Part shown: in pieces, positions 1 to 62,650 of the stretch | Layout of the letters: every line of letters starts with the position of its first letter | Position numbering within the stretch: position 1 is the first letter of the stretch | NCBI GenBank assembly: GCA_018268515.1 | Contig: JAFDWK010000068.1 | Span: forward strand, 1 to 62,650 | Length of the DNA stretch: 62,650 nucleotides | Source of the DNA: Actinomycetota bacterium | GTDB lineage: Bacteria > Actinomycetota > Actinomycetes > Actinomycetales > Microbacteriaceae | Direction: 5' to 3' | Translations under genes and position numbers: made by a program | The notes under the pieces: model-generated | The model's input: only the letters and a program-made list of their open reading frames with translations | Told to the model about the DNA's origin: nothing | Database searches by the model: none

Positions 1-1
1 G

Positions 2-286
2 AACAACAACGGATCCGCCTTCGCCGGCCTCACCGCGAACACGCCCTGGCTGAACACGGCGCTCGGCGTCGCGATGCTGCTCGGCCGGTTCATCCCGATC
101 GTGTTCGTGCTGGCCCTGGCCGGATCCCTCGCCCAGCAGCATCACGTGCCGGAGACGGCGGGGACGCTGCCCACGCACCGCCCGCAGTTCGTCGGGCTCC
201 TCATCGCGGTCTCCGTCGTGGTCACCGCCCTCACCTACTTCCCCGTGCTCGCGCTCGGGCCGCTCGCAGAAGGACTCGTCCGATGA
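2..286 (+). CDS. kdpA: Potassium-transporting ATPase subunit KdpA, C-terminal fragment (cut by window start)
   Basis: The reading frame is open from the first bases and ends at 286. The visible residues ([15 protein letters not shown], then two hydrophobic segments with [18 protein letters not shown]) match the end of KdpA, the K+-selective, channel-like subunit of the KdpFABC pump in the cytoplasmic membrane. The identity is supported by the genes that follow, kdpB, kdpC, kdpD and kdpE. The stop overlaps the kdpB start by four bases (ATGA), which indicates translational coupling. Only about 94 residues are present, so nothing can be said about the selectivity filter or the start. A kdpF, if present, would lie outside the window. 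Confidence 0.95.
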
Positions 287-2547
287 CCATCGACCGCCAT
301 CCATCCCCCCGGTTCCTGAGCGAGCCGAGCGAGACGAAGGACGCTTCGCTCGCTCAGGAACCGACGAAGGGCACCCAGCCCGCTGCCGATTCCGGCCTCG
401 GCGCCGGCGGCGGTTCCGGCCCTTCGACGGGCTCAGGGACCGGCAAGCGCCCGCCGCGCGCGTTCGGCTGGTCGCTGCTCGTGCGGGCGCTCCCCGGCGC
501 ACTGCGCCGACTCAACCCGGCGACGCTGCTGCGCAACCCCGTGATCCTGCTGGTCTGGGCGGGAGCCGCGCTCACCACCGTCCTGGCGATCGCCGAGCCA
601 TTCCTCGGATCCGACGCCACGAAGTCCGGCGGCACCCCCGTGCCGAACGGCTTCACCTGGTCGATCGCGGTCTGGCTGTGGCTCACGGTGCTGTTCGCGA
701 ACCTCGCCGAGTCGGTCGCCGAGGGCCGCGGCAAGGCGCAGGCCGCGACACTGCGCAAGACCCGCACCAGCACGATGGCCCGCCGTGTGACCCGTTACGA
801 CGCGGCCGCGGATCCGGCCGCCGAACGAACGACCACCGAGGAGGTCTCCTCTGCCGATCTGCGCCGCGACGACGTCGTGATCGTGGTCGCGGGCGAGCCG
901 ATCCCCGGCGACGGCGACATCATCGCCGGCATCGCGACCGTCGACGAGTCGGCGATCACCGGAGAGAGCGCCCCCGTGGTGCGCGAATCGGGCGGCGACC
1001 GCAGCGCCGTGACCGGCGGCACCCGGGTGCTGTCGGACCGGATCGTGGTGCGGATCACCTCGAAGCCCGGCGAGACCTTCGTCGACCGCATGATCGCTCT
1101 CGTCGAGGGCGCCGGCCGGCAGCGCACGCCCAACGAGATCGCGCTGAACATCCTGCTCGCGAGCCTGTCGATCGTGTTCCTCGTGGTCGTGCTCGCGCTC
1201 AACCCGATCGCGTCCTACTCGGCGTCGCAGGTCGGCATCCCGGTGCTGATCGCCCTGCTCGTGTGCCTCATCCCGACCACGATCGGCGCGCTGCTGTCGG
1301 CGATCGGCATCGCCGGAATGGACCGCCTCGTGCAGCGCAACGTGCTCGCGATGTCGGGCCGCGCGGTCGAGGCCGCGGGAGATGTCACCACGCTGCTGCT
1401 CGACAAAACCGGCACCATCACCTACGGCAACCGCCGCGCCACCGACGTGCTGCCGGTCGCCGGCGTCTCCGCGGAGGAGCTGCTGCGGGCCGCCGCGCTG
1501 TCCTCGCTCGCGGACCCCACCCCCGAGGGGGCCTCGATCGTCGAGCTCGCCTCCGCACGCGGCATCACCGTGACCGCGCCCGCGGGTGCGGAGACCGTGC
1601 CCTTCACCGCGCAGACGCGCATGAGCGGCGTGGATCTCGCCGACGGCACGCAGATCCGCAAGGGGGCCGGATCCGCGATCCGCGCCTGGATCGAGGAGGT
1701 CGGATCCGGATCCGGTGCGTCCGCCGTGGAGGCCGCGCGGTTCGCCGATGAGATCGCCGCCTCCGGCGGCACCCCGCTCGTAGTGGCGGTCGCCGGGCCG
1801 GGCGGCACACGGATCCTCGGCGTCGTGCCCCTCAAGGACGTCGTCAAGGAGGGACTGTCGGAGCGTTTCGGAGAGCTGCGCAGCATGGGCATCCGCACCG
1901 TGATGATCACGGGCGACAACCCGCTCACGGCGAAGGCGATCGCCGCCGAGGCGGGCGTCGACGACTACCTCGCCGAGGCCACCCCGGAGGACAAGCTCGC
2001 CCTGATTCGCCGGGAGCAGGAGGGCGGCCGGCTGGTCGCGATGACCGGCGACGGCACGAACGATGCCCCCGCGCTCGCGCAGGCCGACGTCGGGGTCGCG
2101 ATGAACACCGGCACCTCGGCGGCCAAGGAGGCCGGGAACATGGTGGATCTCGACTCGGATCCGACCAAGCTCATCGACATCGTCCGGATCGGCAAGCAGC
2201 TGCTCATCACCCGCGGCGCGCTCACCACGTTCTCGCTCGCGAACGACATCGCGAAGTACTTCGCGATCATCCCGGCGATGTTCATGGGCGCGTTCCCGGG
2301 GCTCGCGGCGCTGAACATCATGCAGCTGCACTCCCCCGCGTCCGCGGTGACGAGCGCGATCGTCTTCAACGCGGTCGTGATCGTCTTCCTCATCCCGCTC
2401 GCCCTGCGCGGCGTCACCTACAAGCCGGCGAGCGCCTCGCAGATCCTGCAGCGCAATCTGCTCGTCTACGGGATCGGCGGCATCATCCTGCCCTTCGTCG
2501 GCATCAAGCTCATCGACCTCGTCGTCGCCCTCATCCCCGGCTTCTGA
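283..2547 (+). CDS. kdpB: Potassium-transporting P-type ATPase KdpB
   Basis: Catalytic subunit of the Kdp K+ pump; it hydrolyses ATP through an aspartyl-phosphate intermediate. The P-type signature DKTGT places the phosphorylated Asp at residue 374, followed by [16 protein letters not shown] and [20 protein letters not shown], the hinge motif. Several membrane segments surround the core (around residues 85-105, 125-145, 285-310, 320-345 and the last 120 residues). At 754 aa it is about 60-70 residues longer than usual. The excess is an N-terminal low-complexity stretch (roughly residues 5-60) built from two dispersed repeats: a palindromic repeat at about 314-364, and the 22-nt CTTCGACGGGCTCAGG repeat at 420-441 read as PSTGSGTG. 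The true start might be internal, but the kdpA overlap favours the start used. Confidence 0.96.
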
Positions 2548-2568
2548 CCATGCCTCCCCCGGGGTCGT

Positions 2569-2672
2569 TGAGCGAGCACCGCCGCAGGCGGCGCGAGACG
2601 AAACGCGGTCCGCGACAGATCACCGGCGTTTCGTCTCGGTCGGCTTCGCCGTCCTCGCTCAACGCCCCCGGG
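2569..2672. repeat. Long imperfect inverted repeat between kdpB and kdpC (family A)
   Basis: The outer arms GTTGAGCGAGC / CTCGCTCAACG and inner arms GCGAGACGAAACGC / GCGTTTCGTCTCG form nested complementary blocks in the 180-bp kdpB-kdpC gap. The same words (GAGCGAGC...GCGAGACGAAGG) recur at about 314-364 inside kdpB, 6972-7062 after kdpE, 35211-35240 and 44983-45072, so this is a dispersed palindromic family rather than a dedicated kdp terminator. It could form a processing or attenuation hairpin within the kdp mRNA. Confidence 0.7.
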
Positions 2673-2728
2673 GAATGGCCGGCCCCACCGCCTCGCTCAA
2701 CGACCCCGTTCATTCCGAAAGGCACACC

Positions 2729-3370
2729 ATGTCGAACCTCCGCGGCACCGTCCGCCTCACCGGCGTCGCCGTCCGCGCGATGCTCGTGCTCACCCTGGTC
2801 CTCGGCGTCGGCTACACGCTCGCGATCACCGGCATCGGTCAGCTCGCGCTGCCCTGGCAGTCCAACGGATCCCTCGTCGATGTGAAGGGGAACCCGACCG
2901 GCGGCTGGACCGGTGGCGGGGCTCCGGCCGGCAGCGCCCTGATCGGGCAGTCCTTCACCGATGCGAAGGGCGACGCGCTGCCGCAGTACTTCCGGCCGCG
3001 CCCGTCGGCGGCGGGTGAGAAGGGCTACGACCCCACCGCCTCGGGCGGCAGCAACCTCGGCCCGAACAACCCCGACCTCGTGAAGGCCATCGCCGAGCGC
3101 CGGGCGCAGATCGCGGCCCGCGAGCACGTGGCCGAGTCCGCAGTGCCCGCCGACGCGGTCACCGCCTCGGGGTCGGGCCTGGATCCGCAGATCAGCCCGG
3201 CATATGCGCTACTGCAGGTGAACCGGGTCGCCGAGGCGCGCGGCCTGGAGCCGTCGGCCGTGCGCGCCCTGGTGGAGTCTAGGATTCAAACGCGCGATGC
3301 GGGCTTCCTCGGCGAGGAGCGGGTGAACGTGCTCGCGCTCAATCAGGCCCTCGACGCCCTGCAGCGATGA
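2729..3370 (+). CDS. kdpC: Potassium-transporting ATPase subunit KdpC
   Basis: Accessory subunit of the Kdp pump, thought to stabilise ATP binding by KdpB. One N-terminal membrane segment (about residues 14-36) is followed by the family blocks GSALIGQSF, YFRPRPSA, SGGSNLGPNNPDL and SGSGLDPQISPAYALLQ. I chose the ATG at 2729 because GAAAGG lies 6-12 bases upstream; an upstream in-frame ATG at 2675 would add 18 residues derived from the repeat-rich leader. At 213 aa the size is normal. It ends in a four-base overlap with kdpD. Confidence 0.95.
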   Translation: MSNLRGTVRLTGVAVRAMLVLTLVLGVGYTLAITGIGQLALPWQSNGSLVDVKGNPTGGWTGGGAPAGSALIGQSFTDAKGDALPQYFRPRPSAAGEKGYDPTASGGSNLGPNNPDLVKAIAERRAQIAAREHVAESAVPADAVTASGSGLDPQISPAYALLQVNRVAEARGLEPSAVRALVESRIQTRDAGFLGEERVNVLALNQALDALQR

Positions 3371-6285
3371 GCAGCGACGGCGGAGGAGCACGGGCGGTGG
3401 ACGAGGCGGCGATGGGCGAGAAGCGAGAGGGCGGATCCGGATCCCGCGGACGCCTGCGCGTGCTGCTCGGCGCCGCCCCCGGCGTCGGCAAGACCTACGA
3501 GATGCTCGGCGAGGGACGCCGCCTCGCCGAGGCGGGCCGGGACGTGGTGATCGGGATCGTGGAGACGCACGGCCGCGACGCGACGCTCGCGCAGACCCGG
3601 GGCATCGAGCAGGTGCCGCGCCGGACCGTGTCGCACCGCGGCGTGCAGCTCGACGAACTCGACCTCGACGCGGTGCTCGCCCGCCGGCCCGCGCTCGCGC
3701 TGATCGACGAGATGGCGCACACGAACGCCCCCGGATCCCGCAACGCCAAGCGCTGGCAGGACGTGCAGGAGCTGCTCGAGGCCGGCGTCGACGTCATCAC
3801 CACGGTGAACGTGCAGCACATCGAGTCGCTCAATGCCGTGGTCGAGAAGATCACCGGCGTCGTGCAGCAGGAGACCGTGCCGGACGCGGTGATCCGCGAC
3901 GCCGACGAGGTCGAGGTCGTCGACCTCGCCCCGCAGACGCTGCGCGACCGGCTCTCGGCGGGGCAGGTGTATCCGGCAGAGCGGATCGACGCCGCCCTGT
4001 CGAACTACTTCCGCCTCGGCAACCTCACCGCCCTGCGTGAGCTGGCGCTGCTGTGGCTCGCGGACGAGGTGGACAGTGCGCTGCGCAGCTACCGCACCCA
4101 GCACGGCATCGACAGCGCCTGGCAGGCCCGCGAGCGCGTGGTCGTCGCGCTCACCGGCGGTGCGGAGGGCGAGACGCTGCTGCGCCGCGGTGCCCGGATC
4201 GCCGCGCGGTCGGCAGGCGGCGAGCTGCTGGCCGTGCACGTCACCACGCAGGACGGTCTGCGCGGCGACCGCCCCGGCGCGCTCAGCGCCCAGCGCGGCC
4301 TGGTGGAGTCGCTCGGCGGCAGCTACCACCAGCTCGTCGGCGACGACGTGCCCGGCACGCTGGTGGAGTTCGCCCAGTCCGTCGACGCCAGCCAGCTCGT
4401 GATCGGGGTGAGCCGGCGCAGCCGCCTGTCCGCTGCGCTGACCGGGCCCGGCATCGGCGCGGAGATCATCCGCCGCTCCGGCGACATCGACGTGCACATC
4501 GTCACGCACGCCGCGGCGGGCCGACGCGGGCCGCTGCCGACGATCAGCGGCGGAGCCCTGGGCTGGCGCCGCCAGCTGATCGGCTTCGCGGTGGCACTGG
4601 TCGGCGGGCCTCTCCTGTCCTGGCTGCTGTTCGCGCTCAAGGCGCCCGGATCCATCACCTCCGACGTGCTCAGCTATCAGCTGCTCGTGGTCGTGGTCGC
4701 CCTCATCGGCGGGCTCCGCCCGGCGCTGTTCGCCGCCGTCCTGAGCGGGATCACGCTCGACTTCCTGTTCGTGGAGCCGCTGTTCACCGTGACGATCGCG
4801 GATCCGCTGCACGCCCTCGCCCTCGTGCTCTACGTCGTGATCGCGGTGCTCGTGAGCATCGTCGTGGATCAGGCCGCGCGCCGAGCCCGCGCCGCTCAGC
4901 GCGCATCGGGGGAGGCCGAGCTGCTCGCCGCCGTGGCCGGCAACGTGCTGCGCGGCGACAGCGCCCCCACGGCCCTCGTCGCCCGCGCGCGCGAGGCGTT
5001 CGGGCTGAGCGGGATCCGGCTGCTCTCCCCCGACGGCACCGTGATCGCCGCCGACGGCGAGCCCCTCGGCGCGAGCGTCCCGTCGGCCGGATCCGTGGAC
5101 GACGCGGGCGCGCCGGGTGACCGCGAGACCGAACTTCCGTTCCGAGACCGACGATACGATCCGCGGTCTCGGGCCGCAGATTCGGTCTCGCGGTCACCGC
5201 GGGCGACTGACGCGGCGGCGCGGACGTCGGCCGGCGGATCCGCGTCGGCACGGGCGGCGTCCGCGGCGATGGCGGGACCCCCGGTCGAGACCGTGCCGGT
5301 CGGCATCGGTGCGGACGGGCGGCCGCGCGCGGTCCTGGAGCTGCACGGCGCCGATCTCGACGCCGCGGGGCGGCGCCTGCTCGATGCGATCGTGGCGCAG
5401 CTCGCGGCCGCGATCGAGCACACCGATCTGCGCGAGACCGCGAGCCAGGCGGCGGTCCTCGCCGAGACGGACCAGGTGCGCAGCGCCCTGCTCTCCGCCC
5501 TCAGCCACGACCTGCGCCGGCCGCTCGCCGCCGCCGTCGCCGCCGTCGGCGGGCTCCGCAGCGCGCACCGGCTCTCCGCCGAGGACCGCGCCGAGCTCGT
5601 GGAGACCGCCGACGAGAGCCTCGCCACGCTGTCGCGCCTGGTCACCGACCTGCTCGACGTCAGCCGGGTGCAGGCCGGGGTGCTCGCGGTGTCGCTGGGC
5701 CGGGTGGACGCCGGCGCCGGTGTGGTCTCGGCGCTCGACGAGCTGTCGCTCGGGCCCGCCGACGTCGAGCTCGCACTGGATCCGGTGCTGCCGCCGCTGC
5801 ACGCGGATCCGGTGCTGCTGCAGCGGGTGCTCGTGAACCTGCTCACGAACGCAGTACGGCACTCGCCCGACGGCGAGCGCGTCATCGTGTCGACGAGCCG
5901 TCTCGGCGAGCGCGCGGAGATCCGTGTCGCGGACCGCGGCGAAGGCATCCCCGAGGATCAGCGCGAGAGCGCGTTCCTGCCGTTCCAGCGGCATGGCGAC
6001 ACCGACAACACCACGGGGCTGGGGCTGGGCCTCGCCCTCTCCCGGGGTTTCACCGAGGGCATGGGCGGTACGCTGACGGCCGAGGACACCCCCGGCGGCG
6101 GCCTCACGATGGTGGTGTCGCTGCCGCTGGCGGAGGCTCCGGACCTCCTCGCCGAGGACCTGGACCGCGAGACCGGATCCCCCTTCTCGTTCCCGTCGCA
6201 GAAAGTGCCGGAAAGCCACGCGGAAAACGACACTTTTCGCGACGGGAACGAGCTGAATACGCCCCCCGAGGAGGAGCCGCGATGA
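3367..6285 (+). CDS. kdpD: Osmosensitive K+ channel sensor histidine kinase KdpD
   Basis: Membrane sensor kinase that phosphorylates KdpE when K+ is limiting. Order: KdpD N-terminal domain with a Walker A-like APGVGKT at residues 37-43; universal-stress-like domain (about 250-380); four membrane segments (about 400-500); a GAF-like linker; a phosphoacceptor box SALSHDLRRPL with His714; and an ATPase domain with N box LVNLLTNAVRHS and G boxes DRGEGIP and GLGLGLALS. Two palindromic repeats are translated inside it: 5119-5195 (residues about 585-610, in the linker) and 6186-6252 (C-terminal tail). At 972 aa it is longer than the usual 830-900. It overlaps kdpC and kdpE by four bases each. Confidence 0.96.
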   Translation: MSSDGGGARAVDEAAMGEKREGGSGSRGRLRVLLGAAPGVGKTYEMLGEGRRLAEAGRDVVIGIVETHGRDATLAQTRGIEQVPRRTVSHRGVQLDELDLDAVLARRPALALIDEMAHTNAPGSRNAKRWQDVQELLEAGVDVITTVNVQHIESLNAVVEKITGVVQQETVPDAVIRDADEVEVVDLAPQTLRDRLSAGQVYPAERIDAALSNYFRLGNLTALRELALLWLADEVDSALRSYRTQHGIDSAWQARERVVVALTGGAEGETLLRRGARIAARSAGGELLAVHVTTQDGLRGDRPGALSAQRGLVESLGGSYHQLVGDDVPGTLVEFAQSVDASQLVIGVSRRSRLSAALTGPGIGAEIIRRSGDIDVHIVTHAAAGRRGPLPTISGGALGWRRQLIGFAVALVGGPLLSWLLFALKAPGSITSDVLSYQLLVVVVALIGGLRPALFAAVLSGITLDFLFVEPLFTVTIADPLHALALVLYVVIAVLVSIVVDQAARRARAAQRASGEAELLAAVAGNVLRGDSAPTALVARAREAFGLSGIRLLSPDGTVIAADGEPLGASVPSAGSVDDAGAPGDRETELPFRDRRYDPRSRAADSVSRSPRATDAAARTSAGGSASARAASAAMAGPPVETVPVGIGADGRPRAVLELHGADLDAAGRRLLDAIVAQLAAAIEHTDLRETASQAAVLAETDQVRSALLSALSHDLRRPLAAAVAAVGGLRSAHRLSAEDRAELVETADESLATLSRLVTDLLDVSRVQAGVLAVSLGRVDAGAGVVSALDELSLGPADVELALDPVLPPLHADPVLLQRVLVNLLTNAVRHSPDGERVIVSTSRLGERAEIRVADRGEGIPEDQRESAFLPFQRHGDTDNTTGLGLGLALSRGFTEGMGGTLTAEDTPGGGLTMVVSLPLAEAPDLLAEDLDRETGSPFSFPSQKVPESHAENDTFRDGNELNTPPEEEPR
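5119..5195. repeat. 77-nt palindromic repeat (family C) translated inside kdpD
   Basis: The ends GACCGCGAGAC and GTCTCGCGGTC are perfect complements, with further pairing towards a centre near 5157. Intergenic copies with the same ends and similar size lie at 12312-12384, 16520-16596 and 24189-24263. Here the element lies in the reading frame of kdpD in a linker that tolerates insertions. Confidence 0.75.
6186..6252. repeat. 67-nt palindrome translated in the kdpD C-terminal tail
   Basis: The left arm CTCGTTCCCGTCGC and right arm GCGACGGGAACGAG are perfect complements, and pairing continues inward with two mismatches over 25 bases. It encodes part of the tail after the kinase domain (SPFSFPSQKVP and following residues). 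It precedes the kdpE start by about 30 bases, so it could also fold in the mRNA upstream of the kdpE ribosome binding site. Confidence 0.7.
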
Positions 6286-6962
6286 AACTGCTCGTCGCCG
6301 ACGACGATCCGCAGCTCGTGCGCGCCCTGCGGATCACGCTCGCCGCGCACGGCTACGACGTGATCGCCGCCTCCGACGGCGCCGCCGCGATCGCGATGGC
6401 CGCGCAGGCCCGCCCCGACATCGTGCTGCTCGACCTGGGGATGCCGAAGCTCGACGGGATCGCCGTGATCGAAGCCCTGCGCGGCTGGAGCGACGTGCCG
6501 ATCCTGGTCGTGTCGGGACGGACCGGATCCGCCGACAAGGTCGAAGCGCTCGATGCCGGCGCCGACGATTACGTCACCAAACCGTTCCAGGTCGACGAGC
6601 TGCTCGCGCGGCTGCGCGCCCTCGCCCGCCGTCGGGGCGGCGCCCCCACCGAGTCGTCCGTCTCGTTCGGCGAGGTGGAGGTGGATCTGGTCGCCAAGGC
6701 CGTGACACGCGCCGGATCCCGCGTGCATCTGACGCCGACGGAGTGGCAGATCCTGGAGCACCTGGCCCGTCATCCCGGCGCGCTCGTGACGCGACAGGAG
6801 CTGCTGCGCGAGATCTGGGGCACCGAGCAGATCACCGACACGGGCTACCTGCGGCTGTATCTGTCGCAGCTGCGCAAGAAGCTCGAGCGCACCCCCAGCG
6901 CCCCCGAGCATCTGCTCACCGAGCAGGGCATGGGCTACCGGCTGGTGCTGGATCCGGCCTGA
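6282..6962 (+). CDS. kdpE: Two-component response regulator KdpE
   Basis: OmpR/PhoB-type regulator, the partner of KdpD and activator of kdp transcription. The receiver domain occupies about residues 1-115 with the acidic pair DDD at 7-9, phosphoacceptor Asp51 in VLLDLGMP, and the conserved Lys in DDYVTKPF. A winged-helix DNA-binding domain follows (about 130-226; LTPTEWQILEHLARHPGALVT and GTGYLRLYLSQLRKKLE-like helices). At 226 aa it is of standard length. The ATGA overlap with kdpD implies co-translation. GAGGAG about 6 bases before the ATG is a good ribosome binding site. Confidence 0.96.
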   Translation: MKLLVADDDPQLVRALRITLAAHGYDVIAASDGAAAIAMAAQARPDIVLLDLGMPKLDGIAVIEALRGWSDVPILVVSGRTGSADKVEALDAGADDYVTKPFQVDELLARLRALARRRGGAPTESSVSFGEVEVDLVAKAVTRAGSRVHLTPTEWQILEHLARHPGALVTRQELLREIWGTEQITDTGYLRLYLSQLRKKLERTPSAPEHLLTEQGMGYRLVLDPA

Positions 6963-6971
6963 CCTTCCGGG

Positions 6972-7062
6972 TCGTTGAGCGCCCTTCGTCTCGTCGCCGC
7001 GCTCCTCGCTCAGGGACCGGACCGACCATCGGTTCCTGAGCGAGCGCACCGAGACGAAGGAC
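6972..7062. repeat. Family A inverted repeat downstream of kdpE
   Basis: TTGAGCGCCCTTCGTCTCG and later GAGCGAGC...CGAGACGAAGG are opposed across a centre near 7015, giving a long imperfect hairpin immediately after the kdpE stop. It could act as a transcription terminator for the kdp operon, but it lacks a T-tract and belongs to the dispersed family A, so the function is uncertain. Confidence 0.6.
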
Positions 7063-7146
7063 GGGCAGCCCGTAGCTCACACGTCGCGGGAGTGCCAGAG
7101 GAGCCGGACGACGCACGGTGCTCAGGACGAATCCGGATTCGTTAGA

Positions 7147-7165
7147 TTAGGGGAGCCTAACCTAT
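7147..7165 (+). promoter_or_regulatory. DtxR/IdeR-type iron box
   Basis: The 19-mer TTAGGGGAGCCTAACCTAT matches the known actinobacterial DtxR/IdeR consensus TTAGGTTAGSCTAACCTAA at 16 of 19 positions. It ends 4 bases before the ATG of the siderophore-interacting protein. TAACCT at 7158-7163 could serve as a -10 element with initiation at or next to the ATG, so the transcript may be leaderless and repressed by Fe2+-bound regulator. Confidence 0.75.
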
Positions 7166-7169
7166 CCTG

Positions 7170-8135
7170 ATGGACGTGTTCCACCACCCCTACCGGACGT
7201 ACCGCACCACCGTCGCACGTCGCGAACAGCTGTCGCCGAGCTTCCTGCGCATGACGCTCACCGGCCCCGACCTCGTGCATTTCGGCACGGCCGGGCTCGA
7301 CCAGCGCATCAAGCTCGTGCTGCCGCTGCCCGACGGCTCCTTCACCGACGTCGGCCAGTTCGACGAGTCGGTCGGCATGATGCAGTGGTATCGCCGGTGG
7401 CGGGAACTCCCCGATGAGACACGCAATCCGATCCGCACCTACACGATCCGCGCCGTGCGGCCGGAGGAATGCGAGATCGATGTCGACTTCGTGCTGCACG
7501 GCACGGAAGGCCCCGCATCAGCCTGGGCCTCGGCCGCGGCCCCCGGGGCGCCGCTGGTCGTGATCGGCCCCGATGCGCGCGCGGACGAGACCGGTGGGCT
7601 GGAGTGGAATCCGGGCGACGCCGGGTCCGTGCTCATCGCGGGGGACGAGACCGCCGTGCCGGCCATCTGCGCGATCGTCGAATCCCTACCCGGGCACGTG
7701 ACCGGATCCGTGTTCATCGAGGTGCCGACCGAGGCGGATGCGCTGCCGCTGTTCTCGCCCACGGGGGTCGCGGTGACCTGGCTGCCGCGCGGGGGCACGG
7801 CGCACGGGCTGCGCCTCAGCGCCGCCGTGCACGCCTGGGGCGAAGCCCGAGCGGCCGAGGACACCGTCGCGCCGTCCGCCGATGACGCTCCCGCCGGGGG
7901 TGATGCTCCCGCCGGGGGTGACGCGCCCGCCGGCCCGGCCCTTGCGGATCCGCACGAGGACGAGGTGCTCTGGGAGGTGCCGGAGTCGACCGCCGGATCC
8001 TGCTACGCGTGGCTGGCCGGCGAGGCCGGCACGATCACCGCCCTGCGCCGCCACCTGGTGCGCGGTCTCGGCATCGACCGGCGCTCGGTGGCCTTCATGG
8101 GGTACTGGCGCCGGGGAAGAGCCGAAGCAGCCTGA
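7170..8135 (+). CDS. Siderophore-interacting protein (FAD-binding ferric-siderophore reductase)
   Basis: Cytoplasmic flavoprotein of the ViuB/SIP family that reduces Fe3+ in imported siderophores. Family blocks are present: HPYRTYRTTVARREQLSPSF at the N-terminus, an FAD-binding RTYTIRAVR near residues 90-98, the NAD(P)H-side block LIAGDETAVPAICAI, and the C-terminal SCYAWLAGEAGTITALRRHL and VAFMGYWRRG. A small Asp-Ala-Pro-Gly repeat (DDAPAGGDAPAGGDAPAG) is inserted around residue 240. The start follows an iron box with no Shine-Dalgarno sequence, consistent with a leaderless mRNA. The reductase role is known from the family; the iron control is inferred from the box. Confidence 0.93.
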   Translation: MDVFHHPYRTYRTTVARREQLSPSFLRMTLTGPDLVHFGTAGLDQRIKLVLPLPDGSFTDVGQFDESVGMMQWYRRWRELPDETRNPIRTYTIRAVRPEECEIDVDFVLHGTEGPASAWASAAAPGAPLVVIGPDARADETGGLEWNPGDAGSVLIAGDETAVPAICAIVESLPGHVTGSVFIEVPTEADALPLFSPTGVAVTWLPRGGTAHGLRLSAAVHAWGEARAAEDTVAPSADDAPAGGDAPAGGDAPAGPALADPHEDEVLWEVPESTAGSCYAWLAGEAGTITALRRHLVRGLGIDRRSVAFMGYWRRGRAEAA

Positions 8136-8186
8136 GAGCGGGGTCGGCCGAGGCGGCCTGAGAGCGGGGTCGGCCGAGGCGGCCTG
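8135..8186. repeat. 26-nt direct duplication at the end of the siderophore-interacting gene
   Basis: Two perfect copies of a 26-nt unit (starting AGAGCGGGGTCGGCCGAGG) abut at 8160/8161, and a degenerate third copy (GCCGAAGCAGCCTG) lies inside the gene end just before. The stop codon TGA of the upstream gene is formed at the border of the first copy. Confidence 0.85.
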
Positions 8187-8198
8187 CTCCGCTCGGTC

Positions 8199-8405
8199 GT
8201 GCCGGAGCCGGACGAGGCGCAGACCGCGGAGGCCGCGCGGTCGATCCCGATCGCCGTGGGCGCGTACTGGACCTACGCGCATCCCCCGCAGGCCATGCAG
8301 GCGGCCTACGATCTCGATCCAGCCCTGGTGTTCCTCCCCGACCGGTTCGAGGGCTCGCTGGCGCGGGTCGCGGATGTGCTGATCCTCGGGATCCTCGCCG
8401 CCTGA
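8199..8405 (+). CDS. Small hypothetical ORF, in frame with the upstream siderophore-interacting gene
   Basis: A 68-codon frame starting at GTG, with no clear ribosome binding site. It lies in the same frame as the siderophore-interacting gene, and the frame is open from the stop at 8133-8135 through the 26-nt duplication. The product (SIPIAVGAYWTYAHPPQAMQ ... LARVADVLILGILAA) has an amphipathic C-terminus and no family I recognise. It may be the remnant of a C-terminal extension or an independent small gene; coding status is uncertain. Confidence 0.35.
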   Translation: MPEPDEAQTAEAARSIPIAVGAYWTYAHPPQAMQAAYDLDPALVFLPDRFEGSLARVADVLILGILAA

Positions 8406-8443
8406 GCCCGCAGCGACATCGCCGCTGCGATCCCGGCCCGGGC

Positions 8444-11400
8444 TCAGACGCGGGCGCGCTGAGCGACGGCCGCCTCGGTGCGGGTCGACACCCCAAGCTT
8501 GCGCAGGATCGCCGACACATGCACGCTCGCGGTCTTGCCGCTGATGAAGAGGCGCTCGCCGATCTGCCGGTTGCTGAGCCCCTCGGAGATCAGGTCGAGC
8601 ACCTGCTGCTCGCGGACGGTGAGCTCCGCGCTCTCCGCGGCGTGCGTGCCACGCGCACCGCCCCGGTTCAGCCCCGCCGCCTCGATGAACTCCGCCGTGC
8701 GCCGACGCAGCCGGTCATGCCCGAGGCTCTCCGCCGATGCCGCGGCCTCCGCCGCCATGTCGAATGCGGCGGCCCTGTCGCCCTCCGCCACGAGAACCCT
8801 GGCCCGCTCGAGCCGGACGACGGCCCGGAACACCGCGGGCACGTCCTCGCCGTCGGCGATCGGGATGGCCGCGGCGAGCCGATCCGCATCCGCGTCCAGC
8901 AACGCGGCGAGCACGGCCGCCCAGTGCGGATGCTGGAGTTCGACCGGCAGCGACGCCCATCGCGCACGCACCAGCTCCGCCGTCGAGGCGGCCAGTGCAC
9001 CATGCCCGTCCGCCCTCAGGTCCGCGACCACCCGGCCGCCCTCGAGCAGGATCCTCCCCAGCAGCGCGAGCCTCTGCCCCGGATCCTCGATGACCGTGCG
9101 CAGCGCGGCGCCCGCACGCACGGAATCACCGAGCCCGAGGGCGATGTGGATCTCGACCTCGTGCAGTGAATACCAGACCTGCCGTTCGACCGCGGCGACG
9201 CCCTCGGCGATCGCCCGCCATTCGCGCAGCACGCGGACCGCCTCGTCCGTCTTGCCGCGCCAGACCAGAGCGCGGATGCGCGACATCGTCGAATACATCC
9301 GGAACACCTGCAGCGTGCGCACGGTGAGCTCTCGGGCGGAGATCGCCTCCACGCGTTCGATCTCGCCGAGCTCGAGGAGCGGCTCGACCATGTTGTGCGA
9401 CAGGATCGCCCCGGTCGAGCGTTCCACGCCGAGCGTGCGGGAGTGCGTGACGCCGGCCTCGGCGACCTCGACCGCCTCCCGGAAGCGACCGAGCATGTTC
9501 AGGCTGTCGGCGTAGTTGACCCGGTAGCGCAGCTGGGCGTCGTGATCGGCCGCGTGCTCCCAGGACAGCCGGAAGTCGGCGAGGCCCGCCTCGACCTCGC
9601 CGAGATGGATCCGGCTGCATCCGCGCAGGTTCGCCGCGACCGACATCACGTTGTCGAAGCCGATCTCCTCGGCCATCCGATACGCCTCATCGGCGGTCGC
9701 CACGGCCTCCTCCAGGCGGGCGCCGATGAGGTACCGCCCGGCCAGATAGCCCAGCAGCGCCGCGCGCAGCCGCTCCTGCCCCGGCTGCGACTCGATGACC
9801 GCGAGCGCCTCGAGGAACAGATCGACGGATCCGCTCCTGCCCAGGTTCTGCAGATACATCGCCTTGTCGCGCAGAAGCCGCGCATGCACGGAGGGGTGGA
9901 TGACGGCGGGGTCGATCTCGTCGAGCGCGAGCGTCACCACCGCGAGGGCGCGTTCGCCGTCGCCGCCGTTGCGCAGGATCGAACCGAGCTGCGCCAGCAG
10001 CGGGATCCGCTCGATGCCGGCGACCTCGGCCGCGTCGGGCACCTGATCCCACAGCTCGAGCGCGAGCTCGCCGAAGCGCGCCGCGGTGGAGAAGGCGTAG
10101 CTGTTCTTCGCCTCCCGCATCGCGCTGACCGCCGCAGCGAGCGCCCGCGGGTAGTCGTGCGCGCGGTGCCAGTGGAAGGCGAGCGTCGACGGCGCACCGC
10201 CGGCTGCGGTCAGCGCGTCGGCGTAGGCCCAGTGCAGGCGGGCACGCTCACCCGGGAGCAGGTCGTCGTGCACGGCCTCGCGCAGCAGCGCATGCCGGAA
10301 GCCATAGCTCTCCCCGTCGGCGACCGCGATGATGCCGGCGCCCATCGCCTCCCGCACGGCCTCGTCGAGCCGCTCGTCGCCGAAACCGGCGAGTGTCGCG
10401 AGCAGCTCGTGCGCGATCGCGCCGTCCGAGCCCGAGGCGACCCTGACCACCCGCTTCGCGTCGTCGCCGAGCGCATCGAACCGCGAGAGCAGCACGTCGC
10501 GCAGGGTGTCGGGCATGGGGCCCTGCACGTTGCAGAGCAGCTCCTCGATGAAGAACGGCACGCCCTCGCTGCGTTCCATGAGCCGGGCGAGACCCGCGTC
10601 GTCGACGGGCCCGCGCAAGCCCTGCACGAGATCTCGGACATCGACCGGGTCGAGCCTGCCCAGGGAGATCCGCTCGAGCAGGCGCGCGCGCTCGGCCTCG
10701 GCGAGGAAGGAGCGCACCTCGCCGCCGCGACGGACCTCGTCGATGCGGCAGGTGAGCAGGAACAGCACCGGGCGGCCGGCGAGGGCGCGCAGCAGGAAGG
10801 AGAGCATCGACAGCGTCGCCGCGTCGGCCCAGTGCAGGTCTTCGATCACGACCACCACCGGCCGGATCGCGGCGGCCACCTCGAGCAGGTTCGCAATCGT
10901 CTCGCGCAGGCCCTCGGGGCGGATCGCCGCGCGGTCGACGGGGCCGACGGCGCGCTCGGGCAGCAGCAGTTGCAGCGCGTCACGTCCGGGACCTGCGGCC
11001 TCATCGGCCCTGTCGCCGAGCTCGTCCAGCACTCCGCGCAGGATCGCCGGCAACGGGCCGAACGGGGCGGGCGTGGAGCCGTAGTCCAGGCACCAGCCGG
11101 TGAGCACGGTCGCCTCATCGGCCACGCGGCGACGGAACTCCGTCGTCAGCCGGGATTTGCCGATTCCCGCCTCACCGCCGACCAGCACGGAGGCGGGCTC
11201 CCCCTCGCCGGCGCGGCGCAGGGCGTCGTCCAGGAACGCGAGTTCGGCATCGCGCCCCACCATGGCCGCAGACGTGGTGGCGAGAGGCATGTCTTCATCG
11301 TGCCACCCGCCACCGACATCGGGCTCGTCTGCGGGCACGGCGCCGCTCTCGGCAGAGAGCACGGCACCGCCGACCCCGGTGCCGGTCGATGAGGAAGAGC

Positions 11401-11554
11401 CTCCCGACGGCAGCGGATCCGGGTCGGGATCCGCCGCCGGCGGGAGGCTCTTCGGTGCGGGCGCATTCGGTGCCGGATGCGGTGCCGGAGCATCCGCTGC
11501 CGGGTGCGGTGCGGATGCGCCGCCCGTATCCGTGGCGGTCGCCGGAGCCCTCAT
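8444..11554 (-). CDS. Large ATP-binding LuxR-type (LAL/MalT-like) transcriptional regulator
   Basis: A 1036-aa STAND-type regulator. After an Ala/Pro-rich N-terminal stretch of about 88 residues come MVGRDAELAFLDDAL and Walker A GGEAGIGKSR (about residues 97-130), a Walker B-like VVVVIEDLHWAD, long alpha-helical TPR-like repeats (about 450-950), and a C-terminal LuxR HTH (LTVREQQVLDLISEGLSNRQ, then SVHVSAILRKLGV). Such proteins sense an inducer and activate nearby genes; the ligand is unknown. The start at 11554 overlaps the stop of the upstream gene by four bases (ATGA), favouring coupling. An alternative ATG at 11290 would remove the low-complexity leader. Confidence 0.9.
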   Translation of the reverse strand: MRAPATATDTGGASAPHPAADAPAPHPAPNAPAPKSLPPAADPDPDPLPSGGSSSSTGTGVGGAVLSAESGAVPADEPDVGGGWHDEDMPLATTSAAMVGRDAELAFLDDALRRAGEGEPASVLVGGEAGIGKSRLTTEFRRRVADEATVLTGWCLDYGSTPAPFGPLPAILRGVLDELGDRADEAAGPGRDALQLLLPERAVGPVDRAAIRPEGLRETIANLLEVAAAIRPVVVVIEDLHWADAATLSMLSFLLRALAGRPVLFLLTCRIDEVRRGGEVRSFLAEAERARLLERISLGRLDPVDVRDLVQGLRGPVDDAGLARLMERSEGVPFFIEELLCNVQGPMPDTLRDVLLSRFDALGDDAKRVVRVASGSDGAIAHELLATLAGFGDERLDEAVREAMGAGIIAVADGESYGFRHALLREAVHDDLLPGERARLHWAYADALTAAGGAPSTLAFHWHRAHDYPRALAAAVSAMREAKNSYAFSTAARFGELALELWDQVPDAAEVAGIERIPLLAQLGSILRNGGDGERALAVVTLALDEIDPAVIHPSVHARLLRDKAMYLQNLGRSGSVDLFLEALAVIESQPGQERLRAALLGYLAGRYLIGARLEEAVATADEAYRMAEEIGFDNVMSVAANLRGCSRIHLGEVEAGLADFRLSWEHAADHDAQLRYRVNYADSLNMLGRFREAVEVAEAGVTHSRTLGVERSTGAILSHNMVEPLLELGEIERVEAISARELTVRTLQVFRMYSTMSRIRALVWRGKTDEAVRVLREWRAIAEGVAAVERQVWYSLHEVEIHIALGLGDSVRAGAALRTVIEDPGQRLALLGRILLEGGRVVADLRADGHGALAASTAELVRARWASLPVELQHPHWAAVLAALLDADADRLAAAIPIADGEDVPAVFRAVVRLERARVLVAEGDRAAAFDMAAEAAASAESLGHDRLRRRTAEFIEAAGLNRGGARGTHAAESAELTVREQQVLDLISEGLSNRQIGERLFISGKTASVHVSAILRKLGVSTRTEAAVAQRARV

Positions 11555-12201
11555 GCGGCGTGCGAGCAGCAGCCGACCAGCTCGCCAGCACGGGTCTCGT
11601 CTGCATCCGCCTCGTCTTCGGCCTGCGCGGACGCGGCGGGCACGAGCGCCGCGATCGGTCCGGCGGTCTCGGCGATCGGCGAGGCGGCTTCGGCTACCGC
11701 TGCGGCGGGCTCGAGCAGCGCAGTGGCTGCCGTGAGGGCCTCGGACGCGGCGACCGCCGTCGGGGTCAAGACGCTGGTGACGGCCGTGGGGGCCTCGGCG
11801 CTGGCCACGGCCTCAGCCGGTACCGCCACCTCAGCCGGCACCGCCCCGAGCGGCGCGGCAGCCGCCGAGGCCGGCGCCGCAGCCGCTTGTGTGGGCACCG
11901 CCGCCTCAGCCGGTACGGCCCCGAGCGGCGCGGGAGCCGCCGAGGCCGGCGCGGCAGCCGTGTGAGCGGGCACCGCCGCCTCAACAGGCGCCGTGGCCGT
12001 GGCCGCAGCCGCGGCAGTCGACGCGGGCACGGTCTGCGCGCGGCCGGCCTGCAGTCGGCGCAGCGCCCGGCGCAGGACCCCCGGGCGACGCACGATCATG
12101 TCCGCGTTCTCGGCGGCCATCCTGGCGCGCTCGGCACGGATCGCGGCCTGCTCGATCTCCAGCATCGTGATGCGGTAACCCATCGCGTAGTTCAGTTCCA
12201 T
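11551..12201 (-). CDS. Ala/Pro-repeat hypothetical protein upstream of the LAL regulator
   Basis: A 216-aa protein. The first 55 residues are a charged helical segment (MELNYAMGYRITMLEIEQAA, then arginine-rich) that resembles a small actinobacterial family seen beside regulators. The remainder is Ala/Pro/Val-rich and includes at least two near-identical blocks of about 24 residues containing APASAAPAPLGAVPAE and APASAAAAPLGAVPAE. GGAGAAGGAGA immediately upstream is a strong ribosome binding site. The gene is translationally coupled to the LAL regulator. No enzymatic motif is seen; function is unknown. Confidence 0.7.
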   Translation of the reverse strand: MELNYAMGYRITMLEIEQAAIRAERARMAAENADMIVRRPGVLRRALRRLQAGRAQTVPASTAAAAATATAPVEAAVPAHTAAAPASAAPAPLGAVPAEAAVPTQAAAAPASAAAAPLGAVPAEVAVPAEAVASAEAPTAVTSVLTPTAVAASEALTAATALLEPAAAVAEAASPIAETAGPIAALVPAASAQAEDEADADETRAGELVGCCSHAA

Positions 12202-12311
12202 GAGGTCTCTCCTTCTCCGGTACTCATACGCTCGTCGCTAAGGCCTCCTCGCCCCATCGGGCAGATGCCCTAACTTCCGAGTCGGGCACCTCAGATCCAC
12301 GGATCCCACAT

Positions 12312-12384
12312 CCGCGAGACTGCAACTGGGCGACGAGACAGCGCTCCAAAAGCGCAGTCTCGTCGCGGAGATGGAGTCTCGCGG
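12312..12384. repeat. Family C palindromic repeat (intergenic copy)
   Basis: Ends CCGCGAGAC / GTCTCGCGG, with inner arms CGACGAGAC and GTCTCGTCG around AGCGCTCCAAAAGCGC. It is related to the copies at 5119, 16520 and 24189. It lies in the divergent gap between the Ala/Pro protein (starting at 12201 on the minus strand) and the FUSC gene. Confidence 0.8.
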
Positions 12385-12408
12385 TCAGGGAAGGGCACGA
12401 CCACGACC

Positions 12409-12466
<58 letters not shown>

Positions 12467-12548
12467 GCGACCGCGGCGATGACCGCACCCGCACCCGCAC
12501 AGCCCCCCGTGCCCGCACCCGCACAGCCACCCCGGCTAGCGTGGAAGC

Positions 12549-13586
12549 ATGCGCCCGCTCGCCGCCCTCCGTGCCGCCCGCCGTGCACCGCTGCTGCAAG
12601 TGGCGAAGTCGGCGGCGGCCACGATCGCGGCATGGCTGATCGCCGGCTGGATCGTGCCGGGACACCTGCCGATCTTCGCCGCGATCGCCGCCCTGCTCGT
12701 GGTGCAGCCGAGCGTGAACCAGTCGTTCGCGAAGGCCGTGGAGCGCAGCATCGGCGTGATCGTGGGCGTCGTGATCGCGGTGCTGCTGAGCCTCGCGCTC
12801 GGCCAGCTCAGCTGGGTGGTACTGCTCGCCGTCGTCGTCGCCATGGTGGTGGCCTGGCTGTTCAAGGCCACGCCGGGCACCGCCAACCAGGTGGCGATCT
12901 CGGCGATGCTGGTGCTTGCGCTCGGGTCCGCGAGCCCGGACTACGCGGTGGATCGCATCGTGGAGACGCTCGTCGGCGCGGCCATCGGATTCGTGGTGAA
13001 CGTCGTCGTGGTGCCGCCGGTGCTGATCGATCCGGCACGCCGCGACCTCGCCCTGCTCGGCACCGAGTTGGCCGCCACCCTCGATCGCCTCGGCGACGCG
13101 CTCACCGCGGAGCAGGGTCCCTCCCGCCTGCAGGAGCTCATGCTCGAGGCACGGCTGCTGCGCCCGATGAAGCACGCCGCCGACACCTCGCTGAGCGCCG
13201 GTGAGGAGTCGCTCACCCTGAACCCGCGCGGATCCCGCCACCGCGCGGAGTTCACCGAGATGCGCGCACTGCTGGAGAGGCTCGGTCCGATCGTGACGCA
13301 GGTGATCGGGATGACCCGCGCCTACGTCGACCAGTACGACGCATCGCTGTCCGCGGAGCCGTCCGCCGCCGCGATCGCCGACCAGCTGCACCGCGCCGGC
13401 CACGACGTGCGCCTCGCTGTGCAGCTCGCCGCGGTGGATCCGGAACCCGAGGCGCTCACCTCGGTGATCCCCGCGCTCACCTCGCCGCTGGAGATCCGCC
13501 CGCCGTCGTCACGCAACTGGGTGCTGATCGGATCCCTCACCGAGGATCTGCGTCGGATCCGGGCCGGCCTGCGCGACGAGGGCTGA
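12549..13586 (+). CDS. FUSC-family (aromatic acid exporter-like) membrane protein
   Basis: A 345-aa protein with an N-terminal cluster of hydrophobic segments (about residues 18-155) carrying the FUSC-type pattern AAIAALLVVQPSVNQSFAKA followed by RSIGVIVGVVIAVLL. A soluble, largely helical C-terminal half follows. FUSC/ArAE proteins are half-size fusaric- or aromatic-acid efflux components, and actinobacterial members are often annotated as FUSC family without known substrate. It stands alone, convergent with the beta-galactosidase gene. No Shine-Dalgarno sequence is obvious; GCTAGCGTGG precedes the ATG. Confidence 0.82.
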   Translation: MRPLAALRAARRAPLLQVAKSAAATIAAWLIAGWIVPGHLPIFAAIAALLVVQPSVNQSFAKAVERSIGVIVGVVIAVLLSLALGQLSWVVLLAVVVAMVVAWLFKATPGTANQVAISAMLVLALGSASPDYAVDRIVETLVGAAIGFVVNVVVVPPVLIDPARRDLALLGTELAATLDRLGDALTAEQGPSRLQELMLEARLLRPMKHAADTSLSAGEESLTLNPRGSRHRAEFTEMRALLERLGPIVTQVIGMTRAYVDQYDASLSAEPSAAAIADQLHRAGHDVRLAVQLAAVDPEPEALTSVIPALTSPLEIRPPSSRNWVLIGSLTEDLRRIRAGLRDEG

Positions 13587-13643
13587 GGATCCGGTCGGAA
13601 CCCGGGTCGCCGCACGTCCATCGCCCCGCCTCATCTCATCACC

Positions 13644-13671
13644 GGGGTCGCCCCGCGAGGACGGCGACCCC
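13644..13671. terminator. Hairpin between convergent genes
   Basis: GGGGTCGCC and GGCGACCCC pair perfectly (9 bp) around a 10-nt loop, between the stop of the FUSC gene (13586) and the stop of the convergent beta-galactosidase gene (13751). There is no T-tract, so this would be an actinobacterial-style terminator acting in both directions; function is inferred from position. Confidence 0.6.
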
Positions 13672-13750
13672 GAGGAAGACCCCCCGGACCCGCGGACTCA
13701 ACGCCCCCAAGAAGTGTGACGCGACGTGCGCTCGACGCCCCACGGCGGGC

Positions 13751-15562
13751 TCAGGATCCGATGAACTCCTCGCGCGGGCCGAAGTCGGGCTCCTCGCGGA
13801 TCTCGACCGCGGATCCGAGCCCGTCGGTGTCGAGCACCCGGATCTCGTTGCGTCCGGCGCGCCACAGCGGACCCGGGGCGTACAGCGTGACCTGCGGCCC
13901 GACCGCGCGGGAGCGGCCGAGCAGGAACCCGTTCAGCCACACCATGCCGTTCACGCCGCCCGGGAACGCGAGCCAGGCGTCGGCGGGGTCCGCGACGTCG
14001 AGCACCGCCACAGCCAGGCCGTCGGAGGGCGTGCCGTCCGCGGGCACCGGCTCGGGGGGCGACGGAACCGTCGCAACCGTGTCTGCGACCGGCACCGCCG
14101 GAGCCGCAGCACCCGGCGCGTCCTGCCCGAGCACCCGGTGCGTCCAGCCGTGCGCGAAGCGGCGGCCGATGCGCACCCCCGCCAGGATGCCCTTGGCCTC
14201 GCCGGTGTGCGGGCCGTAGTTGATACGCCCCTGGCTCTCCACGACCAGGGTGAGCAGACCGGATCCGCCCGTGGCCGGAAGATCCAGCGACCGCATCCCG
14301 TCCCGCTCGAGCACCCCGAGTCGCACCCCGTCGAGGAACGCGACGGCGCGGTCGTGCAGCACGTCGACGGCGACCGCCGCCCCGGGCGCCCACGTGATCT
14401 GCGACTCGTACGCGACCAGGCCGTCCTCGGCCCCGAGTTCTTCGAACGCGAGCGGCATCGCCGTGGCGGCGCCCTCGGGCGTCGCGCGCACGACGTCGAG
14501 CAGGGAGGCGCCGGGCACGAGCGGCGCCGACGCCGCGGACTGGCGGCGCGGGGCCTCGGGGATCTCCGGAAGGTCGCCGTCGTGGAACGGCGCGAACGCC
14601 GCTCGCAGCGCGTGGAACTTGTCGTTCAGGGATCCGTCCTCGCCGATCGGCGCGTCCGAGTCATAGCTCGTCACGGTGGGCTGCAGCACCCCGTCGTGGT
14701 TCGCCCCCGCCCACAGCCCGAAGTTCGTGCCGCCGTGTGCCATGTACACGCTCACGGATCCGCCCGCGGCCAGCAGCTCCTCGGCCGTGCCGATCATGCT
14801 GGCGGCGGAGCGCACATGGTGCTGCTCGCCCCAGTGATCGAACCAGCCGCCCCACAGCTCGGCGCACATCAGCGCCTGGTCCGGCACCCGCAGGCGCACC
14901 GCCTCGGTCACCCCGGTGCCGAAGGTGAACGTGCCCATCGCCCCCGCGACGCTGCCGCTCAGGACCATGTCGGCGGTCGTGCCGTCGGCCGTCGTGAGCA
15001 GCTCCACGATGCCGCGCTCGCGCAGCCCGTCGCGCAGGTGCACGAGGTAGTCGCGGTCGCTGCCGAAGGATCCGTACTCGTTCTCCACCTGCACCGCGGT
15101 GATCGGCCCTCCGTGCGCGGCCTGCAGCGGAGCGAGCCGCGGGATCAACTCGTCGTACCAGGCGTCGACGGCGGCGAGGAAGACGGGGTCGCTGGTGCGC
15201 AGCGCGCGAGTGCGCCCGCTCAGCCAGAACGGGATGCCGCCGTTCGACCACTCCGCGCAGATGTAGGGGCTGGGGCGGACGAACACGTCCAGTCCGACCT
15301 CGCCCGCGAGCCGGATGAACCGCTCCGCGTCGCGCCAGCCGTCGAAGTCCACGGCCCCTTCGACCCGCTCGTGGAAGTTCCACGGGATGTAGGTGTCCAC
15401 GGTGTTCGCACCCATCGCCGCGAGCCGGCGCAGCCGGTCCTCCCACTGGTCGGGATGGATCCGGAAGTAGTGCACCGCCCCGGAGAGCATCCGGAACGGG
15501 CGGCCGTGCCGCAGCAGAGCACCGTCCTCGTAGGTGAGCACGGGGCGCGGGGACTCGGTCAT
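13751..15562 (-). CDS. Glycoside hydrolase family 35 beta-galactosidase
   Basis: A 603-aa retaining glycosidase expected to release terminal beta-galactose. The TIM-barrel family blocks are clear: SGAVHYFRIHPDQWEDRL, NTVDTYIPWNFHE, PSPYICAEWSNGG, the acid/base region VQVENEYGS (Glu162 by analogy with the animal enzyme) and the nucleophile region CAELWGGWFDHWG (Glu235). C-terminal jelly-roll domains follow. No signal peptide is seen, so it is probably cytoplasmic. It stands alone on the minus strand with no transporter next to it. The ribosome binding site CAGGAGAG lies about 8 bases upstream of the ATG. Confidence 0.95.
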   Translation of the reverse strand: MTESPRPVLTYEDGALLRHGRPFRMLSGAVHYFRIHPDQWEDRLRRLAAMGANTVDTYIPWNFHERVEGAVDFDGWRDAERFIRLAGEVGLDVFVRPSPYICAEWSNGGIPFWLSGRTRALRTSDPVFLAAVDAWYDELIPRLAPLQAAHGGPITAVQVENEYGSFGSDRDYLVHLRDGLRERGIVELLTTADGTTADMVLSGSVAGAMGTFTFGTGVTEAVRLRVPDQALMCAELWGGWFDHWGEQHHVRSAASMIGTAEELLAAGGSVSVYMAHGGTNFGLWAGANHDGVLQPTVTSYDSDAPIGEDGSLNDKFHALRAAFAPFHDGDLPEIPEAPRRQSAASAPLVPGASLLDVVRATPEGAATAMPLAFEELGAEDGLVAYESQITWAPGAAVAVDVLHDRAVAFLDGVRLGVLERDGMRSLDLPATGGSGLLTLVVESQGRINYGPHTGEAKGILAGVRIGRRFAHGWTHRVLGQDAPGAAAPAVPVADTVATVPSPPEPVPADGTPSDGLAVAVLDVADPADAWLAFPGGVNGMVWLNGFLLGRSRAVGPQVTLYAPGPLWRAGRNEIRVLDTDGLGSAVEIREEPDFGPREEFIGS

Positions 15563-15664
15563 GACTCTCCTGGGTGCGGCGCGATGTTTGCGTCACCATT
15601 GTCCCCCACCGGACCGCCTGGGCGCACCCCGCCGTGCACGACACCGGAGAATGCCCCGTTCATC

Positions 15665-15694
15665 GCAACCGCAACCGCAACCGCAACCGCAACC
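15665..15694. repeat. Hexanucleotide microsatellite (GCAACC)5
   Basis: Five perfect GCAACC units lie in the divergent gap between the beta-galactosidase and the AlkD-like gene. It is similar in pattern to the (CAACAG)8 tract at 12410. Confidence 0.95.
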
Positions 15695-15790
15695 GGCAGG
15701 ATCCGGCGCGTCGTGCCCGCCCCACTCCGCACGCCCACCTGAACCCATGACCCGGACAGCGCCCGCGCCCCTCCGCCGTAGGCTGTCGGC

Positions 15791-16453
15791 ATGTCCACGC
15801 CCCTCGCCGACGCCCTCGCCGATCTCGCCGCCCTCGAGGATCCGAAGGCCCGGGCGATCAACGAGCGGCATGGCGACGCGCACGGCGTGAACCTCACGAA
15901 GATGCGCGCGCTCGCGAAGCGCATCGGCACCGATCAGGATCTGGCCCGCGCACTGTGGGACGCGGGCGATGTCGCCGGCCAGCTCCTGGGGATCCTGGTC
16001 GCGACGCCCCGCGCCTTCCAGGCCGACGAACTCGAGCGCATGGTGCGGGAGACGCGGAGCGCGAAGGCGCACGACTGGCTCGTCGCCTACATCGTGAAGA
16101 AGTCGCCGCAGGCCGAGGAGCTGCGCGTGCGCTGGCTGGACGACGCGGACGCCGACGCCCGTGCCGCGGCCTGGTCGCTCACGTCGGCCCGGGTCGCGAA
16201 ATCCTCGGTGGGGCTCGACTTCGACGCGCTCCTCGACCGGATCGAGCGCCAGCTCGCCGACGCCCCGGCGCGCGAGCAGTGGGCCATGAACGAGACGCTG
16301 GCGTACATCGGCATCCACCACCCCGCGCAGCGCGACCGGGCGATCGCGATCGGCGAGCGGCTGCAGGTGCTGGCCGACTACCCCACACCCCCGAACTGCA
16401 CGTCGCCGTTCGCTCCGCTGTGGATCGCGGAGATGGTCCGCCGCCAGGGCTGA
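15791..16453 (+). CDS. AlkD-like DNA alkylation repair protein
   Basis: A 220-aa all-helical HEAT-like repeat protein of the DNA alkylation repair family (AlkC/AlkD group), which excises alkylated bases. The start (ADALADLAALEDPKARAINE) and the blocks KMRALAKRIGTDQDLARALW and EQWAMNETLAYIGIHHPAQR fit the family used by many actinobacteria. It is shorter and lacks some features of Bacillus AlkD, so activity cannot be confirmed by eye. It appears to be a single gene; TAGGCTGTCGGC just before the ATG suggests a short or absent leader. Confidence 0.82.
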   Translation: MSTPLADALADLAALEDPKARAINERHGDAHGVNLTKMRALAKRIGTDQDLARALWDAGDVAGQLLGILVATPRAFQADELERMVRETRSAKAHDWLVAYIVKKSPQAEELRVRWLDDADADARAAAWSLTSARVAKSSVGLDFDALLDRIERQLADAPAREQWAMNETLAYIGIHHPAQRDRAIAIGERLQVLADYPTPPNCTSPFAPLWIAEMVRRQG

Positions 16454-16483
16454 GCCGCCGCGCACGAGGTCGATCGCGGATCC

Positions 16484-16596
16484 GACCGCGAAACTCCATC
16501 CGACCGCGAAACTCCATCTGACCGCGAAACTCCATCTGGGCGACGAGACTGCGCTTCCCGAGCGCAGTCTCGTCGCCCAGTTGCAGTCTCGCGGTC
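16484..16596. repeat. Family C palindrome with two extra tandem half-arms
   Basis: The full 77-nt palindrome occupies 16520-16596 (ends GACCGCGAAAC / TCTCGCGGTC, inner arms GGGCGACGAGACTGCGC / GCGCAGTCTCGTCGCCC). Directly before it, the first 18 bases of its left arm (GACCGCGAAACTCCATCT) are repeated twice more in tandem at 16484-16501 and 16502-16519. It lies about 60 bases upstream of the DUF3516 helicase start. Confidence 0.9.
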
Positions 16597-16658
16597 AGGG
16601 AGGGACGCCCGGGGAGCAGGCGCAGGATCTGGCCGGCGGGTGGGATGATCGATGCATC

Positions 16659-19247
16659 ATGTCTGTGCGCCTCGATCCGTCCGTCGTCCGCCCCGCCGAG
16701 GGGGATCCGGATCCGGATGCCGTGTATATGGCGTTCGTGGAATGGGTCGAGTCGTCGGGGATCTCGCTCTACCCGGCACAGGACGAGGCGGTGATCGAGA
16801 TCGTGTCCGGGCAGAACCTGATCCTCAGCACCCCGACCGGCACCGGCAAGTCGCTCGTCGCCGTCGCCGCGCACTTCGCCGCCCTCGCGGACGGGCGCCG
16901 CACGTATTACACCGCGCCGATCAAGGCCCTGGTCAGCGAGAAGTTCTTCAGCCTGGTCGATGTGTTCGGCGCGGAGAACGTCGGCATGGTGACCGGCGAT
17001 TCCGCGGTGAACGCGGACGCGCCGATCGTGTGCTGCACGGCGGAGATCCTGGCGAATCTGGCCCTGCGCGAGGGGCCGCAGGCCGAGGTCGGCCAGGTCG
17101 TCATGGACGAGTTCCACTTCTACGGCGATCCGGACCGCGGCTGGGCCTGGCAGGTGCCGTTGCTCACCCTGCCGCAGGCGCAGTTCATCCTGATGTCCGC
17201 CACGCTCGGCGACGTCACCGAGCTCGCGGCAGACCTCACCCGGCGCACCGCGCGCGAGACCGCGGTCGTCACCGGCGTGGAGCGGCCGGTGCCGCTGCAC
17301 TTCTTCTACGAGACCACCCCGATCCACGAGACGATCGAGGACCTGCTGCACACCGACCGCGCGCCCGTGTACATCGTGCACTTCTCGCAGGCCGCGGCCA
17401 TGGAGCGCGCACAGGCGCTCGCGAGCGCGAAGGTCGCCACCCGCGAGCAGCGCGACGAGATCGCCGAACTCATCGGCGGCTTCCGCTTCACCACCTCGTT
17501 CGGCAAGACGCTCGCGCGACTGCTGCGGCTCGGCATCGGCGTGCATCACGCCGGCATGCTGCCGAAGTACCGCCGCCTCGTCGAGCAGCTCGCGCAGCGC
17601 GGGCTCCTGCGCGTGATCTGCGGCACCGACACCCTCGGCGTCGGCATCAACGTGCCCATCCGCACCGTGCTGCTCACGGCGCTGACGAAGTTCGACGGCA
17701 CCCGGATGCGCCAGCTGAACGCACGCGAATTCCATCAGATCGCCGGGCGCGCGGGCCGTGCGGGCTTCGACACCGCCGGCACGGTCGTCGCGCAGGCGCC
17801 CGAGCACGAGTCGGAGAACCTCGCCGCGATCCGCAAGGCCGGCGACGATCCGAAGAAGAGGCGCAAGATCATCCGCAAGAAGGCCCCGGACGGCTTCGTC
17901 TCGTGGGGCGAGCCCTCGTTCCAGAAGCTCATCGCGGCGGAGCCCGAGACCCTGACCTCGCACATGCAGATCACGAGCGCGATGATGCTCAACGTGATCG
18001 GGCGCGGTGGCGACGTCTTCGCGAATATGCGTGCGCTGGTATATGACAATCACGAACCGCGGGCGAAGCAGCGGATCCTGGCCATCCGCGCGCTCGGGAT
18101 CTACCGGACGCTGCGGGAGTCGGGCATCGTCGAGCGCGACGCGAACGGTTCGGTCCGCCTCACCGTGGACCTGCAGCCGAACTTCGCCCTGAACCAGCCC
18201 CTCTCCCCCTTCGCCCTGGCGGCGTTCGAGCTTCTGGACCCTTCGACGGGCTCAGGGAGCGAGGGATCCGCGCCCGCGGCTCCGCATTCCTCGACGTTCG
18301 CGCTCGACATGATCTCGATCGTCGAAGCCACGCTCGACGACCCTCGCGCGATCCTCAGCCAGCAGGAGTTCGTCGCCCGCGGCGAGGCCGTCGCGGCGAT
18401 GAAGCGCGAGGGCATGGAGTACGAGGAGCGGATGGAGGCGCTCGAGGAGATCACGTATCCGAAGCCGCTCGAGGAGCTGCTGTCGGCGGCGTTCGAGACC
18501 TTCGGCGCCGCGCAGCCGTGGATCCGCGACTTCGAACTGCACCCCAAATCCGTCGTGCGCGACATGTACGAGCGAGCCATGTCGTTCGGAGAATATGTCG
18601 CGCTCTACAAGGTCGCCCGCTCCGAGGGCGTAGTGCTGCGCTACCTCTCCGACGCCTACCGTGCGGCATCGCAGACCATCCCCGAGCACCTCAAGACCGA
18701 GGAGCTGCGCGATCTCATCGAATGGCTCGGCGAGCTCGTCCGCCAGGTCGACTCCTCACTGCTGGACGAGTGGGAGGAGCTCATCTCGGGCCAGCCGGCC
18801 CTTCGACGGGCTCAGGGACCGGGTGCGGACGAGCCGGTGGTGCCGCCGGCGCCGAAACGGCTCACGACGAACGTGCGCGCCTTCCGGATCCTGGTGCGCA
18901 ACGAGCTGTTCCGCCGTGTGCAGCTCGCCGCGAGAGAGGACCTGGACGCCCTCGCGGAGCTGGATCCGGAGTTCGGCGCCGACGGCTGGGACGCGGCGCT
19001 GGACGCCTACTTCGCCGAGCACGACGAGATCCGCACCGGACCGGACGCCCGCAGCGCGGCGCTGCTCATCATCGACGAGACCGGCGGCCCCGACCATGAG
19101 CGGCCTGCGCGGGCCTGGGCCGTGCAGCAGATCATCGACGACCCCGCCGGCGACCACGACTGGCGGATCTCCGCCATGGTCGACCTCGACGCCTCCGACG
19201 AATCCGGCGAGGCCGTGATCGCGGTGACCGGCGTCGCGCGGCTATAG
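16659..19247 (+). CDS. DExH-box SF2 helicase with DUF3516 C-terminal region
   Basis: An 862-aa Ski2-like helicase typical of actinobacteria, probably acting on RNA. Walker A STPTGTGKS has Lys64; motif II is DEFH (from Asp150); SATL is motif III; and QIAGRAGRAGFD is motif VI, as in Ski2/Mtr4 enzymes. The C-terminal DUF3516 region covers roughly residues 400-850. Two copies of the 22-nt CTTCGACGGGCTCAGG repeat are translated inside it, at 18239-18260 (read DPSTGSGS) and 18799-18820 in another frame (read ALRRAQGPG). I chose the ATG at 16659; an upstream in-frame ATG at 16581 would translate the family C palindrome arm. Confidence 0.93.
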   Translation: MSVRLDPSVVRPAEGDPDPDAVYMAFVEWVESSGISLYPAQDEAVIEIVSGQNLILSTPTGTGKSLVAVAAHFAALADGRRTYYTAPIKALVSEKFFSLVDVFGAENVGMVTGDSAVNADAPIVCCTAEILANLALREGPQAEVGQVVMDEFHFYGDPDRGWAWQVPLLTLPQAQFILMSATLGDVTELAADLTRRTARETAVVTGVERPVPLHFFYETTPIHETIEDLLHTDRAPVYIVHFSQAAAMERAQALASAKVATREQRDEIAELIGGFRFTTSFGKTLARLLRLGIGVHHAGMLPKYRRLVEQLAQRGLLRVICGTDTLGVGINVPIRTVLLTALTKFDGTRMRQLNAREFHQIAGRAGRAGFDTAGTVVAQAPEHESENLAAIRKAGDDPKKRRKIIRKKAPDGFVSWGEPSFQKLIAAEPETLTSHMQITSAMMLNVIGRGGDVFANMRALVYDNHEPRAKQRILAIRALGIYRTLRESGIVERDANGSVRLTVDLQPNFALNQPLSPFALAAFELLDPSTGSGSEGSAPAAPHSSTFALDMISIVEATLDDPRAILSQQEFVARGEAVAAMKREGMEYEERMEALEEITYPKPLEELLSAAFETFGAAQPWIRDFELHPKSVVRDMYERAMSFGEYVALYKVARSEGVVLRYLSDAYRAASQTIPEHLKTEELRDLIEWLGELVRQVDSSLLDEWEELISGQPALRRAQGPGADEPVVPPAPKRLTTNVRAFRILVRNELFRRVQLAAREDLDALAELDPEFGADGWDAALDAYFAEHDEIRTGPDARSAALLIIDETGGPDHERPARAWAVQQIIDDPAGDHDWRISAMVDLDASDESGEAVIAVTGVARL
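18239..18260. repeat. Family B 22-nt repeat inside the DUF3516 helicase gene
   Basis: Core CTTCGACGGGCTCAGG. Other copies lie at 420-441, 18799-18820, 40889-40910 (reverse), 42489-42510 (reverse), and near matches at 43519-43540 and 43660-43681 (reverse) within panD. It is translated here as a Ser/Gly-rich insertion. Confidence 0.9.
18799..18820. repeat. Family B 22-nt repeat, second copy in the DUF3516 helicase gene
   Basis: Same orientation as the copy at 18239 but read in a different codon frame (ALRRAQGPG), showing that the nucleotide word, not the peptide, is what is repeated. Confidence 0.9.
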
Positions 19248-19353
19248 CCGGTCGACACCTACGCACTCGGCTCCCATCGGTTCGCGGCACTCCCGTGCCG
19301 ATGTCGGCGGTCGAGCGTATCGTCGGAGACACGGAAGCCGATCGGAGGGCATC

Positions 19354-20451
19354 ATGATGATTCGCGACGATCACGGCTGGCGTTCGCAGGCGCCGATCCA
19401 CCAGGGCATCGTGCCCTCCTACCTGCTGGCGAAGCTCGCCGCGTCTGAGCGGTATGCGCAGGCGGCGCACGCGGCCCGGCAGACGCTGATCGCACCCGCG
19501 CCCGCGCAGCACCGGTCGCAGCTGCGGCTGTCGATCGACGAGAACGGCACTCTCGTGGCGACGGTCGAGGCCGCACCGAACCGCACCATCGGCGATGCGC
19601 ACAAGACCGAGACGCTTCCCGGCGCCGTGGTGCGCACGGAGGACCAGCCGGCCGTCGCCGACGTCGCCGTCAACCAGGCGTTCGACGGGCTCGGCGCGAC
19701 GTTCCAGATGCTGCTCGATGCGTTCCAGCGCAACTCGATCGACGGCAAGGGCCTGCCGCTGGACGCCACGGTGCACTACGGATCCGGTTACGACAACGCG
19801 TTCTGGAACGGCGAGCGCATGGTGTTCGGCGACGGCGACGGCCAGGTGTTCCAGGGATTCACCGGATCGACCACCGTGATCGGGCATGAGCTGGGCCACG
19901 GCGTGATCCAGTACACGGCCGGGCTCGACTACCAGGGCCAGCCGGGGGCGCTGAACGAGTCGATCGCCGACGTGTTCGGCGCCCTCACCGAGCAGCATCT
20001 GCGCGGTCAGACCGCGGATCAGGCGACCTGGCTGATCGGAGCGGGCATCTTCACCCCGGCGGTGCACGGCAAGGCGCTGCGGTCGATGCTGCACCCGGGC
20101 ACCGCCTATGACGATCCGGAGCTCGGCAAGGATCCGCAGCCCGACGACATGAGCGGCTATGTCACCACGACCGACGACAACGGCGGGGTGCACATCAACT
20201 CGGGCATCCCGAACCGCGCCTTTGCGCTGTTCGCCGTCGAGCTCGGCGGCTACGCATGGGAGAAGGCCGGATCCGTCTGGTATCGCGCCCTGACCGGCGG
20301 GCTGGCATCGTCGGCGACGTTCGCGCAGTTCGCGAAGGCGACGATCGCCGCGGCGAACGCGGTGGACAAGGCCACGGGAGACGCCGCGCGCACGGCGTGG
20401 ACGTCGGTGGGCGTGATCAAGGCTGCGGGTGATGGGCGCGCCGCGGACTGA
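19354..20451 (+). CDS. Protealysin-like M4 metallopeptidase
   Basis: A 365-aa thermolysin-family zinc protease. The zinc motif HELGH is at residues 178-182 with catalytic Glu179, the third zinc ligand Glu202 is in LNESIADVFG, and the transition-state His280 is in GGVHINSG. It has the short, signal-less N-terminal propeptide of protealysin-like proteases (MMIRDDHGWRSQAPIHQGIVPSYLL), so export by a classical signal peptide is not expected. GGAGGGC precedes the ATG by about 5 bases. The next gene overlaps its end and encodes the likely inhibitor, so the pair forms one operon. Confidence 0.95.
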   Translation: MMIRDDHGWRSQAPIHQGIVPSYLLAKLAASERYAQAAHAARQTLIAPAPAQHRSQLRLSIDENGTLVATVEAAPNRTIGDAHKTETLPGAVVRTEDQPAVADVAVNQAFDGLGATFQMLLDAFQRNSIDGKGLPLDATVHYGSGYDNAFWNGERMVFGDGDGQVFQGFTGSTTVIGHELGHGVIQYTAGLDYQGQPGALNESIADVFGALTEQHLRGQTADQATWLIGAGIFTPAVHGKALRSMLHPGTAYDDPELGKDPQPDDMSGYVTTTDDNGGVHINSGIPNRAFALFAVELGGYAWEKAGSVWYRALTGGLASSATFAQFAKATIAAANAVDKATGDAARTAWTSVGVIKAAGDGRAAD

Positions 20452-20872
20452 TCCCCCTGCCGATCCACGGGTCGACGGTGCCGGCGCCGCCGGTGCGGCC
20501 GACGGCGCCGACCCGCGCGTGGACGCCGCCGCCGCCGACAGCGCGGACGACCCCGAGGGCGTCGCGATTCTCGTGGCACGCAGCGGCGGGATCGCCGGGA
20601 TGACCCGGCGCTGGAGCGTGCAGCCGGCCGGCGGCGAGACCGGGCATTGGATGATGCTCGTCGAGCGCTGTCCGTGGGGCGAGGCGCCGCCCGCCGGGTC
20701 GGGCGCGGATCGCTTCATCTGGCGGATCGAGGCGCGGGTCCACCGCGTGCGGCGCCGGCAGGTGATCCCGGAGGGGTACCTGCGGGGCCCGTGGCGAGAG
20801 CTGGTCGATGCCGTGCAAGCGGCCGACGCCGGGCCTGTTGCGCCTCCCCTGGAGAACGATCCCGATTCATAG
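20432..20872 (+). CDS. Probable emfourin (protealysin inhibitor)
   Basis: A 146-aa protein whose reading frame overlaps the protease gene by about 20 bases. After a low-complexity Ala/Asp/Pro stretch of about 45 residues, the core starts with VAILVARSGGIAGMTRRWSV, which resembles the conserved start of emfourin, the proteinaceous inhibitor commonly encoded next to protealysin-like M4 proteases. The rest (HWMMLVERCPW ... RFIWRIEARV) fits a small beta-rich fold. The family and its role are established elsewhere; assignment here rests on the core motif and adjacency. A GTG at 20429 is an alternative start. Confidence 0.75.
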   Translation: MGAPRTDPPADPRVDGAGAAGAADGADPRVDAAAADSADDPEGVAILVARSGGIAGMTRRWSVQPAGGETGHWMMLVERCPWGEAPPAGSGADRFIWRIEARVHRVRRRQVIPEGYLRGPWRELVDAVQAADAGPVAPPLENDPDS

Positions 20873-20881
20873 ACTGAAGAC

Positions 20882-22570
20882 ATGGATGCCGACGTGACGA
20901 CCGAGGAACAGGCCGACGCGCTGGCGGCGCGCATCCTCTCCCCCCGGGAGCTTCCTCTGGTCCTGGTCTCCACGACCGGTGCCGGTGAGCTCCTGTTCGA
21001 TGTCGCGATGCTGCGTTCGGCGCTCGACGGCCTCGCCGAGGTCGTCGTGCTGGAGACCGGGCCGATCTCGAAGCGGGTGGAATCCCTGCTGCCGGAGAAG
21101 ACCCAGGTCTTCAACGGCGCGGCGCGGTCCTACCCACCGGACTTCGCCGACTCGCCCGTGTGGACCCGCTCGCACCTGCGCTTCCCCCAGTTCGCGGATA
21201 CGAGGACACTCATCGACGACGCTCTCGCCCAGGCGGGGCGTCACTCACTCGAATCGGCTCCGCCACCGGAGATCCGCACGGCAACGGCGATCGTCGAGGG
21301 GATCACCGCGGGCGGCACCCGCGCGATCGCTCGGCTCGACGACGGCACCGTCGTCACCGTCACATCGGAGCGTTTGCCGCAAGGCATCCCCCTTGAGCGG
21401 GCCGTGCTGCCCGGACGGCCCGTCACGGGCGTCCTGGACGGGTTCGAGCTGCAACCAGAACCGGCACCCGTCACGCATGATCTGTTCGGTCACGACGAGA
21501 TCCGTCTCGCCCTCGTCGTCAAGGTCACGGATCTGCGTGCCACCCTGCAGTTGCATCCGCGCGTCGAACCTCTGATCCTCCGGCGGCGCGACGTCACCAC
21601 TGATCACGAACAGCCCGTCAGCGAGGTGCTCCGGGTGGGGCAGATCGTGCCCGTGCGGCTGCGCCGTGCAGACTCTCGCTCCCTCGCCGCGAGTGTATGG
21701 GATGTTCCGGCCGACGCAGAGGTTCTGGAATCTCCGCCGCTCGTCACCGGGGGACCGCCCTGGCTGAGCGCGGCTACCCGGGAGGAGCCGGCGCCGCCGG
21801 TGCCCGCGCCGCACTCCGTGCCTGCGCGGAACCTGACGGAGCCCGGGTCGGCGTCTGACGCCTCCCCTGGCACGGGCGCCGCCCCGTACCATGCGGGGGA
21901 GATCGCCGCCCTGGCTCATGAGATCGTGGCGCTGCGTGGCGACATCCTCGCGTTGACGAACCTGGTCGCGGGGCTGCGCAGGACGTCGAGCGACTCGGAG
22001 GTGGCACGGTTGAAGGCAGAGAATGCGAGTCTGCAGATGCAGGTGTCCCGCGAACGCGCCGCACACGCGACCACGACCACACGACTGAGCAGAGCGGTCG
22101 CGGACCGGAAGGAGGCGGGACGCGAACTCCGCGAGGCACGCCGGCCCGGTTCCCGCGCGGCCCGTCCGGATGCCGACGAGAAGAGCCTGCGCGCCGCCAT
22201 CGCCGAACTCTGGACGGAACGCACCGACCCGGGCGAACGCGACCTCTGGCCGCTGCGGGAGTACATCGTCGGCCCGGAGTTCCTCCGTTCTCTCGCCGCA
22301 CTGGACCAGGGGCAGCTCGCCAAGGCGATCCGGGCCAGCGTGGATGCGATCACGGGCCGAGCCCGCGAGATCGCCGGGCGCGATCTGCACCGGTTGCGCA
22401 CCGGCGACGGCGGTGACGACCCGTACCAGACCCGGCCCGACGGCGCGAAGGCATGGCGTGCGTCGATCGAGCAGAAGGCACCGGGCGGCCGTCGGCTGCA
22501 CTATTGGGAGCTTGCGGGCAACGCCATCGAACTGAGTCGAGTCGTGCACCACGACGACACGCGGGCCTGA
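20882..22570 (+). CDS. Hypothetical protein with N-terminal Rossmann-like region, beta-rich middle and coiled coil
   Basis: A 562-aa protein I do not recognise. Residues about 1-100 show alternating strands and helices (LPLVLVSTTGAGELLFDVAM, then AEVVVLETGPISKRVESLLP and VFNGAARSYPPDF). Residues about 130-290 look like two small beta barrels, possibly OB/S1-like (ITAGGTRAIARLDDGTVVTV; ALVVKVTDLRATLQLHP). A Pro/Ala linker precedes a coiled coil around 335-420, and a compact C-terminal domain ends LHYWELAGNAIELSRVVHHD. GGATCC is absent from this gene although frequent on both sides, hinting at separate origin. It starts 9 bases after the emfourin gene. Confidence 0.7.
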   Translation: MDADVTTEEQADALAARILSPRELPLVLVSTTGAGELLFDVAMLRSALDGLAEVVVLETGPISKRVESLLPEKTQVFNGAARSYPPDFADSPVWTRSHLRFPQFADTRTLIDDALAQAGRHSLESAPPPEIRTATAIVEGITAGGTRAIARLDDGTVVTVTSERLPQGIPLERAVLPGRPVTGVLDGFELQPEPAPVTHDLFGHDEIRLALVVKVTDLRATLQLHPRVEPLILRRRDVTTDHEQPVSEVLRVGQIVPVRLRRADSRSLAASVWDVPADAEVLESPPLVTGGPPWLSAATREEPAPPVPAPHSVPARNLTEPGSASDASPGTGAAPYHAGEIAALAHEIVALRGDILALTNLVAGLRRTSSDSEVARLKAENASLQMQVSRERAAHATTTTRLSRAVADRKEAGRELREARRPGSRAARPDADEKSLRAAIAELWTERTDPGERDLWPLREYIVGPEFLRSLAALDQGQLAKAIRASVDAITGRAREIAGRDLHRLRTGDGGDDPYQTRPDGAKAWRASIEQKAPGGRRLHYWELAGNAIELSRVVHHDDTRA

Positions 22571-22579
22571 CGGGGCAGC

Positions 22580-22852
22580 TCAGCTGCGGGAGCCGGAACT
22601 CGCCGAGCCATCATCATCGTCGGCGGCGGCGGCAGCAGCATCCTCCCCCGGCAGCGGGATCGACACCGAACCGACGGATTCGGATGCGCCTGTCAGGGAG
22701 ATGGTGATGCTCGGGCCGATCGGGGTTCCGACGCCGCGTCCGAGCGGATCGGCGACGGGTGGATCCGGGAGGAGTTCGATGCCGTCCCGCTCGAACGGCT
22801 CGGCCGGGAGGGCGGCCCATTCCCCCTTCTCCTCCGGCTTCTGCGTGAACAT
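22580..22852 (-). CDS. Small conserved actinobacterial protein (MFTQKPEEKGEW type)
   Basis: A 90-aa acidic protein starting MFTQKPEEKGEWAALPAEP, a beginning I associate with a small conserved hypothetical family in Microbacteriaceae. The middle is Pro/Gly/Ser-rich and the C-terminus is Ala/Asp-rich (AAAAAADDDDGS). ATG at 22852 is used; an ATG two codons upstream (22858) is possible. The frame stays open upstream through the 19-nt repeats, which are unlikely to be coding. Function is unknown. Confidence 0.65.
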   Translation of the reverse strand: MFTQKPEEKGEWAALPAEPFERDGIELLPDPPVADPLGRGVGTPIGPSITISLTGASESVGSVSIPLPGEDAAAAAADDDDGSASSGSRS

Positions 22853-22920
22853 GCCCATGCGTCCATTGTGCGCCTGCACGCAGACCAGCGGGTCATCGCT
22901 CTCGCGACCGACGGATCGGC

Positions 22921-23045
22921 GAGACACCGGATCCTGCACGAGACATCGGATCCGGCACGAGACATCGGATCCGGCACGAGACACCGGATCCTGCACGAGA
23001 CATCAGCTCTGACGTGATGCCTCGTGCAGAATGTGATGTCTCGCG
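22921..23045. repeat. 19-nt tandem repeats with inverted copies
   Basis: Four consecutive 19-nt units at 22921-22996 alternate GAGACACCGGATCCTGCAC and GAGACATCGGATCCGGCAC in the order 1-2-2-1. A fifth diverged unit follows at 22997, and two units in the opposite orientation lie at about 23013-23045 (reverse complement begins CGAGACATCACATTCTGCAC). The whole forms a hairpin-capable block between the 3' end of the DUF998 gene and the small gene at 22580-22852. Confidence 0.9.
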
Positions 23046-23082
23046 ACGCGCGTCCCCACCCGCCCTGTGCCACCGACCCGTC

Positions 23083-24138
23083 TCAGCCGCGCCAGAGGGT
23101 CGCCCGGGCCGAGATCCTCGGGGCTTCCGGCGCGAGCACGGCGAGCACCCGCACGAACGTGGTCATCCAGACCAGGCCGAGCCCCACGGCGATCGCCTCG
23201 ACGCCGGCCGACGAGTAGAGCCCGAACGGCACGTGCAGCAGCACCGCCGCGACCAGCAGCACCGCGAGCCCGACCGTGGCGATCACGAGCGCCCGGGGCG
23301 GCCCGGGCAGCGCCCGTGTCGACATCAGCGCGGCGAGGCCGAACAGCACGAGCGCGCCGATCGCCGCGATCCAGTGCACCACCCGGTTCGCCTCGATCGG
23401 CACGAATCCGACCACGGCGAGCGCGACGCCGGTCGCCGCCCAGAGCGCGACCACCGCGGCGATCCCGCGCAGGGCGGCGTCTCCGCGGATCCGGTGCAGA
23501 TCGCGGCCGATGTAGGAGCCGACCGTCGCGAACATCAGCCCCGCGACGACGAGCGTGCCGTTGAACGCCCAGCCCCGTGCGCCCAGCCCGAGCTGGGAGA
23601 AGTTCTGCTGCCACCACAGCGGATCCGCCGCGGTCGCCATCGCGAACAGCGTGCCGATCGCGAGGAAGCCGAACAGCAGCCCGGCCAGATCCCGGGTGCG
23701 GATCCCGGTGCCCGCGGTGTAGGCGAACCGGCCACCGGCCGCGCCCGCGACGCCCGCGATGAGCGCGCCGCCCAGCGCCGGTGCGGTGAAGTCGTGCAGT
23801 CCCGCGCCGAAGACCGCGCCACCCAGCAGCACCCCGAACGCGGTCACCGCCGCGAAGACCACGGTCAGCGCGACCGCGGAGACCCGCGACACCGCGGTCT
23901 GCCACGGCGGCATCGGATCCGTCTCTCCCCGGCGATGCTGCAGGGTGCTGGTGACGAACGCCGCCGCCGCGATGGCACCCGCGATCAGGGCGATCGGCTG
24001 GCTCAGCGAGCCGGGCCCGGTGAGCGCACGCGGCGGGCCCTGCAGCGCGACGAGTCCCGCCCCGGTGCCGACGACGAAGCAGATCGCCGTCGCCCACACC
24101 GTGCGGGTCTCCTCGCGCAGCCGCCCGGACGTGTCCAT
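23083..24138 (-). CDS. DUF998-type integral membrane protein
   Basis: A 351-aa protein with about eight to nine hydrophobic segments. The block NFSQLGLGARGWAFNGTLVVAGL and the later VHWIAAIGALVLFGLAALM fit DUF998/Frag1-like membrane proteins of actinobacteria, whose function is unknown. The first two segments and the middle pair are Ala/Val-rich. It is a single gene on the minus strand, flanked by repeat-rich gaps on both sides. Confidence 0.75.
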   Translation of the reverse strand: MDTSGRLREETRTVWATAICFVVGTGAGLVALQGPPRALTGPGSLSQPIALIAGAIAAAAFVTSTLQHRRGETDPMPPWQTAVSRVSAVALTVVFAAVTAFGVLLGGAVFGAGLHDFTAPALGGALIAGVAGAAGGRFAYTAGTGIRTRDLAGLLFGFLAIGTLFAMATAADPLWWQQNFSQLGLGARGWAFNGTLVVAGLMFATVGSYIGRDLHRIRGDAALRGIAAVVALWAATGVALAVVGFVPIEANRVVHWIAAIGALVLFGLAALMSTRALPGPPRALVIATVGLAVLLVAAVLLHVPFGLYSSAGVEAIAVGLGLVWMTTFVRVLAVLAPEAPRISARATLWRG

Positions 24139-24188
24139 GCCGCCATCGAACCACGCCCCGGCGACAGCGGCAGCGGCACCGCGCCGAA

Positions 24189-24263
24189 CCGCGAGACTGC
24201 ATCTGGGCGACGAGACTGCGCACGCGGACTGCTGTCTGGTCGCCGAGATGCAGTCTCGCCGTC
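24189..24263. repeat. Family C palindromic repeat (intergenic copy)
   Basis: Ends CCGCGAGAC / GTCTCGCCG, inner left arm TGCATCTGGGCGACGAGAC, inner right arm GTCGCCGAGATGCAGTCTC. It lies directly upstream of the DUF998 gene start. Confidence 0.8.
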
Positions 24264-24439
24264 AGAAGCGCCTGCGCATCCGGAAGCGCGACGGACCAGG
24301 ATCCGGTCCGGAAGTCTGGACAGAGAGCAGCGCCGGAAGGCGCCGGGACCGGGATCCGGTGCCGTGCCGTGCCGGAGTCCCTCGCAGATCCGCCCGCGGG
24401 TCAGGATCCCGGTGCCGGACGAGACCCACCGCCTCGGCT

Positions 24440-24480
24440 CGTCCCCGTCGGCGCGCGCCGTAGGGTCGCTGACGGGGACG
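24440..24480. terminator. Perfect 10-bp hairpin downstream of the PH-like membrane protein gene
   Basis: CGTCCCCGTC pairs with GACGGGGACG around a 21-nt loop, about 50 bases past the stop of the minus-strand gene ending at 24528. The rest of the 390-bp gap (24139-24527) holds the family C copy and GC-rich sequence in which I see no gene. Likely a terminator; there is no T-tract. Confidence 0.5.
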
Positions 24481-24527
24481 ACCCCGCGGGACGGGTCCAC
24501 AGGAGAGGCCGCACCCGAACGGCCCGG

Positions 24528-25082
24528 TCAGCGTTGGATCGTGCCGGATCCGCCGTGCATCTCGCCGCGCAGCGGCCAGCGGCCGTTGTGCTGGCGGAAT
24601 TCGTTGGCACGCAGCAGCGGCGAGAGGTCGTAGATGTTCGGGTTCAACCGCAGGCGAGGCCCCGAGGCCGCACGCACCGTGAGCTGCAGCTGCCCGCCGT
24701 GGACCCGCACGTAATAGTCGACGATGTCGGCGTAGACGATGACCGCCTCGCGCCCCCAGATCGTGCGGAAGGCGATCTCGTCGACGCGCGGTTCGACGTA
24801 GAAGTTGCGGTACATGATCAGGAACAGCGCGCCGCCGAGCAGGATCCCGACCGAGGCGATCCGCATCGGCCAGAGCATTCCATCGGTGTCCTGCTGGGTG
24901 AACGAGGTCAGCCCCAGCAGCCCGCCGACGGCGACGAAGAGCGCACCGACGACCAGCACCAGCTTCGGCATGCGCTGACGCACCGACCCCACCGAACGTC
25001 GTCCGCGCATGCGCGACACTGCCGCCACCACGAGGATCAGGACGGCCAGCACGAGAAGGATCTTCACCACGAAGGCGGACAT
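24528..25082 (-). CDS. Small membrane protein with PH-like C-terminal domain
   Basis: A 184-aa protein: N-terminal membrane segment (about residues 4-22), two more (about 43-64 and 75-95), then a soluble domain EPRVDEIAFRTIWGREAVIV, ADIVDYYVRVHGGQLQLTVR, as in bacterial PH-domain membrane proteins. Function is unknown. The ATG at 25082 is directly abutted by GGAGG, which is unusually close for a ribosome binding site, so the start is uncertain. Frames upstream enter repeat-rich DNA. Confidence 0.65.
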   Translation of the reverse strand: MSAFVVKILLVLAVLILVVAAVSRMRGRRSVGSVRQRMPKLVLVVGALFVAVGGLLGLTSFTQQDTDGMLWPMRIASVGILLGGALFLIMYRNFYVEPRVDEIAFRTIWGREAVIVYADIVDYYVRVHGGQLQLTVRAASGPRLRLNPNIYDLSPLLRANEFRQHNGRWPLRGEMHGGSGTIQR

Positions 25083-25186
25083 CCTCCGACGGTATCGCGT
25101 GCGGAGCCGCGCCGCGGCGCGCATCGATGCGAAGCGCAGGCCGACGACGCCGGCCCCGGCGGCCCCGGATATAGGGCGCATCGGGC

Positions 25187-25229
25187 CCCACAGGGGCCGA
25201 CCCCAGGCCACATGCCCGACCCCTGTGGG
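25187..25229. repeat. Inverted repeat, first element of a repeat cluster
   Basis: CCCACAGGGG and CCCCTGTGGG pair perfectly, with additional inner pairing. It is located about 105 bases upstream of the PH-like protein start. Confidence 0.75.
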
Positions 25230-25309
25230 AAAACGGAGAGCCCGCACGCAATGCGCGGCGTGTCAGGACCGGATCCCGCCCCGACACGCCGCGAACTCCT
25301 CCGTTTTCC
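25228..25309. repeat. Nested inverted repeat, second element of the cluster
   Basis: Outer arms GGAAAACGGAG / CTCCGTTTTCC (25228-25238 and 25299-25309) and inner arms CGCGGCGTGTC / GACACGCCGCG (25254-25264 and 25283-25293) are all perfect 11-mers. It could form a cruciform or stable hairpin. Confidence 0.85.
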
Positions 25310-25327
25310 GACGGGCCGAGGTGCCCC

Positions 25328-25500
25328 CGGCCGCTTCCGACCCTGGTTCATCCCGGCCGCTTCCGACCCTGGTTCATCCCGGCCGCTTCCGACCCTGGTG
25401 CCCCCGGCCGCTTCCGACCCTGGTTCATCCCGGTCGGATCCGACCCTGGTTCATCCCGGACGGATCCGCCCCCGTTCACCCCGGGACGGATCCGACCACG
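25328..25500. repeat. 26-nt tandem repeat, about six units
   Basis: The unit (core CGGCCGCTTCCGACCCTGG followed by TTCATCC) is repeated from 25328. The first four units are nearly identical, one is a base shorter, and the last units decay to CGGACGGATCCG variants. No gene is seen in this 500-bp gap. Confidence 0.9.
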
Positions 25501-25529
25501 GTCATGACAGGACGGAACCGCCCGGTGAC

Positions 25530-25597
25530 ACGACGCAGGAGATCCCAGCCGGATCCGCTCCCGGTATGGGAGGGACGATCGGGATCTCCTGCGTCGT
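25530..25597. repeat. 17-bp perfect inverted repeat just after the SRPBCC gene
   Basis: ACGACGCAGGAGATCCC (25530-25546) and GGGATCTCCTGCGTCGT (25581-25597) are perfect complements separated by 34 bases, ending 10 bases from the stop of the minus-strand gene at 25607. It may terminate that operon; it also belongs to the local repeat cluster. Confidence 0.85.
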
Positions 25598-25606
25598 GAG
25601 CGCCGG

Positions 25607-26584
25607 TCAGACCAGGACCAGATCCTCCATGCGGGCGTACGAGGCCTCCATGCCGTCGACCATGCCCGTGGCGAGGATCATGTCGCGGGTGGCGAGGTCG
25701 GGGTACTCCACGAGCAGCGTGATCAGCGTCGCGCCATCCTCCTCGTAGAGGTTGAGGTCGTTCAGCGTTTCCGGCCCGCCGGCGCCCTGCATCCGCTCGG
25801 TGGTCACGGCGCGGCGCGGGGCCTCGACGAGCAGCGCCTCACCCTCGAACCCGAACGCCTGGCCCGGGGTGTCACCGACCGGCGCCCAGGAGTTGCGGTA
25901 GCTCTGGCCGGCCTCGGCGGCGACCACGCACTCCGTCATCTCCCACCCGTCGGGCCCCAGCAGCCACTGCTTCATCAGCTCCGGGTCGTGGTGCGCGCGC
26001 CAGACGAGCTCCTGCGGCCCGTCCACGAGTCGCGTGATGCGCACGTGCGTGTCGTCCAGCAGTTCGATGCGGGTGCCCTTGCCCTGGGCGTAGTCGCGCA
26101 GGTCCTGCAGCACGGTGTCGAGCTGGCTCATCGCCATCTTCGTGCCCTCGACGACACCCATCGCGACGACCTGCTCGAGCGCCTCGGCCGAGTCGAACCG
26201 GCTGATGCCGACCATGCGGGTGCCCGCGGCGGTCGGCGAGAACTCGAGCGTCATCCGCATCGCGGGGAAGCCGTCCATGGGCTGCCCGTCGTCGTCCACG
26301 AACGAGTCGAGCACTTCGAACAGCGTGGGCGCCTCGATGCGGGTGAACTCCCAGCGCCCCGACGACTTCTCGCCGCGCGGGCCGGTGAGCCGGTACTGGG
26401 CGAGGCCGCCGACGGTGTGGTCGAACGCGGTGAAGGTGGCCGGCCACCCGGGAGGGCCCCAGAACCGCTCCAGCTGGCGCGGGTCGGAGTACGCCGCCCA
26501 CACCCGCTCCACCGGGGCGGCGAAGTCGGCGTGGATGGTGAGGGTCAGGTTCTCCGGATCGGTGATCACGTCGGTGACAGGCAT
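25607..26584 (-). CDS. Tandem SRPBCC/AHSA1-domain protein
   Basis: A 325-aa protein with two START-like SRPBCC (AHSA1) domains, about residues 1-155 (ITDPENLTLTIHADFAAPVE ... RVWAAYSDPRQLERFWGPPG) and 170-320 (HVRITRLVDGPQELVWRAHH). Such domains bind hydrophobic ligands; in this context they are commonly paired with an ArsR-type repressor, as here. GAAGGAGAG ends about 4 bases before the ATG. It lies 37 bases downstream of the ArsR gene, so the two are probably one operon. Ligand is unknown. Confidence 0.9.
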   Translation of the reverse strand: MPVTDVITDPENLTLTIHADFAAPVERVWAAYSDPRQLERFWGPPGWPATFTAFDHTVGGLAQYRLTGPRGEKSSGRWEFTRIEAPTLFEVLDSFVDDDGQPMDGFPAMRMTLEFSPTAAGTRMVGISRFDSAEALEQVVAMGVVEGTKMAMSQLDTVLQDLRDYAQGKGTRIELLDDTHVRITRLVDGPQELVWRAHHDPELMKQWLLGPDGWEMTECVVAAEAGQSYRNSWAPVGDTPGQAFGFEGEALLVEAPRRAVTTERMQGAGGPETLNDLNLYEEDGATLITLLVEYPDLATRDMILATGMVDGMEASYARMEDLVLV

Positions 26585-26594
26585 GTCACTCTCC

Positions 26595-26642
26595 TTCTGT
26601 GTCGGTCAGGTTCTGTGTCGGTCAGGTTCTGTGTCGGTCAGG
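26595..26642. repeat. 16-nt direct repeat, three perfect copies
   Basis: TTCTGTGTCGGTCAGG occurs three times in tandem across the 3' end of the ArsR gene and the gap to the SRPBCC gene. One copy supplies the TGA stop codon of the ArsR gene. Confidence 0.9.
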
Positions 26643-27038
26643 GGGCTGCGGATCCGCGCGGTGCGGATCCGGGATCGTGTCGGACGTACCGACGGGCGCG
26701 GGGTCCGGTTCGGCGAGCAGGTCGTCGAGGCGCGAGATGCGACTGCGCCAGAGGTCTTCGTAGCGCGCCAGCAGCGCGCGGGCACGGGCGATCATCTCGG
26801 GGTTCGCGCGGACCAGTCGCTCGCGTCCCTCGGCGCGCTTGACGATGAGCTCGGCCGCCTCGAGCACGGCCACGTGCTTCTGCACCGCCGCGAACGACAT
26901 GTCGTAGGAGCGCGCGAGCTCGGAGACCGACTGCTCGGTCTCGATGGTGCGGCGCAGGATGTCGCGCCGCGTGCTCGCCGCGAGGGCCTGGAACACCCGG
27001 TCGATCTGTTCATCGCTCAGTTCACTTCGTACAACCAT
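26622..27038 (-). CDS. ArsR-family HTH transcriptional regulator
   Basis: A 138-aa winged-helix protein. QIDRVFQALAASTRRDILRR followed by SVSELARSYDMSFAAVQKHV and LEAAELIVKRAEGRE is the classic ArsR helix-turn-helix and wing of the group associated with SRPBCC genes. No metal-binding CVC motif is present, so the signal is probably not a metal. The C-terminal 25 residues are Pro/Asp-rich and derive partly from a triple direct repeat. It is expected to repress its own operon; I see no clear operator. Confidence 0.9.
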   Translation of the reverse strand: MVVRSELSDEQIDRVFQALAASTRRDILRRTIETEQSVSELARSYDMSFAAVQKHVAVLEAAELIVKRAEGRERLVRANPEMIARARALLARYEDLWRSRISRLDDLLAEPDPAPVGTSDTIPDPHRADPQPPDRHRT

Positions 27039-27225
27039 TTGGTTGTAGATTAGGACGGCCGGATCCGGGTGTCAAGAGGCGGATTTGTGGGGAACGCGTT
27101 CTGGTTGCACTTGGCGGCTTTTGCAGTGCGCGGAGGACCCTGAACGCTGCATCGACTGCCACACGCCCGGGCCGCATCGCCCCAAAGTCGCGTATCCGAT
27201 TGTTCGAGGCGAAGACCAGCACGAG

Positions 27226-27474
27226 TCAGCTCGTGGCGCGCAGGAACGCCACGACGGCCATGACACGGCGGGGGGCGTGCGGCTCGAGGCCCAGCTTCGT
27301 GAAGATCGCGGTCGTATGCTTCTCGACCGCAGACAACGAGATGTGCAGCTCGCTGGAAATCGCGGAGTTGCTCGCGCCGTCGGCCATGAGACCCAGTACA
27401 TCGCGTTCACGGGGTGGCAGCGCCGCGACCAGGCTGTCGTCGGGTACCAGGGCGGACGCCGGTCGCTGATCGAT
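27226..27474 (-). pseudogene. C-terminal remnant of a LuxR/NarL-type response regulator
   Basis: In one minus-strand frame ending at a TGA (27226-27228) the sequence encodes LPPRERDVLGLMADGASNSA, then ISLSAVEKHTTAIFTKLGLE and a terminal VMAVVAFLRATS, a complete LuxR-type HTH as found at the end of NarL-like response regulators. No receiver domain precedes it: upstream sequence runs into the end of the TetX-like gene (27534). So the first two-thirds appear to have been lost when the neighbouring block arrived. The gap 27039-27225 holds no gene I can support. Confidence 0.7.
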
Positions 27475-27533
27475 CGGTTGCGTGACCGAACCCGGAGCGC
27501 GCGGTGATCGCCGACGCGGTCATCTCGCGTCTC

Positions 27534-28712
27534 TCATGCTGCGTCTGCCGTGCCCATGTAATCCGCCGCGAACTGATCGACCAGAGCGGCCATCCGGAGG
27601 TGACCATCGGGTGCGACCATGAGGTCGAGGTGTTGCGTCGCCAGCTGAGCGAACGGGCTGGTGCGCTCGTGCATGGCGGCCTCGTAGCGGGCGAGCGCTG
27701 CCGGGATGTCACGGATGTCGTCGGCGATGGCATTCCCGAGCGATGCGCCGTCGAACATCGCGAGATTCGCGCCGGCGCCCGCGAAGGGCGACATGAGGTG
27801 CGCGGCATCCCCGATGAGCGTCACGGAGGGCGCCGACACCCAGGTGGTGTCGATGGGAAGGCTCATGATGGGGCGCGGGGTGAGGGTGTCGTCCGCGTGA
27901 CGGATCAGGTCGGTGATCTGAGGCGACCAATCCGCGAACAGTGCCAGGAGGCGCTCACGGGCTTCGGCAGGACGATCGAACGGGATGCCGCTGGTGTGGA
28001 TCCAGTCCTCCGCCGCTCGGACGGCCACGTAGACGCGGATCGAGCCGTCGCCGTTGCGCTGCGGCATGATCGCCTTGTCATCGCCGAGCGCGAAGTAGGT
28101 GCCGCGGCCGACGAGTTCGGCGAGCTGCGCGTGGCGGGCGTCGGCATCGGAGATGCGCAGCTCCACGAAGCTGACACCGCTGTACTGCGGCACCGCGTCG
28201 GACAACAGCGGCCGCACGCGCGACCAGGCGCCGTCGGCGCCCACGACGAGGTCGAACTGCTCGCTGTGGCCGTCGACGAAGAGGATGTCGTGTCCGCCCT
28301 GCTCGGCGGCCCGTACGCCGGCGACCTTGTGACCCCATCTGAACGCAGTGGGGTCGACGGACTCCACCAGGATGTCGCGCAGCGCGCCACGGTCGATCTC
28401 CGGGTGGGTCATCTGTCCTTCGGGTGTGTTGAGGGATCGCAGGACGGTGCCGTGCTTGTCGGTGAGCGTCATGTCCTGGCCTTCGGGGCGTGCGGCGGCG
28501 AGGAACTGGTGGTACAGCCCGGCGTCGTGCAGCGCCTGCTGGCCGGTCTCGATGCCCAGGTCGAGGGTCCCGCCCTGGCTCGGGCGGGAGTCACGGCCGG
28601 CATCCGCTTCGAAGAGAGTGAAGGGGATGTGCCGCTGCTGGAGCACGCGGGCCAGGGTGAGGCCGCCGAGGCCTGCACCGATGATCGCGATGCGCGGGGA
28701 TGTCTGGTTCAT
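27534..28712 (-). CDS. TetX-like FAD-dependent monooxygenase
   Basis: A 392-aa flavoprotein monooxygenase. It has FAD-binding IAIIGAGLGGLTLARVLQQR at the N-terminus, then GGTLDLGIETGQQALHDAG, HPEIDRGALRDIL, and the second FAD motif LIGDAAHLMSPFAGAGANLA. These blocks follow the tetracycline-inactivating TetX family closely in order and wording, though many relatives act on other aromatic substrates. I used ATG 28712 (MNQTSPRIAIIGAG); the frame extends upstream to 28940 but that part overlaps the reductase gene. Last gene of the MFS/reductase operon. Substrate is inferred only. Confidence 0.87.
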   Translation of the reverse strand: MNQTSPRIAIIGAGLGGLTLARVLQQRHIPFTLFEADAGRDSRPSQGGTLDLGIETGQQALHDAGLYHQFLAAARPEGQDMTLTDKHGTVLRSLNTPEGQMTHPEIDRGALRDILVESVDPTAFRWGHKVAGVRAAEQGGHDILFVDGHSEQFDLVVGADGAWSRVRPLLSDAVPQYSGVSFVELRISDADARHAQLAELVGRGTYFALGDDKAIMPQRNGDGSIRVYVAVRAAEDWIHTSGIPFDRPAEARERLLALFADWSPQITDLIRHADDTLTPRPIMSLPIDTTWVSAPSVTLIGDAAHLMSPFAGAGANLAMFDGASLGNAIADDIRDIPAALARYEAAMHERTSPFAQLATQHLDLMVAPDGHLRMAALVDQFAADYMGTADAA

Positions 28713-28798
28713 GATGATGCCGTTCTGTCTGTGGGGGTTCGGAGTGTGGGGGTTCGGAGTGTGGCGTTCGGGATGAGGTGTCGTCGGGCGGGTGACGG

Positions 28799-30121
28799 TC
28801 ATGCGACCGCGCTCTTCTCTGGGGTGCGGACGGGCGCGGAGTCCCGCCACGCGTATCGCTCCGAGTGGATGTGCCCCGCGTGAGCACCGCGTGCGAGCAG
28901 TTCCGCACGCAAGGCGGCGACCAGTTCTCCCGGCCCGCACAGGAACCAGTCCGCCTCCCGGGGATCGATGCCGGCGGCGGTCACCACCGCAGCACCATCC
29001 GCACGGCCCTCCTGCTCACTGAATCGGGTCCGCAGACTCAACCACGGAAGGGTCTCGGCCCGCGTGCACACCTCGGTCAGCGCCGGAGCATCGGATGCGT
29101 TTCGTGCGAGGTACACGAGGCGAACCGGCTGTTCCGCATCAGGTGCCGCTGTGCGCAGCGCCGAGAGGAAGGGGGTGATCCCTGATCCGGCGGCGACCCA
29201 GACCTGCGGCCGATCGGGCTGCGGGTCCTGCGGCGTGAAGCCTCCGAAGGGTCCGCGCAGACGCACCGCGCTCCCTTCGACAAGCCCGTTCTGGGCGCGG
29301 TGCGTCCAGTCGCCGGCGTCGCGGATGAGCACGCTGAGGCGCTCCGAACCCGCCGACGCCGTCACGGTGAAGGGGTGCGTTTCCTCACCCGTGTCGCCGT
29401 CCAGTTGCGCGGTCAGGAGCACGAACTGCCCCACGCGGTGGGGACGAAGGCGCTTGGCCCCAGCAGGGGCGAGAACGACTTCGACCGACCGAGCGTGTCG
29501 TGTCACCGAGGCGACCGTGTATGCGGCGCCGCCGCGGAATCTGTCGAGCGCCATGAGCAGGACGCTGAGGACGCCCACGGCCGCGAAGACGCCATTGGTC
29601 ACGAAGACGGTGAGGTCGCCGACGCCCCACAGAATGCTCGAGAGCACGGTGTGCAGAGTGAGGATCAGGAATGCGATCACGGTCGCCCCGTGGACCTTCA
29701 CCCATCGGTCGTACGGGATCCGCCGGTTCATGGCGAGGACGATCGACCCGACGGTCAACAGGAGTCCGAGGATGCCGGCCATCAGCGGGGGTCCGGGGTT
29801 GTCGAGGATGTTGATGCCGCGGTCCACGAGAGAAGCGATCGGAATGAGGATCATGTGCCCGGCGATCGCGGCGGTGAGCAGGATCCCCAGGGTGCGGTGG
29901 AGGCCGCGCACCTGGTCGAGCGGACCGGCCAGGCGCTCTACGATGGGGCGACGCAATCCCAGGAAGATGTTCATGGCCATCGCCGCGTAGGCGGTCATGC
30001 CCAGGGCGAGAGCGATCGCCGCGAGCCATCCGGTCGCGGAGACCGTGACGCCGACCGTCATGGCGGCGACGGCCGCGAGGATGCCGACGATGATGCGGGA
30101 GGTGCGGCGTATCTGTGTCAT
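28799..30121 (-). CDS. Membrane ferric-reductase-like flavoprotein with FAD/NAD(P)H-binding domain
   Basis: A 440-aa protein: six hydrophobic segments in the first 200 residues with paired histidines (GLHRTLGILLTAAIAGHMIL; VKVHGATVIAFLILTLHTVL) typical of haem-binding ferric-reductase-like domains, then an FAD-binding domain (HPFTVTASAG) and an NAD(P)H-binding domain (VWVAAGSGITPFLSAL ... WFLCGPGELV). It would move electrons from NAD(P)H across or to the membrane. GAAAGGACTTGAC before the ATG at 30121 sets the start; an ATG at 30157 overlapping the MFS stop is an alternative. It sits between the MFS exporter and the TetX-like enzyme, and could supply either with electrons. Confidence 0.85.
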   Translation of the reverse strand: MTQIRRTSRIIVGILAAVAAMTVGVTVSATGWLAAIALALGMTAYAAMAMNIFLGLRRPIVERLAGPLDQVRGLHRTLGILLTAAIAGHMILIPIASLVDRGINILDNPGPPLMAGILGLLLTVGSIVLAMNRRIPYDRWVKVHGATVIAFLILTLHTVLSSILWGVGDLTVFVTNGVFAAVGVLSVLLMALDRFRGGAAYTVASVTRHARSVEVVLAPAGAKRLRPHRVGQFVLLTAQLDGDTGEETHPFTVTASAGSERLSVLIRDAGDWTHRAQNGLVEGSAVRLRGPFGGFTPQDPQPDRPQVWVAAGSGITPFLSALRTAAPDAEQPVRLVYLARNASDAPALTEVCTRAETLPWLSLRTRFSEQEGRADGAAVVTAAGIDPREADWFLCGPGELVAALRAELLARGAHAGHIHSERYAWRDSAPVRTPEKSAVA

Positions 30122-30153
30122 GTCAAGTCCTTTCAGTGCGTGGGATTCATCGG

Positions 30154-31596
30154 TCATCGCTGCGCGACGGCCGCCGCCGGCGCTGCGTTCGTCGTTCGGA
30201 GGGGAATCTCCCTGATGCCCCACGCCAGGACGACGCCGATCGCCGACAACAGCGCGAGAGTGAGGAAGATCACGCTGGTGGCGCCCGTGGCGGCGACCGG
30301 CAATGCCGCCCCGGCCACACCGCCGGTCGCGGCCGCGTAGATGCCGCCGAACACCGCCACCCCCACGGCACCGCCCAGGGTGCGCAGCATCGTGACGATG
30401 CCGGACGCCGCACCGATATGCCGCAGGTCGACGGCGTTCTGCGCGATGGTCGTGGTCATCTGCTGGCTGAGGCCGAGCCCCAGCCCGAGGAACGCCATGT
30501 AGATCGACGTGAGCCAGAACGGCGTGGCGGCGGTCATGGTCGCCAGGAGTCCTGCGCCGATGACGCTGCTGATCGCGCCGACGATGGGGAAGGCGCGATA
30601 CCGGCCGGTTCTCGACATCCGTCGCCCCGCGAACAGGGAGGCCAGGATGATGGGCACCATCATCGGCAGGAGGAGCAGCCCTGACGCGGTCGGTGAGGCA
30701 CCCTGCACCGTCTGCTGATACAGCGGCAGGTACAGCACCGCCGCGAACATGACGATGCCGCTCACAGTTGCAAGCGCTGACGCGAGCGTGAAGTTGCGCT
30801 CATGGAACATCTCCAGCGGCACGATGGGCTCGCTTGCCCTGCGCTGCCACCAGATGAAGGCGGCGGCCGCGGCGATGGCGACGGCGATGAGCCCGAAGCT
30901 CTGGACCGAAAGCCAGGCGATGGTGTTACCGCCCCACGTGGTCTCGAGCACTGTCGCACTGATCGCGGCGGACAGCAGCGCCGCGCCCAGCCAATCGATA
31001 CGGGCGCGTCGCCGTTCGTGGGGCAGCCGCAGCATCACGCCCACCCAGATCAGCACGAGCGCCGCCAGCGGGACATTGATGAGGAATGCCCAGTGCCAGC
31101 CCAACGCGTCGGTGATCGCACCGCCAAGGAGTGGTCCCCCGATGGTCCCGAGCGCGATGACGATCGCGGCGAGCCCCTGATACTTGCCCCGATCGCGAGG
31201 CGGGACGAGCGCGCCGATGACGGCGAATGCACCGACCGCCAGTCCTCCCGCGCCGATGCCTTGGACGACACGGGCACCGATGAGCAGCCCCATCGACGGG
31301 GAGAGCGCGACAAGGACGCTGCCGACCGCGAAGACGGCAACGCTCAGCTGGAACATCAGCTTCCGGCCGAAGAGGTCGCCCAGCTTGCCCCAGATCGGGG
31401 TCGTGATCGCGGTCGTCAGGGCGTACGCCGTCACGACCCAGGCCATGACCTCCATACCGTGCAGCTCGCGCACCATCGAGGGGAGAGCCGTTCCGACGAT
31501 GAAGTTGTCCAGCATCGCGAGCAGCATCCCGAACAGGACGCCGAGCATTGCCAACCCGACATGACGTGTCGGTGGGTGCGTCTGGATGGCTTCCAT
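30154..31596 (-). CDS. MFS drug-efflux transporter (DHA2/EmrB-QacA type)
   Basis: A 480-aa transporter with about 14 membrane segments. Motif A-like GKLGDLFGRKLMF and motif C-like GGPLLGGAITDALGWHWAFLI with an acidic LDNFIVGTALPSM in TM1 mark the DHA2 proton-antiport family, exporters of antibiotics and dyes. First gene of a minus-strand operon with the reductase and TetX-like monooxygenase, divergent from a tetR gene across a gap with two palindromes. CGAGGAGCAGC lies about 5 bases upstream of the ATG. Substrate is unknown, but the set resembles an antibiotic or aromatic-compound resistance cassette. Confidence 0.92.
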   Translation of the reverse strand: MEAIQTHPPTRHVGLAMLGVLFGMLLAMLDNFIVGTALPSMVRELHGMEVMAWVVTAYALTTAITTPIWGKLGDLFGRKLMFQLSVAVFAVGSVLVALSPSMGLLIGARVVQGIGAGGLAVGAFAVIGALVPPRDRGKYQGLAAIVIALGTIGGPLLGGAITDALGWHWAFLINVPLAALVLIWVGVMLRLPHERRRARIDWLGAALLSAAISATVLETTWGGNTIAWLSVQSFGLIAVAIAAAAAFIWWQRRASEPIVPLEMFHERNFTLASALATVSGIVMFAAVLYLPLYQQTVQGASPTASGLLLLPMMVPIILASLFAGRRMSRTGRYRAFPIVGAISSVIGAGLLATMTAATPFWLTSIYMAFLGLGLGLSQQMTTTIAQNAVDLRHIGAASGIVTMLRTLGGAVGVAVFGGIYAAATGGVAGAALPVAATGATSVIFLTLALLSAIGVVLAWGIREIPLRTTNAAPAAAVAQR

Positions 31597-31624
31597 GGTG
31601 CTGCTCCTCGAGAAGGATCGGTTG

Positions 31625-31678
31625 CCTACCGAACGAGCGGTAGGCTAACCACCACAGTATCTACCGAACGCTCGTTCG
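31625..31678. promoter_or_regulatory. Two palindromic TetR-type operators in the divergent promoter region
   Basis: CCTACCGAACGAGCGGTAGG (31625-31644) has perfect 7-bp arms CCTACCG/CGGTAGG. CGAACGCTCGTTCG (31665-31678) is a perfect 14-bp palindrome, and both sites contain CTACCGAACG. They lie between the MFS operon start (31596) and the tetR start, so binding of the TetR protein would be expected to control both directions. The assignment is inferred from symmetry and location. Confidence 0.8.
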
Positions 31679-31696
31679 TCAATGTACACTCGGGGT

Positions 31697-32299
31697 ATGG
31701 TCAGAAACGAGAGCGGCACCGACCGTCGATCGGGAAGCGAAACACGAGCGGAGATCAGACGGGTCGCGCTCGCACTCTTCACGGAACGCGGCTTCGAGGG
31801 AACCTCGATTCGCGACATCGTCGAAGCGGTGGGGATGCAGAAGTCCTCGCTCTACTACCACTTCGAGAACAAGGACGCGATCATCCTCAGCCTCCTCGAC
31901 GAGAGGCGAGCCGAGAGCGAGAAGCTCATCGCATGGGCACGCCGACAGGAGCCCCGGCCGGGATTGCTCGCCGAGGTCGCGATGCGCTGGCTCGACTCGA
32001 TCGGTGACGACCAGATCGCAGGAATCAGATTCGCCGACGCCAATCGCCCCGCGATGCGCCGACTCAGCGGAGGCCTGGCCGAGCAGCAGCCGCACGGCCT
32101 CGACGCCCTCGTCGATATCGTGCTTCCCGAGGACGCCACCGACGACCAGAAGTTGCGCGCGCGGATGGTCTTCCATCAGGTGCAAGCCGCGATCGACTCC
32201 TCCGGTGGAATGAACGCGACCACCGAGACGCTCGTCCACGCCGCACGCACGGCCGCAACGGTCATCGCGGATGCCATCGCCCACGAAGTCCAGCCGTAG
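31697..32299 (+). CDS. TetR-family transcriptional regulator
   Basis: A 200-aa regulator. The N-terminal HTH reads IRRVALALFTERGFEGTSIR then DIVEAVGMQKSSLYYHFENK, the standard TetR signature; the C-terminal two-thirds are a ligand-binding helical domain without a recognised subfamily. I used the ATG at 31697 (MVRNESG); an ATG at 31682 would add five residues and lies right after the second operator. Neither has a well-spaced Shine-Dalgarno sequence, so a leaderless or short-leader transcript is likely. It probably represses the divergent MFS-reductase-monooxygenase operon. Confidence 0.92.
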   Translation: MVRNESGTDRRSGSETRAEIRRVALALFTERGFEGTSIRDIVEAVGMQKSSLYYHFENKDAIILSLLDERRAESEKLIAWARRQEPRPGLLAEVAMRWLDSIGDDQIAGIRFADANRPAMRRLSGGLAEQQPHGLDALVDIVLPEDATDDQKLRARMVFHQVQAAIDSSGGMNATTETLVHAARTAATVIADAIAHEVQP

Positions 32300-32584
32300 A
32301 CGCCGCGGGGTCTCGCGATCGAGCGTTGGCGATCGGTTCCCGTACCGGGCATCTGACGTGGAGTCACGTTCCTGACGAAGAAACCACGGTCTATGCGGGT
32401 GGAGGCCCCAGACTCAACCGCTCATATCTACGTCGAGAACATCGCTGCAGCCGCCGCCTGGCTTGATCTTCACCCAATGACATCGGGCAGAACGTTCTGC
32501 TCGTCGAGCCAAAAGTCTCCCGCAGCATCGTTTTCGAGAACACCAGATCAAGCCGACCACCCGTCGGCCGCTGAGGCCGACCGT

Positions 32585-32776
32585 TCAGCGGAGCTCCACG
32601 GAGACGGCCACGCCCGGATGACGCGCCAGATCAAACCGCTCCAGGGGAACGAGCACCTCTCCTGCCGGCAGCCGCAACGACCGCACGCTGCCGTCCGACG
32701 CGAACTCCGCGGTCATGGTCTCACCGTAGGAGCCGTACCCCGACGCGCCCACGATCTTCAGCGTGGCCCCGTCGAC
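32585..32776 (-). pseudogene. C-terminal fragment of a serine-hydrolase-like protein
   Basis: On the minus strand the last 63 codons (VDGATLKIVGASGYGSYGET ... PLERFDLARHPGVAVSVELR) look like the terminal beta-rich domain that follows beta-lactamase-type serine hydrolases (YGSYGETMTAEFASDGSV). Nothing upstream of residue VDG continues the family; the sequence switches at about 32777 to a fragment running the other way. I treat it as a remnant. The 280-bp gap between tetR and this fragment (32300-32584) shows no gene I can support. Confidence 0.55.
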
Positions 32777-32778
32777 GC

Positions 32779-33154
32779 CACCATACGGGTGCGGACGGAG
32801 ATGCCCGACGGCACGGTGACCGAGCGGATCAGCCGCTACTCCGCCGGCGACGATGAGGGCGCACTGCTGGAGAGCCACCCCGCGGGCAGCCCCGAGACGG
32901 CGTCCGGCGACCGCGTCACCTGGCGTGAGCTGCAGGCGCACGCGGCCTTCCCCGCCGACCGCACCACGGTCGGCACCGAGACCATCGCGCATCCGCTCGG
33001 GAGGCTCGAGTGCCTGCGCTACGACGTGCGCGGCGACGATGGCGGCACCGTGTTCTGGTTCGCGCTCGCGCACCCGGGGATGCCCGTGCGCTTCGAGACG
33101 ACCGACGCGGAGGGCACCACGCGCACGATCGTGCAGGAGATCGCCGCGGGCTGA
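32779..33154 (+). pseudogene. Probable 3' fragment of a gene of unknown function
   Basis: About 125 residues ending ...FETTDAEGTTRTIVQEIAAG, with the beta-strand pattern IRVRTEMPDGTVTERISRYS then LECLRYDVRGDDGGTVFWFA. It begins abruptly at the junction near 32777, where the opposite-strand fragment also begins. An internal ATG at 32801 preceded by GGACGGAG could still start a 117-aa protein, so it may be expressed. No family recognised. Confidence 0.5.
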
Positions 33155-33323
33155 GCCGGGCTGAGCCCGGCCGCGGGCGCGCCGGCACCGACGTCACCTG
33201 CCGTTCACCCGGTCGCAACGTGCCGTCCGCGTGGAGCCGCCAGTGTTCCGAGCAGATCCATAGGCACGGGGGCGAGGGCCGCCCGCGTGCGGCTCGCCCA
33301 CACCTTCCTGTCTGGAGACTCCC

Positions 33324-35273
33324 GTGCCCCTGCTCCGCTCGCGTCGCGCGCTCGCCGTCGCGCTCGCCTCATTCCTCACCCTCGGCGGATCCGTCGTCTC
33401 GGCGCTTCCCGCCGCGGCGACGTCGACAAGCTCAGTGACCGACAGCGCTTCGACGAGTTCGGCGACGGCCTCGGCGACCGACACAGCGTCGGCGACGGCC
33501 TCGGCGACCGACGTCAAGGATGCGTCCTGCACCGTCGACGACGCCCGCGCGCTGTGCGCTCCCGTCGGCGACCTGCTCGACGTGCGCATCGGCGATGTGC
33601 ACCCGACGCAGCCCTCGCTCGGTTACGACGAGGTCTACTACAAGCTCGGCCGCTATGACGCCGACCTGTCGAAGGACGCCATCAACAAGAAGTTCGCCGA
33701 CTGGTGCGAGGCGAACGGGCAGGGGGATGCGGCGAGCGCCCCGTCCGGGGCGACGCTGCAGGATCCGTCCACCTTCACCTGCACGGTGCCGGTCGGCAGT
33801 GAGACCGCCGACACGATCGCGCCCATGAAGACCGTCGTGATCGGCCCGAACGGCGTGCTCTACCTCACCGACGGGCACCACACCCTCACGTCGTTCCAGG
33901 AGAACAGCGGTCCCGACGTGCACGTGCGGCTGCGCGTGCTCGGCAACCTGTCCGGCCTGTCCGACGCGGACTTCTGGGCCGCGATGCAGGCGAACAAGTG
34001 GACTTGGCTGCGCGACGTGAACGGCGACGCGATCACGCCCGCCCAGCTGCCCGCGAACGTGGGGCTGGCGAGCTTCCAGGACGACCGTTTCCGCAGCATC
34101 CTCTACTTCGCCCGCGACATCGGCTACGCCTCCGACGGCGCCGTGCCGTTCCAGGAGTTCTACTGGGGCACCTGGCTGCGCACCCGCACCGACATCCCCG
34201 TCGCGGGCTGGAACCAGGACGATTGGGCCGGATCCCTCGCCCTCGTGAAGCAGCTCGCCCAGGCTCAGGTCGCGCTCGGTGCCGGAACCGTGGTCGACCC
34301 GCAGTCCGGCTACACCGCCGGCGACCTCAGCGTGCTCGGCGCCTGGAACGACGGCAAGGCGGAGACCAAGGGCGAGTGGGCGAAGCTGTCCAAGCCCTAC
34401 ACCGACGCCAAGCCCGGCAAGCTCGCCTACATGACCGAGTACCGCCTGCGGCACGTCGCCCCGGCACTGACCGCACCCGCGGCGCCGGCCGCTCCGACCG
34501 TGGTCGTCGGCGGAACGTCGGCCGCGGGCTCGCATGTGGCCGTCTCCTGGACCGCTCCCGCCGACGGCGGATCCGCGATCACCGGGTACACCGTCGCACT
34601 CGGCACCGGGCGCACCGCCGAGGTCGACGCCCGGAGCACGTCGTTCACGTTCGACGGCGTGGCGCCGGGGTCGTACTCGGCCACCATCACCGCGCACAAC
34701 GCCGTCGGATCCACCTCCTCCGCAGCGACACCGGTCGCCGTCGCGGATCCCGCCGCGGTGCAGGGCTCGGTCACGATCACGGGCGACCTGCGTTCGGGCG
34801 GATCCGTCACCGTCACCGCGAACGGGCTGGCCGCCGAGGTGGCCGGGTTCAGTGTCGAGGTGCATTCGGATCCGGTCTCGCTGGGCACCGGATCCACGGA
34901 TGCGTCGGGTGCGTTCGCGCTGCCGGCGGCGCTGCCCGCGACCCTGCCCGCGGGCGCGCACACCGTGACCGTGTCGTTCAACGGCGCCACTGTGGCGTCC
35001 ACCGCGTTCACAGTCGCCCCGGCGAGCACCGGGAACGGCGGATCCGGCAACGGCGGCACCGGTTCCGGTTCGGGCAGCTCCGGTGCGGGGTCGGCCGGCT
35101 CCGGCTCGACCGGTTCCGGTTCGGGCTCGCTCGCGACGACCGGATCCGCCGCGCCGATCGCCCTCGGCGCGGCCGGCGCCCTCGTCATCGCGGCCGGCGT
35201 GCTGCTGCGGATCCTGAGCGAGCGCAGCGAGACGAAGGGCGCCCGGCGCCGCACCGGTGCCGGCCAGGGCTGA
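33324..35273 (+). CDS. Secreted ParB-like (ParBc_2) protein with fibronectin III domain and cell-wall/membrane anchor
   Basis: A 649-aa exported protein. A signal peptide (residues 1-32, RRALAVALASFLTLGGSVVS) is followed by a Ser/Thr/Ala-rich stretch and a ParB/Srx-like domain (about 70-380) containing LYLTDGHHTLTSFQ, the family's characteristic block. A fibronectin type III domain (about 385-470; VSWTAPADGGSAITGYTVAL), a second beta-rich domain, a Gly/Ser linker and a C-terminal LATTGSA sorting-like motif with a hydrophobic segment and basic tail complete it. The tail after the membrane segment (LRILSERSETKGARRR) is a translated family A repeat. Activity is unknown; DNA cleavage should not be assumed. 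Confidence 0.85.
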   Translation: MPLLRSRRALAVALASFLTLGGSVVSALPAAATSTSSVTDSASTSSATASATDTASATASATDVKDASCTVDDARALCAPVGDLLDVRIGDVHPTQPSLGYDEVYYKLGRYDADLSKDAINKKFADWCEANGQGDAASAPSGATLQDPSTFTCTVPVGSETADTIAPMKTVVIGPNGVLYLTDGHHTLTSFQENSGPDVHVRLRVLGNLSGLSDADFWAAMQANKWTWLRDVNGDAITPAQLPANVGLASFQDDRFRSILYFARDIGYASDGAVPFQEFYWGTWLRTRTDIPVAGWNQDDWAGSLALVKQLAQAQVALGAGTVVDPQSGYTAGDLSVLGAWNDGKAETKGEWAKLSKPYTDAKPGKLAYMTEYRLRHVAPALTAPAAPAAPTVVVGGTSAAGSHVAVSWTAPADGGSAITGYTVALGTGRTAEVDARSTSFTFDGVAPGSYSATITAHNAVGSTSSAATPVAVADPAAVQGSVTITGDLRSGGSVTVTANGLAAEVAGFSVEVHSDPVSLGTGSTDASGAFALPAALPATLPAGAHTVTVSFNGATVASTAFTVAPASTGNGGSGNGGTGSGSGSSGAGSAGSGSTGSGSGSLATTGSAAPIALGAAGALVIAAGVLLRILSERSETKGARRRTGAGQG

Positions 35274-35289
35274 CGACGCACCGTCTCGA

Positions 35290-35320
35290 GGGGGCGTGAT
35301 CGGGATCCGGTCGCGCCCCC
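35290..35320 (+). terminator. GC hairpin after the ParB-like gene
   Basis: GGGGGCG (35290-35296) pairs with CGCCCCC (35314-35320), followed by TTCGTGG. It lies 17 bases after the stop codon and fits a terminator, with only a minimal T-run. Confidence 0.65.
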
Positions 35321-35397
35321 TTCGTGGCGCAACTCGAGTTATCCACAACGATCAATCCCCTCTTCAAATGCTCCTCAGAGATGCCTAGAGTTGCATT

Positions 35398-36600
35398 GTG
35401 GACCTCAGAATGTTCCAGAATGCGGCAACCGGATCACTCGTGCCCATCTCCGGTACGGATCCCGTGCTCGGGTTCTGGCAGCATCAGGCCTTCGTCCCCT
35501 CCCCGCTCCCGAGCGATATGCCCCCGCTGACGTCACCGACCTTTCTCGCAATCGCCGATGCTCGGGCGGCGCTTGCTGCGCTCGACAGCACGTCACGACA
35601 GCTGCCGAACCCGACCCTGCTCCGGCTGCCCACCCTCCGACGCGAGGCTCAGAGCACCTCGGCACTCGAGGGCACATACGCTCCACTGGCCGACGTGCTC
35701 ACGGCCGACGAAGAAAATGCCCCGACCGCGGAGCTGGTCGAGATCCTCAACTACGTGCGGATGGCGCGTCTCGGCTTCGGCCGTGTCGCCGACGGCCAGT
35801 CAATCACGGTGTCACTGCTCAGCGAGTTACAGGGTGTACTGATGCGAGGCTCCCCACTGCAGTCCTCCTCGGGCCGCGTGCGCGACGGCCAGGTCGTCAT
35901 CGGACGACGCGCAGACGCTGACCCGGTGGGCTTCGCCGCTCATGCGGCGCGCTTCGTTCCGTCCCCACCAGGGATCCGGCTCGAGGCCAGCTTGCGCGAC
36001 CTCGCTGACTGGATGCAAGCCGATCATGTGGACCAGATCGACCCTGTCGTCGCCGCCGCGATGTCGCACTACCAGTTCGAGACCCTCCACCCGTTCCGCG
36101 ACGGCAATGGTCGTCTCGGCCGATTCCTGATCGTTCTGCACCTCCAGCTGACGGGCGTGCTCGGCGAACCCACCTTGACGGTCTCACCCTGGTTCGAGGC
36201 TCGTCGCACCGAGTACTACGATCGCCTCTTCGGGGTGAGCGCTCGGGGTGACTGGGATGGCTTCGTGCAGTTCTTCGCACGTGGTCTGCAAGCGGCGGCT
36301 GATCAGACCCGCCTGCAGATGGTGGCACTCGTGAGGGTGCAGACCGAACTCAAAGAACGCCTCCGGGCGTCCGCGCTGCGGGCGGACTCCGCGCATGCCC
36401 TGGTCGATCTCGCGGTGGCGAACCCCTCCTTCACCGTCAGGAAGGTGGAAGCAGAGCTCGGGCTGTCGTATGCACGCGCCAACAAACTCGTGCGGCAGCT
36501 CGTCGAACTCGACATCCTCCAGCAGGCAGGAAGCAGCACCTACGACCGCAGATTCTTCGCCCCGCGAGTGCTCCAGTCGCTCACCTCGGATGTGCAATAG
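35398..36600 (+). CDS. Fic-family protein (predicted AMP transferase)
   Basis: A 400-aa protein with the complete Fic active site HPFRDGNGR at residues 231-239 (catalytic His231), so AMP transfer to a protein hydroxyl is expected. The N-terminal inhibitory helix motif (S/T)xxxE(G/N) is present as T87-S-A-L-E91-G92, making it a self-inhibited class II Fic protein. The C-terminal 90 residues form a winged-helix-like domain (FTVRKVEAELGLSYARANKL), usual in this subgroup. The start is GTG at 35398. GGATCC words are rare here, unlike in its neighbours. Target is unknown; it stands alone. Confidence 0.93.
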   Translation: MDLRMFQNAATGSLVPISGTDPVLGFWQHQAFVPSPLPSDMPPLTSPTFLAIADARAALAALDSTSRQLPNPTLLRLPTLRREAQSTSALEGTYAPLADVLTADEENAPTAELVEILNYVRMARLGFGRVADGQSITVSLLSELQGVLMRGSPLQSSSGRVRDGQVVIGRRADADPVGFAAHAARFVPSPPGIRLEASLRDLADWMQADHVDQIDPVVAAAMSHYQFETLHPFRDGNGRLGRFLIVLHLQLTGVLGEPTLTVSPWFEARRTEYYDRLFGVSARGDWDGFVQFFARGLQAAADQTRLQMVALVRVQTELKERLRASALRADSAHALVDLAVANPSFTVRKVEAELGLSYARANKLVRQLVELDILQQAGSSTYDRRFFAPRVLQSLTSDVQ

Positions 36601-36648
36601 AGCGCAGCGACGCACGCTGCGGGGTTCGGTCGTCCCCCATCTCGGGAG

Positions 36649-36683
36649 AACGTGTAAAAAAACCGGCCGAATCTTTACACGTT
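36649..36683. repeat. Palindrome AACGTGTAAA...TTTACACGTT
   Basis: Perfect 10-bp arms around 15 bases, with a third arm-like word TTTACACGTCG at 36703-36713. AT-rich for this genome. It lies between the convergent fic and aarF-like genes, so it is either a terminator or a protein-binding repeat. Confidence 0.7.
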
Positions 36684-36714
36684 CCCCGAAAGGGCGAAGC
36701 CGCTTTACACGTCG

Positions 36715-38787
36715 TCAGCGCGGCCCGCGGCGGAACAGCCCCGCGAACAGGGCGTGTAGCAGCGGCAGCACCGAGACGCTCATCAGCACCGTGCCGAGCA
36801 CCGGGTTCACCGCGAGCACGAGCGCCCCGGCCACCAGCAGCGCGGCGAACAGCAGCCCGGACACGCCGCGACGGATGAGCCCGTCGATGCGATCGAGGCG
36901 CCGCTCGATGCGCGAGGTGTCGAAGGAGACGGATCCGTCATCGACCCGGGTGATGATGTCGTCGATCCGCTTCGGCAACCGCCACAGGATGCCGGCGGTC
37001 GCGACGGCCTGCTGCGAGAAGTCCCGCACGATGTTGCCGCTCTCGTCGGCCAGCAGCCGGGTGGCGTAGGGCTCGATCGACTCCCAGATGTTGAACTGCG
37101 GATCCAGTCCGCTGCACATGCCGGAGGTCAGCGAGACGGCGCGGATGAGCAGCAGCAGGCCCTCGGGCAGCTGCACCGGCAGCGAGCGCATGCTGTCGCC
37201 GAACTCACCCGCGAACCCCTGGAACTCGCGCGGATCGACGTCGCGCAGCTCGGCGAAGCCCATGCCGCCGAACCGGGCGAACAGGGCGGTGAGCGCCCGT
37301 TCCAGCTCGCGGTTCTCGGCCGACGGCATCAGCACGCCGATCTCCTGCGCCGCGGCGACCATGCCCTTCCCGTCGCGCGACGCGGCCGCGATGAACAGGG
37401 TGCGCAGCCCGTGCCGGATCCCCTCGGGCACCTCGGCCATCATCCCGAAGTCGATGAAGGTGAGCCGCCAGGCGGGGTGCCCCGCACCGGTCGCCGAGCC
37501 TGCTGCGCCCGTCGAAGCGCCCGGCATCCCGAGCCCGCCCGCGCGGTGCGGGGTGACGAAGATGTTCCCCGGATGCGGATCCGCATGCACGAATCCGTGC
37601 GTGAACAGCTGATCGAACATGACCTCGGCGAACACGCGGGCGACGTCGGCCGGGTCGATGCCGGCCGCGCGCAGAGCGTCGGTGTCGTTGATCTTGATCG
37701 CCGTGACGTCGGAGAGCGTGAGCACGCGGCGGGTGGTGCGCTCCCAGGCGACGAGCGGCGCGTCGACCCGCGGATCGTGCGCGAAGTTCTCGGCGAACCG
37801 CTCCGCGGCCGCGGCCTCATGCAGGTAGTCGATCTCCTCGAGGCTGGTCTGCGCGAACTCCTCGACGAGGGCCGGCGCATCGACGCGGTCGGCGATGAAG
37901 CGGATCCGGCGCAGCCAGGCCGCAACCCGGCGGAGCGCCGCGAGATCCGTGGCGACCACCTGGTCGATCCCGGGCCGCTGCACCTTGACGACGACCTCGG
38001 CGAACCCGGCGTCGGAGGCGTCGAGATCCGACAGCAGTGCCCGGTGCGCCTGCCCGAGCGACGCCGCGGCGAGCGGGGTGTCGTCGAACCAGGCGAAGGC
38101 GCGCGAGAGCGGCACGCCGAGCTCGGCTTCGGCGAGCGCGCGGATCTCGGCGATGGGCACCGGCGGCACCTCGTCCTGCAGGCCCGCGAGCTCGGTGGTG
38201 ATCTCGGGCGGCAACACGTCCAGGCGCGACGACATGAACTGGCCGACCTTGATCATCAGGCCGCCGAGCTCGACCGCGAGCACCTGGAAGCGATGTGCGA
38301 GCACCCGCATCCGGCGCTCCCGGGAGCTCTCGGCCACGCCTGCGAAGCCGATCCGCGGCAGCACGAGCTCGAACCACCACGTCTGCACGAGCACTCGCGC
38401 CGCGAATCCGAGGATCCGCCGATACCGCGCGCGCAGCGGCGGGCCCTGGTCGCCGGCCGTGCCTGAGTGCGCCGATGGTGCCGGGGCGGGTGCGCGCCCG
38501 GCCACCGATGCCTGTGACGACCCGGATCCCGGCACCGCGGACGGCCCCGGCCCCTGAGACGCCTCAGGCTCTCGGGGCGACCCGGACTCCTGGGGTGATC
38601 CGGAGTCCTGAGGCGACCCAGGTCCTTGGGGCGCCCCCGGCACCTGGGGCGACCCGGACTCCTGGGGCGACCCGGACCTCGGCGACCCCGTCCCCTGGGC
38701 CGCCCCTGGTCCCTGAGGCTCTCGAAGGGACCCCGGCTCCCGTGCCCCGCTCAGGAACCAGTCGGCGTCGTCGTCCCCCGCCGCCAT
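36715..38787 (-). CDS. AarF/UbiB (ABC1) family atypical kinase
   Basis: A 690-aa protein of the UbiB/ABC1 family of protein-kinase-like ATPases. Family blocks: ELGGLMIKVGQFMSSRLDVL and QDEVPP (the KxGQ region), AAASLGQAH (the Ala-rich nucleotide loop), VVVKVQRPGID, FVHADPHPGNIF (catalytic loop) and LTFIDFGMM. The last 60 residues form a membrane-associated hydrophobic pair. The start at 38787 shares one base with the padR stop (TGATG). The N-terminal 110 residues are repetitive Gly/Ser/Pro/Gln (GSPQESGSPQ units), and a family B-like repeat is translated as GASTGAAGSATGAG between the catalytic loop and IDFG. Confidence 0.92.
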   Translation of the reverse strand: MAAGDDDADWFLSGAREPGSLREPQGPGAAQGTGSPRSGSPQESGSPQVPGAPQGPGSPQDSGSPQESGSPREPEASQGPGPSAVPGSGSSQASVAGRAPAPAPSAHSGTAGDQGPPLRARYRRILGFAARVLVQTWWFELVLPRIGFAGVAESSRERRMRVLAHRFQVLAVELGGLMIKVGQFMSSRLDVLPPEITTELAGLQDEVPPVPIAEIRALAEAELGVPLSRAFAWFDDTPLAAASLGQAHRALLSDLDASDAGFAEVVVKVQRPGIDQVVATDLAALRRVAAWLRRIRFIADRVDAPALVEEFAQTSLEEIDYLHEAAAAERFAENFAHDPRVDAPLVAWERTTRRVLTLSDVTAIKINDTDALRAAGIDPADVARVFAEVMFDQLFTHGFVHADPHPGNIFVTPHRAGGLGMPGASTGAAGSATGAGHPAWRLTFIDFGMMAEVPEGIRHGLRTLFIAAASRDGKGMVAAAQEIGVLMPSAENRELERALTALFARFGGMGFAELRDVDPREFQGFAGEFGDSMRSLPVQLPEGLLLLIRAVSLTSGMCSGLDPQFNIWESIEPYATRLLADESGNIVRDFSQQAVATAGILWRLPKRIDDIITRVDDGSVSFDTSRIERRLDRIDGLIRRGVSGLLFAALLVAGALVLAVNPVLGTVLMSVSVLPLLHALFAGLFRRGPR

Positions 38788-39380
38788 CAGTCGGCGAGGA
38801 TCGCGTACAGCTTGCGGCGGGCCTCGTCGAGCACGTCGATCGCCTGCTGCACCTGCTCCGGGGATCCGGTGCGCGCGACCTGCGCCGCGGCTCCCGCGAG
38901 GTCGACGCCCGCCTTGGGCAGCGCCCCGAACGACGCCGCACCGGCGCGCGCCGTGGATCCTTCCCACGGCGGGCTCCCCGCCTCATCGGCGACCGCGCGG
39001 CCCGCCTCGGTGAGCGAGTAGGTCTTGCGTCCGCTCTGCTCGGCGGCCTCGATGAGCCCCTCGTCGGCGAGCAGCTGCAGGGTCGGGTAGACGGATCCGG
39101 CGCTCGGCTTCCACGAGCCGCCGCTGCGCTCCTCGATCTCCTGGATGATCTGGTATCCGTGCATGGGCTGCTCGGCGAGCAGTGCGAGCACGGCCGCGCG
39201 CACGTCACCGCGCGCCATGCGCGGCGCCTGCGGGCGCTGCTCGAACGAGGCGCGCAGGTGCTCCATCGCCTCCCAGAGGCCGGAGGTCGGGTTCATCCCC
39301 GGGCGTCCCCCGAAACCGCGGCCGCCGCCGGGACCGAAGCCCGGTCCGCCGAACCCGCGTGGTGCGTACGTGTTGTTCAT
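38787..39380 (-). CDS. PadR-family transcriptional regulator
   Basis: A 197-aa regulator. A Gly-rich N-terminus (RGFGGPGFGPGGGRGFGG) precedes a winged helix (ARGDVRAAVLALLAEQPMHG, then YQIIQEIEERSGGSWKPSAG and GSVYPTLQLLADEGLI), the PadR signature. The C-terminal helix mediates dimerisation in the family. GAGGAGGACGTC precedes the ATG. It is co-transcribed and translationally coupled with the aarF-like kinase, and an operator-like palindrome lies 31 bases upstream, indicating autoregulation. Confidence 0.93.
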   Translation of the reverse strand: MNNTYAPRGFGGPGFGPGGGRGFGGRPGMNPTSGLWEAMEHLRASFEQRPQAPRMARGDVRAAVLALLAEQPMHGYQIIQEIEERSGGSWKPSAGSVYPTLQLLADEGLIEAAEQSGRKTYSLTEAGRAVADEAGSPPWEGSTARAGAASFGALPKAGVDLAGAAAQVARTGSPEQVQQAIDVLDEARRKLYAILAD

Positions 39381-39410
39381 GACGTCCTCCTCGATTCCCG
39401 CTCGCCCGAG

Positions 39411-39440
39411 CGATACTCAACGATATGTCGTTATGTATCG
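39411..39440. promoter_or_regulatory. PadR operator-like palindrome
   Basis: A 30-bp dyad beginning CGATACTCAACGATAT and ending CGTTATGTATCG, with 24 of 30 positions symmetric. It is AT-rich in a GC-rich genome and sits immediately upstream of padR. ATAC...GTAT spacing resembles known PadR operators. Confidence 0.75.
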
Positions 39441-39575
39441 GAACGGAAGGCCGGATCCGGATCCGACCACGTCGCCCTGGTCGATTCTCCCTCCGGCGGG
39501 TCCTCGCATCGGCCGCGTTCGCCGGCGTGCGCCAGCTCGTGCGGTCTCGTGCCGGCTCGTGCGGTCTCGCGTTCG

Positions 39576-39642
39576 GGCGGAGAACTCGCGTTCGGGCGGA
39601 GCCTGGGCCCGCATGCCTCCGCCCGAGCCGGAGTTCTCCGCC
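39576..39642. repeat. 67-nt palindrome upstream of RNase HI
   Basis: Left arm starting GGCGGAGAACTC and right arm ending GAGTTCTCCGCC are complementary at 23 of 26 positions around a 15-nt centre. The 334-bp gap 39441-39774 otherwise holds short direct repeats (GTGCGGTCTCG, GCGTTCGGGCGGAG) and no gene I can support. Confidence 0.8.
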
Positions 39643-39774
39643 GGAACCGGTGGAACACCGTCCGGACCAAGCGCCAGGGACACGGCGTGCAGCGCCTACC
39701 AGCGCAACCGCGCGCCCACCTCGCCGGACTCCGCCACGCCCGGCGCGCACCCCGCCACGCCGTACGGTGGAAGC

Positions 39775-40542
39775 ATGACGATCACCGCCGCGGCAGACGG
39801 TTCCGCCCTGGGCAACCCCGGGCCCAACGGCTGGGCCTGGTACATCGACGACGCGAATTGGGCCGCCGGCGGATCCCCGCACGGCACGAACAACCAAGGC
39901 GAGCTGCGGGCCGTGCTCGAGCTGCTGCAGGCGACGGCGGGCACGGCCGGCGAGAAGCTCGTGATCGAGTGCGACAGCCGGTACGTGATCGACTCCGTGA
40001 CCAAGTGGATGCCGGGGTGGAAGCGCAAGGGCTGGCGCAAGTCCGACGGCGGCCCCGTGCTCAACCGCGACCTGCTCGAGGGCATCGACGAGGCGCTGCG
40101 CGGGCGGGATGTGTCGTTCACCTGGGTCAAGGGCCACGCCGGGCACCCCCTGAACGAGGCGGCCGATCAGCGCGCGAACGCCGCCGCGACCGCGTATCAG
40201 CGCAAGCGGGAGCCGGAGCGGGGACCCGGGTTCACGGGCGGCTCACTCACCGACGCCGGGGTGGCCCCCGCTCCGGCCCCTGCACGCAAGCCCCCCGCCA
40301 CGGTGTCCGCCGACGGAACCCGGGCCGGATCCGCCGCCCTCCCCGTCGTGGCCCCATCGGCTGCGCCGGCGCCGGCCCTCTGGGCCGAGGCGTCCGACCT
40401 GCTCGACGGGCTCGACCTCCCTGCCACCGCCGCGCCGATCGAACTGCGCGTCGCGCTCAGCGCCTCCGAGCACGCGCGCCTGCGCGACCGTGCCGACGCG
40501 CAGCGCGTGAGCCTCGAGGAGGCTTTGCGCCGCCTGATCTGA
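39775..40542 (+). CDS. rnhA: Ribonuclease HI with C-terminal extension
   Basis: Degrades RNA in RNA-DNA hybrids. The RNase H fold fills residues 1-140 with acidic residues Asp8 (ADGSALGNPGPNGW), Glu43 (NNQGELRAV), Asp67 (IECDSRYVIDS) and Asp131 (ADQRAN), plus the VKGHAGH loop. A further 115 residues follow: a Pro/Ala linker and a short helical end (IELRVALSASEHARLRDRAD) that could be a small partner-binding domain. The start is the ATG at 39775; frames running further upstream are non-coding. It is followed after 25 bases by the DUF503 gene in the same direction. Confidence 0.94.
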   Translation: MTITAAADGSALGNPGPNGWAWYIDDANWAAGGSPHGTNNQGELRAVLELLQATAGTAGEKLVIECDSRYVIDSVTKWMPGWKRKGWRKSDGGPVLNRDLLEGIDEALRGRDVSFTWVKGHAGHPLNEAADQRANAAATAYQRKREPERGPGFTGGSLTDAGVAPAPAPARKPPATVSADGTRAGSAALPVVAPSAAPAPALWAEASDLLDGLDLPATAAPIELRVALSASEHARLRDRADAQRVSLEEALRRLI

Positions 40543-40567
40543 GCGGATCCGGTGCCACACTGGCCGG

Positions 40568-40864
40568 ATGTGGATCGGTTGGATCGAGTTCGACATCCTG
40601 CTCGGCGACGTGCACTCGCTCAAGGAGAAGCGCAGCGTGATCCGGCCGCTGATCGCCGAGCTCGGCCGGCGCACCGAGGCCGCCGTGGCGGAGGTCGGTG
40701 CGCAGGATCTGCACCGCCGCACGTTGCTCGGCGCGTCCGTGGTCGCGGCGCACGCCTCACACGTACGCGACGTGCTGGACGAGGCCGAACGGCTGCTCAC
40801 GGAACAGCATCCGGAGATCACCGTGCTCTCGGCCCACCGAGGCCTGCACAGCAGCGACGACTGA
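40568..40864 (+). CDS. DUF503 family protein (YlxP-like)
   Basis: A 98-aa small protein with the family pattern MWIGWIEFDILLGDVHSLKE KRS at the start and QDLHRRTLLGASVVAAHAS in the middle. DUF503/YlxP proteins are found near translation genes in many bacteria but have no established activity. It probably shares a transcript with rnhA. A family B repeat follows its stop at 40889-40910. Confidence 0.9.
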   Translation: MWIGWIEFDILLGDVHSLKEKRSVIRPLIAELGRRTEAAVAEVGAQDLHRRTLLGASVVAAHASHVRDVLDEAERLLTEQHPEITVLSAHRGLHSSDD

Positions 40865-40888
40865 CAGCCGAATCCTGGCCGACCATCC

Positions 40889-40910
40889 GGTCCCTGAGCC
40901 CGTCGAAGGG
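40889..40910. repeat. Family B repeat (reverse orientation) between convergent genes
   Basis: Contains CCTGAGCCCGTCGAAG, the reverse complement of the core at 420-441, and sits 24 bases before the stop of the convergent AAA gene. Confidence 0.9.
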
Positions 40911-40933
40911 CCCGGATCCGGACATGCCCCTCT

Positions 40934-42187
40934 TCAGGCGCCGAGCGCACCGATCGGGACGACGTGGATGCCGTCCGGTCGCGTGTAGGCGTATCGGCCG
41001 CCGGTGATGATCATCATGGCGACCGGGCGGGCGGTGCGCGCAGGGTCGAGATTGTCGGCGAAGCGCTTCAGCGATGCGGCCGCGTCCTCTTCACGCGCTG
41101 CGGCGAGTTTCACTTCGCAGGCGATCCAGGATCCGTTCGGGAACTCGATGATCGCGTCGACCTCGCGTCCGGCGCTGTCGCGGTAGTGGCGAACCGTCCC
41201 CTCTCGCGGCTCCGCGTAGACCCGCAGATCACGGATCACCAGCGACTCGAACAGCTGCCCGAAATACTCCAGATCCGTCAGCAGCCGATCCGTATCCGCG
41301 CCCAGAGCGGCAGCGGCCAGCGACGGATCCACGAAATGCCGCCGCGGCGCCTTGCGCACGCGATCTCGCGACCGCAGGTGCGGACCCCAGCTCGGCTGAT
41401 CCTCGATGACGAAGACCCGGGCGAGCGCGCCCAGATAGCCCTGCACGGTGGCATCGGTCATCCGCTCGTCACCGCCGGAGGCATCCCGGGCGAGCGCCGC
41501 GATGGAGACCTCGGTGGCCGTGCTGCGACCCAACGCCCGGATGACCCGCATGACGGCGTCCGGGTTGCGGCGCGGCTCCGCGTCGAGACGCTGCAGGTCG
41601 ACCCGTGCGGTGTCATCGAGATAGGAACGCAGACGGGCGGACACCTGACGCATGGGAAGGGCCTGCAAACCCGGCCAGCCACCCCGCACCGTCGCTTCCG
41701 CCAGAGCGGGAACGGACAGATCCGAGCTGCCGGATACGGGGGCATCCGGATCCCGGATCAGTTCACCCAGGCTCACCTCGGCGGTGGATGCGCCCGTCTC
41801 CATCAACGACATCGGACGCATTCGGAATCGCAGGATCCGCCCGGCTCCGGAGTGCCGCGTCGTATCGTCCGAGGGCACCGCGGATCCCGCGAGCAGGTAA
41901 GACGCGTCGTCGCGATCCACGGCGACGCGAACGAAGTTCCAGATCTGAGGTGCGAGCTGCCACTCGTCGATGAATCGTGGCTGCGCGCCTTCGAGAAGGC
42001 GCGCCGGATCGAGCTCCGCCAGACGAAGCGCATCGGGCTCCACATCCAATTGCACGCTGCTTCGCGCATGGTGGCGCCCGGTCGCCGACTTCCCGCATGC
42101 ACGTGGACCCTCCAGCAGAACCGCTCCCGGATAGCCGAGCGTGTTCGCCAGCTCGGCGTCGATGACACGTGAACGGTAGTCCGCCAT
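40934..42187 (-). CDS. ATP-binding protein with DUF4143 domain
   Basis: A 417-aa AAA-like ATPase. The P-loop GPRACGKS lies at residues 27-34, an acidic strand LLEGAQPRFIDEWQLAPQIW follows, and the C-terminal half carries the DUF4143 region with a nuclease-like strand pattern (VRHYRDSAGREVDAIIEFPN then WIACEVKLAA), i.e. D...E.K typical of PD-(D/E)XK folds. The family is widespread and often strain-variable; function is unknown. No neighbour suggests a partner. The upstream region is a purine-rich repeat. Confidence 0.9.
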   Translation of the reverse strand: MADYRSRVIDAELANTLGYPGAVLLEGPRACGKSATGRHHARSSVQLDVEPDALRLAELDPARLLEGAQPRFIDEWQLAPQIWNFVRVAVDRDDASYLLAGSAVPSDDTTRHSGAGRILRFRMRPMSLMETGASTAEVSLGELIRDPDAPVSGSSDLSVPALAEATVRGGWPGLQALPMRQVSARLRSYLDDTARVDLQRLDAEPRRNPDAVMRVIRALGRSTATEVSIAALARDASGGDERMTDATVQGYLGALARVFVIEDQPSWGPHLRSRDRVRKAPRRHFVDPSLAAAALGADTDRLLTDLEYFGQLFESLVIRDLRVYAEPREGTVRHYRDSAGREVDAIIEFPNGSWIACEVKLAAAREEDAAASLKRFADNLDPARTARPVAMMIITGGRYAYTRPDGIHVVPIGALGA

Positions 42188-42204
42188 GTCCCGATCCTAC
42201 TCCG

Positions 42205-42306
42205 CAGAGAGGAAAAAGCCGGAAGTTCAGAGAGGAAAAAGGCGGAGATCTAGAGATGGAAAAGAGGATGATCTAGAGAAGAAAAAGTCGGAAGGCCGGA
42301 GAGGAG
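42205..42306. repeat. Purine-rich imperfect tandem repeats
   Basis: Several units of about 30 bases of the form AGAGAGGAAAAAGCCGGAAG / AGAGATGGAAAAGAGGATGATCT occur directly upstream of the AAA/DUF4143 gene. The tract is almost pure purine on the plus strand and AT-richer than its surroundings, so it may contain the promoter of the minus-strand gene or form triplex-prone DNA. Confidence 0.75.
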
Positions 42307-42420
42307 ACAACCGAACCGCGCTGGTGCCCGGACCCGCACCCATCGGGTCTCTGAGCCGGGCCCACGCGCCTCGGAGGCTCCAGGTCCGCCCGTCGCGGTC
42401 CGGGGGAGGCGGAGGGCTGC

Positions 42421-42477
42421 TCGCTGGTCGCGTATTGCGGTTCTGTGTGCGGTGAGGGCGCATTGTGCGACCAGCGA
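42421..42477. repeat. 11-bp perfect inverted repeat
   Basis: TCGCTGGTCGC (42421-42431) pairs with GCGACCAGCGA (42467-42477). It lies between panB and the AAA gene, next to a family B copy at 42489-42510; probably part of the panB operon end. Confidence 0.75.
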
Positions 42478-42488
42478 ACCCACTACCC

Positions 42489-42510
42489 GGTCCCTGAGCC
42501 CGTCGAAGGG
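42489..42510. repeat. Family B repeat (reverse orientation) after panB
   Basis: Contains CCTGAGCCCGTCGAAG, identical to the copy at 40889-40910. Ends 16 bases from the panB stop. Confidence 0.9.
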
Positions 42511-42526
42511 CCCCGGACCACACGCC

Positions 42527-43396
42527 CTATCGCCCCTCGAGCAGCTCCCGCAGCCGCGCGGCTTCCTCGGCCGGCATCGAATACGCATGCTCCGGCGCCG
42601 GGTAGACGTGCGCGCGCACCTCATCGGCATACGCCGTGACACCCTCGATCGCGGCCGACCGCAGCGACGCATAGCGCTTCACGAACTTCGCCGCACCGCC
42701 GTCGTAGATCCCGAGCAGATCGTGGAAGACGAGCACCTGACCGTCGGCGGCGGATCCGGCTCCGATCCCGATCACCGGGATGTCGATGAGCGACATGAGC
42801 GAGGCGGTCACCTCCGCCGGCACCGCCTCGACGACGAGCAGCGAGCAGCCGGCGTCCTGCAGCGCGAGGGCGCTGTCGATCACGGCGAGCGCGGCCTCGG
42901 CGGTGCGCCCCTGAGAGCGGTAGCCGCCGAGCGAGGTCGCGGTCTGCGGAGTGAGACCCACGTGGCCGACGACGGGGATCCCTGCCGAGACGAGCGCCCG
43001 TGCCCGGTCGACCGAGGTGCCGCCGCGCTCGATCTTCACGAGGTCGCAGCCGGTCTCCTTGACGAAGCGCTGGGCCGTGGCGATCGCCTGCGCGTCGGAG
43101 GCCTCGTAAGACCCGAACGGCAGATCCGCCACGAGCAGCGGCGTGGTCAGCCCGCGCCGCACGGCCTTGGTGAGCATGATCATCTCATCGACCGACACCG
43201 GCACCGTGCTGTCGTAGCCGAGCACGGTCATCGCGGCGGAGTCGCCGACGAGCACCATGTCCACGCCCGCGGCTTCGACGATCTGCGCACCGGGGTGGTC
43301 GTACGCGGTGACCATGACGATCGGCTCGCCCGCGGCCTTCTTCGCGGCGAGGTCTCCGAGCGTGAGGCGCCGCGTGGGGGCGGCGTGCGCGCTCAC
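42527..43396 (-). CDS. panB: 3-methyl-2-oxobutanoate hydroxymethyltransferase PanB
   Basis: Adds a hydroxymethyl group from methylene-tetrahydrofolate to 2-oxoisovalerate to give ketopantoate, the first step to pantothenate. The family blocks are complete: [71 protein letters not shown] and IPVIGIGAG. At 289 aa it is slightly long, with a few extra C-terminal residues. Its start overlaps the panD stop by four bases, placing it last in a four-gene operon. Confidence 0.96.
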
Positions 43397-44073
43397 GGCG
43401 CCACCGCCCGCTCGCTCAGCCCAGCGGATCGGATGCCCTCCACGAGTGCACGCCGCGAGCGTCGGCCGCCCCCTGAACCCACCTCGATGCCGCCGACCGC
43501 CGAGCCGGCCGAAGCCTCGGTCGCTGAGCCCGTCGAAGCGCCCGGCACACCGCCGGTCGCTGAGCCCGACCCACGCGCCTCGGAGGCTCCGGGCAGCGCG
43601 GAGCGCTGGCTGGAGGGAGGCGTGGGGAGCGAAGCTCCCGGCACACCGCCCGCAGCCCCGGTCGCTGAGCCCGTCGAAGCGCCCAGCCCGCCGTCCGTGA
43701 GCAGCACCTCGACCGCGTCGTCCACCCGGATGATCGCGTTCGCCCGATCGACGTGCACCACGGTGGGCGCATACGCGGCGAGGTCCGCGCGCGAGTAGTC
43801 GGCATAGGAGATCACGATCACCGTGTCGCCGGTGTGCACGAGTCGCGCGGCGGCGCCGTTGACCTGGATCACCCCGGATCCGCGCTCTCCCGCGATCGTG
43901 TACGTCTCGAAACGGGATCCGTTGTCGACGTCGACGACGTGCACCTGCTCGTGCGGGAGGATGTCGGCCGCCTCCAGCAGGTCGGGGTCGATGGTGATGG
44001 ATCCGACGTAGTGCAGATCGGATCCGGTGATCGTCGCGCGATGGATCTTCGACTTCAGCATGGTGCGTCGCAT
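43393..44073 (-). CDS. panD: Aspartate 1-decarboxylase PanD with repeat-derived C-terminal tail
   Basis: Makes beta-alanine from aspartate for pantothenate synthesis. The self-cleavage site is Gly24-Ser25 ([13 protein letters not shown]) when counted from the ATG at 44073, exactly as in the well-studied enzyme, which supports this start ([18 protein letters not shown] upstream). The catalytic core ends near residue 125 ([17 protein letters not shown]). The remaining 100 or so residues are Gly/Ala/Ser-rich and derived from family B and related repeats ([31 protein letters not shown]). Usual length is 115-140 aa, so the tail is abnormal. Confidence 0.94.
43519..43681. repeat. Cluster of family B-like repeats inside panD
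   Basis: Near-identical words GGTCGCTGAGCCCGTCGAAG at 43519-43540 and 43660-43681 flank a further variant (CACGCGCCTCGGAGGCTCC at about 43572-43590) that also occurs at about 42362-42380 outside the gene. Translated as the PanD tail. Confidence 0.85.
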
Positions 44074-44086
44074 CAGGCGCCGCCTC

Positions 44087-44938
44087 TCAGGATGTGGAGT
44101 GGAGGATGTGGTTGTCGATGAGTCGAGCGGCGCCCACCCGGGCGGCGACCGCGAGCAGAGCGTCGCCGTCGAGTCGGGCGACCGGCTGCAGGTCTTCGGC
44201 GGAGCGGAGCTCGAGGTACTCCGGGGTGATGCCGGCGTCGGCGAGCACGGCACGCGCCGCGGCCTCGAGCGCGGCGCCGTCGCGCTCCCCCGCGTCGGCG
44301 AGTGCTTGCGCGGCGTCGAGCGCCCGGTTCAGCGCCGCGGCCTGCCGGCGGGCATCCGCATCGAGGTAGACGTTGCGCGAGCTCATGGCGAGCCCATCGG
44401 CCTCGCGCACGATCGGGCAGGCCTCGATCCGCACGTCGAGGTTCAGGTCGCGCGCGAGCCGGCGCACCACGAGCACCTGCTGCGCGTCCTTCTGGCCGAA
44501 ATAGGCGACGTCGGGGGCGACGATGCCGAACAGCTTGGCGACGACGGTGGCGACGCCGTCGAAGTGATGAGCGCCGCGGCTGGCGCCGTCGAGCATGTCG
44601 GTGATGCCGGCGATGTGGATCGTCGTCGTGAAGCCCTCGGGATAGATCTCGGCGGGCTCGGGCGCGAACAGGATGTCGACGTCTTCGGCCGCGCCGAGGG
44701 CCGCGTCGCGCTCCTCGTCGCGCGGGTAGCTGCTGAGGTCCTCGTTCGCGCCGAACTGCGTCGGGTTGACGAAGAGCGAGACCACGACGAGGTCGTTGTT
44801 CGCCCTGGCCTGCTGCATGAGCGACAGGTGGCCGGCGTGGAAGGCGCCCATGGTCGGGACAAGTCCCACCGTCTGGCCGCGCCGCTTGGCGTCGCGGACG
44901 GCCGCGCGGATCTCGGCGATCGTGCGGATGATCCTCAT
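44087..44938 (-). CDS. panC: Pantothenate synthetase PanC
   Basis: Joins pantoate and beta-alanine using ATP to give pantothenate. A 283-aa class I-type nucleotidyltransferase fold: [20 protein letters not shown] contains the HxGH signature, with [38 protein letters not shown] and the KMSKS-equivalent [13 protein letters not shown]. It sits between DUF2520 (overlap ATGA, 4 bases) and panD (13-base gap) in the pantothenate operon. Confidence 0.96.
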
Positions 44939-45822
44939 GCGCGGCTCCTCTCAGATTCGGTCACCGAGCTCACGTCCACGGTTCCTGAGCGCCCTTCGTC
45001 GGTTCCTGGGCGCCCTTCGTCTCGTCGCCCCGCTCCTCGCTCGGGATCCGCGAAGCGAGACGAAGGACGGGAGACCGCGCTCTCCGCGACGACACGGGTC
45101 CGCCCGGTCAGCGCATCGACGAGCGGAAGCAGCTCGGGGGTCGCTGTGGCCACCGCCGCCCGCTGCCGCGCGACGGTCTCCTCGTCACCGCGGGCGATCG
45201 GTCCGGTGAGCGCCCCCACAGCACCGACCTCCGCCCAGTTCGCGACCGTCTGCTGCACGAGCGGCGCGAGGATCGCTCGGGCCTCATCGGATCCGATCCC
45301 CGCGGAGCCGGCGACCTGCTCGGCCGCGTCGAGCACCGCGAGCAGCAGGTTCGACGCGATCGAGGCGGACGCGTGGTAGCCGGCGCGGTGCGCGTCGTCG
45401 ACGCGGAACGGATGCGCGCCCAGTGCGCGGGCCAGGCTCTCCGCGGTCGCGAGCGCATCGTCCGTGCGCCCGTCGATCGCCGCACCGATGCCGCGGAAGA
45501 CGTCGGGCGACTCGGATCCGGTGAAGGTCTGCAGCGGGTGGATGCTGAAGTCGACATCGTCGAGCCCCGTGGCGCCGGAGACATGGGCGATGAGGCGTGC
45601 ATGCGGGCGCGCGGACTCCGCCGCGCCGTGGATCGCCGCGTCGGGCACGCACAGGATCGCGAGGTCGACCACGGGGACCGCGTCGCCGCGGCCGAACGGT
45701 CCTCGCACGTCGAATCCGGCCGAGGCGAGCGCCCGTGCGAGCACGCCACCGAGCCGTCCGGCACCGACGACGGCGACGATGCGGACGGGCCCGGAAGCGG
45801 CATCGAAGAAGGTGGAAGTCAT
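44935..45822 (-). CDS. Rossmann-fold DUF2520 protein of the pantothenate operon
   Basis: A 295-aa NAD(P)-binding protein: RIVAVVGAGRLGGVLARALA is the GxGxxG dinucleotide fold, followed by VVDLAILCVPDAAI, IHPLQTFTG and a C-terminal DUF2520 helical domain (HRAGYHASASIASNLLLAVL). Such proteins often precede panC in actinobacteria and may substitute for ketopantoate reductase, which is otherwise missing from this operon; that role is inferred. The C-terminal 35 residues (SRFADPERGAGRRDEGRPGT) are a translated family A repeat. I used the ATG at 45822; the longer frame to 45912 has no supporting features. Confidence 0.87.
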   Translation of the reverse strand: MTSTFFDAASGPVRIVAVVGAGRLGGVLARALASAGFDVRGPFGRGDAVPVVDLAILCVPDAAIHGAAESARPHARLIAHVSGATGLDDVDFSIHPLQTFTGSESPDVFRGIGAAIDGRTDDALATAESLARALGAHPFRVDDAHRAGYHASASIASNLLLAVLDAAEQVAGSAGIGSDEARAILAPLVQQTVANWAEVGAVGALTGPIARGDEETVARQRAAVATATPELLPLVDALTGRTRVVAESAVSRPSSRFADPERGAGRRDEGRPGTDEGRSGTVDVSSVTESERSRA

Positions 45823-46218
45823 TGTTGGACCCCGGCCGAGATCGGGCGTCCGGGATGGGTCGAGTATCCGCCCGACAGACGATCCGAGCCAAATCGGGAC
45901 ACGAAAACACATGCAGAAACGGAACCGATGTTGTCATTGTGGCGTCTGTAGCAGAATCACGGTATCCAAATTGATCTCACGCTCCTGCCAAAAGGCTTCC
46001 CGCCTTCGTTCCGCACATCGCTCGACGGAAGCGACTTCTCACCCCGTTCCGCTCCTGGCGCGATGACCCGTCGGACTGATCGCACACTATGGGCTCATGG
46101 GAATCAGATCCTTCGCCATCGCCGCCTCGGAGCAGCTGGTCGCGCCATCACCGGGCGTCGCGGATACAAGACGCGGTATCCACTATCGAATGGGACTTTA
46201 TGCATGCATACTGTAAGC

Positions 46219-46449
46219 ATGCCGAACGTGCTGATCCGCGATCTCGATCCGGCGGTGCACTCCGTGCTGTCGGCCCGGGCCGACGCGCGCGGACAGTCGC
46301 TGCAGCAGTATCTGACCGCGGAGCTGACGCAGCTGGCGTCTCGCCCGACGCTGCCGGAGCTGCTCGCGGAACTGGAGCAGCGACCTCCTCAGCACATCCC
46401 CCGCGACGCGATCCTGAAGGCGATTCGTGACGGCCGGCGCGGTCGATGA
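46219..46449 (+). CDS. vapB: VapB-type antitoxin (ribbon-helix-helix, FitA-like)
   Basis: A 76-aa protein: MPNVLIRDLDPAVHSVLSAR then GQSLQQYLTAEL is an N-terminal ribbon-helix-helix of the FitA-like antitoxins; the C-terminal part (LPELLAELEQRPPQHIPRDA) would wrap the toxin. It overlaps vapC by four bases. An ATG at 46204 (MHTVSMPNV) is an alternative start. TATGCATGCATA at 46199-46210, a perfect palindrome, lies just before it and could be the operator. The 390-bp region upstream to the DUF2520 gene start shows no supported gene. Confidence 0.9.
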   Translation: MPNVLIRDLDPAVHSVLSARADARGQSLQQYLTAELTQLASRPTLPELLAELEQRPPQHIPRDAILKAIRDGRRGR

Positions 46450-46838
46450 TCGTCGTCGACGCCTCGGTCGTCGTGGAATTGATCGTCGAGCACGGTTCCG
46501 CACGTCGACTGCATGAGCGTGTTCTGGGCGAGTCTCTCATCGCACCCGACTTCCTGCCTGTCGAGGTGGCCTCTGCCCTGCGCGGATTGAACTTGGGTGG
46601 ACACCTCAGAGACCCCGCTCTCACCGTCGCCGCCGACGATCTCCTCCGCCTCCCCGTCGACCTCCACCCGTCGCTACCGCTGGTCCCCCGGATCCTCGCC
46701 CTGCGACACAACCTCTCCGCCTATGACGCGAGTTACGCCGCACTCGCCGAGGCGTTCCGCTGCCCCCTGCTGACTCTCGACCGGCGGCTGGCTGACGCGG
46801 CACGAGCGCATTGCGATGTCGAGGTTGCGCCGGCATGA
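46446..46838 (+). CDS. vapC: VapC-type PIN-domain ribonuclease toxin
   Basis: A 130-aa PIN-domain toxin expected to cleave RNA unless bound by VapB. Acidic residues are in the expected places: Asp5 (MIVVDASVVVELI), Glu40 (PVEVASALR), Asp93 (LSAYDASYAALAEA) and Asp111 (LLTLDRRLADAA). It overlaps vapB (ATGA) and converges on the hydrolase gene with 15 bases between stops. Targets are unknown. Confidence 0.93.
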   Translation: MIVVDASVVVELIVEHGSARRLHERVLGESLIAPDFLPVEVASALRGLNLGGHLRDPALTVAADDLLRLPVDLHPSLPLVPRILALRHNLSAYDASYAALAEAFRCPLLTLDRRLADAARAHCDVEVAPA

Positions 46839-46853
46839 ATGCCAGGGCCGCGC

Positions 46854-48136
46854 TCACCCCAACGGTCGACGGAAGATGTTGCGGCGCGGACGCGGATCCA
46901 CCCACTCCGCGATGGCCGCCACGACGGCCGGATCGACGTGGTGGGGCGCCTGGTAGTCCGACGGCTTTGACGGCCCGCTGCCGCGGAAGAACATGTGGTC
47001 GTCGTCGGGGAAGACCCGGATGCTCACGCCGGGCCTTCCTTCGAGACCCGCCCGCCAGCCCGCCAGATCCTCGGATTCGGTGACCTGATAGTCGCGACCT
47101 CCCTGCAGGACGAGGATCGGCCGGTTCAGAGTCGCGGCCGTGGCGACCTGATCGAACGCGCGCAGGTCGAGCCAGTACGAGGCCGGCCAGCCGAACAGCA
47201 GGTCCGCGCTGGGAGTCTCGGGCGAGAGGGCCGGATCCTCGGTGCGGGCGATCGCATCCGCGACGCCGTCGACGGTGTCGGATCCGCCGGCGGTCGGCTC
47301 GACGTCGGCGACGTAGGCGGCGATGCGCGCCGCGGCGCGCGGCAGGGGGACGGTGTCGGCCGCCAGCATCACGATTCCCGCGATCGAGGCGTCCGCGGCG
47401 GCCACGCGCACGGTGGCCTTGCCGCCGCCGCTGAGGCCGCGAACACGCGGGCGGGGTCGATCTCGGGCCGCTCCTGCAGCAGGCGCACGGCGGCGAGCGC
47501 GTTCGGCAGATACTCCTCGGCCATCGTGAATCCTGGCGCGGATCCGAGTCGGGTGTCCACGTGGGTGACCTTGTCGAAGCGCAGCACCGCGATGCCCCGA
47601 CTGGCCAGCCCCCAGGCGAGGTCCTTGAACGGCTTGTTCGGGCCGATCGTCACGTCGCGATCGCTGGCGCCCGACGAGAGCAGCACCACGGCGGGCGCAT
47701 TGCGCGCGCCGCGTGGCAGCGTCACCGTGCCCGGGACTGTGAGCGGCCCGCACTCGAGTACGACCTCATGCTCGGTGAGTCGACGAGGGCTCGCATAGTC
47801 GGGCGGAACCCAAGCGGAGTCGGACGGCTGCGTGATGCGCAGTCCGTGCAGCAGCCCGTCCGCATCGACCGAGAGGCGCACCTCGATGTCGCCGTTGGCG
47901 CCTCGCACCGGCACGACGGCGCGGGTGAGCCCCTCGCCGAGCGGGCTGAGCACCGCGGCGCCCACCGCGCGGACCTCGCCGACCTTCGCGGCCTCGCTGC
48001 TCCACCCGGTGCGGACCGTTTCGGCAGACACGGCCGCCGCGAGCTCGGGAGCGAACCATGCCGCGAGTTCGTCGAAGCGCCCCTCGCGCAGCATCGCCAC
48101 CACGGTCGCGGCCACGGCCCCCGGTTCGTTATCCAT
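46854..48136 (-). pseudogene. Alpha/beta hydrolase with N-terminal DUF3887 domain, frameshifted
   Basis: Two overlapping frames together make one protein of about 427 residues: an N-terminal DUF3887-like domain (EPGAVAATVVAMLREGRFDE), then a hydrolase core (LPRGARNAPAVVLLSSGASD, WGLASRGIAVLRFDKVTHVD), then in the other frame the nucleophile elbow GLSGGG and ILVLQGGRDYQVTESED with the terminal DDDHMF. The break is at 47437-47438: restoring one G there gives VFAGLSGGGKATVRVA and a single open frame. GAAAGGTGG before the ATG at 48136 sets the start. It may be a real mutation or a sequence error. Confidence 0.8.
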
Positions 48137-48150
48137 CGCGATCACCACCT

Positions 48151-48167
48151 TTCGCATCTGATGCGAA
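48151..48167. promoter_or_regulatory. Operator-like palindrome between hydrolase and HTH regulator
   Basis: TTCGCATCTGATGCGAA is a perfect 17-bp dyad in the divergent gap. It lies across the leader of the hydrolase gene and 29 bases before the regulator start, so the HTH protein is a likely binder of this site. Confidence 0.75.
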
Positions 48168-48195
48168 CGTTAGCAACATATGTGATTATTGGTCA

Positions 48196-48741
48196 ATGGA
48201 TGCCCTGGAACTCGTCGCACACCCCGCACGGCTGCGGATCGTGCACGCCTTGCGCGGCGGTCGCACACTGACCACGGCCGAGCTCAGCGCCCGACTCCCC
48301 GACGTATCGAAGGCCATGGTCTACCGGCACGTCGAGGCGCTGTCGGCCGCCGGGGTGCTCGAGGTCGCCGAGGAGCGGCGGGTGCGCGGCGCGGTCGAGC
48401 GGCACTATCGGCTGCGTGCGGAGCGCGCCACCGTGAGCGACGACGAGTTCGCAGCCATCACGGCTGAGGAACACCGCCAGATCTTCGCCACGGCCATGGC
48501 GGTGCTGGTGTCGGAGTTCACCGCGTATCTCGACCACGAAGACGCCGATCCCGTCACGGATCTCGTCGGCTACCGCCAGCACGCGCTCTGGCTGAACCAC
48601 GACGAACGAGAGCAGCTCATCGCCGACCTGCGCCGCGCCATCGTGCCCCACCTCGCCCATGAGTCCGCCCCGGGGCGCAGTCGCTATCTGTTGAGCCCGA
48701 TCCTGTTCCCGGTGGAGGAGGGTGTGGGAGTCGGGGAGTAG
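48196..48741 (+). CDS. HTH transcriptional regulator (ArsR/MarR-like winged helix)
   Basis: A 181-aa regulator. MDALELVAHPARLRIVHALR then LTTAELSARLPDVSKAMVYR and HVEALSAAGVLEVAEERRVR form a winged helix of the ArsR-like group with a long C-terminal helical domain (EEHRQIFATAMAVLVSEFTA). Divergent from the hydrolase, sharing the 17-bp palindrome. Its last 125 bases are overlapped on the other strand by the extended reading frame of the vsr gene. Ligand is unknown. Confidence 0.88.
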   Translation: MDALELVAHPARLRIVHALRGGRTLTTAELSARLPDVSKAMVYRHVEALSAAGVLEVAEERRVRGAVERHYRLRAERATVSDDEFAAITAEEHRQIFATAMAVLVSEFTAYLDHEDADPVTDLVGYRQHALWLNHDEREQLIADLRRAIVPHLAHESAPGRSRYLLSPILFPVEEGVGVGE

Positions 48742-49201
48742 CCGGACCGCGATGACTGGCAGGCGCCTCAACCAGAGCGTGTGGGAGGAAGCAGGCATCC
48801 GAGCCGCGAACGGCTGCGACGATCACCTGCGCGACTGCGTCTGGATCCTCATGTTCCCAGAAGCGGAGCACACACCATCCGGCCTCATGTAAGAGGTCGT
48901 CGGTTTCACGGTCGCGCTCGACGTTCCGCTGCAGCTTCGGCAACCAATAGTCGGCGTTGCGCTTGGGCAGGCTCGCATGCTGTGGACACCCGTGCCAGAA
49001 GCAGCCGTCGATGAAGACCGCAACTTGCCGCTTCGTGAACACCATGTCCGCTCGACGTCGCCCTCCGAGCGGAGCGAAATCTACTCGGTATCGCATACCC
49101 GCGGCGTGGATTCGGCGACGCACAGCGGTCTCAGGCTGCGTGTCGCGTCCGCGGTTGGCGAGCATCGAACGCCGAGACCCTTCGCTGCTGGCCCAGGACA
49201 T
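48617..49201 (-). CDS. vsr: Very short patch repair (Vsr) endonuclease with read-through tail
   Basis: Nicks DNA 5' to T in T:G mismatches that arise when 5-methylcytosine deaminates. The family is clear: MLANRGRDTQPETAVRRRIH, ADMVFTKRQVAVFIDGCFWH (Asp52, His70) and YWLPKLQRNVERDRE. The core ends near residue 133 (about 48803); the last 60 residues are Pro/Gly/Arg-rich and run antisense into the HTH gene, so the natural C-terminus was probably lost or replaced at an insertion boundary. It pairs functionally with the cytosine methyltransferase 11 kb away and is divergent from the defence operon. Confidence 0.92.
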   Translation of the reverse strand: MSWASSEGSRRSMLANRGRDTQPETAVRRRIHAAGMRYRVDFAPLGGRRRADMVFTKRQVAVFIDGCFWHGCPQHASLPKRNADYWLPKLQRNVERDRETDDLLHEAGWCVLRFWEHEDPDAVAQVIVAAVRGSDACFLPHALVEAPASHRGPATPRLPHPPPPGTGSGSTDSDCAPGRTHGRGGARWRGAGRR

Positions 49202-49319
49202 ACGAGCACAGTAGTTGGATTCGAGTCCACCTGTCCCCACCGAATGTACAAAGGACCGCCAAAGTCCGAAGACCCCGGTACGTTGAACCGAGGGATGACA
49301 GATCGAAGTGGGACGTGGG

Positions 49320-52300
49320 ATGCCGAATACGACAGATACGTGGACGCCTGATCCCGTGCTGGTGCGCGAGATCGACGAGCAGTTCTCCAGCGCGATCGCC
49401 GCCTACTCGGCAAAGCCAACGCTGATCACCGAGCATGCGAATCATGAGGAGTCCATCCGGACGGGTGGATACGCGAACCGGACACTTCTGGAGCTCGTTC
49501 AGAACGCCGCCGATGCGATGGCGGGCAGTGGCCCCGGTGTCGGTCCGGGGCGTGTGGAGATCGTGTTGGACCCCGCCGAGAACGTCTTGTACTGCGCGAA
49601 CTCGGGTCGACCATTCTCGAAGAACGGCTTGATCGCCATCACGCACGCTCATCTCAGCGGCAAGCGCGGTGACGAGATCGGTCGGTTCGGACTTGGGTTC
49701 AAGTCAGTCCTGGCGGTTACCGATTCGCCCCAGGTTCTTAGCCGCTCTGTGTCGTTCGAGTTCAACTCCGCCAAGGCTCAGGCAGCGATCAAGGAGATCG
49801 GCTCCGCGGACCGGCGGCTCCCCGCGCTCCGCACAGCCACCCTGCTTGATGCGGACCGGCTTTTCGACGAGGATCTGATCGCTAAGAATCTCGCTGAATG
49901 GGCTACCACGATCGTCCGACTGCCGGGTGTGGCCGATACGGCGAAGATCCGGCGGGAGATGGAGACATTCGCGTCCGAGTTCCTCCTCTTTGTCAGCGCG
50001 GTGCGGGAAGTTAGGCTCACCGTTCTCGGCGATCGCGGGTTCGCAACGAGCCACGTCTCCAAGGCCCTCGGGGGTGGCCGATTCAAGATCGAGCGCCCAG
50101 ACTCGACAGGTGACGAGTGGCTGGTGAGCGAGCGCATGCATATGTCCAGCGCGGCAGCTCGACGTGAGGTGGGAGAAGCCGTCTCCCGCAACGAGATCAA
50201 GGTAAGCGTTGCGATGCCTGTCAAGCCCCGCAGAGGCAACCCGGACGCTGGCGACGCTGGCACGCAGGTGGGCCAGTTCTGGAGCTACTTCCCTCTCCAG
50301 GACCGCACATCTGCAACAGCCTTCTTCAACGCTCCATGGAGTGTCAACGACGACCGCACGACTCTGCTGCGGAACGGATACAACCGCGAGATTCTCGCAA
50401 CGCTTGCCGATATGTTCGTCGAGCTTCTTCCACGAGTAAGTGGTGAGCAGGATCCCGCTGCGCACCTCGACTATCTCCCTGCTCGAGGCCGCGAGGCCAT
50501 CTACTTCGGCGACGAGGTGCTGTGCGCCCTCGTGCCGCCGTTGGCTGTTGCTGCAGCGCTGATTCCCGACGGCAATGGCGCGCTGCGAAGCCCGGACGAG
50601 CTGAGGCCGCTCGATCTGATGTGCGAGTGGAAGATTCCCGAAATCGCGTACGAGGCGTGGATAGCCTCTCCAAACACGTTGAAAGACGTGCCTCACTGGC
50701 GCTGCTACAGCTCAACCCAGCGGCTAGCTAGGCTCCGGCAGCTGTTCGCGGTAAGCGTGAATCCAGACAGATTCGACGAAGGCGGCCGCGATATGAAACG
50801 TGCGCTCGAGATGGTACCCAAGCGCGGCATCCAGTCATGGCTACGTGAGTGGGCCGAAGGGGATGATGCCGAGTCATCGGCGAACGCGGTCAAAGTCGTC
50901 ATGGCCAATCGCGGGGCTGAAGAAGCGGACAAGGCTCGGGTTGTCCCGACCACTGACGGTCTGCGCGCACTCGCTGACAGGTCGCTCGTATTCCTCTCGA
51001 AGGCTGCGGACCTCGAGATCGAGGGCGCGGTGTTCGTCACTCCCGAGTTCCTCGCCTACCCGGAGATGGAACGGATTCTTCGCTCCGCCGGGTTCCGTGA
51101 CCTCGATCCGATCGCGATCCTCAACGCCCGACTCGCGAAGCTATCGACGGATCATGGACCCGAGCACCAGGAGAAGTTCTGGGACGCCGCTCTTGGTGTC
51201 AGCCAACTTGATGCGATCGCCGCAGTTCGCGCCGCGCAGACCGCCCAGATTCTCGTTCCGACACGTGATGGCGGCTGGCACTGGCCGCAACAGGTTCTAG
51301 ACCTGGAGGGCGAGCTTCCCGGCGCAGACGGCAGAGTCCTCCTGGACCGGCAGAGATGTGTCCCCGCACTCGCCCACGAAATCGGAGTGGTGAACGCTCC
51401 GCAACGCGACTACGACTTCGAGGACGAAGCGGCCGCCGGTGAATATCAGGATTGGGTGATCGCGGACCTGAACGGTCGGCTCACTCCCGGCGAACGCCCG
51501 ATCGAGCAGATATCGCTCTACCCGGGTCAAGGCAACTCGCCCGGTCCGTTCTCGGTGCTGCTCCTGCTGCAGACCTCCGGGGCATCGGATCAGATCCGCG
51601 AGAGCTGGACGCGCGGCCTCCTGGAACTCGGTGACGCACCATGGGATTGCGAAGACACCGCAAGCGGGCTGTCCTACCGCGTGAAATCGCCTGTCCGGTG
51701 GGCGGCCGAACGGGCGGGATTGCTCAGGACCACCCGCGGCTTCCGACCTATCGCTCATGTCGTCGCCCCATCGCTTATCGAGTATCGAGACCTGCTGCCC
51801 TTGTACGAGGGGCCACGCAGCATCGTGGACGCGCTTCGCATGCCGCAAGAGTTGTCGGCGGTTGCGCCGGCAGTCCTCCGCGACGCGTTCGCGATCGACC
51901 TGCTTCCACCGCAGCTCACGGACGCCGCAATTGTGCGATTCATACTCGAAGCCGCGCCATTGGCGTACCCTGACGGGAAGCCTCCGGGCATCCCTGCTCG
52001 CGTCGGACGCGTAATGGAGTCACGGGCGACCGGCACTGTATACATCGCGGTCGATGAGGAGCAACGGGACTACCTCGCCCAGCATCAGCGCCCCTATTTG
52101 TGGGCGAGTGAAGTAGACGCAGACCTGCTCGTGGAGAAAGTCGGGTGCAAGCGCTTCGAGGACTCGTTCGCGTTCTCGATTCGGATCGACGGCCAGCAGG
52201 AGCCGGAGCGGTTGCTCGACGTCTTCACGGGCCTACGGGGCTGGCCGAGCAAAGTGGACCTGGGCAGTACGACGTTCTCACGAGCTGAGTCCATCGCGAA

Positions 52301-54089
52301 GTGGGTCACCACCGAGGAGGGCGTGGAGACGCAGTCGCTCGATTCGTACCGGGACGGTGTGGACTTCATCGCAGCCACCGGACTGACCGAGAAGCAATCG
52401 CTGCGGCTCGTGAGCGAAGCATTCGATCTCGGCCTCAACAACGCCGAGATCGAGCGCGTGCTGGAAGTCGGCCTCGCGCAGCACCTCGAATTGATGCGGC
52501 AGGAGGCGCTTGCGGCGACCACGAATGCGGACCGGCTCGAGGTCTATTTCGGGGCGGATGATCTGCGGGAGAAGCTCCCCAAGGGACTCTGGCAGGGCTT
52601 GGAGGCACAAGGCCTGGCGTCGAAGAGCACTTCGGTTGCGGCCCTCTGCCTATCGGTATATGGAAAAGACACGATCAGCGAGCTGGCCGATCTCTTCCGA
52701 CGGGAGGGATTCCCCGACGTTCCGACGCAGTGGGCCGGTGGTGCGGCGACCATCACCTGGCTGCGAAAGATGGGCTTCGGATCGGAGTTCGCCGGACAGC
52801 GTACTCAGCGGCAGGCACCGGAATTCGTCGTGCCCGGTGCAACCGTGCTGCCCGAGCTGCACGATTACCAGTCCCGCATCAGTGATGAGCTTCGCTCCAT
52901 GCTGAGAGAGGTCGATGGTGCCGGCCGACGCGCCAAGGCGATGGTGGAGCTGCCCACAGGCGCCGGCAAGACACGGGTCGCGACACAAACGCTCCTTCAA
53001 CTGTTCATCGACGGGGAGCTGCGTGGGCCCGTCCTCTGGATCGCTCAGTCCCAGGAGCTCTGCGAACAGGCAGTGCAAACGTTTGGCGAAGTATGGCGTG
53101 GCCTCTGCACGGAGCAGCGGGTTGACATGCCGCTGACGCTCGGACGGCTGTGGGAGAGCAACGATGTCCAGGAACCGGACACCGCTCACAGCGTCATCAT
53201 CGCGACCGACGCGAAGCTCGAAGTGCTGCTCGACAGGGCAGAATATGACTGGCTCAGCAAGCCGGGAGCGGTCGTCATCGACGAGGGGCACGTCGCGGGC
53301 ACGTCTACTCGGTACACGCGAATCCTTTCGTGGCTCGGAGTGGACGGGAGACGATTCGAGCGGCCCTTGGTCGGCCTCTCCGCCACACCGTTCAAAGGCA
53401 CCTCTGTGCAGGCGACGGACCAACTAGCAGCACGCTTCGGCCGACGAAAGATCGCTGCCTTCGATCAGAATCCGTACCAGGAGCTTGTCGCGCGCGGCGT
53501 GTTGGCCCGCGTGAAGCATGAGGTTCTTCCGGGTGCACAGGTCCGACTTTCAGCCGATGAGGCGCACGAGGCGCAGCGCACGAACCGCGTCAGCGGCAAG
53601 GTGCTGGACCGAGTCGCAGCCGATCACGCTCGCATGGCGATCTTGGTCGACAGCATCATGGCCTTGGAAACCGAACGAGCGCGATCGGTCCTCGTATTCA
53701 CGCCGAACGTGCTCTCGGCTCAGGTCCTCGCCGCGACGCTTCGGTACCGAGGGATAGAGGCCGCGTCAGTCAGCGGCAAGACCGGTCGTCAGGAACGACG
53801 TGACGTGATTCGGCGATTCAAGGACGGCGAGATACAGGTGCTCGCCAACTGCGACCTCCTCACGCAGGGCTTCGACGCACCCGGCGTCACCGCGCTATAT
53901 ATCGCGCGTCCCACGTTCAGCCCGAACGCCTACATCCAGATGGCCGGACGCGGGCTGCGCGGCCGGGAGAATGGCGGTAAGGATGAGTGCCTGATCGTCG
54001 ATATGGCCGACAACTTCGGTAGCGCCGACATCAACAACCTGCTCGGCTTCCGCGAATACGAGGAGCTGTGGAAGGAACAGCAGTCGTGA
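49320..54089 (+). CDS. Hsp90-type (sacsin-like) ATPase fused to an SF2 DEAD/DEAH helicase
   Basis: A 1589-aa protein, first gene of the island operon. Residues about 1-250 form a GHKL/Hsp90-like ATP-binding domain: LLELVQNAADAM (Glu58, Asn62), YCANSGRPFSKNGL and GRFGLGFKSV (121-130), similar to sacsin N-terminal ATPases. A long middle region (about 300-1180) has no recognised domain. The end is a helicase: Walker A LPTGAGKT (1211-1218), DEGH (from 1321), SATPF (from 1354), and QMAGRGLRG. I used the ATG at 49320; a GTG at 49308 is possible, and a tiny ORF (49295-49351) precedes it. It might take the place of DrmE/DrmD in this DISARM-like set; that is inference. Confidence 0.88.
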   Translation: MPNTTDTWTPDPVLVREIDEQFSSAIAAYSAKPTLITEHANHEESIRTGGYANRTLLELVQNAADAMAGSGPGVGPGRVEIVLDPAENVLYCANSGRPFSKNGLIAITHAHLSGKRGDEIGRFGLGFKSVLAVTDSPQVLSRSVSFEFNSAKAQAAIKEIGSADRRLPALRTATLLDADRLFDEDLIAKNLAEWATTIVRLPGVADTAKIRREMETFASEFLLFVSAVREVRLTVLGDRGFATSHVSKALGGGRFKIERPDSTGDEWLVSERMHMSSAAARREVGEAVSRNEIKVSVAMPVKPRRGNPDAGDAGTQVGQFWSYFPLQDRTSATAFFNAPWSVNDDRTTLLRNGYNREILATLADMFVELLPRVSGEQDPAAHLDYLPARGREAIYFGDEVLCALVPPLAVAAALIPDGNGALRSPDELRPLDLMCEWKIPEIAYEAWIASPNTLKDVPHWRCYSSTQRLARLRQLFAVSVNPDRFDEGGRDMKRALEMVPKRGIQSWLREWAEGDDAESSANAVKVVMANRGAEEADKARVVPTTDGLRALADRSLVFLSKAADLEIEGAVFVTPEFLAYPEMERILRSAGFRDLDPIAILNARLAKLSTDHGPEHQEKFWDAALGVSQLDAIAAVRAAQTAQILVPTRDGGWHWPQQVLDLEGELPGADGRVLLDRQRCVPALAHEIGVVNAPQRDYDFEDEAAAGEYQDWVIADLNGRLTPGERPIEQISLYPGQGNSPGPFSVLLLLQTSGASDQIRESWTRGLLELGDAPWDCEDTASGLSYRVKSPVRWAAERAGLLRTTRGFRPIAHVVAPSLIEYRDLLPLYEGPRSIVDALRMPQELSAVAPAVLRDAFAIDLLPPQLTDAAIVRFILEAAPLAYPDGKPPGIPARVGRVMESRATGTVYIAVDEEQRDYLAQHQRPYLWASEVDADLLVEKVGCKRFEDSFAFSIRIDGQQEPERLLDVFTGLRGWPSKVDLGSTTFSRAESIAKWVTTEEGVETQSLDSYRDGVDFIAATGLTEKQSLRLVSEAFDLGLNNAEIERVLEVGLAQHLELMRQEALAATTNADRLEVYFGADDLREKLPKGLWQGLEAQGLASKSTSVAALCLSVYGKDTISELADLFRREGFPDVPTQWAGGAATITWLRKMGFGSEFAGQRTQRQAPEFVVPGATVLPELHDYQSRISDELRSMLREVDGAGRRAKAMVELPTGAGKTRVATQTLLQLFIDGELRGPVLWIAQSQELCEQAVQTFGEVWRGLCTEQRVDMPLTLGRLWESNDVQEPDTAHSVIIATDAKLEVLLDRAEYDWLSKPGAVVIDEGHVAGTSTRYTRILSWLGVDGRRFERPLVGLSATPFKGTSVQATDQLAARFGRRKIAAFDQNPYQELVARGVLARVKHEVLPGAQVRLSADEAHEAQRTNRVSGKVLDRVAADHARMAILVDSIMALETERARSVLVFTPNVLSAQVLAATLRYRGIEAASVSGKTGRQERRDVIRRFKDGEIQVLANCDLLTQGFDAPGVTALYIARPTFSPNAYIQMAGRGLRGRENGGKDECLIVDMADNFGSADINNLLGFREYEELWKEQQS

Positions 54090-55603
54090 TTCTCAGCCCG
54101 GACCTTCGAGACATCGAACGAACAGCCCAGAGCGACGCTGAACGCAAGCTTGCCCGGCTCCTCCACGATGTACCCGGTGCCAACGCCGTCGCATTCCACT
54201 CGGTCAAGCTTCGGACCGCTCCTGGGAAGCAAATGGCTGAGGCCGACTTCGTCATCCTCTGGAAAGGAGTCGCGATCACCGTCGAGGTGAAGGGTGGCGG
54301 CGTGAAGAAGTTTGACGGCGCCTGGTACACCGTCGACAGGCACGGCGACAACCACAAGTTGAAGTCCTCACCGATCGACCAGGCGCGCGACGCGATGTTC
54401 GCGCTAAGGGAGATACTCCGGGAGGACGGGCTCGGATGGTTTCCGTCGGAGGCGATCGCCGTCACGCCTGACATCGACCATCCACCGACCGATGTCTCAT
54501 GGAAGGCTACGCATTGGCTGGCCAAGGAGTCCATGACCGCAGACGCCTTGACCTCCGCACTGGACTTGATTGCCCATGCGGCACCGGACGCTCCGAGGGG
54601 CACGCCCGTGGCTCGTGTCGATGCGCTACGGGAGCGACTCTTCGGTGAGTTCTCACGTCTGCCCGTCATCGACGCTCAGCGAGGCGCCGTGATCGACGAG
54701 CAGAACACCGCGACCGCGGAACAGGCGAGAGTACTCGCAGGGCTGTCGAAGAATCCCCGCATCCTCGTTCTGGGGGGCGCCGGCACAGGGAAGTCTGTGG
54801 TACTCGCGGAGGCCGCGAAACTGGAGGCGGCAGCCGGGCGCTCGGTCCTCGTGACTTTCAGATCCCCTGGTCTTCGGGCGTTCTTCGAACCTCGCCTGAC
54901 AGGGAGAGCGATCGAGGTGCGCGAGTTCGCGTCGATCGACCCTTCATCCCAGTTCGATGTGTTGCTCGTCGACGAGGCTCAGGATCTGATGTACGCCGAT
55001 GCGATGGATGTGCTCGACCGGGTAGTGGTAGGCGGTCGCGGGCACGGCCGCTGGCGGATGTTCCTCGACCAGAATAACCAGTCTCATGTAGACGGATGCT
55101 TCGATGATGATGTTTTCGAGATTGTCCGGGCCGAAGGCATTGAGTACGACCTGAGCAAGAACGTCCGGAACACGCGTGCGATCGTGCACATGGTTCAGGA
55201 ATACCTTGGCGCCGATGTCGGCGACCCGGGGATCGTGAATGGCGAGCGCATCCAGTGGGAGACGGTGGCGCGGCAAGAGTCTCGAGCTGAGGCGGTCCGT
55301 ATCGCAAGGTCGTTCAAGAAGGACGGCGTCAAGGCTTCCGACATCTGGGTCATTCCGGCGACGGCGGTCGAATCGCTCGATGAAATCGTGGACGGAATCC
55401 GGGTTCTCAGTCCCAGGGTCGCGAAGGGGCTCGAGGCGGAGCACGTCATCGTCTGTGAACTGCCGAGTGAATTCTCGGACGCAGCACTCGCGGCTATTTA
55501 TGTGGCGGTGACGCGCGCACGCGTAACACTCCACGTCGTCTACACCGATGCAGACCGGCGACGCCTGCAGGTGCTGGCGCGTAGGGCGGAGGTCAGGGCA
55601 TGA
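54086..55603 (+). CDS. NERD-domain nuclease fused to an SF1 (UvrD/DUF2075-like) helicase
   Basis: A 505-aa protein. The N-terminal NERD nuclease-like domain (about residues 15-110) carries the PD-(D/E)XK residues Asp54 (MAEADFVILW) and Glu67-x-Lys69 (TVEVKGG). A helicase core follows: Walker A GGAGTGKS with Lys236, motif II DEAQD at 296-300, and a UvrD-like final motif VAVTRARVTLHVVY. GTG at 54086 overlaps the preceding stop and has AAGGAA 9 bases upstream; a GTG at 54068 is an alternative. It supplies the only recognisable nuclease in the operon and might replace DrmC. Its stop overlaps drmA by four bases. Confidence 0.9.
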   Translation: MILSPDLRDIERTAQSDAERKLARLLHDVPGANAVAFHSVKLRTAPGKQMAEADFVILWKGVAITVEVKGGGVKKFDGAWYTVDRHGDNHKLKSSPIDQARDAMFALREILREDGLGWFPSEAIAVTPDIDHPPTDVSWKATHWLAKESMTADALTSALDLIAHAAPDAPRGTPVARVDALRERLFGEFSRLPVIDAQRGAVIDEQNTATAEQARVLAGLSKNPRILVLGGAGTGKSVVLAEAAKLEAAAGRSVLVTFRSPGLRAFFEPRLTGRAIEVREFASIDPSSQFDVLLVDEAQDLMYADAMDVLDRVVVGGRGHGRWRMFLDQNNQSHVDGCFDDDVFEIVRAEGIEYDLSKNVRNTRAIVHMVQEYLGADVGDPGIVNGERIQWETVARQESRAEAVRIARSFKKDGVKASDIWVIPATAVESLDEIVDGIRVLSPRVAKGLEAEHVIVCELPSEFSDAALAAIYVAVTRARVTLHVVYTDADRRRLQVLARRAEVRA

Positions 55604-58600
55604 CGCTGACCCCCGCACAGGCTCGTGCGCTGGACCATCTCCGTGCGGCATACGTCGGACCCGAGCAGGGCGAAGACGAAGTGCTCGTCGAGAACCGGCC
55701 CTCCCTCCAATACGCGGTCGGCATGCTATTTCCGTCGGGCGAAGAGGCAGCAGCGCTGGGAAGCGTTGCTGCCGGAGAAGACGATCCGGCGCAGCTCGTC
55801 ATAGCCGACGTCGATGAAGGCGATGTCGAAGAGGGCGACGTGATGAGTCCGATCGCCGAGGACTGGCGGCCATCCTCAGCTGCGATCTCCTTCGTCACGG
55901 ACTCGGAATCCGTACGCTGCGACTTCTCCGCCGGTACCTATGCGCTCATTGAGGATGAAGGGCCGCAACGATGGCAGCGCACTGGCCACGAGTTCCGGAA
56001 CATCGAGCTCACGCGAGGAAGGGCGCAGGTACGCCAGATGGACGCTGGCGGTGTTCCGTTCGAGGTCGGAACTCGTTGGCGGCAGTACGGATCCTCGAAC
56101 TGGCTCGTCACCCTTCATGTCCGACTTCGGACGATGACGACGGGCGAGGATCGCACCGACATACCTCTCATGCTGTTCCAGGTCGATCTATCCGCGCGAC
56201 CAGCCGATGGCGCCCGCATTCTCGAGTACGACGTGTCGCGCGCAATCGACGTCGATCCGGAGGCGGCTGAACTGCGTCTGCGGTACCGGAGTCGGAAGGT
56301 CTTCGCCGTCGGACACGGGATGGCTGCGGACTGGGAGACCGACGAGCGCGGAGACTGCGTCCGCATCAAGCTCGACCCGGTGCCTCACTTCGTCGTACCG
56401 GCAATTGAGCAGACCGGCGGGGACAAGCTCGATGAGCGCGCTCGATCCGCGCTCGACCTCGCGTTCCTCGCGACGATCGACTCGAAGCCTTCACCGGTGC
56501 TGGACGCACTCAGATCTTTTGTCGACGCCTTCTCCGAATGGTGCGTAGATCAGAGAGTGCAAGCCTCAGAACTCGGTGCGGACGCCGGGTCGATCGCCGA
56601 GCGCGCGGGAACGGCTGCAGATCGCATGCGGCAGGGCGTCGAACTGATCGCAAATCCTGAGTCGGCCGCGCTGCGGTCAGCGTTCGCACTCGCCATGTCG
56701 GCGATGCGCCTTCAGATGCACCAGGCGGCGACTGGTCGTGGCGAGACAGAGCCGAAGCCCGCGTGGCGGCCCTTCCAGCTCGGCTTCCTGCTGGTGTCCC
56801 TTGCATCGACCGTCGACGACACCCACCCTGACCGCTCATTGGTCGACTTGATCTGGTTCCCAACAGGTGGTGGAAAGACCGAGGCCTACCTGGCTCTCGC
56901 TGCCATCGTGATCTTCCTGCGCCGGATCGAGTACGGAGCGGAGGGCGGCGGCACCGCGATAATCACCCGCTACACCTTGCGACTGCTCACTTCGCAGCAG
57001 TTCCAGCGCGCCGCTTCGTTGATCTGCGCGATGGAACTGCTCCGCGAATCAGACCACCGAGCAAGGGGGATGGTTAGATTCTCGATCGGGCTCTGGGTCG
57101 GGAACGAAACGACTCCCGATACACGCTCCAACGCGAAATACGCGCTGGACCGGCTCTACAAGGCCCAGCATCCGCAGGATGCGAACGAGTTCCAGATCAC
57201 GGAATGCCCCTGGTGTCTGGCAGAGCTGGTCCCCGTAGAGAAGGACGACACCCGCAGGAGGTACGGTGCCCGTCGGGTGGGCCACGATGTGGTCTTCCGG
57301 TGCGTAAACTCCGCATGCGAGTTCTCGCGTCGTGACCTTCCGATGAACGTCGTCGACGAGCTGCTCTACGAGGAGCCGCCGACCTTCCTGCTGGCGACAG
57401 TCGACAAGTTCGCCCGCCTTCAATTCAAGGGCCCCGCCGGACGACTCCTCGGGATCGGCACTCGGTATCGGCAGCCGTCGCTCATCATCCAGGATGAGTT
57501 GCACCTGCTGTCGGGCCCACTCGGCACAACAGTCGCGGTCTTCGATGCTGTGATCCAGTTGTTGCTCGGCCGCACGGCCTCCGTGCCGAAGATCGTCGCG
57601 TCGACAGCGACGATCCGCGCATCGGACTCTCAGGTGAAGGGCCTGTACGGCCGACAGGTGGCGCTCTACCCGCCGGCCGGGATCGACGGCGACACCACGT
57701 TCTTCGCCAGTCCGGTGGCCAGCGGCGAGGGCCGCCTGTACGCCGGGATGATGCCGCAGAGCGTCTCGCAGGCCACGGCCCTCGTTGCCGCGGCATCGCC
57801 GCTGCTCGAGTTGCCCGGGGTACTAGCCGGCGCCGACCGCATCGGTGATCATCTCGACCCCTATTGGACCTTCGTGATGTACCACAACAGCCTGCGGGAG
57901 CTGGGGCGTACGGGGGCGCTGCTTCTGGACGACATCAACGGTCGCCTCGGTACCCGGGCGGATCGGCTCGGACTTGAACTAAGGACGGTGCATGCGGACC
58001 GGGTTCTCGAGCTCACGAGCCGTCGAGGGCCGGAAGAGCTGCCGAAGGATCTGCGCCGGCTTCGCCTCAACGCGGACGAATCGGACGAGGCGGTTGACGC
58101 AGTGCTGTCCTCAAACATGCTGTCGGTCGGTATCGACGTTCAGAGACTCGCGCTCATGCTGATGGTCGGTCAGCCAAAAACCACTGCGGAATACATCCAA
58201 GCCACAAGTCGAGTGGGTCGCGGGTCAGTGAACGGCATCGTGATGACTCTGTTCCGGTCCAACCGAGCTCGTGATCGATCCCACTTCGAGACCTTCAGGG
58301 GTTTCCACGATGCGTTGTATCGGAACGTAGAGCCGACGAGCGTTACGCCCTGGTCCCTCTCCTCGCGAGATCGTTCGCTAGCGGGCGCACTCATCGCGTT
58401 GATTCGACACTCCCTGCCGGCGCTATCCGGGGACGCAGACGCCGGCGCGTTCGATCTGTCCGACGATCGTTTCCGGAGCTCGGTGGAGGTTCTGGTCGGG
58501 CGCCTCCTCGAAGTCGTCCGAGAATCAGAGGAACACGAAACCGACGCGGTCGAAGACCAACTCTGGCGGCTGTTTCGGGAATGGGATCGGAAGGCGCAGG

Positions 58601-58791
58601 AGGCCCGCGCTTCCGGAGAGCACCTTCGATACGAGCATCGTCAAGCGGGGGACCGGGCGTTGTTGAAGCGTTTCGGGCAGACGGGCGATGAATGGCTGGT
58701 GGCCGATTCTATGCGCTCCGTCGAGCCGAATGTCGCGGTCGAGGTGCAGGAGCCCGAGCGGGAGGTGCAGCGTGCAGAAGATCCGTCATGA
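55600..58791 (+). CDS. drmA: DISARM-type helicase DrmA
   Basis: A 1063-aa SF2 helicase of the DISARM anti-phage system. Walker A WFPTGGGKTEAYLAL (Lys426), motif II QDELHLLSG (Asp632), ASTATIRASD and the motif VI ATSRVGRGSVNG (868 onward) are in the typical DrmA wording. A CxxC...C-4-C cluster (Cys536, Cys539, Cys568, Cys573) between motifs I and II suggests a zinc ribbon. DrmA with DrmB forms the DNA-binding core of DISARM. It overlaps both neighbours, with drmB starting 20 bases before its stop. Confidence 0.94.
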   Translation: MTLTPAQARALDHLRAAYVGPEQGEDEVLVENRPSLQYAVGMLFPSGEEAAALGSVAAGEDDPAQLVIADVDEGDVEEGDVMSPIAEDWRPSSAAISFVTDSESVRCDFSAGTYALIEDEGPQRWQRTGHEFRNIELTRGRAQVRQMDAGGVPFEVGTRWRQYGSSNWLVTLHVRLRTMTTGEDRTDIPLMLFQVDLSARPADGARILEYDVSRAIDVDPEAAELRLRYRSRKVFAVGHGMAADWETDERGDCVRIKLDPVPHFVVPAIEQTGGDKLDERARSALDLAFLATIDSKPSPVLDALRSFVDAFSEWCVDQRVQASELGADAGSIAERAGTAADRMRQGVELIANPESAALRSAFALAMSAMRLQMHQAATGRGETEPKPAWRPFQLGFLLVSLASTVDDTHPDRSLVDLIWFPTGGGKTEAYLALAAIVIFLRRIEYGAEGGGTAIITRYTLRLLTSQQFQRAASLICAMELLRESDHRARGMVRFSIGLWVGNETTPDTRSNAKYALDRLYKAQHPQDANEFQITECPWCLAELVPVEKDDTRRRYGARRVGHDVVFRCVNSACEFSRRDLPMNVVDELLYEEPPTFLLATVDKFARLQFKGPAGRLLGIGTRYRQPSLIIQDELHLLSGPLGTTVAVFDAVIQLLLGRTASVPKIVASTATIRASDSQVKGLYGRQVALYPPAGIDGDTTFFASPVASGEGRLYAGMMPQSVSQATALVAAASPLLELPGVLAGADRIGDHLDPYWTFVMYHNSLRELGRTGALLLDDINGRLGTRADRLGLELRTVHADRVLELTSRRGPEELPKDLRRLRLNADESDEAVDAVLSSNMLSVGIDVQRLALMLMVGQPKTTAEYIQATSRVGRGSVNGIVMTLFRSNRARDRSHFETFRGFHDALYRNVEPTSVTPWSLSSRDRSLAGALIALIRHSLPALSGDADAGAFDLSDDRFRSSVEVLVGRLLEVVRESEEHETDAVEDQLWRLFREWDRKAQEARASGEHLRYEHRQAGDRALLKRFGQTGDEWLVADSMRSVEPNVAVEVQEPEREVQRAEDPS

Positions 58792-60607
58792 TCTCCGTCT
58801 GTCGGAGACCGTGTCACCATTCGGTGTGGGTGCGATCGTAGACGTCCGGGGCGAGTCCCTGATCGCTCCCGACACGTCGTGGTGGGATCGAAAGGTTGCG
58901 CCAGAGATCCACTGCGGCCGCCTCGTCGACCAACTGGCGCAGCCGGGCCGTCTGCGCCCGGTTCTCCGCCAGGCACCTTCGCATGCGGGCAGAGCCGGGC
59001 AGGAGACTGCGAGCCTTCCCTACTGGCGATTCCCGGCTTGGCGCTTCTGCGAGCGATGTCTCAAGCTCTCGAAGTTGACGACGATCGACAAGGGGCGGTT
59101 TCGAAACCGGTGCGACTGCGGAGGCGTGCTCGTTCCGATGCGGTATGTCGCGGTCTGCAAGACAGGTAGTCACGTACGGGATGTGCCCTGGTTCATGTGG
59201 GCCCATCGTGGGCATGACAAGGGCGTGACTGAGGAGGTCCGCGTCTGCCGCGCGTACAAGGAACTACGTTTCGTGCGTTCCAATGTGAGCGGCGAAGGCC
59301 TGGCATCTCTCCTTGTCGTCTGCAACGGATGCAACCGATCGCGTTCCCTTTCGGACCTCGTAGGTGACGCCGCGCTCCGCCGCGACGGGATCCGGTGCGA
59401 CGGTCGGCAGCCCTGGGAACCCGAGGACTCGATGTCCGAGCCGTGCGACGCGGACCTCGTCGCGGTCCAGCGTGGAGCGACGGGCAACTACATCGCCGAC
59501 CGTGTGTCCGCGCTCGATATCCCCGAGGAGAAGACTCGGTCGGAGGATCTGATCGCAAAGGTCCGAGCTCACGACTATTTCCAGCGCCTGGTCGACGACA
59601 ACGGCGGGCCGAAGTCCGATATGATCGCTGGCTGGATCGCAGACGAGGTCGGCGTCGACGCCGATACGGTGCTGGGAGTCGCACACGGAGAAGAGCACGC
59701 AGCCGACACCGGAATGCACGTGCTCAAGGACGGCGAATGGGCTGCATTCGTGAAGAAGATCGCGAGCGGCAAGGACCGGCAGATCAGCGACTTCGTCGTC
59801 GATGGTTGGCCGACCGCTTCCATCACTTCTGGGCCGTCCGAAGTCCGCAGCGTGATAGCAGGCATCGGGCAGGTGCACCGCGTACGCGAGGTGCGCGCTC
59901 TGAAAGGCTTCCGCAGACACAGCCCGAGCGCCTCCTTCATCAGCGCCGACCTCGGGCGGGATCCGAGGAAGCGCTCGGTGTACCCGTCGCTGGAGCTGTT
60001 CGGGGAGGGTATTTTCCTGCAATTCGACGAAGAGGCGCTCCAGGCTTGGGAGTCCCTCCCAGATGTGCGGGCCCGTGCGCAGATTCTCATGGATCGTCGC
60101 GATCAGCTGGAGTGGGCTCGCTCGCGCCTCGACGTTCCGGAGCCTCGCTTCATCGCCCTGCACACCATCGCCCATCTCCTGATCCGCCGCCTCGCCTTCG
60201 CCAGCGGCTACTCATCCGCGGCGCTGCAAGAACGCGTCTACGCGAGCACCGAACGGCCCGATAACACGGCTGGCGTACTTATCTACACCGCGGCCGGCGA
60301 CGCTCAAGGTACGCTTGGGGGCCTCGTGCGGCTCGGCGCCCCGGATCTACTGGCCCCGTTGCTCGTCGCGGCCTTGGACGATGCCGACGTTTGCTCAAAC
60401 GACCCGGTATGCATCGAGAGCGATCGGCAAGGATCCTCTCAACTGAACCTCTCGGCCTGCCACGGGTGCGCCTTGGTGAGCGAAACCTCTTGCGAGACGG
60501 GCAACCGACTCCTGGACCGGCAGCTAGTGCTGGGAGGGAGCGATGTGACAGGACTGCTTGGCGGGGTTCTTCCCGAAGTGCGGGCCGCTCTGGGAGTCGG
60601 TTCATGA
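58772..60607 (+). CDS. drmB: DISARM protein DrmB (DUF1998)
   Basis: A 611-aa partner of DrmA. It starts VQKIRHDLRLSETVSPFGVG from GTG 58772 with GGGAGG 6-12 bases upstream. An N-terminal cysteine group (RFCERCLKLSKL ... NRCDCGG) looks like a zinc ribbon. The C-terminal DUF1998 carries conserved cysteines (541, 547, 563, 566, 574) in CSNDPVCIE and LSACHGCALVSETSCETGNR, the DrmB hallmark. DrmB is a core DISARM subunit. It overlaps drmA by 20 bases and the methyltransferase by four. Confidence 0.94.
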   Translation: MQKIRHDLRLSETVSPFGVGAIVDVRGESLIAPDTSWWDRKVAPEIHCGRLVDQLAQPGRLRPVLRQAPSHAGRAGQETASLPYWRFPAWRFCERCLKLSKLTTIDKGRFRNRCDCGGVLVPMRYVAVCKTGSHVRDVPWFMWAHRGHDKGVTEEVRVCRAYKELRFVRSNVSGEGLASLLVVCNGCNRSRSLSDLVGDAALRRDGIRCDGRQPWEPEDSMSEPCDADLVAVQRGATGNYIADRVSALDIPEEKTRSEDLIAKVRAHDYFQRLVDDNGGPKSDMIAGWIADEVGVDADTVLGVAHGEEHAADTGMHVLKDGEWAAFVKKIASGKDRQISDFVVDGWPTASITSGPSEVRSVIAGIGQVHRVREVRALKGFRRHSPSASFISADLGRDPRKRSVYPSLELFGEGIFLQFDEEALQAWESLPDVRARAQILMDRRDQLEWARSRLDVPEPRFIALHTIAHLLIRRLAFASGYSSAALQERVYASTERPDNTAGVLIYTAAGDAQGTLGGLVRLGAPDLLAPLLVAALDDADVCSNDPVCIESDRQGSSQLNLSACHGCALVSETSCETGNRLLDRQLVLGGSDVTGLLGGVLPEVRAALGVGS

Positions 60608-61758
60608 GCGCGCCGGCGCGCCGGTCGGACTCGCAACTGAAGCCCGTCTACGATGACCAAGTGACCCGCGAGATAAGAGTTCTGGACCTGTTCGCCGGGG
60701 CAGGCGGGCTCACGGCGGGGCTTCACGCGGCATCCGATCGCTTTCGGACCGTCGGAGCGGTGGAGATGGATCGTGCAGCCGCGGCCTCGTACGAGGCAAC
60801 TTACGGCGAGGGCATTGTCTACGCCGGCGACATCAAGACCTGGCTTGCGGAGGAGGAAGTGCCGCACGCCGACGTGATTATCGGAGGGCCGCCCTGCCAG
60901 GGCTTCTCGAGCCTCGGCAAGCAGGACGTCGAAGACGAGCGCAACTCGCTCTGGCAGGAGTACGCGGAAACGATCCGACGCGCTCGGCCGAAGTACTTCG
61001 TTGTCGAGAACGTGGCCGAGTTTAAGAAGTCGCCCCAATATCGACAGTTCAAGGAAGCAACCTCTGAAGGCGGAATGCTGTCCGAGTATGGCTTCGAGGC
61101 GGAAGTGCTAAACGCTGCGGACTTCGGTGCTCCACAGTCTCGACGACGTACAGTGATCATCGGCTACCGTCGGGAGCTCGGCTTCCCCGGCTTCCCCCAT
61201 CCAACACACTCTGCCACTCCTGAAGCCGATGGATTGAAGCGGCACGTGACCGTGAAGGATACGCTGGGCCGTCTGCCTCGCGTGCCCGACCGCGATGACC
61301 TTTTCGATCGACGTCGGACCGAGTTCGCGGGAAGGCAGTATGCAGGAACCTTCTCGATACGTGATCTGCATTGGAGCCGTAGGTACACCGATCTCTCCCT
61401 CAAGCGATTTGCGGTGATCCCGGCGGGAGGCAACCGACGCGACCTTGAGGCGTACCCGGAGTTGATGGCGCCGTGCTGGACCGCGCACAAGACCGGGTCC
61501 GGCGATGTTATGGGTCGGCTCCGCTGGGACCGCCCCTCGGTCACGATTCGGACCGAGTTCTTCAAGCCTGAGAAGGGGCGGTACATCCACCCCGAGGAGG
61601 ATCGGGCGATCACTCACTATGAGGCCGCATTGCTTCAAGGGTTCGGCCGCGAGCATCGGTTCGTGGGCTCGCGCACCGATATCGCCAGGCAGATCGGTAA
61701 CGCCGTTCCGATTCCCCTTGGCGCCGCGATCGGACGCCTCCTAGCAGACGCTATTTGA
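60604..61758 (+). CDS. drmMII: C5-cytosine DNA methyltransferase (DrmMII type)
   Basis: A 384-aa m5C methyltransferase. Motif I VLDLFAGAGGLTAGL, motif IV GGPPCQGFSS with catalytic Cys98, motif VI YFVVENVAEF, motif VIII FGAPQSRRRTVIIGY and motif X QIGNAVPIPLGAA are complete, so it should be active. The variable region is short, hence the target sequence is not readable. In class 2 DISARM this enzyme marks self DNA. The Vsr gene in the same island fits repair of its deamination damage. The start overlaps drmB (ATGA); an in-frame GTG at 60661 is an alternative. Confidence 0.94.
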   Translation: MSAPARRSDSQLKPVYDDQVTREIRVLDLFAGAGGLTAGLHAASDRFRTVGAVEMDRAAAASYEATYGEGIVYAGDIKTWLAEEEVPHADVIIGGPPCQGFSSLGKQDVEDERNSLWQEYAETIRRARPKYFVVENVAEFKKSPQYRQFKEATSEGGMLSEYGFEAEVLNAADFGAPQSRRRTVIIGYRRELGFPGFPHPTHSATPEADGLKRHVTVKDTLGRLPRVPDRDDLFDRRRTEFAGRQYAGTFSIRDLHWSRRYTDLSLKRFAVIPAGGNRRDLEAYPELMAPCWTAHKTGSGDVMGRLRWDRPSVTIRTEFFKPEKGRYIHPEEDRAITHYEAALLQGFGREHRFVGSRTDIARQIGNAVPIPLGAAIGRLLADAI

Positions 61759-61764
61759 AACGTC

Positions 61765-62112
61765 ATGCCGTCCCCCGCCACTCTCGCCTCTCTCCGTGCC
61801 TTCGTCGAGGAGCGGGATTGGGACCAGTTCCACTCGCCGGAGAACCTCGCCAAGAGCATCTCCATCGAGGCGGGCGAGTTGCTCGAGTGCTTCCAGTGGG
61901 GACCCGACTTCGACCAGACCCGCGTCGAAGAGGAGTTGGCTGACGTCGTCACCTACTGCATCCATTTGGCGAATCGGATCGGCGTCGATCTCGACGAGAT
62001 CGTGCTGCGCAAGCTCGAGTCGACCCGGGCGAAATACCCGGCCGAACAGGCTCGGGGCCGAATGGTGAAGTACACGCAGCTCGCTGCCGAGCGAGAGCAA
62101 CGCGACCTTTAG
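61765..62112 (+). CDS. MazG-like nucleotide pyrophosphohydrolase
   Basis: A 115-aa all-alpha NTP pyrophosphatase-type protein: AFVEERDWDQFHSPENLAKS then SIEAGELLECFQWGP (ExxE) and EEELADVVTYCIHLANRIGV (ExxD), the metal-binding motif of the MazG/dCTPase (RS21-C6-like) group. It hydrolyses nucleoside triphosphates to monophosphates, possibly modified ones. It is 6 bases downstream of the methyltransferase, so it is probably the last gene of the defence operon, where it might limit nucleotides or remove damaged ones during phage infection; that role is inferred. Confidence 0.9.
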   Translation: MPSPATLASLRAFVEERDWDQFHSPENLAKSISIEAGELLECFQWGPDFDQTRVEEELADVVTYCIHLANRIGVDLDEIVLRKLESTRAKYPAEQARGRMVKYTQLAAEREQRDL

Positions 62113-62181
62113 CCGTACAGCGCCCAGCGACACCACCGATGCGCGGTGACCTGATGCGCGAGGATGACCGAGGATGACACC

Positions 62182-62508
62182 ATGACCGCCCAACGCACCG
62201 TCCTCCTGCACGTGTCCGACCGCCCGGACGACATCGTGCGCGCCATCGGCAGCGCCGAGACCCTGCATCGCGAGCGGCCCGAGACCCGGATCCGCATCAT
62301 CGTGAACGGCCCGGCGATCCGCGGTGTCACCACCGATGCGCCACCGCTTCCGGCGACCGACGCCGCGACGATCGAAGCGTGCGAGAACGGGATGCGCAAC
62401 CACGGCATCCCGTTCGAGTCGCTGCAGCCCGGCGTCGTCACGGTGCTGGCCGCGGTCGTCGCGCTCAGCGACGGCCAGTTCGACGGAGCCGCCTACATCC
62501 GCGTGTAA
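62182..62508 (+). CDS. DsrE-like family protein
   Basis: A 108-aa protein with an alpha/beta pattern of the DsrE/YchN type: TVLLHVSDRPDDIVRAIGSA, IRIIVNGPAIRGV, ACENGMRNHGIPFESL and VVTVLAAVVALSDGQFDGAA. Some relatives handle sulfur on a conserved Cys; here the Cys lies in EACENG. GAGGATGACACC precedes the ATG at 62182; an ATG at 62164 would add six residues. GC content and GGATCC use return to the genomic norm here, so it is probably outside the defence island. Confidence 0.8.
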   Translation: MTAQRTVLLHVSDRPDDIVRAIGSAETLHRERPETRIRIIVNGPAIRGVTTDAPPLPATDAATIEACENGMRNHGIPFESLQPGVVTVLAAVVALSDGQFDGAAYIRV

Positions 62509-62615
62509 CGCGGGACGCGGAGTCGGTCCGCACGATCCGGAACGAAGCGGATCCTGTCCGCGCCACGCGCGGGCGACGCGCCGGGAAAGTGGGCGCTCGC
62601 TGATTGGCTTGACGG

Positions 62616-62650
62616 ATGGAGATCTCCACGCTGATCCTGCTCGTCGCCGT
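62616..62650 (+). CDS. Start of a further gene, cut by the window end
   Basis: ATG at 62616 opens a frame reading MEISTLILLVA, a hydrophobic start consistent with a membrane segment or signal peptide. Too little is present for a family. TTGACGG lies a few bases upstream. Confidence 0.35.
   Translation, partial: MEISTLILLVA

Follow-up and report, generated by a model that had tools for sequence, protein, structure and literature searches.

The DISARM defence systems are described in two classes, of which class 1 consists of DrmD, DrmMI, DrmA, DrmB and DrmC, and class 2 of DrmMII, DrmE, DrmA, DrmB and DrmC, while Tiamat is a single-gene system. According to the accessible part of Bravo et al. 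2022 (PMC9142583), DrmAB is activated by single-stranded DNA with a 5'-overhang, and DrmC is dispensable and frequently absent, the nuclease in such cases being called a mystery. Several other systems use related helicases and nucleases: in the accessible text of PMC12458937, ARMADA type II protects with a YprA helicase and a GajB-like SF1 helicase, and TALON has a YprA-family helicase with a NERD-type nuclease; Nhi is a single nuclease-helicase that nicks and unwinds DNA (PMC12904381, accessible part), and restriction operons composed of a GHKL ATPase, an SF2 helicase, a 5mC methylase and Vsr exist (PMC2292703, accessible part).

Here we describe a locus that shares parts with all of these. 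The reading we put forward, to which we give an even chance of being right, is that it encodes an anti-phage system related to DISARM but given no name in the models and papers searched, with a co-inherited core (g1, an SF1 helicase, DrmA and DrmB) and a host-marking cytosine methyltransferase. Our literature search returned no paper on this gene set.

Operon layout and protein domains

The window, an entire contig of 62,650 bases past whose ends DNA is unreadable, holds a divergent vsr gene followed by six packed genes. ORF coordinates bear out exactly the overlaps of 4, 4, 20 and 4 bases and the 6-base gap given in an earlier, sequence-only reading of this DNA:

48617-49240, minus strand: vsr, divergent from the operon; Vsr-type very-short-patch-repair endonuclease, domain at ~48848-49189
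49308 or 49320 to 54089, plus strand: g1, sacsin/Hsp90-like GHKL ATPase joined to a RadD-type SF2 helicase
54086-55603, plus strand, GTG start: g2, NERD nuclease domain (PD-(D/E)xK type) joined to a UvrD-type SF1 helicase
55600-58791, plus strand: DrmA, short type, 1063 aa, YprA-family SF2 helicase
58772-60607, plus strand, GTG start: DrmB, DUF1998/MZB partner of DrmA
60604-61758, plus strand: C5-cytosine DNA methyltransferase (dcm), overlapping DrmB by 4 bases
61765-62112, plus strand: MazG-like protein

Profile matches uphold the domain calls of that reading for all of these genes, and g1 more probably starts at the ATG at 49320 than at 49308. G+C content is 0.626-0.647 from g1 through the MazG-like gene and 0.635 in the Vsr domain, against 0.65-0.767 for all other called genes of the window; because the ORF at 62164-62508, beyond the MazG-like gene, has a G+C of 0.699, the low-GC island probably terminates near 62.1 kb. 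A promoter and terminator scan gave site numbers no higher than in shuffled sequences, and a search for an empty site via the flanking ArsR-like gene returned the genome itself as the sole match among 119 at E 1e-40. The C-terminal tail of Vsr (~76 aa) runs antisense to the end of this ArsR-like gene.

DrmA matches the PADLOC DrmA model (7.8e-195), NF038325 (796 bits, under the NCBIfam equivalog cut-off of 950) and Serratia DrmA in the cryo-EM structure 7s9v (chain A, 1325 aa; 7.2e-143). The equivalent of the acidic trigger loop, positioned by alignment through locus L149, lies at ~55732-55863, and acidic residues outnumber basic ones at this position in 21/21 DrmA proteins compared. Equivalents of Serratia R1294, a DNA contact, and V1296, a proposed methylation sensor, occur in 86 of 87 rows, the remaining row being gapped, and the active-site motifs are near-invariant. 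DrmB matches NF038324 (405.9 bits, cut-off 240) and Serratia DrmB in 7s9v (5e-65); its C541, C547, C563 and C566, together with other cysteines, are conserved in 97% or more of 62 rows. NCBI labels related, plasmid-borne DrmA proteins "helicase-related protein".

The g1 protein consists of an ATPase domain (~residues 20-380), a middle region and a RadD-type SF2 helicase (~1183-1569). It matches the sacsin-type ATP-binding profile NF047352 (74.3 bits, cut-off 50) as well as ResIII and Helicase_C; fold comparison assigns a sacsin/SMCHD1-like fold, and the GHKL and SF2 motifs are near-invariant across relatives. Residues 20-381 match positions 11-358 of TmtA, the 1538-position PADLOC model of the Tiamat protein (6.4e-51). 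The two share an N-terminal sacsin-like ATPase; unlike in Tiamat, however, the match stops at residue 381 instead of spanning TmtA, and g1 ends in a RadD-type helicase and is part of an operon. The BrxHI/BrxHII model reaches g1 at E 0.002 only, via the helicase part.

It had been suggested that g1 replaces DrmE or DrmD. Its upstream position agrees with this, but neither protein appears among the PADLOC matches listed for g1 (the best 25 of 28, the remaining three being weaker than E 0.0025). The same holds for DrmD and DrmMI among the matches listed for the proteins from vsr to MazG (for the methyltransferase, the best 25 of 62), and for DrmE. PADLOC profiles may be insensitive to DrmE, because in the class-2-like locus L179 the gene standing where DrmE would be expected likewise has no PADLOC match.

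In g2, the NERD domain (~54131-54427) scores 32.7 bits against PF08378 (cut-off 22.1), and the SF1 helicase (~54713-55555) gives Pfam matches that mostly fall under the Pfam cut-offs. The protein also matches the PADLOC Nhi model (27.6 bits, E 2.7e-7), and its NERD and SF1 motifs are near-invariant across relatives.

Conservation of the four-gene core

Absence of this gene order elsewhere had been named beforehand as grounds against a DISARM variant; the check came out in favour of conservation. Among 79 loci picked by g1 similarity from the best 80 of 482, DrmA and DrmB are both present in 79/79, and the order g1-DrmA-DrmB recurs on a single strand in 78; distant forms are under-sampled in this set, since g1 similarity governed the choice. 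With five repeat-genome loci dropped, L028 excluded as a g1 locus (it has the helicase only) and the g1 of genome G732, split across two contigs, counted once, 87 of the 89 distinct loci that result have DrmAB close to g1. Pairwise distances of g1, the SF1 protein, DrmA and DrmB correlate closely (Spearman 0.89-0.96).

These figures bear on the reading that g1 and the NERD-SF1 protein form an independent Tiamat-like or Nhi-like system merely adjoining DrmAB. The TmtA and Nhi matches favour such a reading, as do two g1 loci, L033 and L027, in whose available DNA g1 is not accompanied by DrmAB (L027 is near a contig end); yet the proximity in 87/89 loci, the distance correlations and the overlapping genes make it very improbable. 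NERD-SF1 fusions are shared with Nhi and other NERD-helicase defence proteins; here the fusion stands between g1 and DrmA in 62/79 loci.

The slot between g1 and DrmA is otherwise occupied in 10 loci by another stretch of 1.6-1.9 kb, empty in 6 and rearranged in one (L112). The other stretch encodes one UvrD-type helicase cluster in 9/10 loci, with no NERD domain where scanned. In L051 and L076, counted within the 62, the NERD-SF1 genes sit in long open frames.

In the DrmA tree and the g1 tree alike, the window's group forms a single starred clade, which in the g1 tree includes L033. Its DrmA clade stands apart from the class 1 rows that bear DrmC and from the class-2-like plasmid locus L179, itself a long branch. 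A constraint placing all g1-bearing DrmA in one clade was rejected (AU p 1.75e-5; 52 chosen rows, three long-branched ones left out); g1 and DrmAB are therefore paired in two DrmA lineages, and common ancestry of a single DrmA group does not simply account for the pairing.

Much the same gene block recurs in many actinobacteria. The g1-bearing system is nevertheless patchy within the family (12/398 genomes, the source genome included), and full-length g1 occurs in a minority, 4 of 24, of the phylum-sample genomes having DrmB above cut-off. This patchiness, the low-GC island and the restriction cassettes alongside argue against a DNA repair operon, a reading we regard as most improbable even though some helicases of the RadD, UvrD and YprA types act in repair (PMC12458937, accessible part). 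Two kinds of mobile carriage were also considered. A virus-borne system was set aside: of 80 viral-contig loci kept, 79 match the g1 helicase part only, and a single one covers the greater part of g1 (residues 18-1583). Among 14 matching plasmid records, none reaches 80% of the g1 query.

Methyltransferase, Vsr and MazG-like genes

Vsr enzymes repair T:G mismatches formed where cytosines are methylated. The Vsr of the window matches TIGR00632 (127.8 bits, cut-off 97.85) and PF03852 (3.2e-17), with D65, D78, C80, H83, C85 and H88 each conserved in all, or all but one, of 53 rows. The methyltransferase matches PF00145 (1.5e-60) and has its PCQ motif in 58/58 rows; its best PADLOC model is DruM2 (304 bits), ahead of DrmMII (177 bits, 1.3e-52).

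The sequence-only reading had placed Vsr, the methyltransferase and MazG within the system. Distances argue otherwise for the first two: those of the methyltransferase do not track the core genes (Spearman 0.05-0.13, Pearson 0.18-0.28; where a locus had several such genes at >=150 bits, as in 3/87, the best-scoring one was used), and for the methyltransferase and Vsr together the Spearman values against the core run from -0.11 to 0.13. Both were accordingly rejected as co-inherited core and retained as frequent partners, often located in exchangeable 5mC restriction cassettes. A fixed self-marking role is weakened, because the methyltransferase does not co-vary with the core and none reaches at least 150 bits in 29/87 loci. 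The MazG-like protein (PF12643, 2.4e-18) was dropped as a component: a homologue occurs in 2/79 loci (also in L030), and the gene, although inside the low-GC island, is incidental and no conserved partner of the core.

A class 2 DISARM lacking DrmC, with DrmMII as its methyltransferase and with accessory upstream helicases, would account for a C5 methyltransferase within the operon and for its match to the DrmMII models, and DrmAB with such an enzyme is indeed what the locus shares with class 2. In contrast to class 2, however, no DrmE is seen among the PADLOC matches listed (from profiles that may be insensitive to it) and no DrmC, the DrmA clade stands apart from L179, DruM2 outscores DrmMII, and exchange of the methyltransferase does not follow the core, with which the upstream helicases co-vary. 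We therefore consider a class 2 assignment improbable.

A further alternative is that the core is a second-line machine paired with any adjacent 5mC restriction-modification cassette, which would mark self and cut phage DNA, the core then loading onto the ends and finishing. Within five genes no neighbour family exceeds 14/79 loci, and two reach that number: a NaeI cluster, and a family of 285-aa proteins whose scanned members match nothing in Pfam or PADLOC. Micromonospora globispora (L091) is an example of a strain that combines the core with a NaeI cassette. In the window, L040, L041, L042, L048, L075 and L079, however, the methyltransferase directly follows DrmB and no NaeI-cluster gene is nearby, most other neighbours being unannotated (in L042 an HNH protein is encoded two genes past vsr). 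Moreover, defence genes tend to cluster in any case; the dcm profile was made from g1 loci, which biases detection toward them; and dcm and vsr distances show hardly any rank correlation with each other (Spearman 0.065, Pearson 0.49). We judge this alternative possible but rather unlikely.

Absence of DrmC and the proposed working

A profile built in this analysis found no DrmC in the window, in accord with the earlier claim that the PLD nuclease is missing. As a control, it was positive in 10/20 DrmB-sampled loci, nine of the ten having built the profile and L151 being independent. It found DrmC in 0 of the 89 distinct g1 loci, 86 of which span at least 900 bases past DrmB, and relatives of the window have no drmC 3' of DrmB. 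A DrmC hidden elsewhere in the same genome was also looked for and not found: the PADLOC DrmC model PDLC02585 matches nothing but a single 529-aa frame, in two places (E 1.5e-8 and 3.4e-4), and we read this frame as a cardiolipin synthase.

The description as a DISARM variant stands in part: the locus is DrmAB-based, DrmC-free and conserved, and in it an ATPase fused to an SF2 helicase is joined by an SF1 partner, but the absence of DrmC is not diagnostic, because the accessible part of PMC9142583 reports DrmC as dispensable and often absent. With class 1 it shares DrmB, a DrmA with trigger loop and the defence-operon layout; it differs in having no DrmC, DrmD or adenine methyltransferase that we could see, in its shorter DrmA of a separate clade, and in the extra g1 and SF1 proteins.

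We infer that the core proteins form a complex that protects against phage. DrmAB, shut by its acidic trigger loop, would load onto unmarked linear or single-stranded ends of foreign DNA and translocate, while the cytosine methyltransferase would mark host DNA and Vsr would repair T:G mismatches at its methylated cytosines. In g1, the ATPase of the Hsp90/sacsin/MORC type may act as a clamp driven by ATP; with its RadD-type translocase, g1 would gate or couple the complex, and it may recognise forked or recombining DNA. The NERD-SF1 protein, as a nuclease-helicase, would cut the engaged DNA and unwind it, substituting for DrmC. This last proposal, already made in the sequence-only reading, is possible for the main branch (62/79 loci) and limited to it, because 10/79 loci carry another stretch in the slot and 6/79 none; given these NERD-less loci, NERD cannot be the only effector.

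Such a system would add a DISARM-related type, spread across actinobacteria and unnamed by current annotation, and it makes testable the identity of the nuclease where DrmC is missing, an open question for DISARM. It would also connect Hsp90/MORC-type restriction ATPases with YprA defence helicases. Judged by the accessible text of PMC12458937, the pairing of a YprA-family helicase with a GajB/UvrD-like SF1 helicase is shared with ARMADA type II (ArmA-D). That system also has a BrxHII-like and a PglX-like protein, neither of which gives a strong match in this operon, and its YprA is a single chain bearing a Vsr-type nuclease domain, which is not seen here. TALON likewise shares the YprA-family helicase and NERD-type nuclease; in contrast to TALON as described there, the operon proteins have no TPR-CSD or TBP domains at E 0.01, NERD and an SF1 helicase form one protein, and DrmA and DrmB are separate genes. 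MORC/paraMORC and Mza-type systems share a GHKL ATPase and an SF2 helicase with 5mC methylase and Vsr, and the accessible text of the paper describing them (PMC2292703) does not contain the term DUF1998. Two loci, L028 and L181, have parts in common with both the present system and MORC/Mza-type systems.

Operon and island borders

ORF calls and profile searches bore out all the reading frames, overlaps and domains that the sequence-only reading had assigned to the operon. The genes are a divergent vsr gene (48617-49240, minus strand), then g1 (a sacsin/Hsp90-like GHKL ATPase fused to a RadD-type SF2 helicase), g2 (a NERD nuclease plus UvrD-type SF1 helicase, NERD-SF1), DrmA, DrmB, a C5-methyltransferase gene (dcm) and a MazG-like gene ending at 62112. 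A low-GC island holds these genes, with G+C of 0.626-0.647 from g1 to MazG and 0.635 in the Vsr domain; every remaining called gene of the window has G+C of 0.65-0.767. The island's left border sits close to where an ArsR-like gene ends, and the vsr frame's tail overlaps that gene antisense. To the right, the island probably stops directly past MazG, because the following ORF (62164-62508) has G+C of 0.699; the contig ends at position 62650. About 1.8 kb left of vsr, at 46063-46838, two short genes overlap, the second encoding a PIN-domain protein (PF01850), and we read the pair as VapBC-type.

Conservation of gene order around g1

With our own genome counted each time, a g1 match at E 1e-30 is present in 12 of the family's 398 genomes and in 7 of the 396 in the phylum sample, 4 of the latter full-length. 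Among DrmB-bearing genomes of that sample g1 is a minority: DrmB is above the cut-off in 24 of the 396, with full-length g1 in 4 of the 24, and in one of these four (G278) g1 does not adjoin DrmB. An alignment of 14 g1 proteins, scanned against species genomes, gave 482 relatives, the best 80 of which were kept, yielding 79 loci picked through g1. DrmA and DrmB are present in all 79 of these g1-selected loci, downstream of g1 on the same strand in 78 (L112 is rearranged). When further genome searches are included, there are 89 distinct g1 loci, and DrmAB lies near g1 in 87; the other two are L033 and L027, the latter close to a contig end. Microbacterium sp. T32 (L048, 16284-19475) has its DrmA split over two reading frames, so that this copy is either broken or misassembled.

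Of the 79 loci, 62 have a NERD-SF1 gene between g1 and DrmA, 10 have some other stretch there, 1.6-1.9 kb long, and 6 have no gene in this place. One gene cluster fills the non-NERD stretch in nine of the ten; its scanned member, at L113, is a UvrD helicase (PF00580, 3.9e-27), and relatives at L025, L037 and L038 score as GajB-type helicases. NERD was not found in this UvrD-type variant where scanned. A family of ~285 aa occurs in 14/79 loci (e.g. L093, 17407-18339; L115, 9184-9849), mostly adjoining core or dcm/vsr genes, with no Pfam match for the L093 member and no PADLOC match for those of L093 and L115.

DrmA lineages, DrmC and plasmid relatives

A phylogeny of 117 DrmA proteins puts the window's DrmA inside a clade of 72 g1-associated rows (SH-aLRT 100), and the DrmC-bearing rows fall outside it. 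A second g1-associated group, of 14 rows, is closer to class 1, and L028 lies elsewhere. Joining both g1-associated groups in one clade was rejected (AU p 1.75e-5, 52 chosen rows). The g1 tree again places the first group in one starred clade, with L033 within it and the second group outside.

Our profile for DrmC, the PLD nuclease of DISARM, was built from nine PLD genes directly after DrmB in control loci, two of them verified as DrmC by PADLOC. Among 20 DrmB-sampled controls it recovers its nine source genes and L151; in the 89 distinct g1 loci, 86 of which extend at least 900 bases after DrmB, it found no DrmC. Nor was DrmC found in any of 11 plasmid records opened to look beyond actinobacteria.

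Seven of these records (Streptomyces, Deinococcus, Azospirillum, Photobacterium, Tsukamurella, Rhizobium and Rhodococcus) have a DrmA match that covers at least 86% of the query and is annotated only as 'helicase-related protein'. A gene with SF1-type domains adjoins DrmA-DrmB in all seven, most weakly in Streptomyces, and NERD is present in four, by profile (Deinococcus, Azospirillum, Rhodococcus) or annotation (Rhizobium). By annotation, a Priestia plasmid record, in which DrmA is unnamed and query coverage smaller, has no SF1-type gene there. The plasmid loci thus make SF1 with DrmA-DrmB the wider branch, and g1 is the mark of two lineages of actinobacteria that lie within or close to it. 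On Rhodococcus opacus plasmid pROB02 (L177, 7137-18598), NERD-SF1, DrmA and DrmB are followed by annotated Vsr, a NaeI-family endonuclease and a cytosine methyltransferase, a pairing of NERD-SF1/DrmAB with a NaeI cassette and without g1.

Proposed mechanism and related loci

In excerpts of PMC9142583, the trigger loop of Serratia DrmAB is displaced when 5'-overhang ssDNA binds, and the nuclease is described as not known or dispensable. By analogy, entry here would proceed through DrmAB binding such ssDNA with displacement of the trigger loop. In the main branch, the NERD-SF1 protein would be the nuclease-helicase effector. The g1 protein may serve both as ATP-operated clamp and as motor, coupling or licensing the complex, a role modelled on the GHKL ATPases of 5mC/Vsr restriction operons (excerpts of PMC2292703). 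Self would be marked by methylation, whose mutagenic by-product Vsr would repair. The single-effector view is weakened because six loci are empty between g1 and DrmA and the scanned UvrD-type variant is without NERD.

PADLOC, NCBIfam and Pfam models name the individual parts; no name for the full gene set was found in these models or in the literature searched. The DISARM branch of PMC12458937 may include these proteins.

Parts related to g1 occur in other contexts. L028 (593-13290) has, next to DrmA-DrmB, genes for MzaB, MzaC and a stand-alone RadD-like helicase that is a relative of g1's C-terminal part. On Arthrobacter plasmid p2MP (L181, 7182-17386), the N-terminal part of g1 has a relative, a sacsin/TmtA-like ATPase that is accompanied by a C5-methyltransferase and MzaB-, MzaC- and MzaD-like genes. 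Four loci have proteins without Pfam or PADLOC matches (E 0.001 and 0.0001) directly upstream of SF1-DrmA-DrmB or DrmA-DrmB:

L160, 9050-11746, 898 aa
L163, 1961-4033, 690 aa
L167, 3046-4584, 512 aa
L168, 14295-15905, 536 aa

At L097, L099, L101 and L105, a conserved gene trio that resembles ARMADA lies upstream of the g1-DrmA-DrmB operon on the opposite strand:

Trio genes, with one member of each checked
~694-755 aa, DruE/YprA-type (L097 member, 1.2e-52)
1560-1763 aa, type IIG/DrmMI-like methylase (L101 member)
960-1001 aa, DrmD/BrxHII-like helicase (L099 member, 9.1e-96)
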